Part shown: piece after piece, positions 1-64,000 of the stretch
Numbering within the stretch: the stretch's first letter is position 1
Layout: each line of letters opens with the position of its first letter
Assembly: GCF_947039605.1 (NCBI RefSeq)
Contig: NZ_CAMQZG010000015.1
Coordinates: 1-64,000 of the forward strand
DNA length: 64,000 nt
Reading direction: 5' to 3'
From: an uncultured Clostridium sp.
GTDB taxonomy: Bacteria; Bacillota; Clostridia; Clostridiales; Clostridiaceae
Translations under genes and position numbers: made by a program
The notes under the pieces: model-generated
What the model saw: only the letters and a program-made list of their open reading frames with translations
What the model was told of the DNA's origin: nothing
The model's database searches: none

Positions 1-4
1 TACA

Positions 5-355
5 ATGGCACTCGCTATAGAAGGTGAACTTTTACTTACAGAAATCGCTAATTATAAAATAAATAGAGAAATTAGTAGAATCTTATTTGATATTTATGTG
101 GAAAATATTTTAGAAAATACAAACTTCAAAAAAGTAAAAGTCTTATATGCTGATAACATAAAAAAAACTTATAGACATGATGAGCTTAGAGGACTTGTAA
201 AAGGACATATTGTAGATAATGCTCGAGAACTTTATAGTAATGGTATAGGTCATTTAAATGACTTCACACTATATGTCTGTGATGATAAATCTTGTGTAAA
301 AGTTACAATTTACGACCCAAAAGAGGTTTTAAGTATAGTTGAATATGATGATTAA
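5..355 (+). CDS. hypothetical protein
   Basis: Intact ORF of 116 aa followed by a hairpin terminator at about 362-391; no family recognised. Confidence 0.6.
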   Translation: MALAIEGELLLTEIANYKINREISRILFDIYVENILENTNFKKVKVLYADNIKKTYRHDELRGLVKGHIVDNARELYSNGIGHLNDFTLYVCDDKSCVKVTIYDPKEVLSIVEYDD

Positions 356-361
356 ATAAAC

Positions 362-391
362 AAGCCCCTAGCATTTTTTTTGCTAGAGGCT
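362..391 (+). terminator. Rho-independent terminator
   Basis: AAGCCCCTAGCA-T8-GCTAGAGGCTT hairpin just after the ORF at 5-355. Confidence 0.7.
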
Positions 392-555
392 TATCTTTAT
401 TTCTTCTTTGAACAATAACTATGTATTTATAATTGGTCCAATCTGTTTAAAAAATTTCTGGATCTATTTTTTTAGAAATTAAAATATCTATTATATCTAA
501 CATTAATAATCGCCTAATTTTAATTAATCTCAAATAATATATATTCTAAAAGCTT

Positions 556-747
556 TTATAATACTTCTTTAACTCTAACAACTATTCCACTATCAAGCAT
601 CACTTTTATTCCATGATGATGATTTGGAGATTTTGTAAGTATTCTTCCAACTATCCCTTCTGTAAGTTTACCTGTTCTTTGATCTTGTTTTTGAACACCT
701 CTTACTTTTCCACCTATTTTTATGTTTACTCTATTTGTTCCATCCAT
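556..747 (-). CDS. YwbE family protein (DUF2196)
   Basis: 63 aa; motif GGKVRGVQKQDQRTGKLTEGIVGRILTKSPNHHHGIKVMLDSGIVVRVKE typical of YwbE. Confidence 0.9.
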   Translation of the reverse strand: MDGTNRVNIKIGGKVRGVQKQDQRTGKLTEGIVGRILTKSPNHHHGIKVMLDSGIVVRVKEVL

Positions 748-972
748 TATTTGTTACCTCATTTCTTTTTGTTACATTAATTTTACACTTTAATCTCACC
801 AATATCCACCATAACTTCATCCTATATCTTCTACCTCTCCTTCAATAGCATATCTAGCAAATTTTTTAATATAAAAAAATCTATAAAACTACCTTAAAAA
901 GCAAACATTTCCACCTAAATACTCATACTATAATACTAACTATTCAAACTCATTTAAATAAGGGAGGTTAAT

Positions 973-1638
973 ATGGCAACAGCTAAACAAGTATTAAAAA
1001 AAGCTAGAAAACTTATAGGAACTCCATACGCATGGGGTGGTAACAATCCTACTACTGGATTTGATTGCTCTGGATATGTTAATTATATTTTCAAAGCAGT
1101 TGGAATAAATGTAGGTAGAACTACTTATGACCAAATTAAAAAAGGTGAAAAAATTAATAACAAGGCAGACCTTTTACCTGGAGATTTAATATTCTTTATG
1201 GATAAAAATAATTCTCCTTATCATGTTGTTATTTATACTGGAAACAATAATATGATTGAATCTCCTAGAACTGGCCTTAATGTTCGTGAGAGAAATCTTT
1301 ATAGATGGGATGGCGTAGCTAGAAGAGTTCTTGATTCAAATGCAGTAATTGCGCCTCCTATAGATAATAAAATTCCAGCTCCACAGCCACCTCTACCTAC
1401 AAAAACTTTTTTAAGAGTAGTCTGTGGTAGTTTTGAAAGAAAAGATAAAGCTCTCAAAAGACAAGCTGAAATTAAAAAAGTTGGTTTTGATACTTTTCTT
1501 CTTGCATATAAAAAGGATGGTACTACTTACTTTAGAGTAATCTGTGGAAGTTTTAACTCTAGAATTAAAGCTAATGAAAGACAATCTAAACTTAAAGAAA
1601 AAGGGCTGGATACTTTTTTGTTTACTTATAATCCATAA
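973..1638 (+). CDS. NlpC/P60 family hydrolase with two C-terminal SPOR-like repeats
   Basis: GTPYAWGGNNPTTGFDCSGYV (catalytic Cys), YHVVIYTG (His); two related 'FxRVxCGSFxxRxKAxxRQxxxKxxGxDTFL' repeats; GGGAGG RBS upstream. Confidence 0.88.
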   Translation: MATAKQVLKKARKLIGTPYAWGGNNPTTGFDCSGYVNYIFKAVGINVGRTTYDQIKKGEKINNKADLLPGDLIFFMDKNNSPYHVVIYTGNNNMIESPRTGLNVRERNLYRWDGVARRVLDSNAVIAPPIDNKIPAPQPPLPTKTFLRVVCGSFERKDKALKRQAEIKKVGFDTFLLAYKKDGTTYFRVICGSFNSRIKANERQSKLKEKGLDTFLFTYNP

Positions 1639-1675
1639 AGGTATAGAGGTAACTATTTTAGTTACCTCTATGCAT

Positions 1676-2965
1676 TTAAATATAATTCCCGATTTTAACA
1701 TCTAATAATACTGTTGCATTTACAAACACTGACCTATCTTCACATAAATTATAATATACATCCTCTACTAAACCATTTACTGCCACTTTGCTTCCCGCAA
1801 CAAAATTTTCTGATAAAACTACAAACTCTGTAAAATATATTTTATAGTTAGCTGCATGTACCCCTTGTTCCTCTTCATTTGCAGTATAGTTGAGTATTAT
1901 ATTTATAAAACCACTAACAATCAACTTATATCCTGTGATTTTTTGACCTTCCTGAGATATTCCTTTTCCTGTCTCAATAATATGACACCCTTTAATAATA
2001 GCTTCTCCTCTTACTTCATTTACACTTTCTATATCTGGTTTACATTTTGGAAGTTCTAATTTTGATTCTAAACTAACTTGTTTAAATGATGATATTCTTG
2101 ATTTTATAGCATTTATTACTTGTGTATACTCAAAATCCTTTTTTCCACATTCTCCATTTTGCAACATATACTGAAATTTAACATTTCCTCTATTTTCTAT
2201 AATGCCAGTACAATTGGTATCTATAACTTCTACTTTATACTCAATTATTAAAATTTCTATTGGGTCTAAACCATTTATTTTCACACCATTTTCTATATCT
2301 ACAGAATGGATAACTTCATTATTAACTTTAAAACTTCCTTCTATAAATTTAGTGCTATTATCTAAATTATCCTTAAAAATAATAGAATCTGCCCCTAAAG
2401 TTCCATCATTTAGCAATGTTACCTTGTAAGTGATTGTGTCACTTAACCCTGCCTCTTTTAAATCTGCTTCCTTTGATATATATAAACTTGCTTTATTTAC
2501 ATATGTTTCTACTACTTCACTCTTACTCTTACACCATCTAATAATAAATTCTATAGGTAATTTAAACTTAGCATTTCCAATTGCATGACTTTCTACAATT
2601 CTAGTATCATCCGAAAGAATTTCCACTTCAAAAACTATAATTTTAGTTTCTCCAATCTCTAAATCACCTATTTCTACCCCCGAGAGAATATTACCTTCTT
2701 TAAAAGGAATATTATTTATTTTTAATGTTCCTTTTATAAATCCTATCCCACCTCTAAACTCCTCATATATAATTATCTCTTCAAGCTTTATATCACCTAT
2801 ATTGCTTGCAATAATCTTATACTCAACTACATCATCTATTACAGTCCATTCACTACTAACTAAATTTTCTAACTTTAAATTAGCTCCTACCGCCATTTTC
2901 ACTTCATTATTTTTATTATTTAATGTTTTTATTATTTCATCTATTGAACTATCTTTTTTAAACAT
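1676..2965 (-). CDS. DUF11-repeat protein with C-terminal SPOCS (DUF3794) domain
   Basis: DUF11-type repeats (ITYKVTLLNDGTLGADSIIFKDNL..) and a C-terminal 'LPKCKPDIESVNEV...GQKITGYKLIVSGFIN' SPOCS-like region; paralogous to 44416-48930. Confidence 0.8.
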   Translation of the reverse strand: MFKKDSSIDEIIKTLNNKNNEVKMAVGANLKLENLVSSEWTVIDDVVEYKIIASNIGDIKLEEIIIYEEFRGGIGFIKGTLKINNIPFKEGNILSGVEIGDLEIGETKIIVFEVEILSDDTRIVESHAIGNAKFKLPIEFIIRWCKSKSEVVETYVNKASLYISKEADLKEAGLSDTITYKVTLLNDGTLGADSIIFKDNLDNSTKFIEGSFKVNNEVIHSVDIENGVKINGLDPIEILIIEYKVEVIDTNCTGIIENRGNVKFQYMLQNGECGKKDFEYTQVINAIKSRISSFKQVSLESKLELPKCKPDIESVNEVRGEAIIKGCHIIETGKGISQEGQKITGYKLIVSGFINIILNYTANEEEQGVHAANYKIYFTEFVVLSENFVAGSKVAVNGLVEDVYYNLCEDRSVFVNATVLLDVKIGNYI

Positions 2966-3177
2966 ATAAATTCACCACTTTATCGCCTTTTTTTATTTCA
3001 TAATATAATATGCCTACTATCCTTATTTTGATATATTTTTCTATTTACTCATAAATTTTATTACTATATTATGTATACTTATTTAAATTAATATGAAACA
3101 TATACCATTTAAGGGATTTATTTATTATAATAAAATTATAGTTATGAAAATATTTACAAAAGGGGATTGAGAGACAT

Positions 3178-4548
3178 ATGAAAAACATGAAAATTAACTT
3201 TAATATAGGAATTAACTCTACTACGGACATGACTTTAAAAGTGAAATTATTTATTGAAGATATACCAGCTATGGAAGTTTTACATCTTTTTAGAAGTAAA
3301 TCAAAAGTATTAGATATACAAAGCAAAGTTGAATATAAAGAAGATAAAGATTTTATACATTTCAAAATAAATGGTGCAAAATCTTTTGAATTAGAATATG
3401 CAGTACAGGTTGGATTCCTTGCAAAGCATGGTGCTTATGGTCTAGTTACAAAAGATATGGTTGCATTTGCTGGTGAACAAGCACTTTTACTTCCATTTGA
3501 AACTTTAAATCTTGCTAGCAACAAAAACAAATTAGGTTTCGACCTTAAAATTTCTTATGATTTTGATACTTATGAGAATGCTATTGTTCCTTATAAAAAT
3601 GGAACTGAAAGTTCTCTTTTTGCAAGTATTTGGGGTAATATGTTTGAAGTTATGAAGTCTTCTTATGTTTTCACAAAAGTTGATACTCATAATATAAATA
3701 ATAACTTTAAATTGCACACAAACTTTAAAGTTGATGATGTTACAAAAAACAATTTAAATAAAATCTATGCTTATTATGCTGATTTATTTAAAACTGAAAT
3801 AGAGCTTAATTTAACATCACTACAAACAGAATTTGCACAAAAGCTATTTGCTGGAAGTAGTAAATCAAATATTTGTGCTACATTTGATTTTACAAATAAA
3901 AGAGATTACCAATTAATTTCACATAGAATGTTCCATGCATTTATGGACACAAGACTTAATCATTCAGTATTCCATATGCCACCTAACCTTTGGGTTACAG
4001 AAGGTCTAGCTTCTTTATATGAGCATAAAGCCCTAGAAGTTTTAGATACTGATTTTAAGAATGCTTATGATATTTCATTTGATGAAGAGCTTAAAAAACT
4101 TTATAGAACTTACCTTTACTCAATAAGTAAAAATGAGAAACTTTATAGCTTCCCACCATTACTTGAAGGTAACCTACAAAGTAATGCTTTAATTGAATAT
4201 CTTCACTACACAAAGTCACCTCTTCTTATAAAATTCTTTGAAGATGCTAGTCTTTTAGATGGTGAGAATCAATTTATAAACTACTTATTATCACTTGAAA
4301 CACTTGAAAACTTCTCACAACCAGATATGTTTAAGAATATTCTTACAGAAAACTTAAATGATATAACAATCAAATATATCTTTGGCGCAGAAAAACTTCA
4401 CCTTGATATAGACCCTACTGGGGATGTTGAAAAAATAAGAGAAGAACTTACAGAGTTTGAAAGAGTTATGAGTACTTGGTTTGAGCTTGATAAAGTAAAA
4501 AATGATAGCAGTGTTACTGATGAAGATTTAAAATTATTCAGTAACTAA
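3178..4548 (+). CDS. gluzincin/M61-like protein with degenerate zinc motif
   Basis: ISHRMFHAFMD...PNLWVTEGLASLYEH resembles HExxH...W(x)TEG of M61/M1-type peptidases, but has HRMFH. Confidence 0.5.
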   Translation: MKNMKINFNIGINSTTDMTLKVKLFIEDIPAMEVLHLFRSKSKVLDIQSKVEYKEDKDFIHFKINGAKSFELEYAVQVGFLAKHGAYGLVTKDMVAFAGEQALLLPFETLNLASNKNKLGFDLKISYDFDTYENAIVPYKNGTESSLFASIWGNMFEVMKSSYVFTKVDTHNINNNFKLHTNFKVDDVTKNNLNKIYAYYADLFKTEIELNLTSLQTEFAQKLFAGSSKSNICATFDFTNKRDYQLISHRMFHAFMDTRLNHSVFHMPPNLWVTEGLASLYEHKALEVLDTDFKNAYDISFDEELKKLYRTYLYSISKNEKLYSFPPLLEGNLQSNALIEYLHYTKSPLLIKFFEDASLLDGENQFINYLLSLETLENFSQPDMFKNILTENLNDITIKYIFGAEKLHLDIDPTGDVEKIREELTEFERVMSTWFELDKVKNDSSVTDEDLKLFSN

Positions 4549-4556
4549 TATAAAAA

Positions 4557-4595
4557 AATGCCCTATTAAAATATAATTTTAATAGGGTATTTTCT
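4557..4595 (+). terminator. Rho-independent terminator
   Basis: CCCTATTAAAA-TATA-ATTTTAATAGGG followed by a T-rich tract. Confidence 0.75.
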
Positions 4596-4700
4596 TTTTC
4601 TAAAATTTTTCTAAAAAACTTTTAATAACTTGGAATAATATTCTTTATTTGTGCATATAACTATAAATGATACCCATATTTTATATAATTAGGAGTTTTT

Positions 4701-5432
4701 ATGATTAAAAAGAAATTATTAACCATTTTATTAACTATGACAACATGCTTTACTTTATTTATTGGATGTTCAACATCTGAAAAAGTTGTTCAAACAAATA
4801 TTAATAATACTACAAATGAAGAAATTCTAGAAAAGGAAATTATAAAATTAGATATAAATGAAATTTTAAATCTACTAGATTCAGGAAAAGATATTTTAAT
4901 TAATCAAATTGGAAATTTCATAAGACCCGATGAATCAGAAATGCGTTTTACTAAAGGTGATAAAGATGTACTTGAAGCTGAAACTAAAATAGTAGTAAAT
5001 TTATATTCTGCTGGTATTTTAAGCACACCTGCTACGATACAGGATAAAGCTAGTGAAAGTGTATATGCCTCTAAGTTTAATCTTGGTGATATTAAGCTCG
5101 ATTATACAATCAAATTTGATAGAGAACTTCATACTATTATAACCTCTATAGTGGTTCTTAATGATAATTTAATAAAAATTGATTTAGATGACTTTAAATG
5201 GAATATGTCTAAAGAAGTTGCTATTTCTGTTTTTAATGAACTTTTTGATATTCATAATGCTGATGATTTATATGACTCATTTTTAGCATCTATAAATGAA
5301 TCTAAAATTAATTCAGAAGATTGGCTTCTTGACCAAACATTTTCTATTAACTCACCTGACAATAATGGTAGTGGTCTTGTAACTTTTGGTGAAAATAATG
5401 TCACTTTCACTTATGAATCTGATATACCTTAA
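4701..5432 (+). CDS. putative lipoprotein, unknown function
   Basis: Signal peptide with lipobox (TLFIGCST); no domain recognised. Confidence 0.7.
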   Translation: MIKKKLLTILLTMTTCFTLFIGCSTSEKVVQTNINNTTNEEILEKEIIKLDINEILNLLDSGKDILINQIGNFIRPDESEMRFTKGDKDVLEAETKIVVNLYSAGILSTPATIQDKASESVYASKFNLGDIKLDYTIKFDRELHTIITSIVVLNDNLIKIDLDDFKWNMSKEVAISVFNELFDIHNADDLYDSFLASINESKINSEDWLLDQTFSINSPDNNGSGLVTFGENNVTFTYESDIP

Positions 5433-5444
5433 ACTTAACATAAT

Positions 5445-5533
5445 AAAAAAATGGCTATTTCAAACTACTCGGTTAACTCTACTACATAGATAATTTATCT
5501 TAGTAGCTAACCCACTTTGAAATAGCCATTTTT
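5445..5533. terminator. long bidirectional foldback between convergent genes
   Basis: AAAATGGCTATTTCAAA ... TTTGAAATAGCCATTTT outer stem, plus inner GGTTA/TAACC and CTACTA/TAGTAG stems. Confidence 0.65.
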
Positions 5534-5550
5534 ATTTTATAATTAATATC

Positions 5551-6873
5551 TTACCCCATTGAATCCCAAGGTGTAAGTTTTATTTTTTCTGCATTTAACA
5601 TTTCAAGTTGTTCTTTTGTTAGATACTTTTTATTTATTACAATATGATATACATAGTCATTAAGCCATCTATCACTCATTACAAAGTATCCTTTATCTCC
5701 AGGCTTTTCACCCCAACTATTCTCAACTTTCCATCTATTAGGCTCACCATCTACAAGGTTAACCCCTGTTATTGTCATAGCATGAGCTGTTACAGCTTCA
5801 AAGTATCTTAATCTATCAGTTTTTGACATCTTAAAGTTAACATCAAATAACCCTTTATAATCAAATAATTTTGATTCAAGGAATCCTTCATCTCTTGACA
5901 TACCTTGCAGAACATCTGCTCCAAACCAAGTAACTTCTTTATCTTTTATTTGATTTAATAGTACTTCTTTAAATTCTTTTAAGTCAAGATTTAAGAAACT
6001 AACATCTTGTCCACCTATAACATTCTTTTCAAATGGTATGCAGTAAGTTTTATTAAACTCTTTATCTGGTGCATTTATTATAACAACATATTCATCTAAA
6101 TCTCTACCAATATATTTTTCATAAAAATCTTTTGGTGTAATCTCTAAATCTTGAATATATTCATCTGCTTCATTTCTAAATTCAAGGTCAAATTTGTGAG
6201 GTGGTTCTCCAAATGCATATGCACACATTCTATATACTTCATTAAGCATTTTTCTCACTGTTTTATCTATGCTTTCACTAGCTTGTCCATCTTCTATCAT
6301 AGCTCTTAGATTCATACCATCTTTTCTAAGTTTTAATCCAAGTATTTGAGTAAACTCTTTTGTTCCCTCACTAGCTTTTGTTTCTGGCATTGCATACTTT
6401 GGAACCATTCCATACTTTTTAATTAAAGCTGCTGAATTATCCCATTGTCCACCATCTTCATTACAATTTTTGAATAAGAAGTTTACAATTCTGCTATCAA
6501 GTGGCTCATTTGCTGTTTCTATTACAAAGTTATAAAAAGCATTAGCCTTTTCAAATCTATCCCAAAATGATAAATAATTTTGTGAAAATTCAAAATTTTT
6601 AACATTGTGCTTAACCGCAAAATCATGTCTTAATGTATTAAGAGTTGCAAATAACCAACATCTTCCGCTCTGTTTTTGATTTGAAACTTCACCTGTTTTA
6701 ATTTCTATTGAAAAGTTTCTAGCAAGTTTTTTTGCTATAACCTTATTATTCTTACATGTATCATTTATACCATTATTCATTACTGCATTTTTTATTATTT
6801 TTGAATTTGGTACTTCTTTTAATTTCTCATGGTATTTTTTTATATCATTTATATTTATTTCTCTTTCCATCAT
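5551..6873 (-). CDS. pepC: C1 family aminopeptidase C / bleomycin hydrolase-like
   Basis: NQKQSGRCWLFATLN (catalytic Cys), HAMTITGV (His), KVENSWGEKPGDKGYFVMSD (Asn). Confidence 0.93.
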   Translation of the reverse strand: MMEREININDIKKYHEKLKEVPNSKIIKNAVMNNGINDTCKNNKVIAKKLARNFSIEIKTGEVSNQKQSGRCWLFATLNTLRHDFAVKHNVKNFEFSQNYLSFWDRFEKANAFYNFVIETANEPLDSRIVNFLFKNCNEDGGQWDNSAALIKKYGMVPKYAMPETKASEGTKEFTQILGLKLRKDGMNLRAMIEDGQASESIDKTVRKMLNEVYRMCAYAFGEPPHKFDLEFRNEADEYIQDLEITPKDFYEKYIGRDLDEYVVIINAPDKEFNKTYCIPFEKNVIGGQDVSFLNLDLKEFKEVLLNQIKDKEVTWFGADVLQGMSRDEGFLESKLFDYKGLFDVNFKMSKTDRLRYFEAVTAHAMTITGVNLVDGEPNRWKVENSWGEKPGDKGYFVMSDRWLNDYVYHIVINKKYLTKEQLEMLNAEKIKLTPWDSMG

Positions 6874-7425
6874 TTACATCTCCCTTGTATACTATCTCTT
6901 TCTCTAGAGATAATCATTCTCATTTGTTATTTTTATTCTATCACTAGAATATCTTAGTATCAAGCACTAACTTTTACCTATTCTTTTGAAAAATCAATAA
7001 ATTTTTATAAATTTATAGATAATTTCTCTAAAATCTATATTTTTATTAGTAAAATCCAACTAAAAATTTATTAATTCAATATAAAAAGCGCTAAAGCTAT
7101 CTTTTTAAGTTGCATATTCTACTTATGAACATTCCCATAAACCCAAATAATTTCACATCAAAGAATGTAAGTCCTATTGCAAGTTCTAAAAATAAAAAAA
7201 TATCTTAATACTTGACGAGGATGTTATAATTATTATATATAATGAAACTATTATCTTTAAAAGTTTCTATTATTTAAATAAGTTATAATTACATATAAGT
7301 TTAGGTGCTTTTTAAAACATAAATCTTTACTTTATTTGTTAAAAAGTTAAGCATAAAACACTTTTATATTTTTATATAAACAGTTTTATGTTAAGCAAAA
7401 CTTAATTTTAAAAATGAAAGGATGA

Positions 7426-8535
<1,110 letters not shown>

Positions 8536-8541
8536 TAAACT

Positions 8542-8580
8542 TAAAAAGTGTATGCCAGAATTTTGGCATACACTTTTTTT
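8542..8580 (+). terminator. Rho-independent terminator of mnmA
   Basis: AAAAAGTGTATGCC-agaatttt-GGCATACACTTTTTTT. Confidence 0.85.
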
Positions 8581-8640
8581 AGTAAAAAACTCATAAAAAA
8601 TGATAAATTTAAATACCTCTTCTATGAGCGTTCCTTTTAT

Positions 8641-9018
8641 TTAATCTACATATATTTTAATTTTCACTTTTCCATTATTATCATCTGATTTATAAATAAT
8701 AGGATTTCTTAGCTGACCAGTTTCTATATCTTTAAGTAGTTTCTTAAAATCATAATTTCTAAAGTCAAAACCTTCTTTTCCTATCTTAGTTATATTATCC
8801 TCTGGAATAATACTTGCAATTCCACTAAACATTTTAAGCAGCGCAAGTGGTAATGAAAAGTCCTGATGAATATTCTCTTTCTCCATATCAATAAATACTT
8901 TAAGCTTTGTATATTTTTTAATCTCTGCCATATAATTATTTTCTTCTATAACTTCTACTATTTCTGCTTCGATAACTTCAATATCCTTATCTAAATCTAT
9001 CTTACTCTTCTTATTCAT
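8641..9018 (-). CDS. hypothetical protein
   Basis: Intact 125-aa ORF with acidic N-terminus; no family recognised. Confidence 0.6.
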   Translation of the reverse strand: MNKKSKIDLDKDIEVIEAEIVEVIEENNYMAEIKKYTKLKVFIDMEKENIHQDFSLPLALLKMFSGIASIIPEDNITKIGKEGFDFRNYDFKKLLKDIETGQLRNPIIYKSDDNNGKVKIKIYVD

Positions 9019-9182
9019 TTTTTCACCATCCTATAATTTACTTCTTAATTTTATTATAGTCTTATATATATTTTTTTCTATACTTATACAAAAGTTTAAT
9101 ATAAAAAGACTGTATTAATATTTAACTTACTAATACAGTCTTATAGTTTTACCTTCTGATTCACATTTCCACAAATCTTATT

Positions 9183-9890
9183 TTAAAACATATTTATATT
9201 TTCATTTATAAAGTCCTTTTGATTTTCTAAATAGCTTACAAGTGGTTTTATATTATTTATACTTGAATCTCCTAAAGCTTTTTTATATTCATCTAAGCTA
9301 TCTCCATTCATATATTGAAGCGGTAATTTATTTTCTAATAATTGTTTTAAATATATAAAACGTCCTATTCTTCCATTACCATCTTGGAATGGATGTATCT
9401 GCTCAAACTCTAAATGAAACTTTGCAAGATTTTCTGATGTAACTATTTCTGATTTATTATAATCATCTATTATTACGCTAAGTTTATCTTCAACTTCTAA
9501 TGGACTTGCTGTTTCAAAATTTGCTCCTAAAATCTTATTTGCATACTTTTTAAATACTCCTGCAAGACCTAAATCGTAAAGCCTTGTTCTATACATAAGA
9601 CTACCATGCCATTCTTTTATCATTTCTAATGTTAGCTTTTTTCCTAATGTTTCAATAACCATATCAAATGTATAAAAAGAATTTACAGTTTCTTGAACAT
9701 CATCTAAAGTATGCGTTCCTGTCACTATATTCTTTTCCATTAACATTTGCAAAGCCTCTGTTGTAAATGTGCTTCCCTCTATCTTATTAGAATGATATAT
9801 ATAATCATATTTTAATATCTCATTTAAAGAATTGTGTATTCCCTTTGTTTCTATTAATATTTGTAAAAATCTTTCATAATCATATTTCAT
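9183..9890 (-). CDS. Fic family protein, class II-like (N-terminal inhibitory motif)
   Basis: HPFQDGNGRIGR matches HPFxDGNGRxxR; SNKIEG matches the (S/T)xxxE(G/N) inhibitory motif. Confidence 0.93.
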   Translation of the reverse strand: MKYDYERFLQILIETKGIHNSLNEILKYDYIYHSNKIEGSTFTTEALQMLMEKNIVTGTHTLDDVQETVNSFYTFDMVIETLGKKLTLEMIKEWHGSLMYRTRLYDLGLAGVFKKYANKILGANFETASPLEVEDKLSVIIDDYNKSEIVTSENLAKFHLEFEQIHPFQDGNGRIGRFIYLKQLLENKLPLQYMNGDSLDEYKKALGDSSINNIKPLVSYLENQKDFINENINMF

Positions 9891-9907
9891 AAAATTCTCC
9901 TAATCAC

Positions 9908-9958
9908 TTCTGTTTATATACATAATTATATATTATCAATATTAACATATAAACAGAA
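9908..9958. promoter_or_regulatory. perfect 12-bp inverted repeat upstream of fic
   Basis: TTCTGTTTATAT (9908-9919) and ATATAAACAGAA (9947-9958), 27-bp spacer. Confidence 0.5.
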
Positions 9959-9985
9959 ATTTAATCATTGACTCTATTATTTTAA

Positions 9986-12004
9986 TTATTTCCAAATATT
10001 TCTCTTAAAGCTTTGATAAGTCATCAGAAAATATCCACTATACAGTATAATCATTATTATAAATGAAACTATGATATTCATAATAAATGCCTCATTCCCT
10101 ATATAAGCTTCAACTTGTTCTTTATATATATTTAAATATCCTGCTAGGAATAATATAAATCCTGTTACTGCAATTAAAAGTGCCACTCCAAAGTATATTG
10201 ATATTTGTTTTAAGATTATTTTATTTATATCTTTTTCTTCTACTCCAAGTTTCTCAAGTACTATAAATCTATCTTTATTTTCTATTGAATCTACAAGTTG
10301 TTTAAGTCCTAGAATAGTAAGGCTTATCATAAATAAAACTATCCCTACATACATCCCAAGTATTCTCATTCCAAGAGTTGCATTTAGTATTGTATTTTTT
10401 TCGACTGTTTTAATTCTTGCATATGGATATACTCTTCCATCTACATTTTTTATAATTTCATTATTAGATTCTTCAAAAATCTCATCTAACTTTCTACTTA
10501 ATTCTACTCCATCTTCAAAAGGTATTTTATCATCTAAATTAGCTACAAAATTATAAAATATAACCTCTTTATTTTCTAAATACTTATCATTAACTACATA
10601 TATCAATGGAACTCTATTAAAGTCATAGAATCCTTCCCCTATACTCTCATTTATTATTCCCTCATCTTTTAGCGTTAATTTTTGATTATCAAGTTTTATA
10701 TTATCTGTTTCTTTTATATACTCATCTAAAATTTCATCTGGCATTGTTTTTTCTATTTGTAGTATATATTCATTATTCTTTAGACTAACTTCATCATAAC
10801 CTAATACTTTTCTCATTTTATTAAAATCACTAAGTTTAATTGCTATTTGTTTTTCATACTCTGAGTTATCCTCTATAAAATAAGTACTAAATTCTATAAA
10901 ATCTTTCCCCTTATATATATCTTTACTAAGTTCTTTTTTATACGCATCATAATCCATATTGAATTTACTATACTCGTCATTATCAACTAATATTTCATTG
11001 CTAATTGCTATATCAAATGGAAGTCTATAATCTAAATAGCCTGATGCCCACTGCGCCATCATAAGTGAGCCTATAAAACTTATCATTCCAAAAAGCAATG
11101 TTAAACTTATAGTTGCCATTATCCCTGGGGATGATTTAATTTTAGCTGACAGACCTCCAAGTAAAACAAGGTTTGTCCCCTTATACTTAAAGCCTACAAA
11201 CCTTTCTTTCACTACAACTATTATGTAGGAAATTGAATAAAACATAAAGTATGTCCCAACTATAAATGAAACTCCACCAACAAGTAATGCTTTCATTAAG
11301 TTATGACCTGCATTGCTGCCAAAGAAATCTATGAATGTCATAAAAGATTTTAAACTTGCACAGTAGCAAATTACTGCTATTATAAATAGAACTATATAGA
11401 ATATTCCCTTTCTTTTAAATCTACAATCTGTCTTTTTATCTTGATTCATAAAATCTATAAGCTTAACTTTATTTAGTGCAATGATATTAAATAAACCTAT
11501 AACGCCAAACATTAGCAAAAAGAATATAATAGTTTGAATTGCTGTATCACCATAAAATTTAAAGTTAAATAAAATCTCTTGCTCTGCACTTACCAAAATA
11601 GATATAGTTAAAAGCTGTGAAAATATAGTTCCAAGCATTATTCCACAGACTATTGCAAATATTCCTATAACAATTGCTTCCATAAAAAACATAAGTGCTA
11701 CTGTCTTTTGCTCCATTCCAAGAAGTATATAAGTTCCAAACTCCTTATATCTCCTTTTCACCATATAACTATTTACATAAAAAACTAGAATTGTAAGTAC
11801 TAAAGTTATGAAGTAAGTTGAATATTTTAGCATCATCTGTAAATTTTCAAAATTTAATGTACTCTCTGTTATAAACTCATACTCACTACTTGAAAGTGAT
11901 GTAAAAGCATAAAACAAGCTAGAGCATAACATTATAGTTATAAAATATATTAGATAATCTTTTACTGATTTCTTAGCATTTTTAAGAGTTAAACTAACGT
12001 ACAT
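9986..12004 (-). CDS. FtsX-like ABC transporter permease (BceB-like)
   Basis: 672 aa, multiple TM segments, large extracellular loop, N-terminal 'LTLKNAKKSVKDYLIYFITIML'. Confidence 0.9.
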   Translation of the reverse strand: MYVSLTLKNAKKSVKDYLIYFITIMLCSSLFYAFTSLSSSEYEFITESTLNFENLQMMLKYSTYFITLVLTILVFYVNSYMVKRRYKEFGTYILLGMEQKTVALMFFMEAIVIGIFAIVCGIMLGTIFSQLLTISILVSAEQEILFNFKFYGDTAIQTIIFFLLMFGVIGLFNIIALNKVKLIDFMNQDKKTDCRFKRKGIFYIVLFIIAVICYCASLKSFMTFIDFFGSNAGHNLMKALLVGGVSFIVGTYFMFYSISYIIVVVKERFVGFKYKGTNLVLLGGLSAKIKSSPGIMATISLTLLFGMISFIGSLMMAQWASGYLDYRLPFDIAISNEILVDNDEYSKFNMDYDAYKKELSKDIYKGKDFIEFSTYFIEDNSEYEKQIAIKLSDFNKMRKVLGYDEVSLKNNEYILQIEKTMPDEILDEYIKETDNIKLDNQKLTLKDEGIINESIGEGFYDFNRVPLIYVVNDKYLENKEVIFYNFVANLDDKIPFEDGVELSRKLDEIFEESNNEIIKNVDGRVYPYARIKTVEKNTILNATLGMRILGMYVGIVLFMISLTILGLKQLVDSIENKDRFIVLEKLGVEEKDINKIILKQISIYFGVALLIAVTGFILFLAGYLNIYKEQVEAYIGNEAFIMNIIVSFIIMIILYSGYFLMTYQSFKRNIWK

Positions 12005-12761
12005 CTCTTACATCACCACCTAATAGTGCTACAACATCTAAAATTTGATTAAAGAATCTTTTTCTAGTATTATCACCTTTAACAAGCTCTGTAAATATCT
12101 TTCCATCTTTGATAAAAAGAATTCTATCGCAGTAACTTGCAGTAAAGCTATCATGTGTAACCATCAAAATAGTTGATGTATTTTTCTTGTTTAAATCAGA
12201 AATCATTTCTATAAATAATTGTGCTGACCTTGAATCTAGTGAGCCTGTTGGCTCATCAGCTAAAATTAATTTTGGTTTTGTAACAAGCGCTCTTGCACAG
12301 GCACATCTTTGTTTTTGCCCACCTGATACTTCATATGGGTACTTATCTAGAAACTCACTTATTCCAAGTTCCTTTGCAACACTTAAAACTCTAGCATCTA
12401 TATCAAACTTTGGAGTTTTATTTATAGTAAGTGCAAGGGCTATATTCTCATGCAATGTTAAAGTGTCTAAAAGATTAAATTCCTGAAATATAAATCCTAA
12501 ATTTTCTCTTCTAAACTTTGCAAGTTTCTTCTTTGAAATATCCGTTATATCTTCATTTGAAATAATTATATTTCCAGCACTAACCGCATCTATTGTAGAA
12601 ATTAAATTAAGAAGTGTTGTTTTACCAGAACCTGATGGTCCCATAACTCCAACAAATTCACCTTCTAAAACTTCAAGACTTATATCATCTATAGCTTTAA
12701 ACACATTACCCCCTCTACCATAATACTTTTCAATATTCTTAACATCTAAAATTTTACTCAT
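11994..12761 (-). CDS. ABC transporter ATP-binding protein (BceA-like)
   Basis: GPSGSGKTTL Walker A, VSGGQKQRCACARAL signature, LILADEPTGSLD Walker B. Confidence 0.95.
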   Translation of the reverse strand: MSKILDVKNIEKYYGRGGNVFKAIDDISLEVLEGEFVGVMGPSGSGKTTLLNLISTIDAVSAGNIIISNEDITDISKKKLAKFRRENLGFIFQEFNLLDTLTLHENIALALTINKTPKFDIDARVLSVAKELGISEFLDKYPYEVSGGQKQRCACARALVTKPKLILADEPTGSLDSRSAQLFIEMISDLNKKNTSTILMVTHDSFTASYCDRILFIKDGKIFTELVKGDNTRKRFFNQILDVVALLGGDVRDVR

Positions 12762-12831
12762 TTAAAATCACCTCTGACTATATTGTAAGTCACTATTCAT
12801 AAATCAAATTCGATTGTAACTTACTTTATAG

Positions 12832-12845
12832 TTACAATATTGTCA
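12832..12845. promoter_or_regulatory. candidate BceR-type operator upstream of the ABC transporter genes
   Basis: TTACA-ATAT-TGTCA, matching the TNACA-N4-TGTNA inverted repeat known for BceR-like regulators; lies between the kinase and ABC genes. Confidence 0.65.
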
Positions 12846-12855
12846 CTTAAGATAC

Positions 12856-13890
12856 TTATTCAAAAATATTATTACTTGCAAACTCACCTTTTGGAAAAAT
12901 AATATCAATATTTGTGTAAACATTAAAGTCAGAGTCTATATATACATCAATCCCAAGCTTATCTGATAGCTTTTTGACTAAATAAAGTCCTATCCCTGTT
13001 GAATTATTATTCCCTCTTCCTTTTTCCCCAGTAAATCCTTTTTCAAATACTCTACCTATATCCTCACTTTTTATCCCTTGTCCATAATCTTTAATACTTA
13101 GACAAACTCCATTTTTAACCTTAGATACTTTAAACTCTATAACTTGCTGATTATCTTTTTTATATTTTATAGAATTATTAACAATCTGCTCTATAATAAA
13201 CTCGATCCACTTTTCATCTGAATATATAAGTTTATCTTTATCCGACATCTCAACAGAAATTTCATTTAAAATAAATTGTCTTCTATTTTTTATAAGCACC
13301 TTATTTATACACTCATTTAAGCTAATCTCTTTAACTAAATAATCTTTTTCTAAAGTTTCACTCCTAGCATAAAAAAGGGCTTGTTCAATATATAATTCAA
13401 CATTTGAAATTTCCGATAAAACTTCATTGGATATTTGATTTTTATTATTTTCTGAAATTAACTTTATTGCTGAAATTGGTGTTTTAATTTCATGCACCCA
13501 TTTCTCTATATAATCTTTATAATCCATTCTATCTCTTTTAACCTTTGAAAAATCCTCAAGCATACTTTTGCTAGTTTTTTTCAAAATATCATAATATATT
13601 TTATCTTCTAAAAGTTTTGGTTTATCTATGCATTCACTTAAAAGATACTTTTTATCAAGATTATTAATTGTACTATTTAGATAAGTTAAGTATTTCTTTC
13701 TACTTTTATATTCAATAAAATTCAAAGCTAAATCTACAAATGTAAGAATAGATACTATCATCAAAATATCTTTTACCTCTACACCCTTACTATATATAAA
13801 TATACCTACACTACTCATAACAAAAGTTTTTATTATTATATCGAGCCTTTTCTCAAGCAAAAAATTTATAAAACTAAAATCACTCATCAT
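12856..13890 (-). CDS. sensor histidine kinase, BceS-like (intramembrane-sensing type)
   Basis: Two short N-terminal TM segments without extracellular domain; WVHEIKTPISAIKL H-box; ATPase motifs. Confidence 0.9.
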   Translation of the reverse strand: MMSDFSFINFLLEKRLDIIIKTFVMSSVGIFIYSKGVEVKDILMIVSILTFVDLALNFIEYKSRKKYLTYLNSTINNLDKKYLLSECIDKPKLLEDKIYYDILKKTSKSMLEDFSKVKRDRMDYKDYIEKWVHEIKTPISAIKLISENNKNQISNEVLSEISNVELYIEQALFYARSETLEKDYLVKEISLNECINKVLIKNRRQFILNEISVEMSDKDKLIYSDEKWIEFIIEQIVNNSIKYKKDNQQVIEFKVSKVKNGVCLSIKDYGQGIKSEDIGRVFEKGFTGEKGRGNNNSTGIGLYLVKKLSDKLGIDVYIDSDFNVYTNIDIIFPKGEFASNNIFE

Positions 13891-14552
13891 ATAATATAGC
13901 CTTGCCCTCTTTTAGTTTTTATAAAATCAATTGCACCAAGCACTTCAAGCTTATGCCTAATCCTATTTATATTTACAGTTAAAGTATTATCATTAATAAA
14001 CATAGAACTTTCCCATAAATAATCCATAATATCAACCCTTGAAACTATCTTCCCCTTGTTATTAAACAGATAAACTAATATTTTAAGTTCATTTTTAGTA
14101 AGTTCCTCACATTTTTCTAAATAATTAACCCTACTAGTCAAAATATCAATCCTCACATCATTATGTACTAGCTCCTCACTATCAGTCTTTTTATAAACAC
14201 GCTTTAGAATACTACTAATCCTAGCAAGTAAAACCTGTGTATTATAAGGCTTGGTAACAAAGTCATCTCCTCCAAGAGTAATACTCATAAGTTCATCCAT
14301 ATCTGTATTTCTACTAGTCACAAAAATGATAGGCACATCAGAAAACTCTCTTATACCTGTACAAATTTTAAAACCATCATCAAAAGGTAAATTTATATCA
14401 AGCAAAATAATATCAACCTTATTATTTTTTACATACTCTACTACATTATCAAATTCATTTATTCCATAAGCATTGTATGCATTATTTTTTAGTAACACGC
14501 AAAGCTCTTTTCTTATTTTCTCATTATCCTCAACAACTAAAATATTAAACAT
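13887..14552 (-). CDS. OmpR-family response regulator, BceR-like
   Basis: Receiver domain (VVEDN, LLDINLP) and winged-helix C-terminus. Confidence 0.92.
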   Translation of the reverse strand: MFNILVVEDNEKIRKELCVLLKNNAYNAYGINEFDNVVEYVKNNKVDIILLDINLPFDDGFKICTGIREFSDVPIIFVTSRNTDMDELMSITLGGDDFVTKPYNTQVLLARISSILKRVYKKTDSEELVHNDVRIDILTSRVNYLEKCEELTKNELKILVYLFNNKGKIVSRVDIMDYLWESSMFINDNTLTVNINRIRHKLEVLGAIDFIKTKRGQGYII

Positions 14553-14711
14553 ATTTCCCCCTAGCTTGTATTAATCAATATTTCAATTTTACATTTTTCT
14601 CAAGAAAAATTCATAGAATTAAAATCAATTTTTTATTAATATTTAAAACTCAAAAAGTAAATATAAGAAACAAAAAACTCTAGCCATAAGTAACTAGAGT
14701 TTTTTTATTGC

Positions 14712-14819
14712 TTATATTTTAGATTTTATTGTTAACTCATTTAAATCTATTATTGCATTTATTATCTGCAAAAAATCAATGCCTAATATTCCATTTATCT
14801 CGAATCCACAATCTTTCAT
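14712..14819 (-). pseudogene. C-terminal remnant of a retropepsin-like aspartic protease
   Basis: Alternative-frame reading gives MKDCGFEINGILGIDFLQIINAIIDLNELTIKSKI*; 'GILGIDFL...AIIDL' is typical of the C-terminus of bacterial retroviral-type aspartic proteases. Confidence 0.6.
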
Positions 14820-15042
14820 CAATATCTAGTACCTCTTTAGATGTGTTATAAACATACATTTCCTTAGTTTTATCTGCTTTGTGTCGTATAGAATAATTCT
14901 TTAGAGCTTCATTACCATTCTCATACGCTCCTATTACAGACATATCTTCTATAATCCTTTTTCCACTAACTGAATTTGCTTTAAGCATCTCAATCAGAAC
15001 CCACTTATTATTATAATTATCTCTTATTTCATTCCATTTCAT
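14776..15042 (-). CDS. small protein, member of a family commonly found upstream of retropepsin-like proteases (recalled); 3' end overlaps the remnant
   Basis: MKWNEIRDNYNNKWVLIEMLKANSVSGKRIIEDMSVI... ; last residues (DKWNIRH) share DNA with the out-of-frame retropepsin remnant. Confidence 0.55.
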   Translation of the reverse strand: MKWNEIRDNYNNKWVLIEMLKANSVSGKRIIEDMSVIGAYENGNEALKNYSIRHKADKTKEMYVYNTSKEVLDIDERLWIRDKWNIRH

Positions 15043-15099
15043 ACAGCATCCCTCCTTTCTTATATTTTCTCATTCCATAAGATAATTATAATATCAAAT

Positions 15100-16290
15100 C
15101 TAAAAAATTATTTCCTGTTCAAGTTTTTTATTATGTTCTAACATAAATTCAAAAAGATTATAGTGCTCCTTATACTCCTGAACTTCAAGCATTCTTTTTA
15201 ATTCTTTTATATCATTACTACTTAGTCTTTTCCCATAACCCATATATTTTTTTAAAGTATCTATATTCATATTTAATGCCTTAAATGGAATTCCTGTTTT
15301 TCTCTTTAAATTACTTAAAATCTTAAAACCACCTACATCTATATCTCCGCAGTGATAATATTCAATAAATCTATTATTCTCATAAATTTTTTTCAAAAGA
15401 TCTTCTCTTACTTTATTATGATATCCTCCTAGATATATCGCTGTATCTTCTCCTTTAAGATTATTAAAAGATGTAAGATTTTCAATCGTTACTAATTTTT
15501 TCGATTTAATTACTATATTGCTTAATTTATCTATATCTTTTGAACTTATTCCTATTCCATTAGATAAATTTGATAATTGCATTTCATTTCCATCTATATT
15601 TAAACTTATATTACCTCTAAAATATACATATGTGCTATTTTTCATTATGTTATAGTCTAACTGACTTTTTTCTGTACTAAAATCAGTTATTATTTTAAAC
15701 ACTTTATTTTCTAATTCCTCATATCGTTTTGAATCACCATACAATTTTATTGAAAAACTTCTTCTCAGAATTTCTTCTTTTTGTTTCATCACTGAATAAA
15801 TACCAACTATTATATCTTTACACTCACCTAACTTTTCAATATCCATATATTTTTTTATAGATTTGTTTATACTAAAACTCTCTAAAACAAACTTAGTGAA
15901 ATTTTCTAAACATTCAATATTTGACTTATATTCCTCTAATAATTCAATTAATTTATTTTCACTCCCCTTTTTAGGGAGTCTTCCTAAATATACATAAATA
16001 TCTTCAGTATTTAAAATATTTAAACTGACTTTTTTTATTATATGATTATCAAACCCACTACCTCTATAAAGATTTATAAAAGAATATTTCTCTAGTTCTT
16101 CACAAACTGCATCTATTTCCATCTTTTTTCTAGAATCCAATTCATCAAAATACTCTGGTAATGTTTTTTCATTAAACTTAAAATATATATTATTCAGGGA
16201 ATCTGTTTTGTATAACTTACTTTTTTCATATTTATCAATTAATTTATTTAAAATTAATTTTTTATAATTCTTCATAGCTATATACCTCAA
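15100..16290 (-). CDS. jetD: Wadjet system nuclease subunit JetD-like (DUF2220/toprim)
   Basis: YYHCGDIDVGGFKIL toprim-like motif; terminal gene of the JetABCD-like operon, overlaps jetC. Confidence 0.82.
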   Translation of the reverse strand: MRYIAMKNYKKLILNKLIDKYEKSKLYKTDSLNNIYFKFNEKTLPEYFDELDSRKKMEIDAVCEELEKYSFINLYRGSGFDNHIIKKVSLNILNTEDIYVYLGRLPKKGSENKLIELLEEYKSNIECLENFTKFVLESFSINKSIKKYMDIEKLGECKDIIVGIYSVMKQKEEILRRSFSIKLYGDSKRYEELENKVFKIITDFSTEKSQLDYNIMKNSTYVYFRGNISLNIDGNEMQLSNLSNGIGISSKDIDKLSNIVIKSKKLVTIENLTSFNNLKGEDTAIYLGGYHNKVREDLLKKIYENNRFIEYYHCGDIDVGGFKILSNLKRKTGIPFKALNMNIDTLKKYMGYGKRLSSNDIKELKRMLEVQEYKEHYNLFEFMLEHNKKLEQEIIF

Positions 16291-19200
16291 TTATGCTACT
16301 CTTATCCATTTTCATAGCGAGTAATGTCGTACTTACATATGGAGCTATTGATTCTATTTTTTGTGGTGGAGCTGCAACTATAACTTGCAATCCTAAGTTT
16401 TTATAAAACTGCATCATTGACACAATTCTTCCCTCATCCATTTTATCAAACGCTTCATCAAAAATTATAAGTTCCATAGATTCTCTATTTGTATATGAAT
16501 TTCTATATAACTGTAAAAATGAAGAGGCAATTATAACATAATAAGGTGTTTGAGTTTCCCCTCCACTTTTTTCCTTACAAACTTTAGAAAATTTAGCTTT
16601 ACTTCCATCTTTATATTTAAGTAAAATATCATATTCCATATAATTTCTATAATCAGTAAACTTCCTTAAATACTCTTCTGAATTGCTATCATCTATTGTT
16701 AACTTCTCAAATAATTCTTCTAAGGATTCTTTATATTTATTTTGGAATGAGCCTGTAAATAAATTAAATCCTTGTACAAGATTTTCTTCATCCATAACCA
16801 TATCATGATACTTAGTTAATTCATTATTTTTTTCTAACTTAAACTCATATTCTTCCTCACCAAAGAATATTCCTTTTAATCCCTTATTAAGAGTTTTAAA
16901 CTCTAACCTAGCACATTCTATATACTCCTTTAATTTTGATATAAAATGTTCTTTAAACTCCTCTTCTGCAATATTTTTTGCATCTTTTACCTTTTCTTCA
17001 AATTCTATAATTTTACTTTTTTTAAGATTATCAAGTTCTTTTTGGAATATAGCTATATTCTTTAATCCAATTTCAGCACCAAATTCATATATATTATTAT
17101 ACTCAAGTTGCTTTATTTTTAAATTATCTTCTGATTCTAACTGTTGCTTTTCATATCTACTTCTTGAATTAAAAAAATTGTTTTTTATAACCTGATTAGT
17201 TTTATTTTCTCGTTCTAATTTAAATCTCAATTCACCCTCTTCTGCAATTACAATATTCTCTGTATAAATCATTTCAAGTTCAAATATCTTTTTCTTCAAA
17301 AAAACATCTTTTTCTTTTTTTATTCTTTCATTCTCTTTTATATTAGCCATATAGCTAATATGACTTTTATCTAACTCACTTATTTTCTTTTTTATTTCAT
17401 TAATTTTCTTTTCAATTTCTTCTTTACGTTTAACTAAGTCTATATACGTAGACTTTTCTTGATTTTCTTTTATTTCATACTCTAATTTAGCTATATTTTT
17501 CTCTAACTCATCATATTCTTTAATAATATTTAACTTCTCTGCTATCTCTTTTAATTTGACTGAAACCAAGATATTGAGATGACTTTCAATACTTTTAAAT
17601 TCAATATTTTTCTCATTTAAACTAACTTTCAATATATTAGCTTCTTCTTCTTTCCTTTTCAATTGCACTGACCACGCATCATTCCCTATAAATGGAATTT
17701 CAAACTTTTTAGGACTAATAGCCCTGACTACATTATTTTTATGCATCATACATTCTTTTGTTATAGAAATTTTATGGCTCTTTAATTCTGAAACCTTATC
17801 ACATCTTATTACATTTCCTAATATACTATTTATAAACTGTTTAGCAGATTTATTTTTAGAATTAACTATTCTTCCTAATGAATTTTCATCTGATTCTTTA
17901 AACTTACTCAACTTTCCTATATTTATAATCCCATAACCATATAACTTTTTTATTTTCTTAAATTTATCATACACACTTATTGCATAATCAAAATCTTCTT
18001 CTTCAACAATCAAATAAAATTTTTGTTTGTTTAAATATCCTTCGATCGCATTTTGCCAACTTGTATCTGTTATCTCTAACAAATCACATAAAATTTTAGG
18101 ATTAACTTTTTTCCCAATCTTTTCTGCCTCTTGTATTATCAGTGCTTTTAGCTTAACTACTTCTTCTGGATACTGTAGTTTCCTACTATTTAATTCTCCT
18201 ATTATTTTTTGTATTCTCTTTAACTCTTCAAATATTTTTTCATTTCCTATTTTCAACTCCGCTATAGAACCATATAAGGTGTTTTTCATTTTTTCTATTA
18301 CTTCTGCATTTTTTTCAAAACTCAATTTTAATATTTCTAAATTTTCAATTCTTATATTTAAAAGCATTTCATAAACTTCTCCATAAATATTTTTGAAGTT
18401 ATAACTCTCAAAATTATGATTTTTATATAAATTTTTTAAATATATCTGTTGAGTATTTATCTGCTTATATAAAATATCTCTTTCTCTTCCTAATTTTTCT
18501 TTCTCTCTTATTTTAGGAATTAAATCATTCTGTAATTTTTCAACTATCTTAAATTCTTCATTACTTTGTATTTGAATTTCTATATTATTTCTATACTTAT
18601 TTTCACTTTCAATTTCTTCATTCTTCCTTCTCTTCTTTTCTTGTACTTCATTTATTAAATAATTATTTTTTTCTATATTTTTCAAGCATAAATTCATCTC
18701 ATCAATTAAAATATTTTCTTCAGCTTTTATCACTAAATAATTATGCAAATCACTCAGCTCTTTTCCTTTTTCCCAATTTCGATAATGTAAGTTTATCTCT
18801 TCTAATTTTTCTACTTTAATTTTAACTTCATCAAGCAAATATTCAAATTCTCTATAAATCCTTATGTTTTCCCTGAGTTCTTCTACATTAATATTTTTTT
18901 CTTCTAAAACATAAGAATAAACAAATTCTTTAACATTGCTTATAGGCTTAAATGATAATGCTTTAGGTAACAACTCAAAAAATTTCTCATTAAAATTACC
19001 TAATCTATTTCTAAAATCTCGTTTTGCCTCACTTGCTTTAAACATTTGTATTTTAAACTCACTAGCATACCTTTTAAATTCTGTTATGCTCTTTGGTACA
19101 CCATCTATAAACTCAATACTCTTCAATTCCATATTTTCTATTCTATAAAATTTAGAATCTGCTGATACTTCAGATGAAGAATCTATAACTACTCCAATTA

Positions 19201-19513
19201 TAAACTTTCTTTTTTTCTCTTCCTCATAAAACTCTAATGCTATATGAGAAACAACATTATTTTCTCTTTCAAACTTTTTACCTTCTTTTCCTGTTTTATA
19301 TCTAACATACCCTACTAATTTTCTTTTTGATGATTCATTTGCTGCCTTATTAAAATTTTTCTCTGAGCAAGTAAGAACAAACTGAATTGCATCTAATATT
19401 GTAGATTTCCCAGCTCCATTATCGCCTGATATAAGTACAGAATCATTTATTTCTATAGTTTCATTAATGAAGGCATGCCAATTTATAATCCTAACCCCTG
19501 TTAACTTCTTCAA
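16262..19513 (-). CDS. jetC: Wadjet system SMC-like ATPase JetC
   Basis: SGDNGAGKSTILDAIQFVL Walker A; long coiled coil; KSGGETQTPYYVIIASSFLQ signature; LIIFDEAFDKMDEGRI Walker B. Confidence 0.92.
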   Translation of the reverse strand: MKKLTGVRIINWHAFINETIEINDSVLISGDNGAGKSTILDAIQFVLTCSEKNFNKAANESSKRKLVGYVRYKTGKEGKKFERENNVVSHIALEFYEEEKKRKFIIGVVIDSSSEVSADSKFYRIENMELKSIEFIDGVPKSITEFKRYASEFKIQMFKASEAKRDFRNRLGNFNEKFFELLPKALSFKPISNVKEFVYSYVLEEKNINVEELRENIRIYREFEYLLDEVKIKVEKLEEINLHYRNWEKGKELSDLHNYLVIKAEENILIDEMNLCLKNIEKNNYLINEVQEKKRRKNEEIESENKYRNNIEIQIQSNEEFKIVEKLQNDLIPKIREKEKLGRERDILYKQINTQQIYLKNLYKNHNFESYNFKNIYGEVYEMLLNIRIENLEILKLSFEKNAEVIEKMKNTLYGSIAELKIGNEKIFEELKRIQKIIGELNSRKLQYPEEVVKLKALIIQEAEKIGKKVNPKILCDLLEITDTSWQNAIEGYLNKQKFYLIVEEEDFDYAISVYDKFKKIKKLYGYGIINIGKLSKFKESDENSLGRIVNSKNKSAKQFINSILGNVIRCDKVSELKSHKISITKECMMHKNNVVRAISPKKFEIPFIGNDAWSVQLKRKEEEANILKVSLNEKNIEFKSIESHLNILVSVKLKEIAEKLNIIKEYDELEKNIAKLEYEIKENQEKSTYIDLVKRKEEIEKKINEIKKKISELDKSHISYMANIKENERIKKEKDVFLKKKIFELEMIYTENIVIAEEGELRFKLERENKTNQVIKNNFFNSRSRYEKQQLESEDNLKIKQLEYNNIYEFGAEIGLKNIAIFQKELDNLKKSKIIEFEEKVKDAKNIAEEEFKEHFISKLKEYIECARLEFKTLNKGLKGIFFGEEEYEFKLEKNNELTKYHDMVMDEENLVQGFNLFTGSFQNKYKESLEELFEKLTIDDSNSEEYLRKFTDYRNYMEYDILLKYKDGSKAKFSKVCKEKSGGETQTPYYVIIASSFLQLYRNSYTNRESMELIIFDEAFDKMDEGRIVSMMQFYKNLGLQVIVAAPPQKIESIAPYVSTTLLAMKMDKSSIIEVYSYEEL

Positions 19514-20090
19514 AATCTACATCCTCCCTTTTTTTATAAGTTTGTATTTTATCAAATGCAAACTTTATATTTTCACTTTTAACTAAAGCTTGTATCGTTG
19601 GATAAATAATAAGTCTAGAATCTCCTAAAACTACTTCTCTATCTAGTGGCTCTAAAATATTATATCTTTTTAATTTAGTTATCACCTGTCTAAGCGTTGT
19701 TTTATCCATTAACTTAAACCCTAAAGCGATAAACTTATTTTGAAACTCTTCTACCTCAATAATTGTATGGTCTGTTGTTGCAAGTTCTTGATGTTTCTCA
19801 TAATATAATATTTTTAAAATTAAAATACTTATACTTTCAATTAAATTAAATTTATATCTATTCGAACCAAATGTATTTATTAACTGTGCTATTTTAAGTC
19901 CCCTATTAACTTCTATTTCAAAGCCTAAAACTTCTAAATATTCATTCATTGCCACTAAATTTCTCTCTATAAAATGATAATCTTTTTTACAATTTTCCTT
20001 GTATTTAGTAATCAAACAACATCCTAAAATTTTATTGCAAACTCTTTTAAACTCCGCTTGTTCTTTCATACTTAAAGATTCATACAACAT
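19491..20090 (-). CDS. jetB: Wadjet system subunit JetB-like (DUF4194)
   Basis: 199-aa MukE/kleisin-partner-like protein between jetA and jetC, overlapping jetC. Confidence 0.8.
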   Translation of the reverse strand: MLYESLSMKEQAEFKRVCNKILGCCLITKYKENCKKDYHFIERNLVAMNEYLEVLGFEIEVNRGLKIAQLINTFGSNRYKFNLIESISILILKILYYEKHQELATTDHTIIEVEEFQNKFIALGFKLMDKTTLRQVITKLKRYNILEPLDREVVLGDSRLIIYPTIQALVKSENIKFAFDKIQTYKKREDVDFEEVNRG

Positions 20091-20093
20091 ATC

Positions 20094-21494
20094 TTATTTT
20101 TCCCTCCATATTTCAAAATTTCTAAACTTAAAACCATTCTTTAAAATTAGTTGCCCTTTTCTTTTAATTTTATATTTAGAAAAATGATTATTTGCATATA
20201 CACTGATATAAATAATTTTTATATAATCTTCTTTATTATTAATCTCAATTTCACTAGCTTCTATCATACTTTTCTCCCCTAAAAGCTTTTCAACTAATTG
20301 ATTGACTTTTTTAGGTGAATACTTTTCACTTTGCTTTTTCTTGAATGCCTCTAATTTCTTTTTTCTTTCTTCATCATTAATTTCAATAGTTTCTATCTTA
20401 CTTGACTTGAAATTTTTCTTTCCTTCATTACTTATATATAAAGATGTTTCATCATAATATCCCTGTATATACATAGAAAAAATATTACTAACAATATCTA
20501 TCGAATCCGTAGTTAAACTTAGTTCCTCTTTTTTATATTCACTACATGTAAACTCTAATATATCTTTTAAAACTCCAACCATATCTTTAGAATTATTAAG
20601 TAAAAATTTTGCTCTTGTGACTGAAGCCCTTATATATTTTGTGTTTTTTATGTCAATTTCATTTGTTATATCATCAATGTCATTAAAAGCATTTATAATA
20701 CTAACAATCATTTCTGAAATTTCTTCTTTTGCCTCTTCATCTTAAATAGATTCTACATTTTCTTTATAATCTGAAATAGCACTAGTTAAAAATTCTTTAT
20801 TTTCAAGTTTTTCATATAATATTTCTATAATTTTAGGTCTATATCTAGATATATTTTCTGATGTTTTAAGCTTATGATATGATTTATCTAAAACTTCTCT
20901 TGTATATTTTCCAAACAAGTCTTCTAATATCTCTTCAACTTTCATTTTTTGAGTTAAATTATCCATATACTTTTTTATATTTGAATTCAGTGACTTAAGC
21001 GAACTAATAATTTCTTTGGTATTTTCATAAACTTGCCTTAATGTTAGCCATGCATTTCTATCCTCGCCTGAGACTAGCAATGTATATATAGTTATTATAT
21101 TCCCTCTATACTCTACACTGTCCTTATTCACTAACTTTAGAAATGTTTCTATCATTGTTATGGAATAATCATGAAAATTAATTATTGTTTTATAATTACT
21201 TGTTACTTCACTATATATCCACCCATATTGAATTAAATTTCTTAACACTAAATTAGCTTTTTCTCTCGTATTTTTACATTCCTCTTCTTCTTCTAAAATC
21301 ATTTCAACATTTTGACCTTCTAAAAAATCTTCAATTGCTGAAACCATTATTTCTTTTTCTATTCCATATGATAATCCATTTTGAACTGAATTATATAATA
21401 ATGAAATTACTTCAATGTACAAACTTTTATTAAGACTACTTAATGGTACAAAAAACTTTTCAGGAACTACCTTAAAAATACCTATCTTCTTCAT
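20094..21494 (-). pseudogene. jetA: Wadjet system subunit JetA-like (DUF5716-like), interrupted by one in-frame TAA at 20742-20744
   Basis: ORFs 20742-21494 and 20094-20711 are in the same frame (NVESI*DEEAKEEISEMIVSI); joined length about 466 aa. Confidence 0.8.
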
Positions 21495-21828
21495 ATTTTC
21501 CCCCTTTTATTTCATAATTATACTAATACTACCATTTTATTTGTTTTGTTGAAATATTTATTTTTTATAATTATCGTCTTCCATCAACTTCTTTATACTA
21601 TAAAAAGAAAAACCCTCTAACTTTTTTATGGTTGAAGTATTTTTCTAAAGCTTCTTTTCTAGTTCTAGATCATATGATTTTTTATCATTACAACCACCTC
21701 ATCTTCAATATTCTTATCTTTAAAGTAAACTCTATTTAAATATTTTTAATATTTTCATAAAAATTGAAACAACTACACCTTAACTTACACTAATTAACTA
21801 AACACATAAAAAAAAGGGAGGGACTTCA

Positions 21829-22602
21829 ATGTTTACAAAGCTTAAAAATCTAACTAAAAAGAAAAAGATACTTTTATCTTTACTTATTTTACTTGTTACA
21901 GGACTTTTACTTATTAATAATGCTATAAATGGTAATCCAATTAGTAAGGCTCTATTTAAAAATAAGGTGCAAAATTATATAGATGCTACTTATCCTCACA
22001 CAGATTTCACTATAAACTCTACTTTTTATAATTTCAAAGATGCAAATTATTCGTGTAATGTAACTTCAAAATCTGGTGGCTTAGATTTTACAATAAAACA
22101 GTATCCTACTGGGTATTTCTATGATGAATATAAAGAATCTGATAATGGAAAATCAATTATAGATCAAGATTTAAGTGGTAGTTTTATGCATGCTATAACT
22201 GATGAATTTAAAGCTGTTATAAACAATGATAAATTTAAAATTTATAATAGCCAACTGATTTTCCAAGGTAAATATAAGGATAGAAATACTAAGTATGATA
22301 GATCTTTTGATGATGAATTTGCACTTAATCTTAGTACTAACTATGATGAAACTTATACCACTGATGAAATTGTTGAAGTTATGGTCACTCTAAAAAACTA
22401 TCTAGCTAAAAATAAACATAATGGATTTAAAGGTATGTGTATAAACTTTGATGAAAATGGTATAGGAAAAAGTATTTTAATTACAGATAAACAACTTAAT
22501 TTATCTGATGAAAAGGTTGTAGATTTAATTCAAGATATATCTATTTCTGGAGAGTTTGACTTTGAAACTAGAAAAGTACTTTTTAAAACACTTGAAAAAT
22601 AA
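21829..22602 (+). CDS. membrane-anchored hypothetical protein (YfjL-like)
   Basis: N-terminal TM segment then 'KALFKNKVQNYIDATYPHTDFTINSTFYNFKDANYSCNVTSKSG'. Confidence 0.55.
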   Translation: MFTKLKNLTKKKKILLSLLILLVTGLLLINNAINGNPISKALFKNKVQNYIDATYPHTDFTINSTFYNFKDANYSCNVTSKSGGLDFTIKQYPTGYFYDEYKESDNGKSIIDQDLSGSFMHAITDEFKAVINNDKFKIYNSQLIFQGKYKDRNTKYDRSFDDEFALNLSTNYDETYTTDEIVEVMVTLKNYLAKNKHNGFKGMCINFDENGIGKSILITDKQLNLSDEKVVDLIQDISISGEFDFETRKVLFKTLEK

Positions 22603-22713
22603 TATCTTTTTGTAAAATAAATTAATAATTTTAACTGCATATAAAATTCTATTTCATGTTAAGTTATACTCTTATATGTTAAATAATGTAATTAAAATAA
22701 GGAGGGATTATTT

Positions 22714-23208
22714 GTGGATGAGTTTTCAACGCTTTATAAGTTAAATAAAGATACAATATATATATACTTTTTATATAAAACAAAAGATGATTATATAGCA
22801 CAAGAGCTTCTTGCACAAACCTTCTTCTTAGCATATAAATCGCTTAACTCATTTAAAGGAAATTCTAAATTTAGTACTTGGCTAATGGGGATTTCAAAAA
22901 ATGTATTTAAAGATTATCTTAGAAAAGAAAAAAAGTTTGATACAGTTCCATTAGAAAATGTAGAAAGCTACCTAAGTTATGATAGCAATTTAGATAAAAA
23001 ACTTATAGAAAATGAAGAACTTTTAAGCCTATTTAAAGCAATAGATAGTCTTGATGAAGACTTTAGAGAAATTATAATGCTTCGTGCTGTTTGTAATATG
23101 TCTAACCTTGAAATAGCACAACTTTTAGATAAAAAAGAAACTTATATTAGAGTAAAATTTCATAGAGGAAAAGTTAAACTCAAAGAAATTTTGAAAGAAA
23201 GGGTATGA
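22714..23208 (+). CDS. ECF-type RNA polymerase sigma factor
   Basis: Region 2 (FKGNSKFSTWLMGISKNVFKDYLRKEKK) and region 4 helix-turn-helix (MLRAVCNMSNLEIAQLLDKKETYIRVKFHRGKVKL). Confidence 0.9.
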   Translation: MDEFSTLYKLNKDTIYIYFLYKTKDDYIAQELLAQTFFLAYKSLNSFKGNSKFSTWLMGISKNVFKDYLRKEKKFDTVPLENVESYLSYDSNLDKKLIENEELLSLFKAIDSLDEDFREIIMLRAVCNMSNLEIAQLLDKKETYIRVKFHRGKVKLKEILKERV

Positions 23209-23212
23209 TATT

Positions 23213-23779
23213 ATGAGTGAAATTAATTGTGCTGTAATACAAGATTTAATAAGTTTATATATTGATGACTTATTATCAGATGATAGTAAAAATATTGTTG
23301 ATGAACATATAAAAACCTGTGAGAGTTGTAAATTATACTTAGATGACATTTCACAGCCTATTGAAATTTCAAAAGTTAAAATTTCACCTACAGAAAATGA
23401 TATAGCAGAAATTAAACTTATAGAAAAAATCAAAAAAACTTCTAATAATAAAATTTTAATGATAAGTGTTATTGCAGGTCTTACTGCTATGCTATTAACC
23501 AATGACCAGTGGATTTTCAAAGGATTCTTAGCACTTCCTATCTTTGGTACTTTTGTATACTTTAACTCAAAGAAAGTTTTACTTGCACCCCTTATAATAT
23601 TCCTTTTAAAAACTCTAACTGTATTTGTTATAACATACCAAAGTTTTATTGATATATCTGTACTTGAATTTGTACAAATGATAGGTGGACTTTTAGGGAT
23701 TGGACTTCTTTTTGCTATCTTCCCACTTATAGGCTCAATTATTGGACTTCTTATACAGAAAATATTTATAGATAAATAG
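23213..23779 (+). CDS. zf-HC2-type anti-sigma factor, membrane protein
   Basis: C-x24-H-x3-C-x2-C motif (CAVIQDLI...VDEHIKTCESC) followed by TM segments; directly downstream of the sigma gene. Confidence 0.88.
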   Translation: MSEINCAVIQDLISLYIDDLLSDDSKNIVDEHIKTCESCKLYLDDISQPIEISKVKISPTENDIAEIKLIEKIKKTSNNKILMISVIAGLTAMLLTNDQWIFKGFLALPIFGTFVYFNSKKVLLAPLIIFLLKTLTVFVITYQSFIDISVLEFVQMIGGLLGIGLLFAIFPLIGSIIGLLIQKIFIDK

Positions 23780-23859
23780 TATTCATGTGACACTTATATT
23801 TAAAAGCAAAAACTATTTTAAAATAAGACTAAACTTACATTAAAATAGTTTTCTAAAAT

Positions 23860-24852
23860 TTATGTAGTTTCACTCTCGCTCGCTTTTTTTATAACCTCTT
23901 CAATAATAAATATCAAGAATACTATAAAAGCACCTACAATTGTAAATATAACTCTATACATATCAAGATATAATGCTGACTGTCCTTTATAAATCATATG
24001 GTTTGCAAATAAAGCAAAGTATGTTATAAATATAGCTCTCTTATAATAAGCCATTGGAAATAACATAAAGTAGATTGCTATAGCTACTAATATATATAAT
24101 ACAATATCATTTGTAACTGTATTTGCTATTATCATAAATAGAACACACCCTACTGATGTACCAAGTAGTCTATCAATAATTTTTTGAAATGTAAGTCCTT
24201 TATCTGGAATCATAAGAATTATAATTGTAATAGGTAACCATATCGCATGATATTGCTTAAAATATTCCATAACAAAAATAGCTATGGCAAAAACAATTCC
24301 ATTTAAAATAGAATATCTATTTTTAAAATCATTAAATTCTATTTTATCTTCATACTTTATATTCAATATCTTTTTTTCAAAATCTTTATTAAAGTAAGTT
24401 TCTTTTGTAAATAAATAATATAAAATCATTATAAATATTCCTGATATTACAAGTGCTAAAAGAAGCTTTGGCATCTGTGCTGTTTTAGGTCTAAAGTATA
24501 CAAGAAACATATAGTTTAATAAAAACCCCATAGTCCTTGGTGCACTTTTATAATGATTGTACATATAGTGAAGTCCAAACCCAACTGCAAATGTAAATAA
24601 TATAAGTGTTAGATAATTAAATCCTGCTATATAGGCTGCTATTCCTATAATAAGTTGTGTTCCTATTATTCTACTAGCTTCAATTAGCATGCACTCACTA
24701 TAATCCTTATCAAGCATTGTAATAACTACTACTCCACACCCAAGCCCAAGAATTGCTTCTAGAAGCCCAAACCCTGTATATAATCCACCAATCATAAAGA
24801 AGACTATAAATAGATACTTAAGATTAGTAATATGTTTTTTTAATAAAGTCAA
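23860..24852 (-). CDS. FUSC/aromatic acid exporter-like membrane protein
   Basis: Two blocks of TM helices; 'AIWLPITIIILMIPDKGLTFQKIIDRLLGTSVGCVLF' typical of FUSC. Confidence 0.85.
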   Translation of the reverse strand: MTLLKKHITNLKYLFIVFFMIGGLYTGFGLLEAILGLGCGVVVITMLDKDYSECMLIEASRIIGTQLIIGIAAYIAGFNYLTLILFTFAVGFGLHYMYNHYKSAPRTMGFLLNYMFLVYFRPKTAQMPKLLLALVISGIFIMILYYLFTKETYFNKDFEKKILNIKYEDKIEFNDFKNRYSILNGIVFAIAIFVMEYFKQYHAIWLPITIIILMIPDKGLTFQKIIDRLLGTSVGCVLFMIIANTVTNDIVLYILVAIAIYFMLFPMAYYKRAIFITYFALFANHMIYKGQSALYLDMYRVIFTIVGAFIVFLIFIIEEVIKKASESETT

Positions 24853-25073
24853 TTAATCACTCTCATTTCTATATATAAAATTTATCTTTTGTTTAATCAT
24901 AAAGTTTCATTATACTCTATTTTTAAAATATAAATTTCTTTTTGTACTAAATATTATGTGTTTCTATAGGTATTTAGTTATCACTATGATAAATTTAAAG
25001 TATTACACTTATTACTTTCATACCTATATACTTAGTATAGTAATAATTCATTTAATAAACGGGGGATAATTTT

Positions 25074-25673
25074 ATGGAAAACGAAAAAAAATCTTTAGAT
25101 TTTAATATCTTATGGACACTATTTAAATCTACATTCATGCTAAGTGCTTGCACTTTTGGTGGTGGATTTGTAATAGTATCTCTTATGAAAAAGAAATTTG
25201 TTGAGGAACTTGGGTGGATTGAAGAGGATGAAATGCTTGATATAACAGCTATCTCACAATCTTCTCCTGGACCTATACCAATAAATGCATCAGTTATACT
25301 CGGCTATAGAATGCAAGGAATTGTAGGTTCTTTAGTAGCAGTTCTTGGGACTTCTATACCACCTATAGTTATAATTTCTATAATCTCAGTATTCTATACA
25401 GAATTTAGAGAAAATAAAGTAATCGCAATTGCTTTAATGGTCATGAGGGCTGGAGTTGCTGCTGTTATTTGTGATGTTGTAATCAAACTTGCTAAAAATG
25501 TTATAGCTACTAAAAACAATTTATATGTAGCACTTATGGTTATAACTTTTGTAATGACTTATATTATGGGGATTAATGCAATGACTGTTATTTTAATGTG
25601 TCTTGCTATTGGGATAGTTACTCTTTTGCTAGAAATGAAAAGAACAAAACAAAATTCAGGGGGTAATTTATAA
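25074..25673 (+). CDS. chromate transporter, half protein 1
   Basis: FGGGFVIVSLM...DITAISQSSPGPIPINASVILGYR. Confidence 0.93.
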   Translation: MENEKKSLDFNILWTLFKSTFMLSACTFGGGFVIVSLMKKKFVEELGWIEEDEMLDITAISQSSPGPIPINASVILGYRMQGIVGSLVAVLGTSIPPIVIISIISVFYTEFRENKVIAIALMVMRAGVAAVICDVVIKLAKNVIATKNNLYVALMVITFVMTYIMGINAMTVILMCLAIGIVTLLLEMKRTKQNSGGNL

Positions 25674-26233
25674 TGTTAGCATTATTATTTTTTAGCTTTA
25701 TACAAGTTGGACTTTTTAGTGTTGGTGGTGGATATGCTGCTATACCTTTAATACAAAATCAAATAGTTAATGTGCATGGTCTTATGACTCTACCTGAATT
25801 TGCAGACCTTGTCACAATAGCAGAAATGACTCCTGGGCCTATTTCTATAAACTCTGCTACTTTCGTTGGAACAAAACTTGCAGGTCCTACAGGGGCAATT
25901 ATATGCTCTATAGGGGTTATCATTCCATCATTCATAATTTGTTTAACTCTTGCACACTACTATTATAAATATAGAAACTTTGGTGGAGTTCAAACAGTTT
26001 TAGCCGCTTTAAGACCTGCTGTTGTAGCTCTTATAAGCTCTGCTGGACTATCAATTTTAACACTAGCATTATTTAATGCAGAAAAAGAGCATATAGTTTT
26101 ATCAAACTTTAAACCTGTAGAATTCTGTTTATTTGTAGCTGGGCTTATTGCACTTAGGAAATTCAAACTTAGTCCTATACTTGTTATCTTTGGTTCAGGG
26201 CTTATAGGAACTCTTTTCTACTTAATATTTTAA
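25673..26233 (+). CDS. chromate transporter, half protein 2
   Basis: SVGGGYAAIPLIQ...VTIAEMTPGPISINSATFVGTK; overlaps the preceding gene. Confidence 0.93.
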   Translation: MLALLFFSFIQVGLFSVGGGYAAIPLIQNQIVNVHGLMTLPEFADLVTIAEMTPGPISINSATFVGTKLAGPTGAIICSIGVIIPSFIICLTLAHYYYKYRNFGGVQTVLAALRPAVVALISSAGLSILTLALFNAEKEHIVLSNFKPVEFCLFVAGLIALRKFKLSPILVIFGSGLIGTLFYLIF

Positions 26234-26240
26234 AAAGTTT

Positions 26241-26270
26241 ACCCCCACTAGATTTTTTCTAGTGGGGGTT
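26241..26270 (+). terminator. Rho-independent terminator
   Basis: ACCCCCACTAG-attttttC-TAGTGGGGGTT then T-rich. Confidence 0.8.
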
Positions 26271-26449
26271 TTATTATATTTATTTATAATATTTTTCTAA
26301 TACCACAACAATATTTTCAAGTTTTTCTATTATAATATTGAATTCTCAATACTTTTCTTAAATAATTATATTCGACAAAAGCATTTAATATCTTTTTAGC
26401 ATAACTAAAATGAGGTAGCTATTCGCTAGCTACCTCATTCTAAATTTAT

Positions 26450-27853
26450 TTAAGCTGCTTCATTTTTATCTTCAGCTATATTTTTCTTTCTTCCTATTGC
26501 TATTCCAAGATAAGTAAATAGGATAGACATAAGTGGATTTATTATATTTAAAAGTGCATATGGTAGATAAGCAAAAGTAGGCACGCCTAAAACTCCTGAT
26601 ATAAAAGCTCCCGCTGTAGTCCAAGGAATAAGTGGTCCTGTAAGAGTCCCTCCCTCTTCTATAACTCTACTAAGCATTGAATTATCAAGCCCTCGCTCCT
26701 CATATTCTTTCTTATATATACTTCCATTAACTATAATCGCAAGATAAACTTCTCCCATAATTATATTAGTTAAAAGACAAGTTCCAATTGTTAAAGTTAC
26801 TAGACTTCCTATACTTTTTATTCTATCTAAAATAACATTTATCATTACATCAAGATATCCAAACTTCTCTAAAGCTGAACCTAGTGCAAGTGCTATGAAA
26901 GATAATGCAAAGGTACTCATCATACTCATAATTCCACCTCTAGTTAAAAGCACATCTACAGCATGAACCCCTGTATTTGATTTGTAACCTGTACTTAGAA
27001 CATTCAAAGCATCTGGTATGCTTGAACCTTGAAATATTACTGCAAATATAACTCCTATAAATGCACCTATTCCGAGTGCTAAAATTGCATCAACTTTCAT
27101 AATACTTAAAACTAGAACAACTAATACTGGTATAAGCATAATTAAACTTATATGAAAATCCTTACTTAATGTTGTATTAATTTGATTTACAGTATCATTA
27201 TTTATCATGGTACTAACTGAATATTTTAATCCTAATATGTAAAATCCTATTAAACTTATAATATATGATGGCACAGTTGTGGCAAGCATTGATTTTATAT
27301 GCTTATATAAATTCGCCCCTGCTGTTGCCGCTGCAAGATTTGTAGTATCAGATAATGGTGATAATTTATCTCCAAAGAAAGCACCTGAAACTATCATACC
27401 AGCTGTAAGAGGTGCTGGTATTCCAAGACCTTCTCCCATAGCCATAAAGGCAACCCCAACGGTTCCAGCAGTCCCCCATGAAGTCCCAGTCGCAATAGAT
27501 GTAATACTACATACTATAAGGCCAACTGGAAGGAAATATTTTGCACTTATTATATTAAGCCCATAATATACAAGAGTTTGAATAACCCCAGCTTGAATCC
27601 AGCTTCCTATTAGCGCCCCTATTAAAATGAAAATGCACATAGCAGGGAATGCTCTAACTACTCCACCTTTCATTTCTTCTAATATATCTTTAAACTCATA
27701 TCCTTGTATTCTAGTTACAATGATAGTAAGCCCCATCCCTAATAATAATAATATTTTTATATCAACTTTATTAATCATACCAAATGCTAATATTAAAATT
27801 AGACTTAGTAATAAAAATGAAGCTGCCTTTTTACTCGGTAGCTTTTTTTTCAT
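26450..27853 (-). CDS. nhaC: NhaC-family Na+/H+ antiporter
   Basis: SGAFFGDKLSPLSDTTNLAAATAGANLYKHI and GTSWGTAGTVGVA motifs. Confidence 0.93.
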   Translation of the reverse strand: MKKKLPSKKAASFLLLSLILILAFGMINKVDIKILLLLGMGLTIIVTRIQGYEFKDILEEMKGGVVRAFPAMCIFILIGALIGSWIQAGVIQTLVYYGLNIISAKYFLPVGLIVCSITSIATGTSWGTAGTVGVAFMAMGEGLGIPAPLTAGMIVSGAFFGDKLSPLSDTTNLAAATAGANLYKHIKSMLATTVPSYIISLIGFYILGLKYSVSTMINNDTVNQINTTLSKDFHISLIMLIPVLVVLVLSIMKVDAILALGIGAFIGVIFAVIFQGSSIPDALNVLSTGYKSNTGVHAVDVLLTRGGIMSMMSTFALSFIALALGSALEKFGYLDVMINVILDRIKSIGSLVTLTIGTCLLTNIIMGEVYLAIIVNGSIYKKEYEERGLDNSMLSRVIEEGGTLTGPLIPWTTAGAFISGVLGVPTFAYLPYALLNIINPLMSILFTYLGIAIGRKKNIAEDKNEAA

Positions 27854-28025
27854 ATTATTTCTCCTAACGTAATTTTAAATAATTATTCTCTATTAATAAT
27901 TTATATCTTTTTAATATTTTTGTCAAACAAATGTAACTTTCTTTTTTTTAAAATACTGAAATCTAATTTATCGCTAATGATAAAAGGCAATTTCTTTATC
28001 CGAAATTGCCTTTTGTCTATTTTTT

Positions 28026-29471
28026 TTAAATTTCCACCTCTAATGAAAATTTGATATTTCCATCTTTTGAACTCATGTTGTAGTTCATATTAGTATGCTT
28101 ATCTAATATATTTTTAACTATATAAAGCCCAAGTCCACTTCCACCAGTTTTTCTATTTCTTGACTTCTCTAATCTATAAAAAGGTGTAAACATCTTTTCT
28201 AAATCCTCTTTTGAAATATCCTCACCAGTATTACTAACCTCAAGTTCAACTTTTTCACCTTTAAATAAATCTATATTTATACAAGTATAATACTCTGAAT
28301 ATTTTATAGCATTGCCTATAATATTATCTAAAACCTTTTTAATTAATTTCATATCTGCATAAACAAAAATATTATCATCTATATTAGTTAACATCTCTAT
28401 ATTCTTTTCTCTTATATAAAATGCTTTTTTCTCAATAGATTCATTAACCATAGTTGAAAGATTTATTTTCTCCATTTCAATTTTAAAAGCTTCACTCTCA
28501 TACTTATTAAGTTCTAATATTTCACCAACAAGTTCCCTCATATCTTGCATAACATCGTAACTTTTTTGAAGATACTTATCTCTATCTTTAAATGCACCTA
28601 TATTATAAATCATTCCCTCAAGTTGCCCACTAACTATCGTTATAGGTGATTTAAGTTCATGTGATATGGTCCCTATAAACTCTCTTCTTTTCTTTTCTGC
28701 TATTTTTTCTTTTTCAATATCACTCAATAATTTTTTATTACTTTCTTCTAACTCTGTAATACTCTTTTCAAGGCTACTACTCATTTCATTAAGGCTAACA
28801 GCAAGCTGTGATAATTCATCATCACTATCTATTTTAAGTTTCTTTGAAAAATCTAACTTTGCCATAGATTTTGCTATATCGTTTATCTTCAAAAGTGGTT
28901 TTGTTACCGCCTTTGAATAAAGATAGGAACTAACTATAGATATTACAATTGTTATTGCTATTACAATTGGCATAAATACAAGCATAACTCTAGTAATTTG
29001 TGATATTGGCTGTGTTGGTATTCTTACCTCAAGAGTCATATGTTGCTTTTGTGCTTTTGAATAAAAACTAATTTTTTTAACAATTCCCTGACTATTAAAA
29101 CGTTTTTCTATCTTACTTTGCTCTGACTTTGTAAACATATCACTTGAAAATCTCTCAAGAAATCTACTGCTTATATATATAATCCCACCATCATTTTTGA
29201 CTAATATGTCTACATTATTATCATATGAAAATTGATTTAAATCTATAAACATATTTGTCAAAGTGCTCTCATCTTTACAGTTACTAATTATATGATTTAC
29301 ACCTGTACTTACAGTTTCACCTTTATAAAACAAATAAGCTTTTGGGAAAAGTGCATATAATGCTGAATAAACTACAATAGTACTTAATATTACTAATGTT
29401 ATTGAAGTAAAAAAAAGCTTATTACTTACCCCAAGTTTATTCCATATTTTTTTCAAGAACATACCCAACAC
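28026..29471 (-). CDS. sensor histidine kinase
   Basis: Two TM segments, HAMP, GTISHELKSPITIVSGQLEG H-box, GGSGLGLYIVKNIL. Confidence 0.93.
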   Translation of the reverse strand: MLGMFLKKIWNKLGVSNKLFFTSITLVILSTIVVYSALYALFPKAYLFYKGETVSTGVNHIISNCKDESTLTNMFIDLNQFSYDNNVDILVKNDGGIIYISSRFLERFSSDMFTKSEQSKIEKRFNSQGIVKKISFYSKAQKQHMTLEVRIPTQPISQITRVMLVFMPIVIAITIVISIVSSYLYSKAVTKPLLKINDIAKSMAKLDFSKKLKIDSDDELSQLAVSLNEMSSSLEKSITELEESNKKLLSDIEKEKIAEKKRREFIGTISHELKSPITIVSGQLEGMIYNIGAFKDRDKYLQKSYDVMQDMRELVGEILELNKYESEAFKIEMEKINLSTMVNESIEKKAFYIREKNIEMLTNIDDNIFVYADMKLIKKVLDNIIGNAIKYSEYYTCINIDLFKGEKVELEVSNTGEDISKEDLEKMFTPFYRLEKSRNRKTGGSGLGLYIVKNILDKHTNMNYNMSSKDGNIKFSLEVEI

Positions 29472-30174
29472 CCTTTACTGTTTTTATATAATTTTTAGTT
29501 ATTTTTTTTCTAATATTTTTTATATGAGCATCTATAACTCTCATATCTCCAAAATATTCATATCCCCAAACATTATCCATAAGATGTTCTCTTGTTACTA
29601 CTCGTGGGTAAAACTCTACAAGATTTTTTAATATATTAAACTCTTTTAAAGTAAATTCAATCTCCTCCATATCTATATATACCTTATAACTATCACTATC
29701 AAGTTTTAAAGATTCAAAACTCACAATATTTGTATTTAAGTCCTTCCTACTCTCTTTATTAGACTCTCCTCTTCTAAGCACTGCTTCTACTCGTTTTATA
29801 AGAACATTAAATGAAAATGGTTTTGTTATAAAATCATCACACTCAAATTCAAAACCTTTTATTTCATCTTGTTCCTCGCTAAGCGCTGTTAAAAATATAA
29901 TTGCTGCATCAGTTTTTACCTTAGCCATTTTACAAAGTGAATATCCATCCATATTAGGCATCATAATATCCATTATAATAAGGTCATACTCATTGTTTTT
30001 TATTTTTTCATATCCAAGTACCCCATCATCAGCTGTATCTACTTGATAATTTTGAGCCTTTAAAAATTCCTTTACAAGTTCTTGTATTTGTAAATCATCT
30101 TCAACTACTAATATCTTCTTCATTAGTTTTCTCCTTAAATTTTTTACTTTAATCATATATTCCTCAAAATTCAA
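29437..30174 (-). CDS. OmpR-family response regulator
   Basis: KKILVVEDDLQIQELV...IMDIMMPNMDGY plus winged helix; start probably at the internal MKKILVVEDD. Confidence 0.93.
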   Translation of the reverse strand: MNFEEYMIKVKNLRRKLMKKILVVEDDLQIQELVKEFLKAQNYQVDTADDGVLGYEKIKNNEYDLIIMDIMMPNMDGYSLCKMAKVKTDAAIIFLTALSEEQDEIKGFEFECDDFITKPFSFNVLIKRVEAVLRRGESNKESRKDLNTNIVSFESLKLDSDSYKVYIDMEEIEFTLKEFNILKNLVEFYPRVVTREHLMDNVWGYEYFGDMRVIDAHIKNIRKKITKNYIKTVKGVGYVLEKNME

Positions 30175-30446
30175 CTATTCTATAAGTAAAATTTCTTTTT
30201 TATTTAAATTTATCTAAAGAAAAAGAGAGCCCACAACATCAGCTCCCTTACTCTTTACGATTTAGTTTTACATTTTAGGATTTTACATTTCAATTTATAC
30301 TACATAATAATAGGTCTATACTTTAGCCTCTTCAACTTAAAATCTATTATTTTCATCTACAATACCTATTCTAAAATAGTCATCTATATTTAAAATGAAT
30401 CCAATATGAATTCTATGTGAAATTTAAAGACTATATATGACTATTC

Positions 30447-30911
30447 CTAATTTTCACTATTATTTGTATTTCCAAAAACTATTGGTGACATTTCTATATC
30501 AGTGCTAAACCCTTGTCTTGTTACATTTCTGCTTGCTGTAAGCCCCATAGTTTCTTTTCCATTTATATTCACATCATATATAACTTGCTCTGGCCCACCA
30601 AATGACCCAGTTGCTTGACCTATATATATTTCTACATTTCCATCCCCTATATACTTATCTTTTATAGCAGTTTCAAAATCATTTAAAATTCCAGAATTTA
30701 ATGCCTGTTGTGATACCTTTACAGTGAATCCTTGTGGCACATTATTATCATAATTACTACTTGTGCTTCCCTTTGAACCTAAGCTAACATATTGGCTAGA
30801 CTTTGTTGTATTATTATTTTGAACTTTTGTATTATTGCTAGGTACTAGCAAATAAACTATACCTAAAACAATAGCTATTGCAACTGCACCTTTTACCATT
30901 AACTTATTCAT
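30447..30911 (-). CDS. secreted/anchored hypothetical protein
   Basis: N-terminal hydrophobic signal anchor; no domain recognised. Confidence 0.6.
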   Translation of the reverse strand: MNKLMVKGAVAIAIVLGIVYLLVPSNNTKVQNNNTTKSSQYVSLGSKGSTSSNYDNNVPQGFTVKVSQQALNSGILNDFETAIKDKYIGDGNVEIYIGQATGSFGGPEQVIYDVNINGKETMGLTASRNVTRQGFSTDIEMSPIVFGNTNNSEN

Positions 30912-31077
30912 AATCTATCACTCCTTAACTAATATCAATATTAAATTACTAAACAAACTCTCTTATTCTCTATAAGTTTATTTTATTCAAATAATATGAC
31001 TTAATAAAGTTATATAAATTAATATTTATTTATAATACAAAGACAATATCACTCTTTACTATAATATATTTGTAACC

Positions 31078-31794
31078 TTATACTATTTTCTCCACTCCAT
31101 TTTCATGTATTTTATAAAGGCTTTTTTCTATAATTGAATATCTATTAGGATTAAATATAACATAATTTGTTCCTTTAGGGTCTAAAGAACTCTGATACAT
31201 AAATCCATCAAATTTTCTATTTTTTATATATTCTGATATGAACTGAAGCGGGAGATATTCAAGTTTTTCATGTTCATCTATACGTTTTGTAAAATCTCTA
31301 TTAATGATATATACCAAATTTGCAACTTTTTTATCAAATATGAAACTTTCATTTATACTACTACTTTTTATCTCCTGACTTGATAAATCAAAAAAGCTAT
31401 AAACTCCACCAACTTCTACCTTAGCTATTGTTACTAAATCACCAATTCGTGCTCTTGTTTCTTTCATAGCTGTTTCTTCTTTATCTGCTAAATAAAGATA
31501 CGGTATCCCCATAGGGTTACATCTTCCCATAGAATGCATACCTATCGGAGGTCTTTTCATTTCTGAATCATCTAAATTAACATAATTCCCTATTCTAGCT
31601 CTATATAAAACGAATTTAGTGCCTGTTGTGTGAAATGTTGAAATATCTAAAGCTTCCTCAGTATTTAATACTTCCACTATTTTTTTTCCACTAAAAAATC
31701 TATTTTCTTCTTTTATATCTTTTTTAAATTCTTCCCATATTCTTTTTGCTTTCTTATAAGATTTACTTTTCTTCTCTACTACAAAATGTCTCAT
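31078..31794 (-). CDS. RES-domain protein (NAD+ phosphorylase/ADP-ribosyltransferase-like fold)
   Basis: FVLYRARIG, GRCNPMGIPYLYLADKEETAMKETRAR, LQFISEYIKNRKFDGFMYQSSLDPKGTNYVIFNP. Confidence 0.88.
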   Translation of the reverse strand: MRHFVVEKKSKSYKKAKRIWEEFKKDIKEENRFFSGKKIVEVLNTEEALDISTFHTTGTKFVLYRARIGNYVNLDDSEMKRPPIGMHSMGRCNPMGIPYLYLADKEETAMKETRARIGDLVTIAKVEVGGVYSFFDLSSQEIKSSSINESFIFDKKVANLVYIINRDFTKRIDEHEKLEYLPLQFISEYIKNRKFDGFMYQSSLDPKGTNYVIFNPNRYSIIEKSLYKIHENGVEKIV

Positions 31795-31969
31795 ATGTAA
31801 ACCTACCTTATTCTTTAGCTATATTATATACAATGCAAATCAACTAAAATTTGTTTGTGTTATATACTTTTTATTCTACTCTTTTTTTTAAAATTTATAT
31901 AGTTTTTGTCTAAAAAATAAAAAAAACAGAGTTTCACACTAAATATGCATCTCTGTTTTTGATATAATT

Positions 31970-32707
31970 TTAATTCAAAATATAAATTTTAAATTTCTCA
32001 TACCACTCTGTATTCCAACTATTTTCAATACAAAGATTTAATAATTCATCTTCATCATTTATATTTTTAGCTGTAATTTCTTTATGAATCTGTTTATTTA
32101 CTATAAGTCCATTTTCCACATCATTTGCACTAGCTGAAAATATAGCATATGATCTTATATGTGAAAACTCTGCCCCATACTTTAAAATATCATTTGTAAG
32201 CTCATCATACTTTATTTTGTATCTTCTAACCCGTCTACTTTTTAAACCTTTTCTTTTTTCTTTAGACTCAAGCGCAAAAGAAGCTCTTATATTGAATGAA
32301 CTATCACAATCTCTTATCGCTATATATATAGACTCTGAATATTTTAAATATTCTCTAGTGCTTTGCAGTCCAGTTGTCTGTATTCTTGAATCTATAAGCT
32401 TTCCAACCTCATAACCTGTAACATATATTTTAGATGCTACAAATAATTTAAGACTATCTGGTATTTCTGAAACTATATGCCTTGCAATACATTTTGTTGT
32501 TCTAAGTATTCCATCAAGTCTCTCTACATTAAACCACATAACACCACGCCTATCTAAAAAACAACATTGATTATAAGAATTTTCTATCGCTGTAATAGTT
32601 TGTTTTGCTGCTATTTCTGGTTTTTCTGGTTTTTCAAAAATAATATCTCTCATACTATATACCATAATCGCTGGTAAATTTTTATTTTTACTATTCTTTT
32701 CATTCAT
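31970..32707 (-). CDS. hypothetical protein, coupled to the J-domain gene
   Basis: 245-aa ORF overlapping the upstream J-domain gene by 8 nt. Confidence 0.65.
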   Translation of the reverse strand: MNEKNSKNKNLPAIMVYSMRDIIFEKPEKPEIAAKQTITAIENSYNQCCFLDRRGVMWFNVERLDGILRTTKCIARHIVSEIPDSLKLFVASKIYVTGYEVGKLIDSRIQTTGLQSTREYLKYSESIYIAIRDCDSSFNIRASFALESKEKRKGLKSRRVRRYKIKYDELTNDILKYGAEFSHIRSYAIFSASANDVENGLIVNKQIHKEITAKNINDEDELLNLCIENSWNTEWYEKFKIYILN

Positions 32708-33242
32708 GACCTACCATCTCTGTATACAATTGATTGATTTTTGCACTTGCCATAGTTGCATATTTATTTTTGCTTTTATCAGGATGTATTTTTTTAGATA
32801 GATTATTTCTCCAAACCTTAGCATCTTTTTCACTCATAAAACATTTTCTTGTTATTCCTAAAATGTTATTTCTCTTTCTTCCCTCTAGTTCTAAAAGTGC
32901 AAATATAATTTTATCTTCTTCTGTCTTAAAATACTCTATAGATTCGTTTTCTTCATTACATTCAATTTTATCTTTATCAAATTGATTTAAAAAATCTTTT
33001 AACGCTATAATTTTATCTAAAAGACCGTCCCAACTATTACTTGTTATTTTAATTATCCCTATAATATTTTTATCTTTAGACTTTTTTTCTTTAAAGTAAT
33101 TTTCTAAATCTACTTTTATACTATTTTGAACATCTCTCATTTTACCAAGTTTTTTAAGTTCTTTTACATTAGATGCATTTAACCATTCCATATATTTACT
33201 CCTAAAAAAATGTTTACAATCTAATATATTTCCATTAATCAT
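32700..33242 (-). CDS. protein with C-terminal J-domain-like segment
   Basis: KVWRNNLSKKIHPDKSKNKYATMASAKINQLYTEM: HPD motif between two helices. Confidence 0.75.
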   Translation of the reverse strand: MINGNILDCKHFFRSKYMEWLNASNVKELKKLGKMRDVQNSIKVDLENYFKEKKSKDKNIIGIIKITSNSWDGLLDKIIALKDFLNQFDKDKIECNEENESIEYFKTEEDKIIFALLELEGRKRNNILGITRKCFMSEKDAKVWRNNLSKKIHPDKSKNKYATMASAKINQLYTEMVGHE

Positions 33243-33283
33243 CTATTATTATATAAATTAAAAATATTTTTTTAAAACTAACT

Positions 33284-33315
33284 AAAAAAAAGCCAAGGAT
33301 ATTATCCTTGACTAA
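33284..33315 (-). terminator. Rho-independent terminator of the GH4-like gene
   Basis: Minus-strand AGTCAAGGAT-aat-ATCCTTGGCTTTTTTT. Confidence 0.8.
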
Positions 33316-33322
33316 AATTTAT

Positions 33323-34687
33323 CTAACACCTACAACTTCCACAATCTCTTTTACATATTTTTCTTTTTTTTGTTCTTTCTATATCTTTTATCTTTTTCTC
33401 AAAATTTGGTAAGTATGCTTTATTATTAATAAGAAACTCATCTAATATTTTTTTTGCTTTTTCATCTGATGACACAAGTTGATTTATACATAAAGCTTGA
33501 TATGCTTTGTAATAATTACCTGCTATTGCTGCCTCTATACAAAGTTTTTCAAATGATTTTATCTCTATAATTAGTGGTTTTATCCCTATAGGAAGTCTTC
33601 CAACTGATAAAGGTCTTACACCATTTGAATCAACTATACAGTTAACTTCCACAGAATCATTTTCATATAAATCTGATATAACACCATTATTCATAGTGTT
33701 TAAAACTTGGATAGACTTTCTATCATTAATAATACCATCAATAACATCCATAAGGGCTTCTTTATAAAGACTACCTTTTCTAAGATTTAAGCCTCTTGGA
33801 AGTTCTATATTCTCCTCATTTTCGCAATATCTTAAAATTCCTTCCTCAATACCTTTAACTATTTGTCCCCTTGTTATCCCCATATGACATTCTTCTATTC
33901 CATTTTCTAAGAATTGCTCTTTTTTATAGTAATATCTATGATTAACACAAGGTATAGCATCAAGTCCTTTAGCAAAATCACTGCTAAAAGGCATAAGCTT
34001 AGATGTTGTAACATCCAATTTTTCTAGTAATCTAGTATTATAACACTCTCTATTTGCATTTATTGATAGTGCATATAATATGTTACTCACTCCTGCAAAC
34101 CCTATATTAATAACGCTCTTATCAAGTTCTAAAATACTTGCAATTCCTCTTGTCATCTCACTTGCAAGTATACTTACACCTATTATATTTTTAAATCCAG
34201 TTTCATTTACTACTGCATCAATTATCATTCCTATTGGATTTGTGAAGTTAATTACAAAAGCATCACTACATATTTCTTTTACATCAGATATAATGTCTAA
34301 AAATACTGGTATTGTTCTAAGACCTAGTGATAATGCTGCTGCACCTAATTTTTCATCACCTATAACACCATTTATAAATGATACTTTCTCATCATTTATT
34401 CTCTCTTCTATTCCCCCAACTCTAAATTGAGTAATAACAAAATCAGCACAATTCAAAGCGTCTCTTCTATCTATTGAAGTTGTAATTTTGAAATTAGCCT
34501 TTGAATTAGCAATCATCTTTCTTCCAAAACTTGCTAATATCTCCTGCTTCATCTCACCACTTTTTATATCAACAAGACATACTTCACCTATATTTATATC
34601 TTCATTTTTTTCTATAAGACCTTTTATTATTTCAAGTGTATAACTTGAACCTCCACCAATAACAACTACTTTAATTTTCTCTCCCAT
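33323..34687 (-). CDS. GH4-family-like protein with substituted metal ligands and Cys-rich C-terminus
   Basis: GGGSSYTLEIIKG, FRVGGIEER, NFTNPIG, NNGVISDLYENDSVEVNCIVDSNGVRPL are GH4-like; GVSILAS and GVSNI replace the usual GLCNVP and GLNH; ends CKRDCGSCRC. Confidence 0.82.
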   Translation of the reverse strand: MGEKIKVVVIGGGSSYTLEIIKGLIEKNEDINIGEVCLVDIKSGEMKQEILASFGRKMIANSKANFKITTSIDRRDALNCADFVITQFRVGGIEERINDEKVSFINGVIGDEKLGAAALSLGLRTIPVFLDIISDVKEICSDAFVINFTNPIGMIIDAVVNETGFKNIIGVSILASEMTRGIASILELDKSVINIGFAGVSNILYALSINANRECYNTRLLEKLDVTTSKLMPFSSDFAKGLDAIPCVNHRYYYKKEQFLENGIEECHMGITRGQIVKGIEEGILRYCENEENIELPRGLNLRKGSLYKEALMDVIDGIINDRKSIQVLNTMNNGVISDLYENDSVEVNCIVDSNGVRPLSVGRLPIGIKPLIIEIKSFEKLCIEAAIAGNYYKAYQALCINQLVSSDEKAKKILDEFLINNKAYLPNFEKKIKDIERTKKRKICKRDCGSCRC

Positions 34688-34697
34688 TATTTCTCCT

Positions 34698-34888
34698 GCT
34701 ACTTAAAATATAGACAAAAGTGTCTATATCAAGAATTTTACTGCTTCCTTGTCCCTTGTTTCGCATACACTACTCCAATTTGATATAAAACTATGTGAAC
34801 AACAAAGTGATTCACATAAAAGCAAAGCTTTTTATTCTCTACTTTTCCACAGTCTTTAGATCCGACTAGCCATCGGTACTTAAGTAGC
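34698..34888 (-). ncRNA. candidate structured RNA/leader of the GH4-like gene
   Basis: GCTACTTAA (34698-34706) complementary to TTAAGTAGC (34880-34888); perfect hairpins ATATAGACA/TGTCTATAT (34708-34729) and TATGTGAA/TTCACATA (34792-34818); CCGA/TCGG (34862-34876). Confidence 0.5.
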
Positions 34889-35246
34889 TTTCCCCTTTCT
34901 TTATTTTTTTAGCTAGTTCTATTACACACTTTCTTCATTCGAAAGTATATTTAGATACTTTTATATCTATTTATTTATAAATTTGCTAAAGGTTTATATT
35001 CTCCTAAGTTTATTATAAACATTAATTTTTTGAATATATTATTCATAATTTTCTGATAAATCTTTTCTACATATCTAAGTATAAAATATATTTTTTCACT
35101 TTTAATGTATTTATTATTAAATTACTATTAATTTCACTCCATTTAATTATTTTTATTGAAAAATTAAATTAATAGTATATATTTTTACATTTTTTGTAAA
35201 TATAATGTATTAGTACAACTAATTTTTTTAAGGGGGAACTTAAATT

Positions 35247-37994
35247 ATGAAAAAAGGAATATCTAGAGTACTTTCTCTTCTTATGTTAGCAGTTCTATTC
35301 GTAGGTGCAATTCCTGCAATGGCAACTGAAACTGTAGAAAAAGCAAGTTCTGAATCTAGAAAAAAATCTATTATGTATTTTCCTAACTGGGGAGTATATG
35401 ACGATGCAAAACACAGATTAACACCTGATATGTTACCATGGGAAGACCTTGATGTAATCAATCATTCATTCTTCTCAATCGACAAAAATTTTGAACTTAT
35501 CTCAATTGATGAATATGCTGACTATCAAATGGACCTACCACATTCTGCTGGTTGGGATAACACTGATGAGCCTAGTGGTTGCTTTGGTGAATATAAACAT
35601 TATGCAAAAAAATATCCTGATGTAAAAATCATGGTATCTGTTGGTGGTTGGACAAGAGGAGAAAACTTCCATGATATGGCTAAAACTCCTGCTGGAAGAA
35701 AAAAATTCATACAATCTTGTATAGATCTTATGAAAAAATATCCATTTATCTCTGGTATAGATTTAGACTGGGAATATCCAGGTATAGACAGAAAACCTGA
35801 AGCCGGTAATCAATGGGACAATGGTTGTCCTGGAGGACCAGAGGATACAGAAAATTATACTTTACTTTTAAAAGAAATGAGAGCGCAATTTGATGCTGCT
35901 AAAATGAAAGAAAAATGGATTACTGTTTGTGCGCCTGCTGGATATGACAAAATGAAATTCCAAGAATTCAATGAAATTCATAAATATGTAAATTCAATAA
36001 ATGTTATGACTTATGATTATCATGGAGCTTGGGATAACTACACAGGTCACCTTGCACCATTAAAAGCTAATCCTAATAATGAGTTAGCTCCAACAGAGCC
36101 TACTGATATTAGAAATGAATATAATGTTGTTTCTTCTGTAACAACACTTGTTGATGATTATAAAGTACCACCTGAAAAGCTTTGTATTGGTACACCTTGG
36201 TATTCAAGAGGTTGGGCTGGAGTTGATGCAACACCTGAAAACAATGGTATGTTTGCTCCAACAGATGGTTCCCAACATGGCGGAAGCTGGGATGAAGCAA
36301 GTCAACCTAGTGGACAATACCCTTGGTTTGAACTTAAAAAGATGGAAAATACAAATGGTTGGACAAAATATAGAGATGAAATTAATGGTTCTCCATGGCT
36401 TTACAATGAAAAACTAAAAACTGTTTTAACTTATGAAGATGAAGAGTCAATGGCTCTTAAATCTGAGTATATTAAACAAATGGGACTTGGTGGAATGATT
36501 GTTTGGGAAATTACTGGAGATGACTATTCAAAAGGCTTCCCAATGACAAAGCAACTTAGAACTTCTCTTGATAAGCCACTTGATGGTGATACTTCAGTAC
36601 AATCTGCTCCTACTCTTTCAGTTGATAAAACTGAAAATTATGGTTCATACACATTAACAGCTAATGTAGGTATGTTCTCTAATGGAACAAAACTTGAGAT
36701 TTTTGAAGGAGATAAAATTGTTAAAACTTTTGATGTTGATAAAATTAATGGTGGAAACTTTACTTTTGATGTTGTAGGTAAAACTTCTGGTAAATACTCT
36801 TATAAAGCTGTTCTTACTGGTGGAAAAGATTCTAAAGAATCAAAATCATTAGAAATAACAGTTGTAGATGCTAGTCTTTTAACTCCAACTATTGATGTTG
36901 ATTTTAAAATCAATAGAGGTGAATTTAAAATAACAAGTAAATCACCTGCAAATTCAAGTGCAACAAAACTTGAAATATTTGAAAATGATAAACTTGTTGA
37001 TTCAAAAGACCTTACTGCTACTTTAAATAAAGAACAAATTTTAACTCATGAAGTTAAAGCAAAAGCTGATGGTAAATATACTTACAAAGTTGTAGTTACT
37101 GATGCTAAAGGAACTTCTCTTTCTGATACTGTAGATGTAGAAGTTGATGCTAATGCTAGCATTATGCCTACAGATATTGATGTTAAATTTGAAGTTACAA
37201 GCGATTGGGGAAGTGGTGCAAACTATAAAATAACAATTGCAAATAACTCAAGTGCTAATATTACAGATTATAAACTTGCATTTAATAGCACAAAAAAAAT
37301 TGATGGATGTTGGAGTGGTGGAACTTTCAATAAAGATGGCAACACTTATACAATAACTCCTGCTTCTTGGAGTTCAGGGATTGATGCTGGAAAATCTGTA
37401 ACTTTAGATGGTGCTATGGAAGGAAATTCTAAAGGCCATAATATCACAAATATAGACTTTACATTTGATTTCGAGGGTGGAGTAAAGCCACCTCTACCTC
37501 CAATCCCAGATGAAGTTAAGCTTATATCTGCTAAAGTTGGTGCTGATCAAACAACTAGTACCGGTGATTATAATATAAAAGTAACTATTCCAAAAAATAA
37601 TGCTGCAACTAGTGTTCAAATCTTTGAAAATAACAAAGTTATTAAAACAGTTTCTTTAACAGCTGATGCAAGTACTGATAAAGTTATTAATATAAAAATG
37701 ACTGATAAAGCAGAAGGAACTTATGCCTATAAAGCTGTTGTTTCTGATGAAAAAGATTCTAAAACAAGCTCTTCTGCTACTGTAATCGTAGAAGAAGGTG
37801 AAAATCCAGGACCAGATCCTGATCCAACTCCAGACCCAGACCCAACTGTAGATGCTTGGGCTGCTATGGTTAACTATTCTGCTGGTGATAAGGTAATTTA
37901 TGCTGGAAAAACTTTTGAGTGTAGACAACCTCATATGTCACTTATCGGATGGGAACCATCTAATGTTCCTGCACTTTGGCTCGAAGTAAAATAA
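35247..37994 (+). CDS. secreted GH18 chitinase with three related Ig-like modules, a CBM2-like module and a C-terminal CBM5/12 module
   Basis: Signal peptide; FISGIDLDWEYPG catalytic motif; three repeats with 'TKLEIFEx(D/N)KxVxxxxL'; CWSGGTFNKDGNTYTITPASWSSGI; WAAMVNYSAGDKVIYAGKTFECRQPH. Confidence 0.95.
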   Translation: MKKGISRVLSLLMLAVLFVGAIPAMATETVEKASSESRKKSIMYFPNWGVYDDAKHRLTPDMLPWEDLDVINHSFFSIDKNFELISIDEYADYQMDLPHSAGWDNTDEPSGCFGEYKHYAKKYPDVKIMVSVGGWTRGENFHDMAKTPAGRKKFIQSCIDLMKKYPFISGIDLDWEYPGIDRKPEAGNQWDNGCPGGPEDTENYTLLLKEMRAQFDAAKMKEKWITVCAPAGYDKMKFQEFNEIHKYVNSINVMTYDYHGAWDNYTGHLAPLKANPNNELAPTEPTDIRNEYNVVSSVTTLVDDYKVPPEKLCIGTPWYSRGWAGVDATPENNGMFAPTDGSQHGGSWDEASQPSGQYPWFELKKMENTNGWTKYRDEINGSPWLYNEKLKTVLTYEDEESMALKSEYIKQMGLGGMIVWEITGDDYSKGFPMTKQLRTSLDKPLDGDTSVQSAPTLSVDKTENYGSYTLTANVGMFSNGTKLEIFEGDKIVKTFDVDKINGGNFTFDVVGKTSGKYSYKAVLTGGKDSKESKSLEITVVDASLLTPTIDVDFKINRGEFKITSKSPANSSATKLEIFENDKLVDSKDLTATLNKEQILTHEVKAKADGKYTYKVVVTDAKGTSLSDTVDVEVDANASIMPTDIDVKFEVTSDWGSGANYKITIANNSSANITDYKLAFNSTKKIDGCWSGGTFNKDGNTYTITPASWSSGIDAGKSVTLDGAMEGNSKGHNITNIDFTFDFEGGVKPPLPPIPDEVKLISAKVGADQTTSTGDYNIKVTIPKNNAATSVQIFENNKVIKTVSLTADASTDKVINIKMTDKAEGTYAYKAVVSDEKDSKTSSSATVIVEEGENPGPDPDPTPDPDPTVDAWAAMVNYSAGDKVIYAGKTFECRQPHMSLIGWEPSNVPALWLEVK

Positions 37995-38002
37995 TTGATT
38001 TT

Positions 38003-38040
38003 AAAAGGTTAACTTTGTTGAATTACAAAGTTAACCTTTT
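38003..38040 (+). terminator. Rho-independent terminator of the chitinase gene
   Basis: AAAAGGTTAACTTTGTT-gaatt-ACAAAGTTAACCTTTT then T-rich. Confidence 0.85.
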
Positions 38041-38103
38041 TCTTTTATTTTCCAATTTTTCATAATATAATATAAATATAATTAATTATTGGAGGGGTAC
38101 AAT

Positions 38104-38877
38104 ATGAGTTTCTTTAAAAATACTTTAGCAAGTATTGGAATTGGCGGTGCTAAAGTTGATACTATTCTTCATTCTAGCCAAGTAACATCAGGTGATGCTA
38201 TTTCTGGTGTTATAAATATATTAGGTGGAAATGTTGAACAAAATATAAAGAGAGTTAATCTTTTTGTTAGAACCAACTATGAAAAAGAATCTAATGATAA
38301 AAAAGTAATTGCGACTGCTAATATCCAAAAACACTTAGTTGAAGTTGATAAGATGGTCTTCGTAGAAGAAAGACTTCAAATTCCGTTTTCTTTTAAACTT
38401 TCTAAAAATTGTCCTATTTCAACTTATAGATATAAAGTTTGGGTAGCAACTGAACTTGATATAGAAAAAGCTATTGATTCAAATGATTGTGATAGCCTAA
38501 ATGTAGTTCCATCAAAAAAAATGCAAAACCTATTTAATGCCTTTTCAGAACTTGGCTTCCGTTCTAGAGAAACTGAAAATATTCAAAGTATCTTTAGAAT
38601 TAATAATCTTCCTTTTGTACAAGAATTTGAATTTGTCCCTACTTCTGGACCTCTTTATGGAAGGCTTGATGAAGTAGAACTTATAATATCTGTAAATGAA
38701 TCTGGATTTAATTTATATCTAGAAGTAGATAGAAGTGGTAGAACTCTTGGTGGTTTGATATCTGAAGCATTAAATCTTGACGAATCTAAAGTCAAACTTA
38801 ATTTTAGTAACTATGAATTAGAAAATGTTGAAACAATAAAAAATGCTTTATTTAGTGTAATTTCTGGAAATTGCTAA
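38104..38877 (+). CDS. spo0M: Spo0M-like sporulation-control protein (arrestin fold)
   Basis: MSFFKNTLASIGIGGAKVDTILHSSQVTSGDAISGVINILGGNVEQNIKRVNL; likely start 38104 after GGAGGGG rather than 38089. Confidence 0.9.
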   Translation: MSFFKNTLASIGIGGAKVDTILHSSQVTSGDAISGVINILGGNVEQNIKRVNLFVRTNYEKESNDKKVIATANIQKHLVEVDKMVFVEERLQIPFSFKLSKNCPISTYRYKVWVATELDIEKAIDSNDCDSLNVVPSKKMQNLFNAFSELGFRSRETENIQSIFRINNLPFVQEFEFVPTSGPLYGRLDEVELIISVNESGFNLYLEVDRSGRTLGGLISEALNLDESKVKLNFSNYELENVETIKNALFSVISGNC

Positions 38878-39071
38878 TTAAGAAGACCAAATTACTGCTT
38901 ACTTAGTTTTAAAAAGGACTATATCATATTTAGAAATTAAATTCTATTATGAAATAGTCCTTTTTGCTTCTACTTCTTTATTTTTCTCTCATTAGTTATA
39001 TATCTTAATTTATTTGCAAAAAAAAAACTGTATTAGAATACCAATTATTAGTATTCTGATACAGTCCCTTT

Positions 39072-39941
39072 TTACTTTTCATTCATAACAGCAAAAGCTA
39101 TTATTTTAGGTCCCGAATGAACTCCAATAACTGGAGTAAACATCCCCATATACTCAAATGTTGTATTTTTATGTTCTCTAAATGCATCCATAAGCTTATT
39201 AGCCTCACCTTGCATTGTTCCTGTCATAACTGCAACTTTTGATTTCCCTTTATCTAATGCCTCAGTTCCTATCTTTATAAGCTCAGATAATGCTTTTTTT
39301 GAACCTCGTACTTTAGATGCTGTTGTATATTTCCCATCTTCATCATCCATTGTTATAATCGGTTTTAAATTTAACATTTGTCCTATTGCCCCTGAAACTT
39401 TTCCAACTCTTCCACCTTTTATTAGGTATTCAAGCGTATCAACAGTAAAGTACATTGTCATTCTTTCTTTCATCTTTGGAATTTCATTGCATATATTATC
39501 ATAGCTCATTCCTTCTTCTACAAGTCTTGCTGTTTCCATCACTAGAAAACCAACTGCCATTGAAATCATTTTTGAATCAAATATAAATGACTTTAATCTA
39601 TCATCAAACTGATTTGCTGCAATTCTAAAACTATTCATAGTCCCTGATAAACCTGCTGATATAAACATTCCGATTACATGAGTATATCCTTCATCTGCAA
39701 GTCTTTCCATTGCATCTACTGCATCCTGTACTGATGGCATTGATGTTGTTGGTATTTCATTATTTTCAAGTCTTTCATAAACTTCTGATGGCTGTATATC
39801 TAATCCATCTACAAATTCATCTTTTCCATATATTATTTTTAATCTCATGACTTCTATATTCTTATATTTTTTAAGATATTCATCTGGCACTCCACATGTA
39901 CTATCTGTAATTATTGCTATTTTTTCCATAAAATCCTCCAA
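39072..39941 (-). CDS. DegV family protein (fatty-acid binding)
   Basis: IAIITDSTCGVP...TTSMPSVQD...IGMFISAGLSGT. Confidence 0.95.
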   Translation of the reverse strand: MEDFMEKIAIITDSTCGVPDEYLKKYKNIEVMRLKIIYGKDEFVDGLDIQPSEVYERLENNEIPTTSMPSVQDAVDAMERLADEGYTHVIGMFISAGLSGTMNSFRIAANQFDDRLKSFIFDSKMISMAVGFLVMETARLVEEGMSYDNICNEIPKMKERMTMYFTVDTLEYLIKGGRVGKVSGAIGQMLNLKPIITMDDEDGKYTTASKVRGSKKALSELIKIGTEALDKGKSKVAVMTGTMQGEANKLMDAFREHKNTTFEYMGMFTPVIGVHSGPKIIAFAVMNEK

Positions 39942-40189
39942 AGATATTATTTAACTGCTCTATATTTATGTATAAACTTCATATACAAAACCTTGATTAA
40001 AGATTAACCCCATATAATTTTTATTCATTAAAAATTTACCTATTATTTATTATACTATAAAAAACTCTTATATAAAGCACTATTTTAATTATTTTATCCC
40101 TAAAATAATATATAATTATATTTTTCTTCTAAAATATCAAAAACAGTCTGTAATCTTTGCTACAAACTGTTTCTTTAAATCTAAATAAT

Positions 40190-40795
40190 TTATTTTTTCT
40201 TTTTAAACTTTTTAAACAAATAAATTATAACTATTATTCCAATAACAACGATTGTTGCTTTTGTATATCTTCCTAATATTTGATTTATTAATGTAAGATT
40301 ATTTCCTACAAAATATCCTAAAAATATCAATATAACATTCCATATTAAAATACCTATTGTAGAATAAATTGTAAATGGTAGAAATTTAATTCTTTCAGCA
40401 CCCGCAATTAAAGATACATATGTTCTAATTACTGGAAGAACTCTTGCTATTAAAATACTTTGCTTTCCATATTTAGAAAACCAAACTGCAAGTTTATCAA
40501 AATATGGATCTGTACTTGGAATTTTTTCTTTAATCCAATTTATTAAAGCTGACCCACCATAAAAACCTATGTAATAACAAATTATAGAACCTAAAACAGC
40601 CGCTACTGTACTAACTATTATTATTACTGGTAAAGAGGTTCCACCCTCAGCAGCACTTATCCCAAAAAACGGCAATATAAGTTCACTTGGGATTGGAATA
40701 GATGCGTACTCTATTAACATAAAGATAAATATCCCTATGTATCCCATTTTTATTGCTAGATGACTAAGTGATGTTACTATCATACTTACATCCAT
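40190..40795 (-). CDS. DedA family membrane protein
   Basis: EYASIPIPSELILPFFG...YGKQSILIARVLPVIRTYVSLIAGAERIKFLPF. Confidence 0.93.
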   Translation of the reverse strand: MDVSMIVTSLSHLAIKMGYIGIFIFMLIEYASIPIPSELILPFFGISAAEGGTSLPVIIIVSTVAAVLGSIICYYIGFYGGSALINWIKEKIPSTDPYFDKLAVWFSKYGKQSILIARVLPVIRTYVSLIAGAERIKFLPFTIYSTIGILIWNVILIFLGYFVGNNLTLINQILGRYTKATIVVIGIIVIIYLFKKFKKKK

Positions 40796-41247
40796 ATCTC
40801 TTCCTCCTAAAAGCTTTATCTTTCGTATACTTTTTATTTTATAACTAGTAGCCCCCCTAATTTCTATCTAAAATAGTCTTTGAACTTAACTTATTCTAGA
40901 CAACAGTAACTATTAAAGTTTCTGTTTATAAAATAGCACTAGTATTTATTATACTCGTTTTATAATAATTTATATAGGATAATTTAATTAAAGTTAAATT
41001 TATTATTAGAAAAAAACTATGAATTTCATAATATTTTATTTTTTTTCATCTTTTTCATTTAAATTAATAATCATACACTAATTTCACAAGAAATTATTCA
41101 ATATATTTTTTTTTAATAAAGAATAACTCTTTATTAAAGCACTTTTAATCATTTTAACGTTGAATTTATGTAACGATTAATTTTAAATTTCATTGTATAA
41201 TGATAAAAAATATATTTTTTTATTATATGTGTAAGGGGGATTCTATT

Positions 41248-41499
41248 ATGAATGATAACTTAGCAAGAGATTATGACTATTATCAAGTCCAACCAGAGAT
41301 GCTTCCAAATGAACAAACTGTTGTTCGAAAAAAGAAACAGCTTACAAAAAATCAAATTATCGCTAGAAAGAAAGCTAGATTAAAGCGTAAAAGAAAAATG
41401 GAAGTTAGAAAAAGATTATCTTTAATTGTAATAACTTTATTTTCGATATTCGGAACTTTAAGTATTGCTTTATATGCTTTTGCACTTCAAAGAGGCTAA
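41248..41499 (+). CDS. small basic single-TM protein
   Basis: MNDNLARDYDYYQVQPEMLPNEQ...KKARLKRKRKMEVRKRLSLIVITLFSIFGTLSIALYAF; AAGGGGG RBS supports the 41248 start over 41200. Confidence 0.65.
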   Translation: MNDNLARDYDYYQVQPEMLPNEQTVVRKKKQLTKNQIIARKKARLKRKRKMEVRKRLSLIVITLFSIFGTLSIALYAFALQRG

Positions 41500-41566
41500 G
41501 AATTTGTTAATTGCATATAAAAACTTATTAAATGAACTAACAAGTTTTTATATAAAATTAACATAA

Positions 41567-41690
41567 ATAAAAGCTACCAAGAAATAAATGGTTGTATAGC
41601 AAGAGCGTGTTAATAAACCCTCCTGCATTATACAACTATTTTTTATACCCATACTTGAGTAAGAACCAAATAAATCTTAGTAGCTTTTAT
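41567..41690 (-). ncRNA. candidate structured intergenic RNA element
   Basis: 16-bp closing stem ATAAAAGCTACCAAGA/TCTTAGTAGCTTTTAT and an internal GTTGTATA..GCAGGAG / CTCTTGC..TATACAAC hairpin; the two non-Watson-Crick positions are G-U on the minus strand but A/C mismatches on the plus strand. Confidence 0.5.
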
Positions 41691-41719
41691 AATATATTTT
41701 TAAATATAGGGAAGCATTG

Positions 41720-42319
41720 TTATTTTGGCTTTTTAATAAAAAGCCCATTTATACTATTTTCTAATAATGAATATGCTACTTCTACAAAATGTGCTGTAAT
41801 ATCCATATCACTAAAAATTACCTTCGCATATTCTTTTGCACATATAAAATTTTCCCATTTTGCATCTATATAATCAAATTCTGTTAAATTTGCTCTATTA
41901 CTTAATTTCTCTGCTTTTCTTATTAACTCTTCTAAATTTGCTTTTCCTTTAATCTCTACTAATGACTCTATACTATTACGAAGTTTCTCTTTTAGCTCTA
42001 GTGCTTGAGATTTTGTGATGTTTTTAATATCTTCTATCGAGCTCGTAATCTCTATATCATTTTCTAAAAATCTCCATGTTTTTTTTGTATATAAACATTT
42101 ATTTAACTTATTAGCTTCGTTAATAATAACTATTAAATCTTTATATTCAATTTCTTTATCTATGCTAAAAAATTTTAATTTTTTACATACTCTAGTTAAT
42201 TCCTCTTGGTTATACATATTTTCAAAAAATTCTAATACTTTCCCCTTTACATCTACTATTTCTTTTAAAATCATTTCACTTGCATACATTTCACATACAT
42301 CCTTTTCTCTATATTTCAC
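41720..42319 (-). CDS. hypothetical protein with FIVAR-like C-terminal segment
   Basis: KANLEELIRKAEKLSNRANLTEFDYIDAKWENFICAKEYAKVIFSDMDITAHFVEVAYSLLENSI resembles FIVAR; start codon appears to be GTG; no signal peptide. Confidence 0.55.
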   Translation of the reverse strand: MKYREKDVCEMYASEMILKEIVDVKGKVLEFFENMYNQEELTRVCKKLKFFSIDKEIEYKDLIVIINEANKLNKCLYTKKTWRFLENDIEITSSIEDIKNITKSQALELKEKLRNSIESLVEIKGKANLEELIRKAEKLSNRANLTEFDYIDAKWENFICAKEYAKVIFSDMDITAHFVEVAYSLLENSINGLFIKKPK

Positions 42320-42364
42320 CTTATCTTAAATCTACTTTTCACACCTTTTATTTTATAAATCCTA

Positions 42365-42508
42365 CTAAGTTACCGATTCTAGTGAATATATTTCTATATC
42401 TTTTGCAAGGTCATTATTTTTTTTTCTAACTTTTTGATTAATATTATTTATACTTACTCCATTAATCGTATTTATTAAAAATATCATCAAAATAACTTTT
42501 TTTCTCAT
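42365..42508 (-). CDS. unannotated small peptide downstream of the c-di-GMP-I riboswitch
   Basis: ATG..TAG 47 aa: MRKKVILMIFLINTINGVSINNINQKVRKKNNDLAKDIEIYSLESVT; GGAGGG RBS 7 nt upstream; N-terminal hydrophobic segment. Confidence 0.65.
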   Translation of the reverse strand: MRKKVILMIFLINTINGVSINNINQKVRKKNNDLAKDIEIYSLESVT

Positions 42509-42554
42509 AATCAATTCCCTCCTGATAATTTTAAAAAATCCCTCAGAAGTACAT

Positions 42555-42589
42555 AAAAAAAGTTACTCTAAACAAAGAGTAACTTTTTT
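42555..42589 (-). terminator. riboswitch expression-platform terminator
   Basis: Minus strand AAAAAAGTTACTCT-ttgttt-AGAGTAACTTTTTTT between aptamer and small ORF. Confidence 0.85.
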
Positions 42590-42639
42590 CCAATATATAA
42601 AAATCACTTCTTATATACCTTCAAACAAAAAGTAATACA

Positions 42640-42735
42640 AATGTACTCTTTGGCAACTGGCTGACTTGGTCTTAACAACTTTAGTCCCTATAGCTTTGCG
42701 TCACTAGATTTCTCTAACTTTGCCGTATTCTATTG
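42640..42735 (-). promoter_or_regulatory. cyclic di-GMP-I (GEMM-I) riboswitch aptamer
   Basis: Minus strand GGCAAAG-ttagaGAAAtctagtg-ACGCAAAGC-tatagggactaaag...gtc-AGCCAG-TTGCC: GNRA tetraloop hairpin, ACGCAAAGC and AGCCAG landmarks all present. Confidence 0.93.
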
Positions 42736-42818
42736 AATATAATTTACCATATAAGAATTTATTTAACAATAAATATAGTTTATTGTTTACATTTTTTTAA
42801 CTTTTAATATTAAAATTT

Positions 42819-43289
42819 TTATAATTCTTTTGCTAACGGGCAATTTTTCTTAAATAATTCTATGATTTTTTTGTTTTTACTCACAATCATAGTAAGCGAA
42901 CTATCAAATGCTATAATTTCAAATTCACCTAATGGATTTTGGATAATTGGCTCAACTCCCCATATCTTTGGATTTCCATCTAAACTTGGCAAATCATAAC
43001 TTAATACACTCTCTAATGCAATCTCTTTAGAAAATGCTATCAAAACACCCCATATCCATTGAAAATCTTCTCCTTTTTTAATAAGCTCTGTTAGTTCTTT
43101 TCCACTCATCCACGAATAATTCCTTGATAATTTATTTTCTATCTCCTCATCCATTGAATATCCTTCATAATTTGTTATAAGAAAATTATATTCAAGTTGC
43201 ATATTATCAATTGCTTGAAAAACTTCTCCCATCTGTGTTTGTATTCCCTCTTCTAATGTAACTCTTTTAAGCATAATATCTCCTCCCAA
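42819..43289 (-). CDS. hypothetical protein
   Basis: Intact ORF; no family recognised. Likely start MLKRVTLEEG. Confidence 0.6.
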   Translation of the reverse strand: MGGDIMLKRVTLEEGIQTQMGEVFQAIDNMQLEYNFLITNYEGYSMDEEIENKLSRNYSWMSGKELTELIKKGEDFQWIWGVLIAFSKEIALESVLSYDLPSLDGNPKIWGVEPIIQNPLGEFEIIAFDSSLTMIVSKNKKIIELFKKNCPLAKEL

Positions 43290-43423
43290 TATTTCATAAT
43301 AAAATAAATCACTTTTTCTATATATTTATATCATATAAATTTGTCTTCTCAATTATTACACAGCAATCATTTACAATATTCAAAAAATTTCTCTAAAAAA
43401 AAAGAACACTAATAAGTGCTCTT

Positions 43424-43909
43424 TTAGCATATTCTTGCTTCAATAAATATTGAAGTTGCTTTATATATTTTTCTACAACTAAATTTCCTTGCATATACAG
43501 TTTGGACATATGGTGCTATAAAAACCCTATTAGCTCTTATTAAAGCTTTTATATCTAACTTCTTTAAATTCTCTGGAACTATAATAAATAGACTTTTATA
43601 GACTTCATTATAAATTATATGAACTGGCTCATCTGTACTTACTCCACTATACGTTATTTTTTCATTTATTTTAACAATTATAATTAATTTTGTTCCTGTT
43701 AATTTTTGTCCTTCATTTGATATTCCTATTTCTGTTTTAATAACCTGTATATCCTCTACCTCTGGCCATATCTTTATAGAATTTACAGAATCAATATCAG
43801 GGTCTGTATTTTCTAGTTCTAAGAATTCTGCAAATTCTAATTCTTTAAAATATATTGGATTCTCTGGATATATATTTTCATTACTTATGATATTTGTTTT
43901 TAAATTCAT
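43424..43909 (-). CDS. SPOCS (DUF3794)-like protein
   Basis: IWPEVEDIQVIKTEIGISNEGQKLTGTKLIIIVKINEKITYSG resembles the SPOCS repeats of its neighbours. Confidence 0.75.
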   Translation of the reverse strand: MNLKTNIISNENIYPENPIYFKELEFAEFLELENTDPDIDSVNSIKIWPEVEDIQVIKTEIGISNEGQKLTGTKLIIIVKINEKITYSGVSTDEPVHIIYNEVYKSLFIIVPENLKKLDIKALIRANRVFIAPYVQTVYARKFSCRKIYKATSIFIEARIC

Positions 43910-43918
43910 TTCTCCCTC

Positions 43919-44395
43919 CTAACAAACACTTCCTGTAAGAACTAAACTAATACTTGAATAAATACTTCTTGGTCCATTCTCTTTAATATAAATATCTTCT
44001 ACAAGTATACTTGGTGCTATATATGACTTCTCTCTTGTTCCACTTGGTAAAACAACCCCACCACTATAAGCCGTTTCATAAAAAAAATTATTTATTAGTT
44101 GGCATTTTTGATCTGTTAAGTACTGAATTTTAACTTTTATATTACCAGATATAAATAATTTATATCCTGTAAGTCTAACCCCTTCTACAGATTTCCCTAC
44201 TGGTGTTTTAATAAGATATGAATCAATAATATTTGTTTCTATACTTACTCTAGTTATCTGAATCATATCAGGCTTATAACTAGGAACAAGACTAATTTCA
44301 TCTATACTTATCTGCTTAAATGCATTATTATTTTTTGAAATATCAATATTGTCTATACCTTCATATTCTATTAAATCTCTTATAACAGATGACAC
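43919..44395 (-). CDS. SPOCS (DUF3794)-like protein
   Basis: KQISIDEISLVPSYKPDMIQITRVSIETNI...GKSVEGVRLTGYKLFISGNIKVKIQY. Confidence 0.78.
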   Translation of the reverse strand: MSSVIRDLIEYEGIDNIDISKNNNAFKQISIDEISLVPSYKPDMIQITRVSIETNIIDSYLIKTPVGKSVEGVRLTGYKLFISGNIKVKIQYLTDQKCQLINNFFYETAYSGGVVLPSGTREKSYIAPSILVEDIYIKENGPRSIYSSISLVLTGSVC

Positions 44396-44415
44396 TTCTC
44401 TCTTCCTCCTATTCT

Positions 44416-47400
44416 TTAGACTGATAAAATTTTAGCAACTAATAATATCGTTGTATTATTAAAAAACTCTCTCTTATTTATTCTTTTATGATATATATTT
44501 TCTATTTTACCTTCAACTTCAACCCTACTATTTATATTAAACCCTACAGGCATTATTATATAATCACTAAATAACATTTCATAACCAGCTGAATAAACAG
44601 CCTGCGAATCATTTTTTGATGTATATTCTATAGTTTCATTTATAACACCATTCACAATTAACTTGTATCCACTTAGGACCTGCCCCTCTATAGAATTAAC
44701 TATAGGTGTTTCTACTAAATGTGTACTCAATATTTCAACTCTTGCAATAACATTATCTATTTCTTCTATATCTGGCTTCTCTTTCGGAATTTCTAAATAT
44801 TCATCTTTATCAATCTGTCTAAAGTTAGATAATGCTATATCAACCGTTTCTAAATTTTTAGTTTCTATCTCACTAATATCTCTTCCATTTGACCCATCCA
44901 TTAAAATATAAGAATATTTAACATAAGTCTTTGTCCTTATATCTAATTTCGAACTGGTTTTTTTAACCTTTACCTTATATTTTATTATTTTAACATCCGC
45001 TATATTTATGTTTCCTATAATTATTCCCTTTGTTATATTAACATTATTTACAAATTCACCATCTATAGAAAAACTTCTATTTACAAGTTCTACCCCCTCA
45101 AATAATTCATCTATAAAAAGAACATTTAAAGTATCCCTATCACCTGTATTTATAATTGTTACTTCATATGCTATTTCATCTCCAAGCCTTACAAAATCTT
45201 TATCTGATTTTTTATAAATTTCAACCTCTATTTTGTTTATATAAATTCTACACTCCTCAGTTTCAACATGATTATTATAATACTCCTGATTTTGTATTTT
45301 ATAATTATATATTGCAAATGCCTTTATTAATGCATATCCATTTACCTCTGGCTTTTTAATAACCTTAAACTCACACTTTATTTCAATTGATTCTCCAACC
45401 TCTATTTTATCTATATTTATACCTGAAATTATACTCTCATCTACCTTTGGCTTACTATTTATACTTACACTCCCCTCAACAAACTCTAATTCTGCTGAAA
45501 GAATATCCGTTACAACAATTTCCTCTAAATGCATATCACCAGTGTTTGAAAGTACAATTCTAAGGTCAACTACTTCTCCTATAATTACACACTCTTTACT
45601 TATATATTTCTTAATGCAAAGACTAGGATTATAAAGCTCTAATATATTTTCAATTTTTGTACTTCCACTTATTTTACTGCTATTAACCTCATCTATTTGT
45701 ATTTGTGCATCTATCTCAATATGTGTTTTCTTTCTTGTATATATAACATCTGTTGCCTTTAAATTAAACTTTAATGTTTTTTCACTATGGCCACAAATAT
45801 CACGAAAGTTTATCCCCGCCTTTAGTTCCCCTAAATATTCCCCTCCATCTAAAACCGCTGATATTACATCAAATTCTTTTTCAAAAGGATATACTACAAC
45901 TACATTATTTAAAGTAATCTCGCCTTTATTAATTAGAATAATTTCCACCTCAAATATTTCACCAACGATTACTTTTTCCTTTGAAAAGTTCATTTCCACC
46001 TTTAAATCATATTTTAAAATTTCAAGTGAAACTTCTTCTTTTTCTAGCTCAACACTAAATATTTTTCCACAAACCATATAATCATATGATGAGGTTGTAA
46101 TAAGTTTAACCTCTTTATTAACTGATTTAATTTCCGAACTTATCAATATATCAAAAGAAATATCTACCATCTGTCCTGCTGCTAAAACTGCAAAATCTAT
46201 TCCCTTTAAAATAGATAAATAAGATTTTTCTCCATCAATTATTAAATTTTCCTCATAAATAATTCCCTCTTCTAAATACTCTTTTAATGAAAAATCTCTT
46301 GCATTAGTATCTCCTATATTTTTTACTAAAATATTACATCTTACTAAATCGCCAACTATTGCTCTATCTTTATTAAGTGATTTTTCTATTTGTATTTTAG
46401 ATACAATATTTGCAACACTCAACGTATTAAATGTAAAACTTCTAGTAATTTTCTTATAATCTACTAAATACTCATATTCTAGAGTTGGAGTAAAATCTAA
46501 TATATTTCTATCAGAGCTTATAACCCTAAGACTGTATTTTATCTCAATAATCTGCTTTATCTTAATACAATCTAGTACTACTCCATAATTTCCTGTATCA
46601 AAATAAAACTCTTCACCATCCACAATAATACTATCACTATTAAACATTGTTCCCTGAACTACTAAATCTTTCAATAACAATTTCTCTATATTAACATTCC
46701 CTGTATTTTCAAATCTCACAGTAAAATTTATAATATCGCCAACTGTTGTAACAGATTTATCTGATATAAATAAAACATCTTCATTTGATATATTTCCATA
46801 AATAATATTAGTTCTAACCATATTACTTTCAAATACTATTATTTCTCCCTCTTCTGACTTATTTGTTTTAAACTCACCTCTAGCACTTGCCCTATTTACA
46901 ACTTCATCTTTTTGTTCTATCACCTTGTTTAAATAAACTTTAAATTCTATCTCTACACTTTCATCAATATCTATTTTTCCAACCTCAATAAAAGTTAAAC
47001 TTTTGCATTCATGACCTACCCTATTTATTTTCAAACTTCCTTTTTCAAATAAAAGTGCTCCATCAATTAAATCTTTTATAATAACATTCTCAGCTATAAT
47101 ATTTCCTATATTTTTTACATATATTTTATAACCTAAAGACCCATCAAAAGAAATACTTTCCTTATCACAACTTTTTTCTATATATAATTTAGGATTTAAT
47201 ATATCTAAATTTATAGTTTCTACTTTATACCCAGCGGTTCTATTAGAAATTAAAACTTCAAAATCATCAGCTCCTACCGCTGCAATATATGGCTCATAAG
47301 ACCAAATACCTGTATCTCTATTTATCTGTGCAACTCCTTTTCTAGCACCATTTTTTATACTATAATTAAACTCTCCCTCAATATAATTATTAATTCTTTC

Positions 47401-48930
47401 ATTTATAGTCTTATTATTTAGTAGCTCATATATACTTTCTCTCTCATCATCTCTAAAACTTGCTATCGAAACTTCTTCAATTCCTTCCCTAACAATAATT
47501 TCAACCTTTATTTTTATATCTTTACTATTTTCTTTAAAAGAAACTACAAAATAATCATTTCCTTTAAAATTACAGTTAGGAATATATGCCCAATTCCCAT
47601 TTGTTATATTTATATTTAATGATCCATAGTCAACATTTTCTAAAATTTCAAATTCTGTAATTTCAGTCCCTTTTTTATTTAATCGCCCTCTTCCTATATC
47701 ATTTTCATCAATATATTCTTTTTTTATTATCTGATTAATTTGAATATCACCTTCATAGTAATCAATACTACACTCTTCTATATCAAAACTTTCTATCCTA
47801 CTATTATTTTTTTCTTGTACTCCTATAAACTTTGAATTTTCTTGTTTTTCTGTACTATTCTCCATATTTTTTTTATTTAAATACCGTCCAAATTCTTCTT
47901 TTACTATCCCTCTATCTCCAAGTCTTGAAGCTCTAGCCCCATTTAAACTTATTATTATTTTATAAATATTCCCCGTTACATTATCAATTGCATATATGTA
48001 TCCGAGCTGATCAGAAAACATTATACTTACCTCACATCTATCTATACCACCAGTTAATATTAAAGTTGTAACCTCTCCACTATTAACATCAATCCTTTTA
48101 AGTTCATTTGTATTTTTTCCTATACCATAAATATTATTATCAACAATATTATGTGTGAATGCATCTAAATTAATTTTCATATTTAACTTTATAAAATCAT
48201 TTTTCAACTTACAAAACTCGCTATCATATGGATTCAATGAAAGTACAAATATTTTATCATCATTCTTATTCATAAAATACAATTCACCAGCAACACTTAT
48301 ATTACTTATAATTTTTTCTAAATTATACTTTGAAAGGCCATCTATATTAGCTATCTTTAATATTTCATTGTTTTCAGTTAATCTAAATACCTCATTATTT
48401 TTATTACCTGAAATAAAATAATAATTTTCATCCATTTTGTTATAATTAACATTTGAAAAATCCATATTTATATTCATGTTAAATTCAAACATTATTTCTC
48501 CATTAAATGTATCTACTAAAAAAACATCTCCTATCGGTGAAATTACAACTCTTTCATTATTTTTAACTACAAAAAAAGAATTCATATTATCATGTGAGAA
48601 ATTTATATTTTCTATGAATTTTGCAGTTAGAATATCCTCTTTTGTAACTTCTATCTTATAAGATTTATAATTTGTAGAATTTCTAAACTTTTTTATATTC
48701 CCAAATTTATTTTTTCCTTTAATATCTTCAATTACCTTATATACTCCCACTTCCTTAATATTATCAAAAAAATAAAAACCATCTTTATCCGTTCTTCCTC
48801 TTAGAACTTCCCCTCTTACACCTATAAGTACTATATCAACACCATCTATTCCTTTATACTCGCTTGAACTACTATCAAATACTCTCCCTGATATTTTTAT
48901 TCCCACATATACCACTCCTAACATCACCAT
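44416..48930 (-). CDS. large multidomain DUF11-repeat protein with Cna-B-like N-terminus and C-terminal SPOCS domain
   Basis: 1504 aa; 'ISGRVFDSSSSEYKGIDGVDIVLIG' Cna-B-like start, at least six DUF11-type repeats ('VGDxIxxxVxxxNTGDxxxxxxxxxD'), C-terminal 'IPKEKPDIEEIDNV..EGQVLSGYKLIVNGVINETIEYTS'. Confidence 0.85.
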   Translation of the reverse strand: MVMLGVVYVGIKISGRVFDSSSSEYKGIDGVDIVLIGVRGEVLRGRTDKDGFYFFDNIKEVGVYKVIEDIKGKNKFGNIKKFRNSTNYKSYKIEVTKEDILTAKFIENINFSHDNMNSFFVVKNNERVVISPIGDVFLVDTFNGEIMFEFNMNINMDFSNVNYNKMDENYYFISGNKNNEVFRLTENNEILKIANIDGLSKYNLEKIISNISVAGELYFMNKNDDKIFVLSLNPYDSEFCKLKNDFIKLNMKINLDAFTHNIVDNNIYGIGKNTNELKRIDVNSGEVTTLILTGGIDRCEVSIMFSDQLGYIYAIDNVTGNIYKIIISLNGARASRLGDRGIVKEEFGRYLNKKNMENSTEKQENSKFIGVQEKNNSRIESFDIEECSIDYYEGDIQINQIIKKEYIDENDIGRGRLNKKGTEITEFEILENVDYGSLNINITNGNWAYIPNCNFKGNDYFVVSFKENSKDIKIKVEIIVREGIEEVSIASFRDDERESIYELLNNKTINERINNYIEGEFNYSIKNGARKGVAQINRDTGIWSYEPYIAAVGADDFEVLISNRTAGYKVETINLDILNPKLYIEKSCDKESISFDGSLGYKIYVKNIGNIIAENVIIKDLIDGALLFEKGSLKINRVGHECKSLTFIEVGKIDIDESVEIEFKVYLNKVIEQKDEVVNRASARGEFKTNKSEEGEIIVFESNMVRTNIIYGNISNEDVLFISDKSVTTVGDIINFTVRFENTGNVNIEKLLLKDLVVQGTMFNSDSIIVDGEEFYFDTGNYGVVLDCIKIKQIIEIKYSLRVISSDRNILDFTPTLEYEYLVDYKKITRSFTFNTLSVANIVSKIQIEKSLNKDRAIVGDLVRCNILVKNIGDTNARDFSLKEYLEEGIIYEENLIIDGEKSYLSILKGIDFAVLAAGQMVDISFDILISSEIKSVNKEVKLITTSSYDYMVCGKIFSVELEKEEVSLEILKYDLKVEMNFSKEKVIVGEIFEVEIILINKGEITLNNVVVVYPFEKEFDVISAVLDGGEYLGELKAGINFRDICGHSEKTLKFNLKATDVIYTRKKTHIEIDAQIQIDEVNSSKISGSTKIENILELYNPSLCIKKYISKECVIIGEVVDLRIVLSNTGDMHLEEIVVTDILSAELEFVEGSVSINSKPKVDESIISGINIDKIEVGESIEIKCEFKVIKKPEVNGYALIKAFAIYNYKIQNQEYYNNHVETEECRIYINKIEVEIYKKSDKDFVRLGDEIAYEVTIINTGDRDTLNVLFIDELFEGVELVNRSFSIDGEFVNNVNITKGIIIGNINIADVKIIKYKVKVKKTSSKLDIRTKTYVKYSYILMDGSNGRDISEIETKNLETVDIALSNFRQIDKDEYLEIPKEKPDIEEIDNVIARVEILSTHLVETPIVNSIEGQVLSGYKLIVNGVINETIEYTSKNDSQAVYSAGYEMLFSDYIIMPVGFNINSRVEVEGKIENIYHKRINKREFFNNTTILLVAKILSV

Positions 48931-49037
48931 TAAAACTTCTTCTGATATATGTATATGTAAACTTCTCCATAAAAAGTAAAAGTAAAAACATATAAAATGC
49001 TTTTACTTTTATAAATCAATTTAATTTTTATTTTTAA

Positions 49038-49607
49038 TTAACAATTACAATTATCTAAACTACAAACTGTTCCACCACAATTTGTTCCACTAATTCCTGT
49101 TGAAACTACTTTTTCTCTTCCTCTAGCAGCTTTTCCAACTAAAATTGTAAATCTTGTTCCATTTCCACCATCTGTACATCTACAAATATCAAATTGATAA
49201 TATCCATTACAGTCTGTAATAGTATGAGCGATTCCTTCCATACCATTATTACTTACTCTTACTAATTTTAAATAAGCATAAGGCACAGAATTTCCATCAC
49301 AATCTCTAATTTGTCCCCAAACTCTTACTGTTTCTCTTGTTCCAACTGTAATATCAGCTTTAATTTCTGAATCACATTCGTCAATATCAAAATCTACACT
49401 ATTACCTACAACGTACTGTCTTAAATACTCATCACATTCGTCTATAGGTGATCCACCATTTCCGCCACATCCTGAACCTGACCCAGTGTTTCCACCACAG
49501 CCTGAACCTGATCCACTGTTTCCTCCGCAACCTGTTCCTGACCCAGTGTTTCCACCACATCCTGAACCATAATATGCTGAATTGCTATTGAAATAATTTT
49601 TACTCAT
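49038..49607 (-). CDS. Cys/Gly-repeat protein with carboxypeptidase-regulatory-like domain; probable spore-surface protein
   Basis: N-terminal (GSGCGGNT/S) repeats, then VWGQIRDCDGNSVPYAYLKLVRV...DCNGYYQFDICRC. Confidence 0.75.
   Translation of the reverse strand: MSKNYFNSNSAYYGSGCGGNTGSGTGCGGNSGSGSGCGGNTGSGSGCGGNGGSPIDECDEYLRQYVVGNSVDFDIDECDSEIKADITVGTRETVRVWGQIRDCDGNSVPYAYLKLVRVSNNGMEGIAHTITDCNGYYQFDICRCTDGGNGTRFTILVGKAARGREKVVSTGISGTNCGGTVCSLDNCNC
49459..49568 (-). repeat. 24-bp coding tandem repeats (GSGCGGNx)
   Basis: Repeated CCACCACA(T/G)CCTGAACCTGA(C/T)CCAxTGTTT units on the plus strand. Confidence 0.8.
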
Positions 49608-49701
49608 TACTTTTTCCTCCGGTTGTTTAAATATAATATACTATATTCACTTTTCTCTTAATTTGCTACTCCCTTTAATAAAATTATATAAAATAATTTT
49701 A

Positions 49702-50133
49702 TTAAATTAAGATATCACCATCACTTATTTTAACTAAATAATCATCTATATCGTAATCTCTATAAATAACAAATTGAAAGTAACCAATTGCATCTGAAAT
49801 AGCATCTGCTTTATTTAAATAAGTTACTTGGCTATTGCATATGACCTGTTTAAACAAATTAATCATAACACCGCTTACACCTGTATTAAATTCATCCTTT
49901 ACATACCCACTTATTTTTAAATATTTTATTTTATTCAAGGTACAATCTAATCTATAACTTGAAGATTCATATTTTATATTCATAATATCTAAATATTCGC
50001 TTTCTATATATTCAGCCTCTTCTATTACATAGTCGCACTTTAACCCTTTTTTTCTTTCGCAAAGTTTACTTGTTCTATAATTGTTTATCATATCCTTATC
50101 CCTAGTCTCTCTTATATACCTGCTAGTGCCCAT
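49702..50133 (-). CDS. hypothetical protein with Cna-B/carboxypeptidase-regulatory-like segment
   Basis: ISGYVKDEFNTGVSGVMINLF...DAIGYFQFVIYRDYDIDDYLVKISDG. Confidence 0.65.
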   Translation of the reverse strand: MGTSRYIRETRDKDMINNYRTSKLCERKKGLKCDYVIEEAEYIESEYLDIMNIKYESSSYRLDCTLNKIKYLKISGYVKDEFNTGVSGVMINLFKQVICNSQVTYLNKADAISDAIGYFQFVIYRDYDIDDYLVKISDGDILI

Positions 50134-50332
50134 ACCTTTTAGTCACCTCCTATCTATTTTAATAAAGATTTTCTTATAATCTAATATATGTTTAAACTTC
50201 TATTTTGTTCAATATTTAAATATACAAAAAAGAACAAACATTTTACAATGCTTGTCCTTCTTAAATAGATTACTGCAATAACCTATAATTATTATACTAC
50301 ATAATTGGTAAATTATGTTATTTTTTTTAAAA

Positions 50333-51409
50333 TTACTCTTGATTTGAGTTACTATTTGTAATTACTGGTATATTTTCAAATGAACTTTTTGGTGCATTCT
50401 TTATAACTTTAAATGCAAAGCCATGAGCTTTAAAATATTTTATAACCGCTGGAAGTGCTGTTACCGTATCAACCTTTGCACCTGCATCATGCATTAATAT
50501 GATAACTTGATTTTTTCCTTTAATAGCATTTTGAACATTTGCAACTAACTTATTAACATCTAATTGTCCTGATGTTTCTGCATCCCCTGTTTCTGCATTC
50601 CAATCTAAAGCTGTTATATTTTCTTTATCAAAAGCTTTATTTAATGCTGTAAGATGTGGATCATTATAATATCTTCTTGACATATATCCACCTGGCATTC
50701 TAAGAATTCTAGTATTAAAGTCTGGTCCAAGTAAATCTTTTAATAAAGTAGCTGTTTCATTATCTTGTTTCATATAATTTGATACACTAACCTCATTATT
50801 TGGATATAACTCAGTATATTCATGATTAAAAGTATGATCCCCTACCGCATTTCCATTCATAAGTTCTTCTCTAACAACATTTTGAAGTTTTGGATAACTC
50901 TTTAAAAATTTACCAACTACAAAGAAAGTTGCATGTACATCATTTTCTTTTAATATATTTAAAATTTTAGGTGTATTATTAGGGCTTGGACCATCATCAA
51001 ATGTAAGGAATACTTCTTTTTGAGTTCCTTTATATGTCCCATCAATCATCTTTGCAACATCATTTGCTGGCACTGCATAACTATCTGCTGATTTAATTAT
51101 ATTTTCATTTTGAAGTATTAAACTTGGGTCATATCCTTTATAAATAGGATTTATATATCCTAATGCTTTATTCGAAGCCCAATGTCCTGTCTGCATATCT
51201 TTTAACACTTTTACTTGTTCCATTTCTTTTGTTATCTGCTCTGCTGTTTTTATTGATTTAGCTGCTTTGATTGCACTATCAGTCTGTATTTTTGCATTTG
51301 CTATCTTTGTATTTGATCCACTTCCACTTAAGCCATAATATGCTAAACCTCCAATAACTCCGATAACTATAACTGTTGTTATTAATTTTTTCAATGCGCT
51401 TTTTCTCAT
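50333..51409 (-). CDS. polysaccharide deacetylase (NodB/CE4)
   Basis: FLTFDDGPSPNNTP, GDHTFNHEY, RMPGGYMSRRYY, ILMHDAG motifs; N-terminal TM anchor. Confidence 0.93.
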   Translation of the reverse strand: MRKSALKKLITTVIVIGVIGGLAYYGLSGSGSNTKIANAKIQTDSAIKAAKSIKTAEQITKEMEQVKVLKDMQTGHWASNKALGYINPIYKGYDPSLILQNENIIKSADSYAVPANDVAKMIDGTYKGTQKEVFLTFDDGPSPNNTPKILNILKENDVHATFFVVGKFLKSYPKLQNVVREELMNGNAVGDHTFNHEYTELYPNNEVSVSNYMKQDNETATLLKDLLGPDFNTRILRMPGGYMSRRYYNDPHLTALNKAFDKENITALDWNAETGDAETSGQLDVNKLVANVQNAIKGKNQVIILMHDAGAKVDTVTALPAVIKYFKAHGFAFKVIKNAPKSSFENIPVITNSNSNQE

Positions 51410-51472
51410 ATTTTATTCTTCCTTTGCTACTCTATAAATTTAATCGTATTAGTGCTCAATTTACTTTATTAA

Positions 51473-52420
51473 CTATTTTTTAGTATTTTCTACTTTAATC
51501 TCTTTTGCCGTATTAAATGATTCTATTGTAGGATTTTCTATAACTTTAAATGCATACCCATGTGATTTATAATAATCAATTAAATCTGGTAGTGCCTCAA
51601 CTGTTGATTTTTTAGTTGCAGAATCATGCATTAATAAAATTATATGTGTGTCATTTTTAGTTTCTTTTATTGCATTATTTACAAGTTGATCTGGTGTATA
51701 CCTTCTTCCTGTGGCATCACCTGTTTCACCATCCCAATCTATTGATGTAATATGCTCTTTTGCAAATTTACTATTTAATTCTGGTAAATTTTCATCATGG
51801 TAATATCTTCTAGACATATATCCACCTGGCATTCTTAAAACTCTCGCATTAAAATCATTCCCTAAAATACTTTTCATAATATTGTTAGTTTTATTTATCT
51901 CTCCCATAAATACATCTACATCTACTCTATTATGTGGATATAATTTTTTAAAACTATGGCTAAATGTATGATTTGCTATTGCATTTCCATCTAATATCTC
52001 TTGTTTTAAATATTCTTTGTTCTTGCTTGAATTCTCTAACTGAGATCCTAATACAAAAAAGGTAGCATGTACATCTTTTTCTTTTAATATCTTTAAAACT
52101 TCTGGTGTATATTTGCTTGGTCCATCATCAAATGTTAAAAATACTTGTTTATTATTATCTGTATCCTTTCCTTCTAACATTTTTTCTACTTCATTTGCTG
52201 GAACTCCGTAACTTTTTGCTGAATATATTATATTATTATTAGGTATTATATCCGTAGAGCTTGGCTCTTTATGTACTTGATCTGTTTTCTCTGTATTAAT
52301 TTTAGGATTTGCTATAGCTGTTTTAGAATTGATTTTATTGTAAGTAAATATACCTACTCCCCCAACTGAAAGTGCCGCTATTAATGCAATTGCTATCAAC
52401 TTGCCTTTTCTATTCATCAT
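51473..52420 (-). CDS. polysaccharide deacetylase (NodB/CE4)
   Basis: FLTFDDGPSKYTP, ANHTFSHSF, RMPGGYMSRRYY, ILLMHDSA. Confidence 0.93.
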   Translation of the reverse strand: MMNRKGKLIAIALIAALSVGGVGIFTYNKINSKTAIANPKINTEKTDQVHKEPSSTDIIPNNNIIYSAKSYGVPANEVEKMLEGKDTDNNKQVFLTFDDGPSKYTPEVLKILKEKDVHATFFVLGSQLENSSKNKEYLKQEILDGNAIANHTFSHSFKKLYPHNRVDVDVFMGEINKTNNIMKSILGNDFNARVLRMPGGYMSRRYYHDENLPELNSKFAKEHITSIDWDGETGDATGRRYTPDQLVNNAIKETKNDTHIILLMHDSATKKSTVEALPDLIDYYKSHGYAFKVIENPTIESFNTAKEIKVENTKK

Positions 52421-52663
52421 TTTTTACCACCTTTGTAACCTTTTCATCTTAAGTATTTCTATTTCTTAACTATATATTCATTCTATACTAATCTCTTCAA
52501 AAAATTGTAACATAATTTTTACATTTATATTTTTTTTTTAGTAATTTAAAAATATTTTTATCAAACTATAGCAATATAAGTCTTTTTTACAACAAAAAAT
52601 GTAAAAAAGCATTAATTATTCAACAAAAAAAGCTATGGATTTAATTATCCATAGCTTCTTATC

Positions 52664-53995
52664 TTAATATCCTGATTTTGTAGTTGGTGTTTGACCTTGA
52701 TTTGAATCAGTACTAAAATCATTATCTGCTATTCCATCAAATGATTGTGTTGGTGCATTTTTTATTACCATGAATTTATATCCGTGGTCTTTAAAGAATG
52801 TTATAACACCTTGAAGACCTTTAACTGTATCAGTTTTAGCACCTGCATCATGACATAATATTACATCTTGAGGCATATCTTTCCAACCTTTTGTTGAAGC
52901 TGCAAGCATTGCTGCTGGGCTTATCTCTCTAGTTGTTGCTGCAACTCCTGAATCTGATGTCCAGTCCATTGCTGTCCATCCCTCTTGATCTAAAGCTTTA
53001 TTAAACTCTGCTAAATGTGGATCTTTATAGTATACTCTTGACATGTATCCACCTGGAAGTCTTAAAGTTCTAGTATCAAAATGTGGTCCTAAAACAAAGT
53101 GCTCTAAATCTTTACAATCATTTATTTGTGTCATAAATGTTGGAACATTAACTGTTGAAGTTCCATTTACTATTGGGTAAAGTTTATCTAATTGATGTGT
53201 AAATGTATGATCTCCAACTGCATCCCCATCCATAATTTCTTGTCTTACAATATTTTGTATTGGCCCATTATTTTTCATATGGTCACCAATTACATAGAAT
53301 GAAGCATGTACTCCGTTATCTTTAAGTATTTTAAGTATTTTAGGTGTATTATTTATACTTGGACCATCATCAAATGTTAAGAATACTTCTTTTTGTTTGA
53401 TTTTTGAATGTCCTGAAACCATTAATGCTACTTGGTTAACCGGCACTGCATAACTATTAGCTGATTTAATAATATTTTCTCCTGGGATTATTTCATTTGG
53501 ATGATACCAACTTGGCATAGGATTAACATATCCTAATTTATAAGGTGCATCATATCCTTTTTTCATTAATGCTAAGTCTGCTGTTGATACCTCACCTGCT
53601 TCTGCCCCTAAGTCTGGAACTTTTGTATATGATGATTTTATTGTCGAAACCGCTTGTCCTTTTCCATCATTTAATATTGGTGATGTGCCTGTTGCTGCAT
53701 CATAACCTGGATCTTCATAAGTAGCTCCATGGCCTGTACCCTTGCCTGGTGCTGCTGCTTTTGTAATATCTGTAGCTGTAACCTTGCTAGCACCTATTGT
53801 TGTTGTGACCACTTTAGCTTCTTGTGTTTTTGTTAAAGTTGCTATATGTTTAACTTTTGGTGCCATATTTGAATCTTTTGAATAAAAATATGTCCCCGCT
53901 CCAATTCCTGCAACCACAAGCGCTGCTATCACTACCGCTAGTGTTTTATTTAATTTACCATCTTTCTTTCTTCTTATCATCTCGTAAATCTCCAT
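52664..53995 (-). CDS. polysaccharide deacetylase (NodB/CE4)
   Basis: FLTFDDGPSINNTP, GDHTFTHQL, RLPGGYMSRVYY, ILCHDAGAKTDT; likely start MIRRKKDGK at about 53980. Confidence 0.93.
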   Translation of the reverse strand: MEIYEMIRRKKDGKLNKTLAVVIAALVVAGIGAGTYFYSKDSNMAPKVKHIATLTKTQEAKVVTTTIGASKVTATDITKAAAPGKGTGHGATYEDPGYDAATGTSPILNDGKGQAVSTIKSSYTKVPDLGAEAGEVSTADLALMKKGYDAPYKLGYVNPMPSWYHPNEIIPGENIIKSANSYAVPVNQVALMVSGHSKIKQKEVFLTFDDGPSINNTPKILKILKDNGVHASFYVIGDHMKNNGPIQNIVRQEIMDGDAVGDHTFTHQLDKLYPIVNGTSTVNVPTFMTQINDCKDLEHFVLGPHFDTRTLRLPGGYMSRVYYKDPHLAEFNKALDQEGWTAMDWTSDSGVAATTREISPAAMLAASTKGWKDMPQDVILCHDAGAKTDTVKGLQGVITFFKDHGYKFMVIKNAPTQSFDGIADNDFSTDSNQGQTPTTKSGY

Positions 53996-54503
53996 CCTAA
54001 AATATATTTGTAAAACTTGTTGCGAATAATTCGCTTCGTAAAATTCCTATACTTAGAATATCACTTACACTTAAAAGTAATGTAACAAAAGATAAACGAT
54101 AACTTTAATATTTATTGATATTACTACTAAATATTAGTTATAACATTTCATAACTTTGTAATTCATCTATCAAATTTTATACTACCGATATATTCTTGTT
54201 AAAAAAGTGAGTAAATTGATTATTTCAACTTCCTTACAAAACCTTCTTTTATCTAATTCTATCAACTATTTATGCTATGTCTTTTCTTTTTAATAACTCT
54301 TCATATTTACTTTCATTCCTAAGTGAATTTAACATCATCTTTTTAAAACCAAACTTTGTGATAAAAGCAACTTTTTTAAACATACTACTTGTTCTTCCTT
54401 AGTGCCATTTCCCATAAACGAGTCTAATTCAAATATAAAGACTCCATAGAATCTAAACAATGGAGCCATAGTATAAGTTTCTATATGATAATTCAACTAT
54501 TAG

Positions 54504-55067
54504 TTAAGTCATATTTATAAGTTTTCCACCTAGCCTTTTATAATCTTCAATATCATGTGTTACTATTATCGTAGTTTTTTTATTTTTATCTATATGTTCT
54601 TTTACAAAGCTTGTTACTATATCTTTTGTATTTTTATCAAGCCCCTTAAAAGGCTCATCCATAATAAGAATATCACCATCATATAATATCGCCCTTGCAA
54701 TACTTACTCTTTGCCTCATGCCACCAGATAGTTCCCTTGGATAGTACTTTCCAAACTCTTTTAAATGAAAAGCTTCTAATATACTATCTATTCTTACCTT
54801 TATCTCTGCCTTCCTATATTTATCCTTTAATACAAGCTCTAAATTTTTATATACAGTTATATAAGGTATAAGCCTATCTTCTTGAAAAACAATACTAATA
54901 TCTTTTTCACTTAAAAGTTTATTTACTATATATCTAAGCAGGCTTGTCTTACCAACACCTGATTTACCCATTATAAAATTAATATTACCTTCTTCAAATT
55001 CTATATCATATCCCCAAAGGATTTTATTCTCACCATAAGATATATTTATACCCCTAAAACTTAACAT
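54504..55067 (-). CDS. ABC transporter ATP-binding protein (nitrate/sulfonate/taurine type)
   Basis: MGKSGVGKTSLL, LSGGMRQRVSIARAIL, ILIMDEPFKGLD. Confidence 0.9.
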   Translation of the reverse strand: MLSFRGINISYGENKILWGYDIEFEEGNINFIMGKSGVGKTSLLRYIVNKLLSEKDISIVFQEDRLIPYITVYKNLELVLKDKYRKAEIKVRIDSILEAFHLKEFGKYYPRELSGGMRQRVSIARAILYDGDILIMDEPFKGLDKNTKDIVTSFVKEHIDKNKKTTIIVTHDIEDYKRLGGKLINMT

Positions 55068-55071
55068 AATC

Positions 55072-55821
55072 TCACACCCTTTTTAAAGACTTGTGCATAA
55101 TCTTAAATAAAATATCTACAAATATAGAAATTAAAATTATTATAACTGTCCATGCAAATATCCCTACCATATCAAAATTAATTTTAGCCCCCTGAACAAG
55201 TGCCCCTATACCATAACTTGGTTGACTATAAACCTCTGATGCTATTATAAGTTTTAATACTAAGGAAAAACTTGAACTTCCCATATTAAGAATTTCCCTT
55301 TGTATTTGTGGGTAATAAATAGTTTTAATCTTATCATAAAGTTTTATTTTATAAATCTTTGTCATTTCAAGTATAGCTACATCAGTATCTATAATACTCT
55401 TTACTACTAATTCATATAGAAGAGGAAAAACTATCATAATTCCCACAAGAAAAGAAACATACTCTTTATCAAGCCATATAAGTGCTATTAAAATAACTAT
55501 AATTGTTGGAATTGACTTTAAAATAGCAACTAATGGGTAAATAAAATTATAAACATATTTATTAAAACTTGAACACATCCCTATAATTACAGATAATATA
55601 ACTGCTAAGCTAAAACTTATAATTGAAGTTATTAGAGTTTTACTAATATTTATAACAAAGTTTTCTTCAGTACATATTTTTAATATCTTCTTTAAAACTT
55701 CTAATGGCTGTGGAAGATAAATTTCATTCCCTATAAACTTTGCTAATACCTCCCAAATTAAACTCCAAATAACAACCGCGATAATAATTCCTTTTTTACT
55801 TTTCATAGAAAAACTCATCAT
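55072..55821 (-). CDS. ABC transporter permease (SsuC/TauC-like)
   Basis: Membrane protein with binding-protein-dependent transport permease features, between the ATPase and binding-protein genes. Confidence 0.88.
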   Translation of the reverse strand: MMSFSMKSKKGIIIAVVIWSLIWEVLAKFIGNEIYLPQPLEVLKKILKICTEENFVINISKTLITSIISFSLAVILSVIIGMCSSFNKYVYNFIYPLVAILKSIPTIIVILIALIWLDKEYVSFLVGIMIVFPLLYELVVKSIIDTDVAILEMTKIYKIKLYDKIKTIYYPQIQREILNMGSSSFSLVLKLIIASEVYSQPSYGIGALVQGAKINFDMVGIFAWTVIIILISIFVDILFKIMHKSLKRV

Positions 55822-56833
55822 CTGGAAGTTTTTTACCTATACTCTGTGGATTTAACTTATTTAAAATTTTGTAGTAATCATTATAATCATCGATAGTTTC
55901 ATTTACTTTAATAAAATCTATTTCTGCTCTCTTTATAGAACTTTCTAAAATAGAATTTTCAAATTTTGATCCATTTTTAATTTCTTGCACTGCTGCTAAA
56001 ACTGGATTTTCATTAACTTCATCAACTGATTTATCTAATTTTAATCCAAACTTATCTACAAACTCTTTATTCTGAGCTAAATCTGATTTTATTATTATAC
56101 TTGATTGCGGAAATCCATTCTCTGAATTAAAACTCTCTTTCCAAACATCATTTAAGCTAGCTATAATTTTTATATTTTTATTTTTTGCCATAATAACTGA
56201 TAATACTGGTTCTGGAACTATTGCATACTCTGCCTTTCCACTTAAAATGGTTGGTGCAAGTTCTGTTGCCCCTCCAACATAACTAAACTTGACGTCTTCT
56301 TCTTTTATTCCTTTTTTATCAAGCAACGTCTTAAATACTATATCTGGTGTTAGACCTTTTCCTATATTAAAAACTTCCTTGCCTTTTATATCATCAAAAT
56401 TTTCATCTCCATTAGTAGAAATCAAATATAATGACCCAAACCCTATTGTACCTAAAAGCTCATATGACATTCCTGAATTATAAGCTTTTAGTGCTATATT
56501 TGATGGAACTATCGCTATATCAGGTTCACCTTTCATAACAGCTGTCATGAGCACATCTGTACTTTCTGTAATTTCATATTCTAAATCATATAAATTATGG
56601 GCGTCATCTGTATCTATATTATTTTTTTCATCATCTGATTCTATCATCAAAGACATTGCAAGACTTGTTGTTCCCCTTGGAATAACTATATCCAAATTAT
56701 GTATTTGAGATATATCTGTAGTTAATTCTCTCTCATCATCTTTATCAATACTTATACTCGATTCTACCTGACATCCAGTTAATATCCCCCCCATTAACAT
56801 AGTTGTTACTAATAAAATAGTTATTTTTTTCAT
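55796..56833 (-). CDS. ABC transporter substrate-binding lipoprotein (SsuA/NMT1-like)
   Basis: Lipobox ILTGCQ; 'DIAIVPSNIALKAYNSG', 'AEYAIVPEPVLSVIM'. Confidence 0.9.
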   Translation of the reverse strand: MKKITILLVTTMLMGGILTGCQVESSISIDKDDERELTTDISQIHNLDIVIPRGTTSLAMSLMIESDDEKNNIDTDDAHNLYDLEYEITESTDVLMTAVMKGEPDIAIVPSNIALKAYNSGMSYELLGTIGFGSLYLISTNGDENFDDIKGKEVFNIGKGLTPDIVFKTLLDKKGIKEEDVKFSYVGGATELAPTILSGKAEYAIVPEPVLSVIMAKNKNIKIIASLNDVWKESFNSENGFPQSSIIIKSDLAQNKEFVDKFGLKLDKSVDEVNENPVLAAVQEIKNGSKFENSILESSIKRAEIDFIKVNETIDDYNDYYKILNKLNPQSIGKKLPDDEFFYEK

Positions 56834-56847
56834 AATAATACCCCCTA

Positions 56848-56877
56848 AAAAATCCTGTGAATACTTCCACAGGATTC
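56848..56877 (-). terminator. Rho-independent terminator abutting the RBS of the binding-protein gene
   Basis: Minus strand AATCCTGTGG-aagtatt-CACAGGATTTTTT immediately followed by AGGGGG RBS. Confidence 0.8.
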
Positions 56878-56945
56878 ACTCTTTAGTAAAATATTACCAA
56901 TATAAAGTTATTTTTTCAATATAATTATTTTAATGCCTGACTAAA

Positions 56946-57380
56946 TTATATAAGTTCCATCATTACTAAATCTTCTATTTCTTTAAATCCATTCTTTTCA
57001 TAGAAATTTACTACTCTTTTTTCTCTCATAGTATATAAACTTATATGAACTATTTTTCTCTCTTTAAGCTCATCTACATAATATTTTAAAACTCTTGTTC
57101 CAACACCTGCACCCTTTTTAGTAGCATCTACACAAAATTCTTTTATAAGAAATCTTGTTCCATCATAATAATCTTCTTCATGTCCAACAATCATTGCCAT
57201 GGGCTCATTATTCTCATAAGCTATAACTCCAAGTGAACCTTCACCTCTCATTATTTGTGAAAGCCTTTTAACTCCAGTTTCTTCTGTCCACTTTTCAAAC
57301 CAAGGTTCTACATTAAAACTATTCATAAAAATATTTGCTGCTATTGCCACATTTTTTTCTGTTATATATTCAAAATTCAT
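56946..57380 (-). CDS. GNAT family N-acetyltransferase
   Basis: KEFCVDATKKGAGVGTRVLKYYVDELKERKIVHISLYTMREKRVVNFYEKNGFKE. Confidence 0.92.
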   Translation of the reverse strand: MNFEYITEKNVAIAANIFMNSFNVEPWFEKWTEETGVKRLSQIMRGEGSLGVIAYENNEPMAMIVGHEEDYYDGTRFLIKEFCVDATKKGAGVGTRVLKYYVDELKERKIVHISLYTMREKRVVNFYEKNGFKEIEDLVMMELI

Positions 57381-57503
57381 AATTAAACGCTCCTATTTCA
57401 TATAAAATTAACGAGGCATAATTTTATACCTCGTTAATCATTATATCTATTTTTTTGCTAAAATTAAACATTTATTATATTAATTTTTTTGAAATTAACC
57501 TTC

Positions 57504-60131
57504 TTATTTAAAGTCTAAATATTCTTTATTAATTTTACCTATAAAGGGACTCTCACTTGTATTATACTCACTACCATTGTAATTTTTCGCTTTATTAGGG
57601 TACGTTAGTACAAGCCTTTTTTTAGCCCTTGTAATTGCAACATAGAAAAGTTTTCCCTCTTCATCTAAATCTCCCCTAAACATTGGGAACTTTCCATCTA
57701 CAAGACCTGAAACTATAACAGTATCATATTCAAGCCCTTTTGCCTGATGCACTGTTATTATAGGAATTCTTGGTTTCTCCTGTGTACTTGATATTAGTTG
57801 CTCTACATCCCCTGCTGAAAGTGCTGTAAGGTCTATTGCATTGATTAAAGAATCTCTTGAATTCTTCTCACTATCATCTAATATAGAAAGTATCTTATGG
57901 AAATTCTTCACTCTAGCAAATCTATCTTCTCTTTCATCGGCTGGATATTTACTCATTATATCAAAATACTTTTGTATCTCTAAAATCATCTCAAATGGTC
58001 TAATCTCATATGACCTTTGATTTAATATTTTATAATTTTCTCTAAAACCTTCAAATTTTCTATAAAGGTCTGCTATAAGACTCATTCGCTCAAGTGTTGT
58101 GGGTCTTATCTTTTTTTCAATAGCCATTACTAAGAGTTCTTTTGTAGCTGCTATGTCATCCATTGCATTATGACTTGGCTTATGAATTGTTTCAAACTTT
58201 TCACTTAAATATTCAAGCTTATGATTTTTCTCTAAAGGATAAAATCTTCTATAAATATCTAATGTGTCATAAAAACCTTTAAATATTGGTACACCTATAT
58301 TCTCTCTACTAAGCTCACTTGTAAAAATATTTATATCATACTGAACATTATGCCCTATAACTATTTTATCTTTTGTATATTCTCTAAATTCTGTTAGAAC
58401 TTCTATTTTAGATAATCCATGTTCCTGCAAATATTCATCTGTAAACCCATGAACTTTAGCTGATGGACCAACATTTTTACTTGGTTTTATAAATCTTTCA
58501 TAAGTATCTATAATATTCCCTTTTGTATCAATCTTGACTGCTGCTATTTGAATTATTTCATCACTTGTAACATCAGTCCCTGTACTTTCAACATCAAAAA
58601 CTACTATATTTCCATCATCAGACTCTTTATCATAAGCATTTAAAAGATTAGTATAAAACTCACCACTTGCTGTATAATCACTTATAAAGTCTGAAAGCTT
58701 TATTCTTGCTTTTCTAAACTCTGTTGTTTCAAGTTTATCTAAAATAGTTTTTCCTATACCTGTATTAAGCCTTTTTAAAACTCTCTCAAGGCTTACTGTA
58801 TCATAAGGATTTGCAAGAATTTTAAATACAGATGTAATATCCTTAATCTCAGCTCTTCTAAAAAACTTATATTCATCTACTAAAATGAACTCAAAATCTT
58901 GCTCTAAAGTAAGTCTTGCGAGTACTTTACTTATATCTTTATTATAATTATTAGACCTAGTAAGTACACAAGCTTTGCTTAAATCCTCTCTATTCAAATA
59001 AAGTTCTCTAAAAGTATTTAAAATTCCGATTGCCTCTGCTTCTAAACTATCATAAGTTAAAACAGATATCTTTTCTCCAACCTCACTACTACATGCATGA
59101 ACACCATCTTTATAAATATCTGCTACTTTATTTTCAAATACATTATTTAAAAAGCTCATACTAGCATCAGTTAAATTTTTAGTTGATCTATAATTTTTAT
59201 CAAAAGCTACCTCAAGTGGCTTACACTCTTTTTTAAAAACTTCAAATATCTTATCTGGCTGTGACCCTCTCCAGCTATAAATTGTTTGGAATATATCCCC
59301 ACAAAGTAAAACATTTTTACTTTCATCATTTTTAAATAACTTTTCAATAATCTCATAATCACTCATACTTGTATCTTGAACTTCATCTATGTTTATAAAC
59401 TTATATTTTTCTTTATAATAATTAACTATCTCATCTTCTCTAAACAAAACTTTAGTAAGTGTAATTAAATCATTAAAATCTAAAGCCTTATCACTTCTAA
59501 GCTGTTTATTATAAAAAGAAACATAAAAGACACCATGCTCTAACATATAATTCATAAGATTCATCTTAGTGCTACCCTTAGCCTTAAAACAATCTACGAC
59601 CTTTGATTTGAACATAGGTGTATTTAAATTATCAATAGTGATTTTATAATCATGTTCTTCATCATCACTTAAAAAGCCCCATTTAAGTCTATAATCTTTT
59701 ACAAGGTCTATAAACTTTTGCATCATAGGTATTTCTATAAATGCTCTATTATACCCCATTCTTTGAATAGTTGATATTTTTCTCACTGCTTCCCTTGCAT
59801 CTTCTTCATCAAAAATAACAAAATCAGTAGCTATATCAGTTTTATTCTTAACATTATCTCTAACAACCTGAAGACAAAAACTATGAAAAGTTTTAATTGT
59901 ACATTTAACACTCCCATCAAGCCTTGATTCTATTCTTTCTTTCATTTCTTTTGCAGCTTTATTAGTAAAGGTTATGCAAAGAATTTCTTCTTCTTTTGCA
60001 AGACCTTTATCTATTATATTAAAAACCCGATCTGATAAAGTATTAGTCTTCCCAGTTCCAGCTGGTGCTGCTAAAAATATATTCTTATCTAAAGTATTTG
60101 CAACAATACTTTGCTTTTCATTTAATTTCAT
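57504..60131 (-). CDS. UvrD/PcrA-type SF1 helicase with an internal DEDDh 3'-5' exonuclease domain
   Basis: AAPAGTGKTNTL Walker A, INIDEVQDTS, TVHQAKGLEYDTVIV, LFYVAITRAKKRLVLT; internal FDVESTG...GHNVQYDI...HNAMDD. Confidence 0.93.
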   Translation of the reverse strand: MKLNEKQSIVANTLDKNIFLAAPAGTGKTNTLSDRVFNIIDKGLAKEEEILCITFTNKAAKEMKERIESRLDGSVKCTIKTFHSFCLQVVRDNVKNKTDIATDFVIFDEEDAREAVRKISTIQRMGYNRAFIEIPMMQKFIDLVKDYRLKWGFLSDDEEHDYKITIDNLNTPMFKSKVVDCFKAKGSTKMNLMNYMLEHGVFYVSFYNKQLRSDKALDFNDLITLTKVLFREDEIVNYYKEKYKFINIDEVQDTSMSDYEIIEKLFKNDESKNVLLCGDIFQTIYSWRGSQPDKIFEVFKKECKPLEVAFDKNYRSTKNLTDASMSFLNNVFENKVADIYKDGVHACSSEVGEKISVLTYDSLEAEAIGILNTFRELYLNREDLSKACVLTRSNNYNKDISKVLARLTLEQDFEFILVDEYKFFRRAEIKDITSVFKILANPYDTVSLERVLKRLNTGIGKTILDKLETTEFRKARIKLSDFISDYTASGEFYTNLLNAYDKESDDGNIVVFDVESTGTDVTSDEIIQIAAVKIDTKGNIIDTYERFIKPSKNVGPSAKVHGFTDEYLQEHGLSKIEVLTEFREYTKDKIVIGHNVQYDINIFTSELSRENIGVPIFKGFYDTLDIYRRFYPLEKNHKLEYLSEKFETIHKPSHNAMDDIAATKELLVMAIEKKIRPTTLERMSLIADLYRKFEGFRENYKILNQRSYEIRPFEMILEIQKYFDIMSKYPADEREDRFARVKNFHKILSILDDSEKNSRDSLINAIDLTALSAGDVEQLISSTQEKPRIPIITVHQAKGLEYDTVIVSGLVDGKFPMFRGDLDEEGKLFYVAITRAKKRLVLTYPNKAKNYNGSEYNTSESPFIGKINKEYLDFK

Positions 60132-60278
60132 ATGCCCATTACTCCTATTTAAATTTCTATATATTATAGAATATTTTTTTAATATTAATACCTTTAATTA
60201 TAAATTAAATACAAGCTTTATTTCCACTAAATTTTAGTTTTTTGATATTAATATAAAAAACACCTTAGATTTTTCTAT

Positions 60279-61535
60279 CTAAGATGCCTTATCAATATTC
60301 CCTAAAAATACGGTTATTCTTGTCCCTATGCCTTTTCTGCTTAAAACTCCAAAATACCCTTTATGATTATCAACTATCCATTTTGCTATTGATAACCCAA
60401 GACCTGTCCCGCCATCTTTTCTCCCTCTTGTTGTATCTGCTCTAAAGAATCGTTCAAATATATATGGAACATCCCTCTCATCTATACCAATGCCACTATC
60501 CTCCACACAAAAATATGTCTCTTTTTCATTTCTACCAACTTTTATAAGTATTAATTCACCTTCGTCTGTATATTTCACTGCATTTTCAACAAGTATTCTT
60601 GCAGTCTGTTTAAGTAATGCTACATCTCCTAAAATTCTTATATCTTCTAATTTCATATATTTGTAAATATGCTTTTCATCTATCATTCTAGATTCTTCAA
60701 AAACCTCATGTAACATATCACTAAGTGAAAACTCTTTTATATCTATCTGATTTTTCCCATTAATTCCTCTAGCTAAAAATAATAATTGATCTACTAAAAT
60801 TTTCATACTCTCCGATTCTGATTTTATTGCTACTATTGATTCTTCCAAAATACTTTCATCATTTTTCCCCCATCTATCAAGCATATTTGCATATCCTTGA
60901 ATTACTGAAATTGGTGTTCTAAGTTCATGTGATGCATCTGATACAAACCTTGCTTGTTGCCTATATGACTCTCTCATTTTTTCAAGTAGTGTATTTATAG
61001 CATTTTCAAGACCTTGAAGTTCACTATCTCCTATACTAATTTTTTCATCTGAACTCGTTGGACTTATATTTGATATAGCTTTTTCTAAATCTTGAAATTT
61101 CTCTTCATCAAAAGTCATATTGCTAAGTCTTTCTGCTGCTTCTGCCATCTCATCAAGTGGCTTTAGATACTTTCTAACTCTTCCTGTTCCAAAAATAATT
61201 CTATCAAGTAGAACTCCCCCTTCAAATATTAGTAAAACTGCTCCTCCAAATTTTAAGCTATATAAAAAATCACTAGCATCCTTAATCATAGTTTTCCCAT
61301 TATTCCAAACTACAGTATAGTTAGCACTTTCTATTGGATGCAAACTTAAACTTCTTTGAGCCTCTTCCACTAAACTACCATAAAAAGCTTTTTCTACACT
61401 AAGACACCATATACCACCTATTAAGATAATTAAAATCATATTAAAACCTAAAAGCTCAAAAAATGTATCTCTAACATATTTTGAATTAATCTTTATTGCA
61501 ATGGATGTAAATCTTTTGTTTTTTTTCTTATTCAT
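60279..61535 (-). CDS. sensor histidine kinase
   Basis: SDASHELRTPISVIQGYANMLDRWGKND, GGTGLGLSIAKWIVDNHKG. Confidence 0.95.
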   Translation of the reverse strand: MNKKKNKRFTSIAIKINSKYVRDTFFELLGFNMILIILIGGIWCLSVEKAFYGSLVEEAQRSLSLHPIESANYTVVWNNGKTMIKDASDFLYSLKFGGAVLLIFEGGVLLDRIIFGTGRVRKYLKPLDEMAEAAERLSNMTFDEEKFQDLEKAISNISPTSSDEKISIGDSELQGLENAINTLLEKMRESYRQQARFVSDASHELRTPISVIQGYANMLDRWGKNDESILEESIVAIKSESESMKILVDQLLFLARGINGKNQIDIKEFSLSDMLHEVFEESRMIDEKHIYKYMKLEDIRILGDVALLKQTARILVENAVKYTDEGELILIKVGRNEKETYFCVEDSGIGIDERDVPYIFERFFRADTTRGRKDGGTGLGLSIAKWIVDNHKGYFGVLSRKGIGTRITVFLGNIDKAS

Positions 61536-62205
61536 CCTTTATCACATACCCAACACCACGCACAGTAGTAATTATCTTTACTTTAAAAGCATCATCTATT
61601 TTAACTCTTAAAAATCTTACATATACATCTATAACATTTGTTTCTCCATAATAATCATAGCCGCAAATCTTTTCAATAAGTACATCTCTTGTCATAACTA
61701 TATTTTTATTTTCAAGCAAAATTTGCAATAGCATAAACTCTCTATTTGTAAGTTCAATTTCTTTATTATTATAAATCACTTTATGCTGTGGCTTATCTAA
61801 ACTTAATAATCCTCTTCTTATAACATCTTTATCTTCTACAGAAACATTCTTCTTTTTTAATGCAAGTCTTATTCTTGCAAGAAGTTCTTCAATTGCAAAA
61901 GGTTTAGTTATATAGTCATCTGCCCCACCATCAAGCCCTGCTACTTTATCCATTACCTCATCTCTTGCTGTAAGGATAATAACTGGAATTTCAGATACCC
62001 GTCTAAGTCTTCTTAAAACCTCTAACCCATTAATTTCTGGTAACATTACATCAAGAAGTACAATATCTACCTCTCCATTTTGTGCTATATCAAGACCATC
62101 ACGCCCATTATCTGCTTTTATAACCTTATATCCCTCATAAGCTAATTCAAGTTCTATAAATCTAGCTATTTTTTCTTCATCTTCAACAACTAAAATTTTA
62201 ATCAT
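61528..62205 (-). CDS. OmpR-family response regulator
   Basis: ILVVEDEEKIARFIELEL..LLDVMLPEINGLEV; winged helix. Confidence 0.95.
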   Translation of the reverse strand: MIKILVVEDEEKIARFIELELAYEGYKVIKADNGRDGLDIAQNGEVDIVLLDVMLPEINGLEVLRRLRRVSEIPVIILTARDEVMDKVAGLDGGADDYITKPFAIEELLARIRLALKKKNVSVEDKDVIRRGLLSLDKPQHKVIYNNKEIELTNREFMLLQILLENKNIVMTRDVLIEKICGYDYYGETNVIDVYVRFLRVKIDDAFKVKIITTVRGVGYVIKDE

Positions 62206-62209
62206 ACCT

Positions 62210-62761
62210 CTAAAGCTCCTTTTTAATCCTTTCTTTTATTCCCTTAACAAAACCAGCTAAGTCTTTAAGCATTTCATCTATCTTTGTAACATTTGTCTTC
62301 TTAGAACTAACAGAAAATTCAACATCAAAAATTAATGCAATAATCATTATAGGAATCATACTTCCAACTAAAAGTATTGTTAAAACTATAAAAACTGTCA
62401 CTGGAACCTCAAATTTTTTTTTCCCTTTTCTACTAACTTTCACTAAAATATTATTACAAATATCTATTAGTTCACATATCCACTCAAATAATTTAAACCC
62501 ACTTTCTTTCTTATCAAATTTATAATTTATATCTTCCTTACTTAAATCAATAAGAGCACTTGGCTTATTATATGTTTCCCAACTCTTGTTCGTATAAAAA
62601 GTTTTTTCTGTAAACTCTTCTCCTTTATTCTCACACTCTATTTTCACAACAGCATCTAAAAGATTCCAACCACAACTCTCTAATATTTTCCTAGCTTCTT
62701 TACTGTTTATATTAGTTTTTTTTTGCAACTTTTCTATAATCCTTTCTTCTTGACTAATCAC
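62210..62761 (-). CDS. DUF4342-like membrane protein with N-terminal UBA-like segment
   Basis: 'KLQKKTNINSKEARKILESCGWNLLDAVVKIE' UBA-like; KVSRKGKKKFEVPVTVFIVLTILLVGSMIPIMII. Confidence 0.7.
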   Translation of the reverse strand: MISQEERIIEKLQKKTNINSKEARKILESCGWNLLDAVVKIECENKGEEFTEKTFYTNKSWETYNKPSALIDLSKEDINYKFDKKESGFKLFEWICELIDICNNILVKVSRKGKKKFEVPVTVFIVLTILLVGSMIPIMIIALIFDVEFSVSSKKTNVTKIDEMLKDLAGFVKGIKERIKKEL

Positions 62762-62867
62762 ACTTTTATCTCCTTATAACTTTTCTTTATAAATCAAAAG
62801 AGATTTTAAAACCCTTCTTTTAAAACCTCTTATTTTTTATTCTATATTCTATTCTACAAATCCTTTT

Positions 62868-63263
62868 TTAAATACCTTTTTTAAAATCTTTTTTAATAGT
62901 ATCCGCTGATTTAGAGATTTCTTCAAAAACATTATTTACTTCATCACAATTTAAATCAACACTTGAAATTGAATATTTATATCCAAGGAATAATCCTGAA
63001 ACTAATAATACAATTACTGGGACTGTTAAAAATATTGCTACTACAATTGATAAAGTTAATGATATTCTTATAGTTTTTTCATTTTTCTTTCTAACTTCAA
63101 AGTAAACTGTATTTCCTTTTTTTATAATTTTCCCTATAAACCTAAATATCTTTGCTACAACCTGACCAAGTCCACCAAAACTTTCACTATCGTCTTTGCT
63201 AAATTCATCCTTATAATCATTTACCTCAATAATAGCCATTTCATTATTTTCTTTTCTTTCCAT
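62868..63263 (-). CDS. DUF4342-like membrane protein lacking the UBA-like segment
   Basis: IIKKGNTVYFEVRKKNEKTIRISLTLSIVVAIFLTVPVIVLL parallels the preceding gene. Confidence 0.6.
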   Translation of the reverse strand: MERKENNEMAIIEVNDYKDEFSKDDSESFGGLGQVVAKIFRFIGKIIKKGNTVYFEVRKKNEKTIRISLTLSIVVAIFLTVPVIVLLVSGLFLGYKYSISSVDLNCDEVNNVFEEISKSADTIKKDFKKGI

Positions 63264-63412
63264 TTTATAAAACCTCCAAAATTTATTTTCTTCTTTCTAT
63301 ATTTATATACTATGCTTGGAAAATTAATCTAAAATATAAGAAAGATTAAAATTAGATTAAAATAAAAATAAAGCAAGAAAATTTAGCATTAACTAAACTT
63401 CCTTGCTTTACT

Positions 63413-64000
63413 CTAATCTATATTAATAATTAACTTCTTTGCAAAATGACATGCCACAAAGTGATTTTCTTCATATTTTTTTAATTCTGGTTTTTTAAGC
63501 ATGCATACTTCCTTTGCATATGGACATCTTGTTCTAAATTTACACCCTTTTATAGAATCTACCACTGATGGTAATTCTCCTTTTAGAAGTTTTCTTTGTC
63601 CTCTTTGACTTGGATGTGATATTGGTACTGACTGCATAAGTGCTTTTGTATATGGATGCATAGGATTTTTATAAATTTTTGTTTTATCTCCAATTTCAAC
63701 TATTTCCCCAAGATACATAACCCCAACTCTTGTCGCTATATATTTAACTAAATTTAAATCATGTGAAATAAATATATAAGCCATTCCTATCTTTTTTTGA
63801 AGTCTTATCATAAGATTTATAATTTGTGCTTGCATTGATACATCAAGTGCTGATACAGCCTCATCTGCTATTATTATTTTAGGGTTTAAAGATAATGCCC
63901 TTGCTATTGCAATTCTTTGTCTTTGCCCACCTGAAAACTCTTTTGCATATCTATCTAATACAGTTTCATCAAGTCCACATAGTTTTAAAAGTCTTATACT
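63413..64000 (-). CDS. oligopeptide/dipeptide ABC transporter ATP-binding protein (OppF/DppF type), truncated by window end
   Basis: Frame continues past 63835 to the window edge: [45 protein letters not shown]-terminal oligo_HPY '[30 protein letters not shown]'. Confidence 0.93.

Follow-up and report, generated by a model that had tools for sequence, protein, structure and literature searches.

The window, by which we mean the whole 64 kb stretch of DNA analysed here, carries on its minus strand a c-di-GMP-I riboswitch followed by two short open reading frames (Table 1). The aptamer matches RF01051 (c-di-GMP-I, GEMM-I) with a score of 72.2 bits (E 3.3e-12, cmscan) against a gathering cut-off of 35 bits, and the match covers all 87 positions of the model (1-87). 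At gathering thresholds this is the sole Rfam match across the whole window; likewise, a search of 41400-42800 for further Rfam families returned none besides c-di-GMP-I. Downstream of the aptamer come a terminator hairpin, a Shine-Dalgarno sequence, and an ATG at 42508 that opens a 47-aa ORF; a 189-aa ORF follows in the same frame, 75 bases further on. The riboswitch, the hairpin with its ensuing GGAGGG and ATG, and the 47-aa ORF all lie where the first-pass annotation had placed them.

Table 1 Features of the riboswitch locus.
Feature	Position	Strand	Basis
c-di-GMP-I (GEMM-I) aptamer	42649..42734	-	RF01051, 72.2 bits, full model
Antiterminator 5' strand CAAAGAGTA, immediately 3' of P1	42644..42652	-	exactly complementary to the terminator 5' arm over nine bases
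Intrinsic terminator	42555..42589	-	stem 42589-42576 / 42569-42556, then T run
Possible Shine-Dalgarno-masking stem CUUCUGA / UCAGGAG	42519..42549	-	folds of related clostridial leaders
Shine-Dalgarno AGGAGGG	42517..42523	-	sequence; same place in M60 leaders
47-aa ORF at the M60 start-codon position; probable N-terminal remnant	42365..42508	-	leader alignment, coding-like composition
Spacer between the 47-aa and 189-aa ORFs, with several in-frame stops	42290..42364	-	sequence
189-aa FIVAR-repeat ORF without signal peptide; probable C-terminal remnant	41720..42289	-	FIVAR-tail matches

Two additional c-di-GMP-I copies are found in the same genome (L001 and L045), one upstream of a 261-aa secreted protein that is unclassified, the other upstream of a TPR-GGDEF protein; the latter copy could possibly provide feedback on c-di-GMP synthesis.

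The two arms of the terminator are complementary at 14/14 positions and are followed by a T run; the stem, TACTCTTT..AGAGTA, is also present in relatives. In minimum free energy folds of a leader ending before the terminator 3' arm, CAAAGAGUA (42652-42644) pairs with UACUCUUUG (42581-42573) to form an antiterminator, but once the 3' arm is included the terminator fold is favoured by about 7 kcal/mol. The two structures are mutually exclusive, with the antiterminator in the nascent leader and the terminator in the full leader. Given that the antiterminator-constrained fold reaches into the 3' strand of P1, a P1 stabilised by ligand should favour termination. The computed complementarity and folding, together with a ligand effect that we infer, argue for an OFF-type architecture: at low c-di-GMP, CAAAGAGUA on the 3' side of the aptamer would pair with the terminator 5' arm and transcription would go on; with c-di-GMP bound, P1 would keep its 3' strand, the terminator would form, and transcription would end. 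The functional class I c-di-GMP switches of Clostridioides difficile have an OFF architecture (PMC6200980, PMC6366702), and they resemble the window riboswitch in the full-length aptamer, the terminator/antiterminator platform, and the predicted OFF design. What sets the window apart from RF01051 systems is its downstream coding unit, a remnant-like pair of short ORFs.

A second element may lie after the terminator, where AGGAGG is spaced 9 bases from the ATG of the 47-aa ORF. Related leaders contain CUUCUGA and UCAGGAG, and the stem formed by these strands appears in their folds with few weak cases; 85.7% of cells are paired across these leaders, and covariation for the stem is nowhere above that of shuffles. 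The related leaders also contain AAUGUAC(U), the complement of the post-aptamer GAGUACAUU strand; the strand upstream of the post-terminator stem is AAAGAGUACAUU. The masking stem and the AAUGUAC(U) pairing suggest a second, translational layer of control after the terminator, one that is without covariation support. The Bc1 c-di-GMP-I riboswitch of Bacillus thuringiensis likewise has a long expression platform that combines a terminator with a stem holding the ribosome-binding site (PMC11218506), the stem in the window being a predicted one; Bc1 differs, however, in having two terminators and another downstream gene, mcpE (PMC11218506).

The composition of the 47-aa ORF looks coding. Its per-codon score of 0.40 bits compares with a median of 0.46 for real genes (38th percentile). 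None of 180 stop-free stretches taken off frame scores as high; among nucleotide shuffles 0.6% do so, and among intergenic windows 1.2%. Just 0.4% of shuffles of the ORF are stop-free. These results set it apart from a chance ORF.

What the leader controls in other bacteria became visible when about 85,000 GTDB species genomes were scanned for exact occurrences of the aptamer/platform junction, AGCCAGTTGCCAAAGAGTA. The scan returned 35 stretches with 36 instances, and 20 of these 36 are directly upstream of secreted M60-type proteins of 1,750-2,670 residues, whose domains include F5/8C, Peptidase M60 (HExxH), NPCBM, and FIVAR. The HExxH motif is present in 12/12 of the proteins examined in full, and Pfam confirms M60, F5/8C, and NPCBM in three proteins. 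Such pairs of leader and M60-type gene are spread over about 20 Clostridium, Romboutsia, and related genomes. The remaining instances include leaders of flagellar rod genes, of other secreted proteins, and of one M26-type metallopeptidase. Among the loci L046-L080 (e.g. L046, L054, L057, L066, L069) are c-di-GMP-I leaders with a conserved platform directly before giant secreted M60-type proteases. In G002 (L042:509-3778) the same leader stands upstream of the M26-type (IgA1-protease-like) metallopeptidase, so the switch has been paired with different secreted zinc peptidases. A class I riboswitch of C. difficile precedes zmpI, whose product, a secreted zinc metalloprotease, cleaves proteins of the cell surface (PMC6200980, PMC4591827). 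Like the leaders of the window's relatives, it is a class I switch of the OFF type that precedes a gene for a secreted metalloprotease; the relatives' protein, however, is a large M60-type multidomain protein rather than ZmpI, and at the window it is probably lost.

The window leader matches the M60-gene leaders all the way from aptamer to start codon. In Clostridium mediterraneense (G001), a member of the same genus, the aptamer, the AAAGAGTAC..TACTTTTTG stretch, the terminator, and TGTGCTTCTGAGGG..ATCAGGGGGG..ATG are recognisable counterparts of the window sequence: the two leaders align from aptamer to Shine-Dalgarno, with blastn giving 83% over 112 nt (E 1e-26) and, between terminator and Shine-Dalgarno, 77% over 57 nt (E 6e-6). 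The ATG of this leader is the start of a roughly 2,000-residue protein with F5/8C, Peptidase M60, NPCBM, Ig-like, and FIVAR domains. The post-terminator block ATGTACTTCTGAGGG..ATCAGGAGG..ATG and the position of the start are common to the window and about 15-16 M60 leaders, and in the leader alignment the 47-aa ORF begins at the exact position of the M60 start codon.

Beyond that codon the likeness fades. Against a profile of M60 N-termini the 47-aa ORF scores 5.9 bits, the same as the signal peptide of the window's chitinase and no higher than unrelated signal peptides reach, and a codon-shuffle test at the DNA level was negative as well. Since the ORF is no better a match than other signal peptides or codon shuffles, any homology is invisible past the start codon: the leader alignment shows the 47-aa ORF to be identical to the M60 start in position, and identity in sequence is without support. 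The secreted-like hydrophobic N-terminus described in the first-pass annotation is indeed signal-peptide-like, but only generically so. Seven genomes of the genus yielded no credible ortholog of the 47-aa ORF, and the related leaders open M60 genes instead. The check proposed in the first-pass annotation, that the ORF be conserved in riboswitch-bearing relatives, came out negative.

The 189-aa ORF, which has AAAAGGA about 9 bases upstream of its ATG at 42289, resembles the far end of such proteins. In tblastn searches of 208 family genomes its best matches (down to 1e-7) are the FIVAR tails of surface proteins of 1,300-2,400 residues, with alignment z-scores of 12-15; its diverged repeats give no match to the Pfam FIVAR model. 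Of the M60 proteins preceded by the riboswitch, L081 gives the best alignment, over residues 2242-2377 of its 2398, near the C-terminus; the final 77 residues of the ORF are also similar to the terminal repeats of a Romboutsia M60 protein. Weak NCBIfam matches are to a lacto-N-biosidase model (tail) and part of a ZmpB model. Several non-M60 FIVAR tails score equally well; since many surface proteins carry FIVAR repeats, the tail need not derive from an M60 gene. No ortholog of the ORF was found in the 208 family genomes, and a search for related loci among genome contigs (genome_contigs) returned nothing; a match in G006 falls inside an aminotransferase-like gene and was taken as chance. The Peptidase M60/FIVAR surface proteins of Clostridium (e.g. 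L040 of C. mediterraneense, L081) share with the window the leader, the start position, and a FIVAR-type tail, but the window locus is without their F5/8C, M60, and NPCBM domains. We found no M60 domain at the locus or elsewhere in the window's genome (97.6% complete, 99 contigs), in which the M60 protein finds Ig-like matches only.

Homologs of the DUF2691 gene that adjoins the locus occur in two genomes of the genus, where no riboswitch/ORF locus lies beside them. Between convergent genes, 41566-41700 forms a very stable imperfect hairpin (-50 kcal/mol, z -8.9), pieces of which, 26-56 bases long, recur at several other sites in the genome; perhaps it is a small repeat element. On the other side, two short neighbouring ORFs at 43424-44395 give weak SPOCS (SipL-like) matches under the Pfam cut-off and adjoin a 1504-aa repeat-rich protein (44416-48930).

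We consider it probable that the locus is a retained c-di-GMP-I OFF switch standing before the remnant of a gene for a large secreted M60-type metallopeptidase that lost its middle. The loss of the middle is suggested by the leader homology, the FIVAR tail, and the lack of M60 in the genome. The leader transcript of the relatives encodes a surface protease of roughly 2,000 residues (leader and gene stand together in 20 cases); at the window only the start (47 codons) and the FIVAR tail (189 codons) would be left, with several stops between them, and the catalytic and carbohydrate-binding middle would be gone. Contrary to this reading, both ORFs are coding-like and stop-free and the 75-nt spacer is stop-rich, a pattern that is odd under uniform decay. 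Together with the uncertain origin of the 47 codons, this leaves room for a repurposed mini-operon, in which the OFF switch would govern a genuine peptide of 47 aa, exported or membrane-bound, along with the 189-aa FIVAR protein, the pair being either adapted from the old gene or new. The coding-like composition, the strong Shine-Dalgarno of the first ORF, the AAAAGGA of the second, and the intergenic look of the spacer all fit such an operon, but the M60 gene is the usual partner of the leader, the genomes searched gave no ortholog of either ORF, and the 189-aa protein is without a signal peptide although FIVAR repeats belong to surface proteins; we find it doubtful. A variant that we regard as unlikely would have the OFF switch outlive the protease gene and now run two products of the old gene's two ends, the 47-aa peptide being exported and the FIVAR protein staying in the cytosol.

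The assembly itself might mislead, since it is in 99 contigs and the related gene contains F5/8C and NPCBM repeats: an intact M60 gene could have had its repeated domains collapsed. The stops in the spacer and the missing M60 domain in a nearly complete genome are unlike a simple repeat collapse, which makes this explanation improbable. We give very little credence to the 47-aa ORF being a leader peptide whose translation affects the 189-aa gene through translational coupling or attenuation. The ORFs do lie close together in one frame, presumably on one transcript, but the first has no regulatory codon run, no terminator was found between the two, and there is no counterpart in related leaders, whose start codon opens the structural gene.

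On the favoured reading of a retained switch and a remnant gene, the view that second-messenger signalling gates a small peptide needs correcting. The riboswitch is real and is positioned over the 47-aa ORF, but evolved gating of a small exported peptide is not supported: the same leader opens a giant M60-type protease in about 20 other genomes, and the proposed dedicated exported peptide sits on the M60 start codon with an in-frame FIVAR tail fragment downstream. The locus would then be a regulator that has outlived its target. The literature that we searched contained no paper joining a c-di-GMP riboswitch, Clostridium, and peptidase M60, nor the link between this widespread c-di-GMP-I leader and giant secreted M60-type proteases. 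If that link is true, these bacteria would secrete more of their M60-type proteases when c-di-GMP is low.
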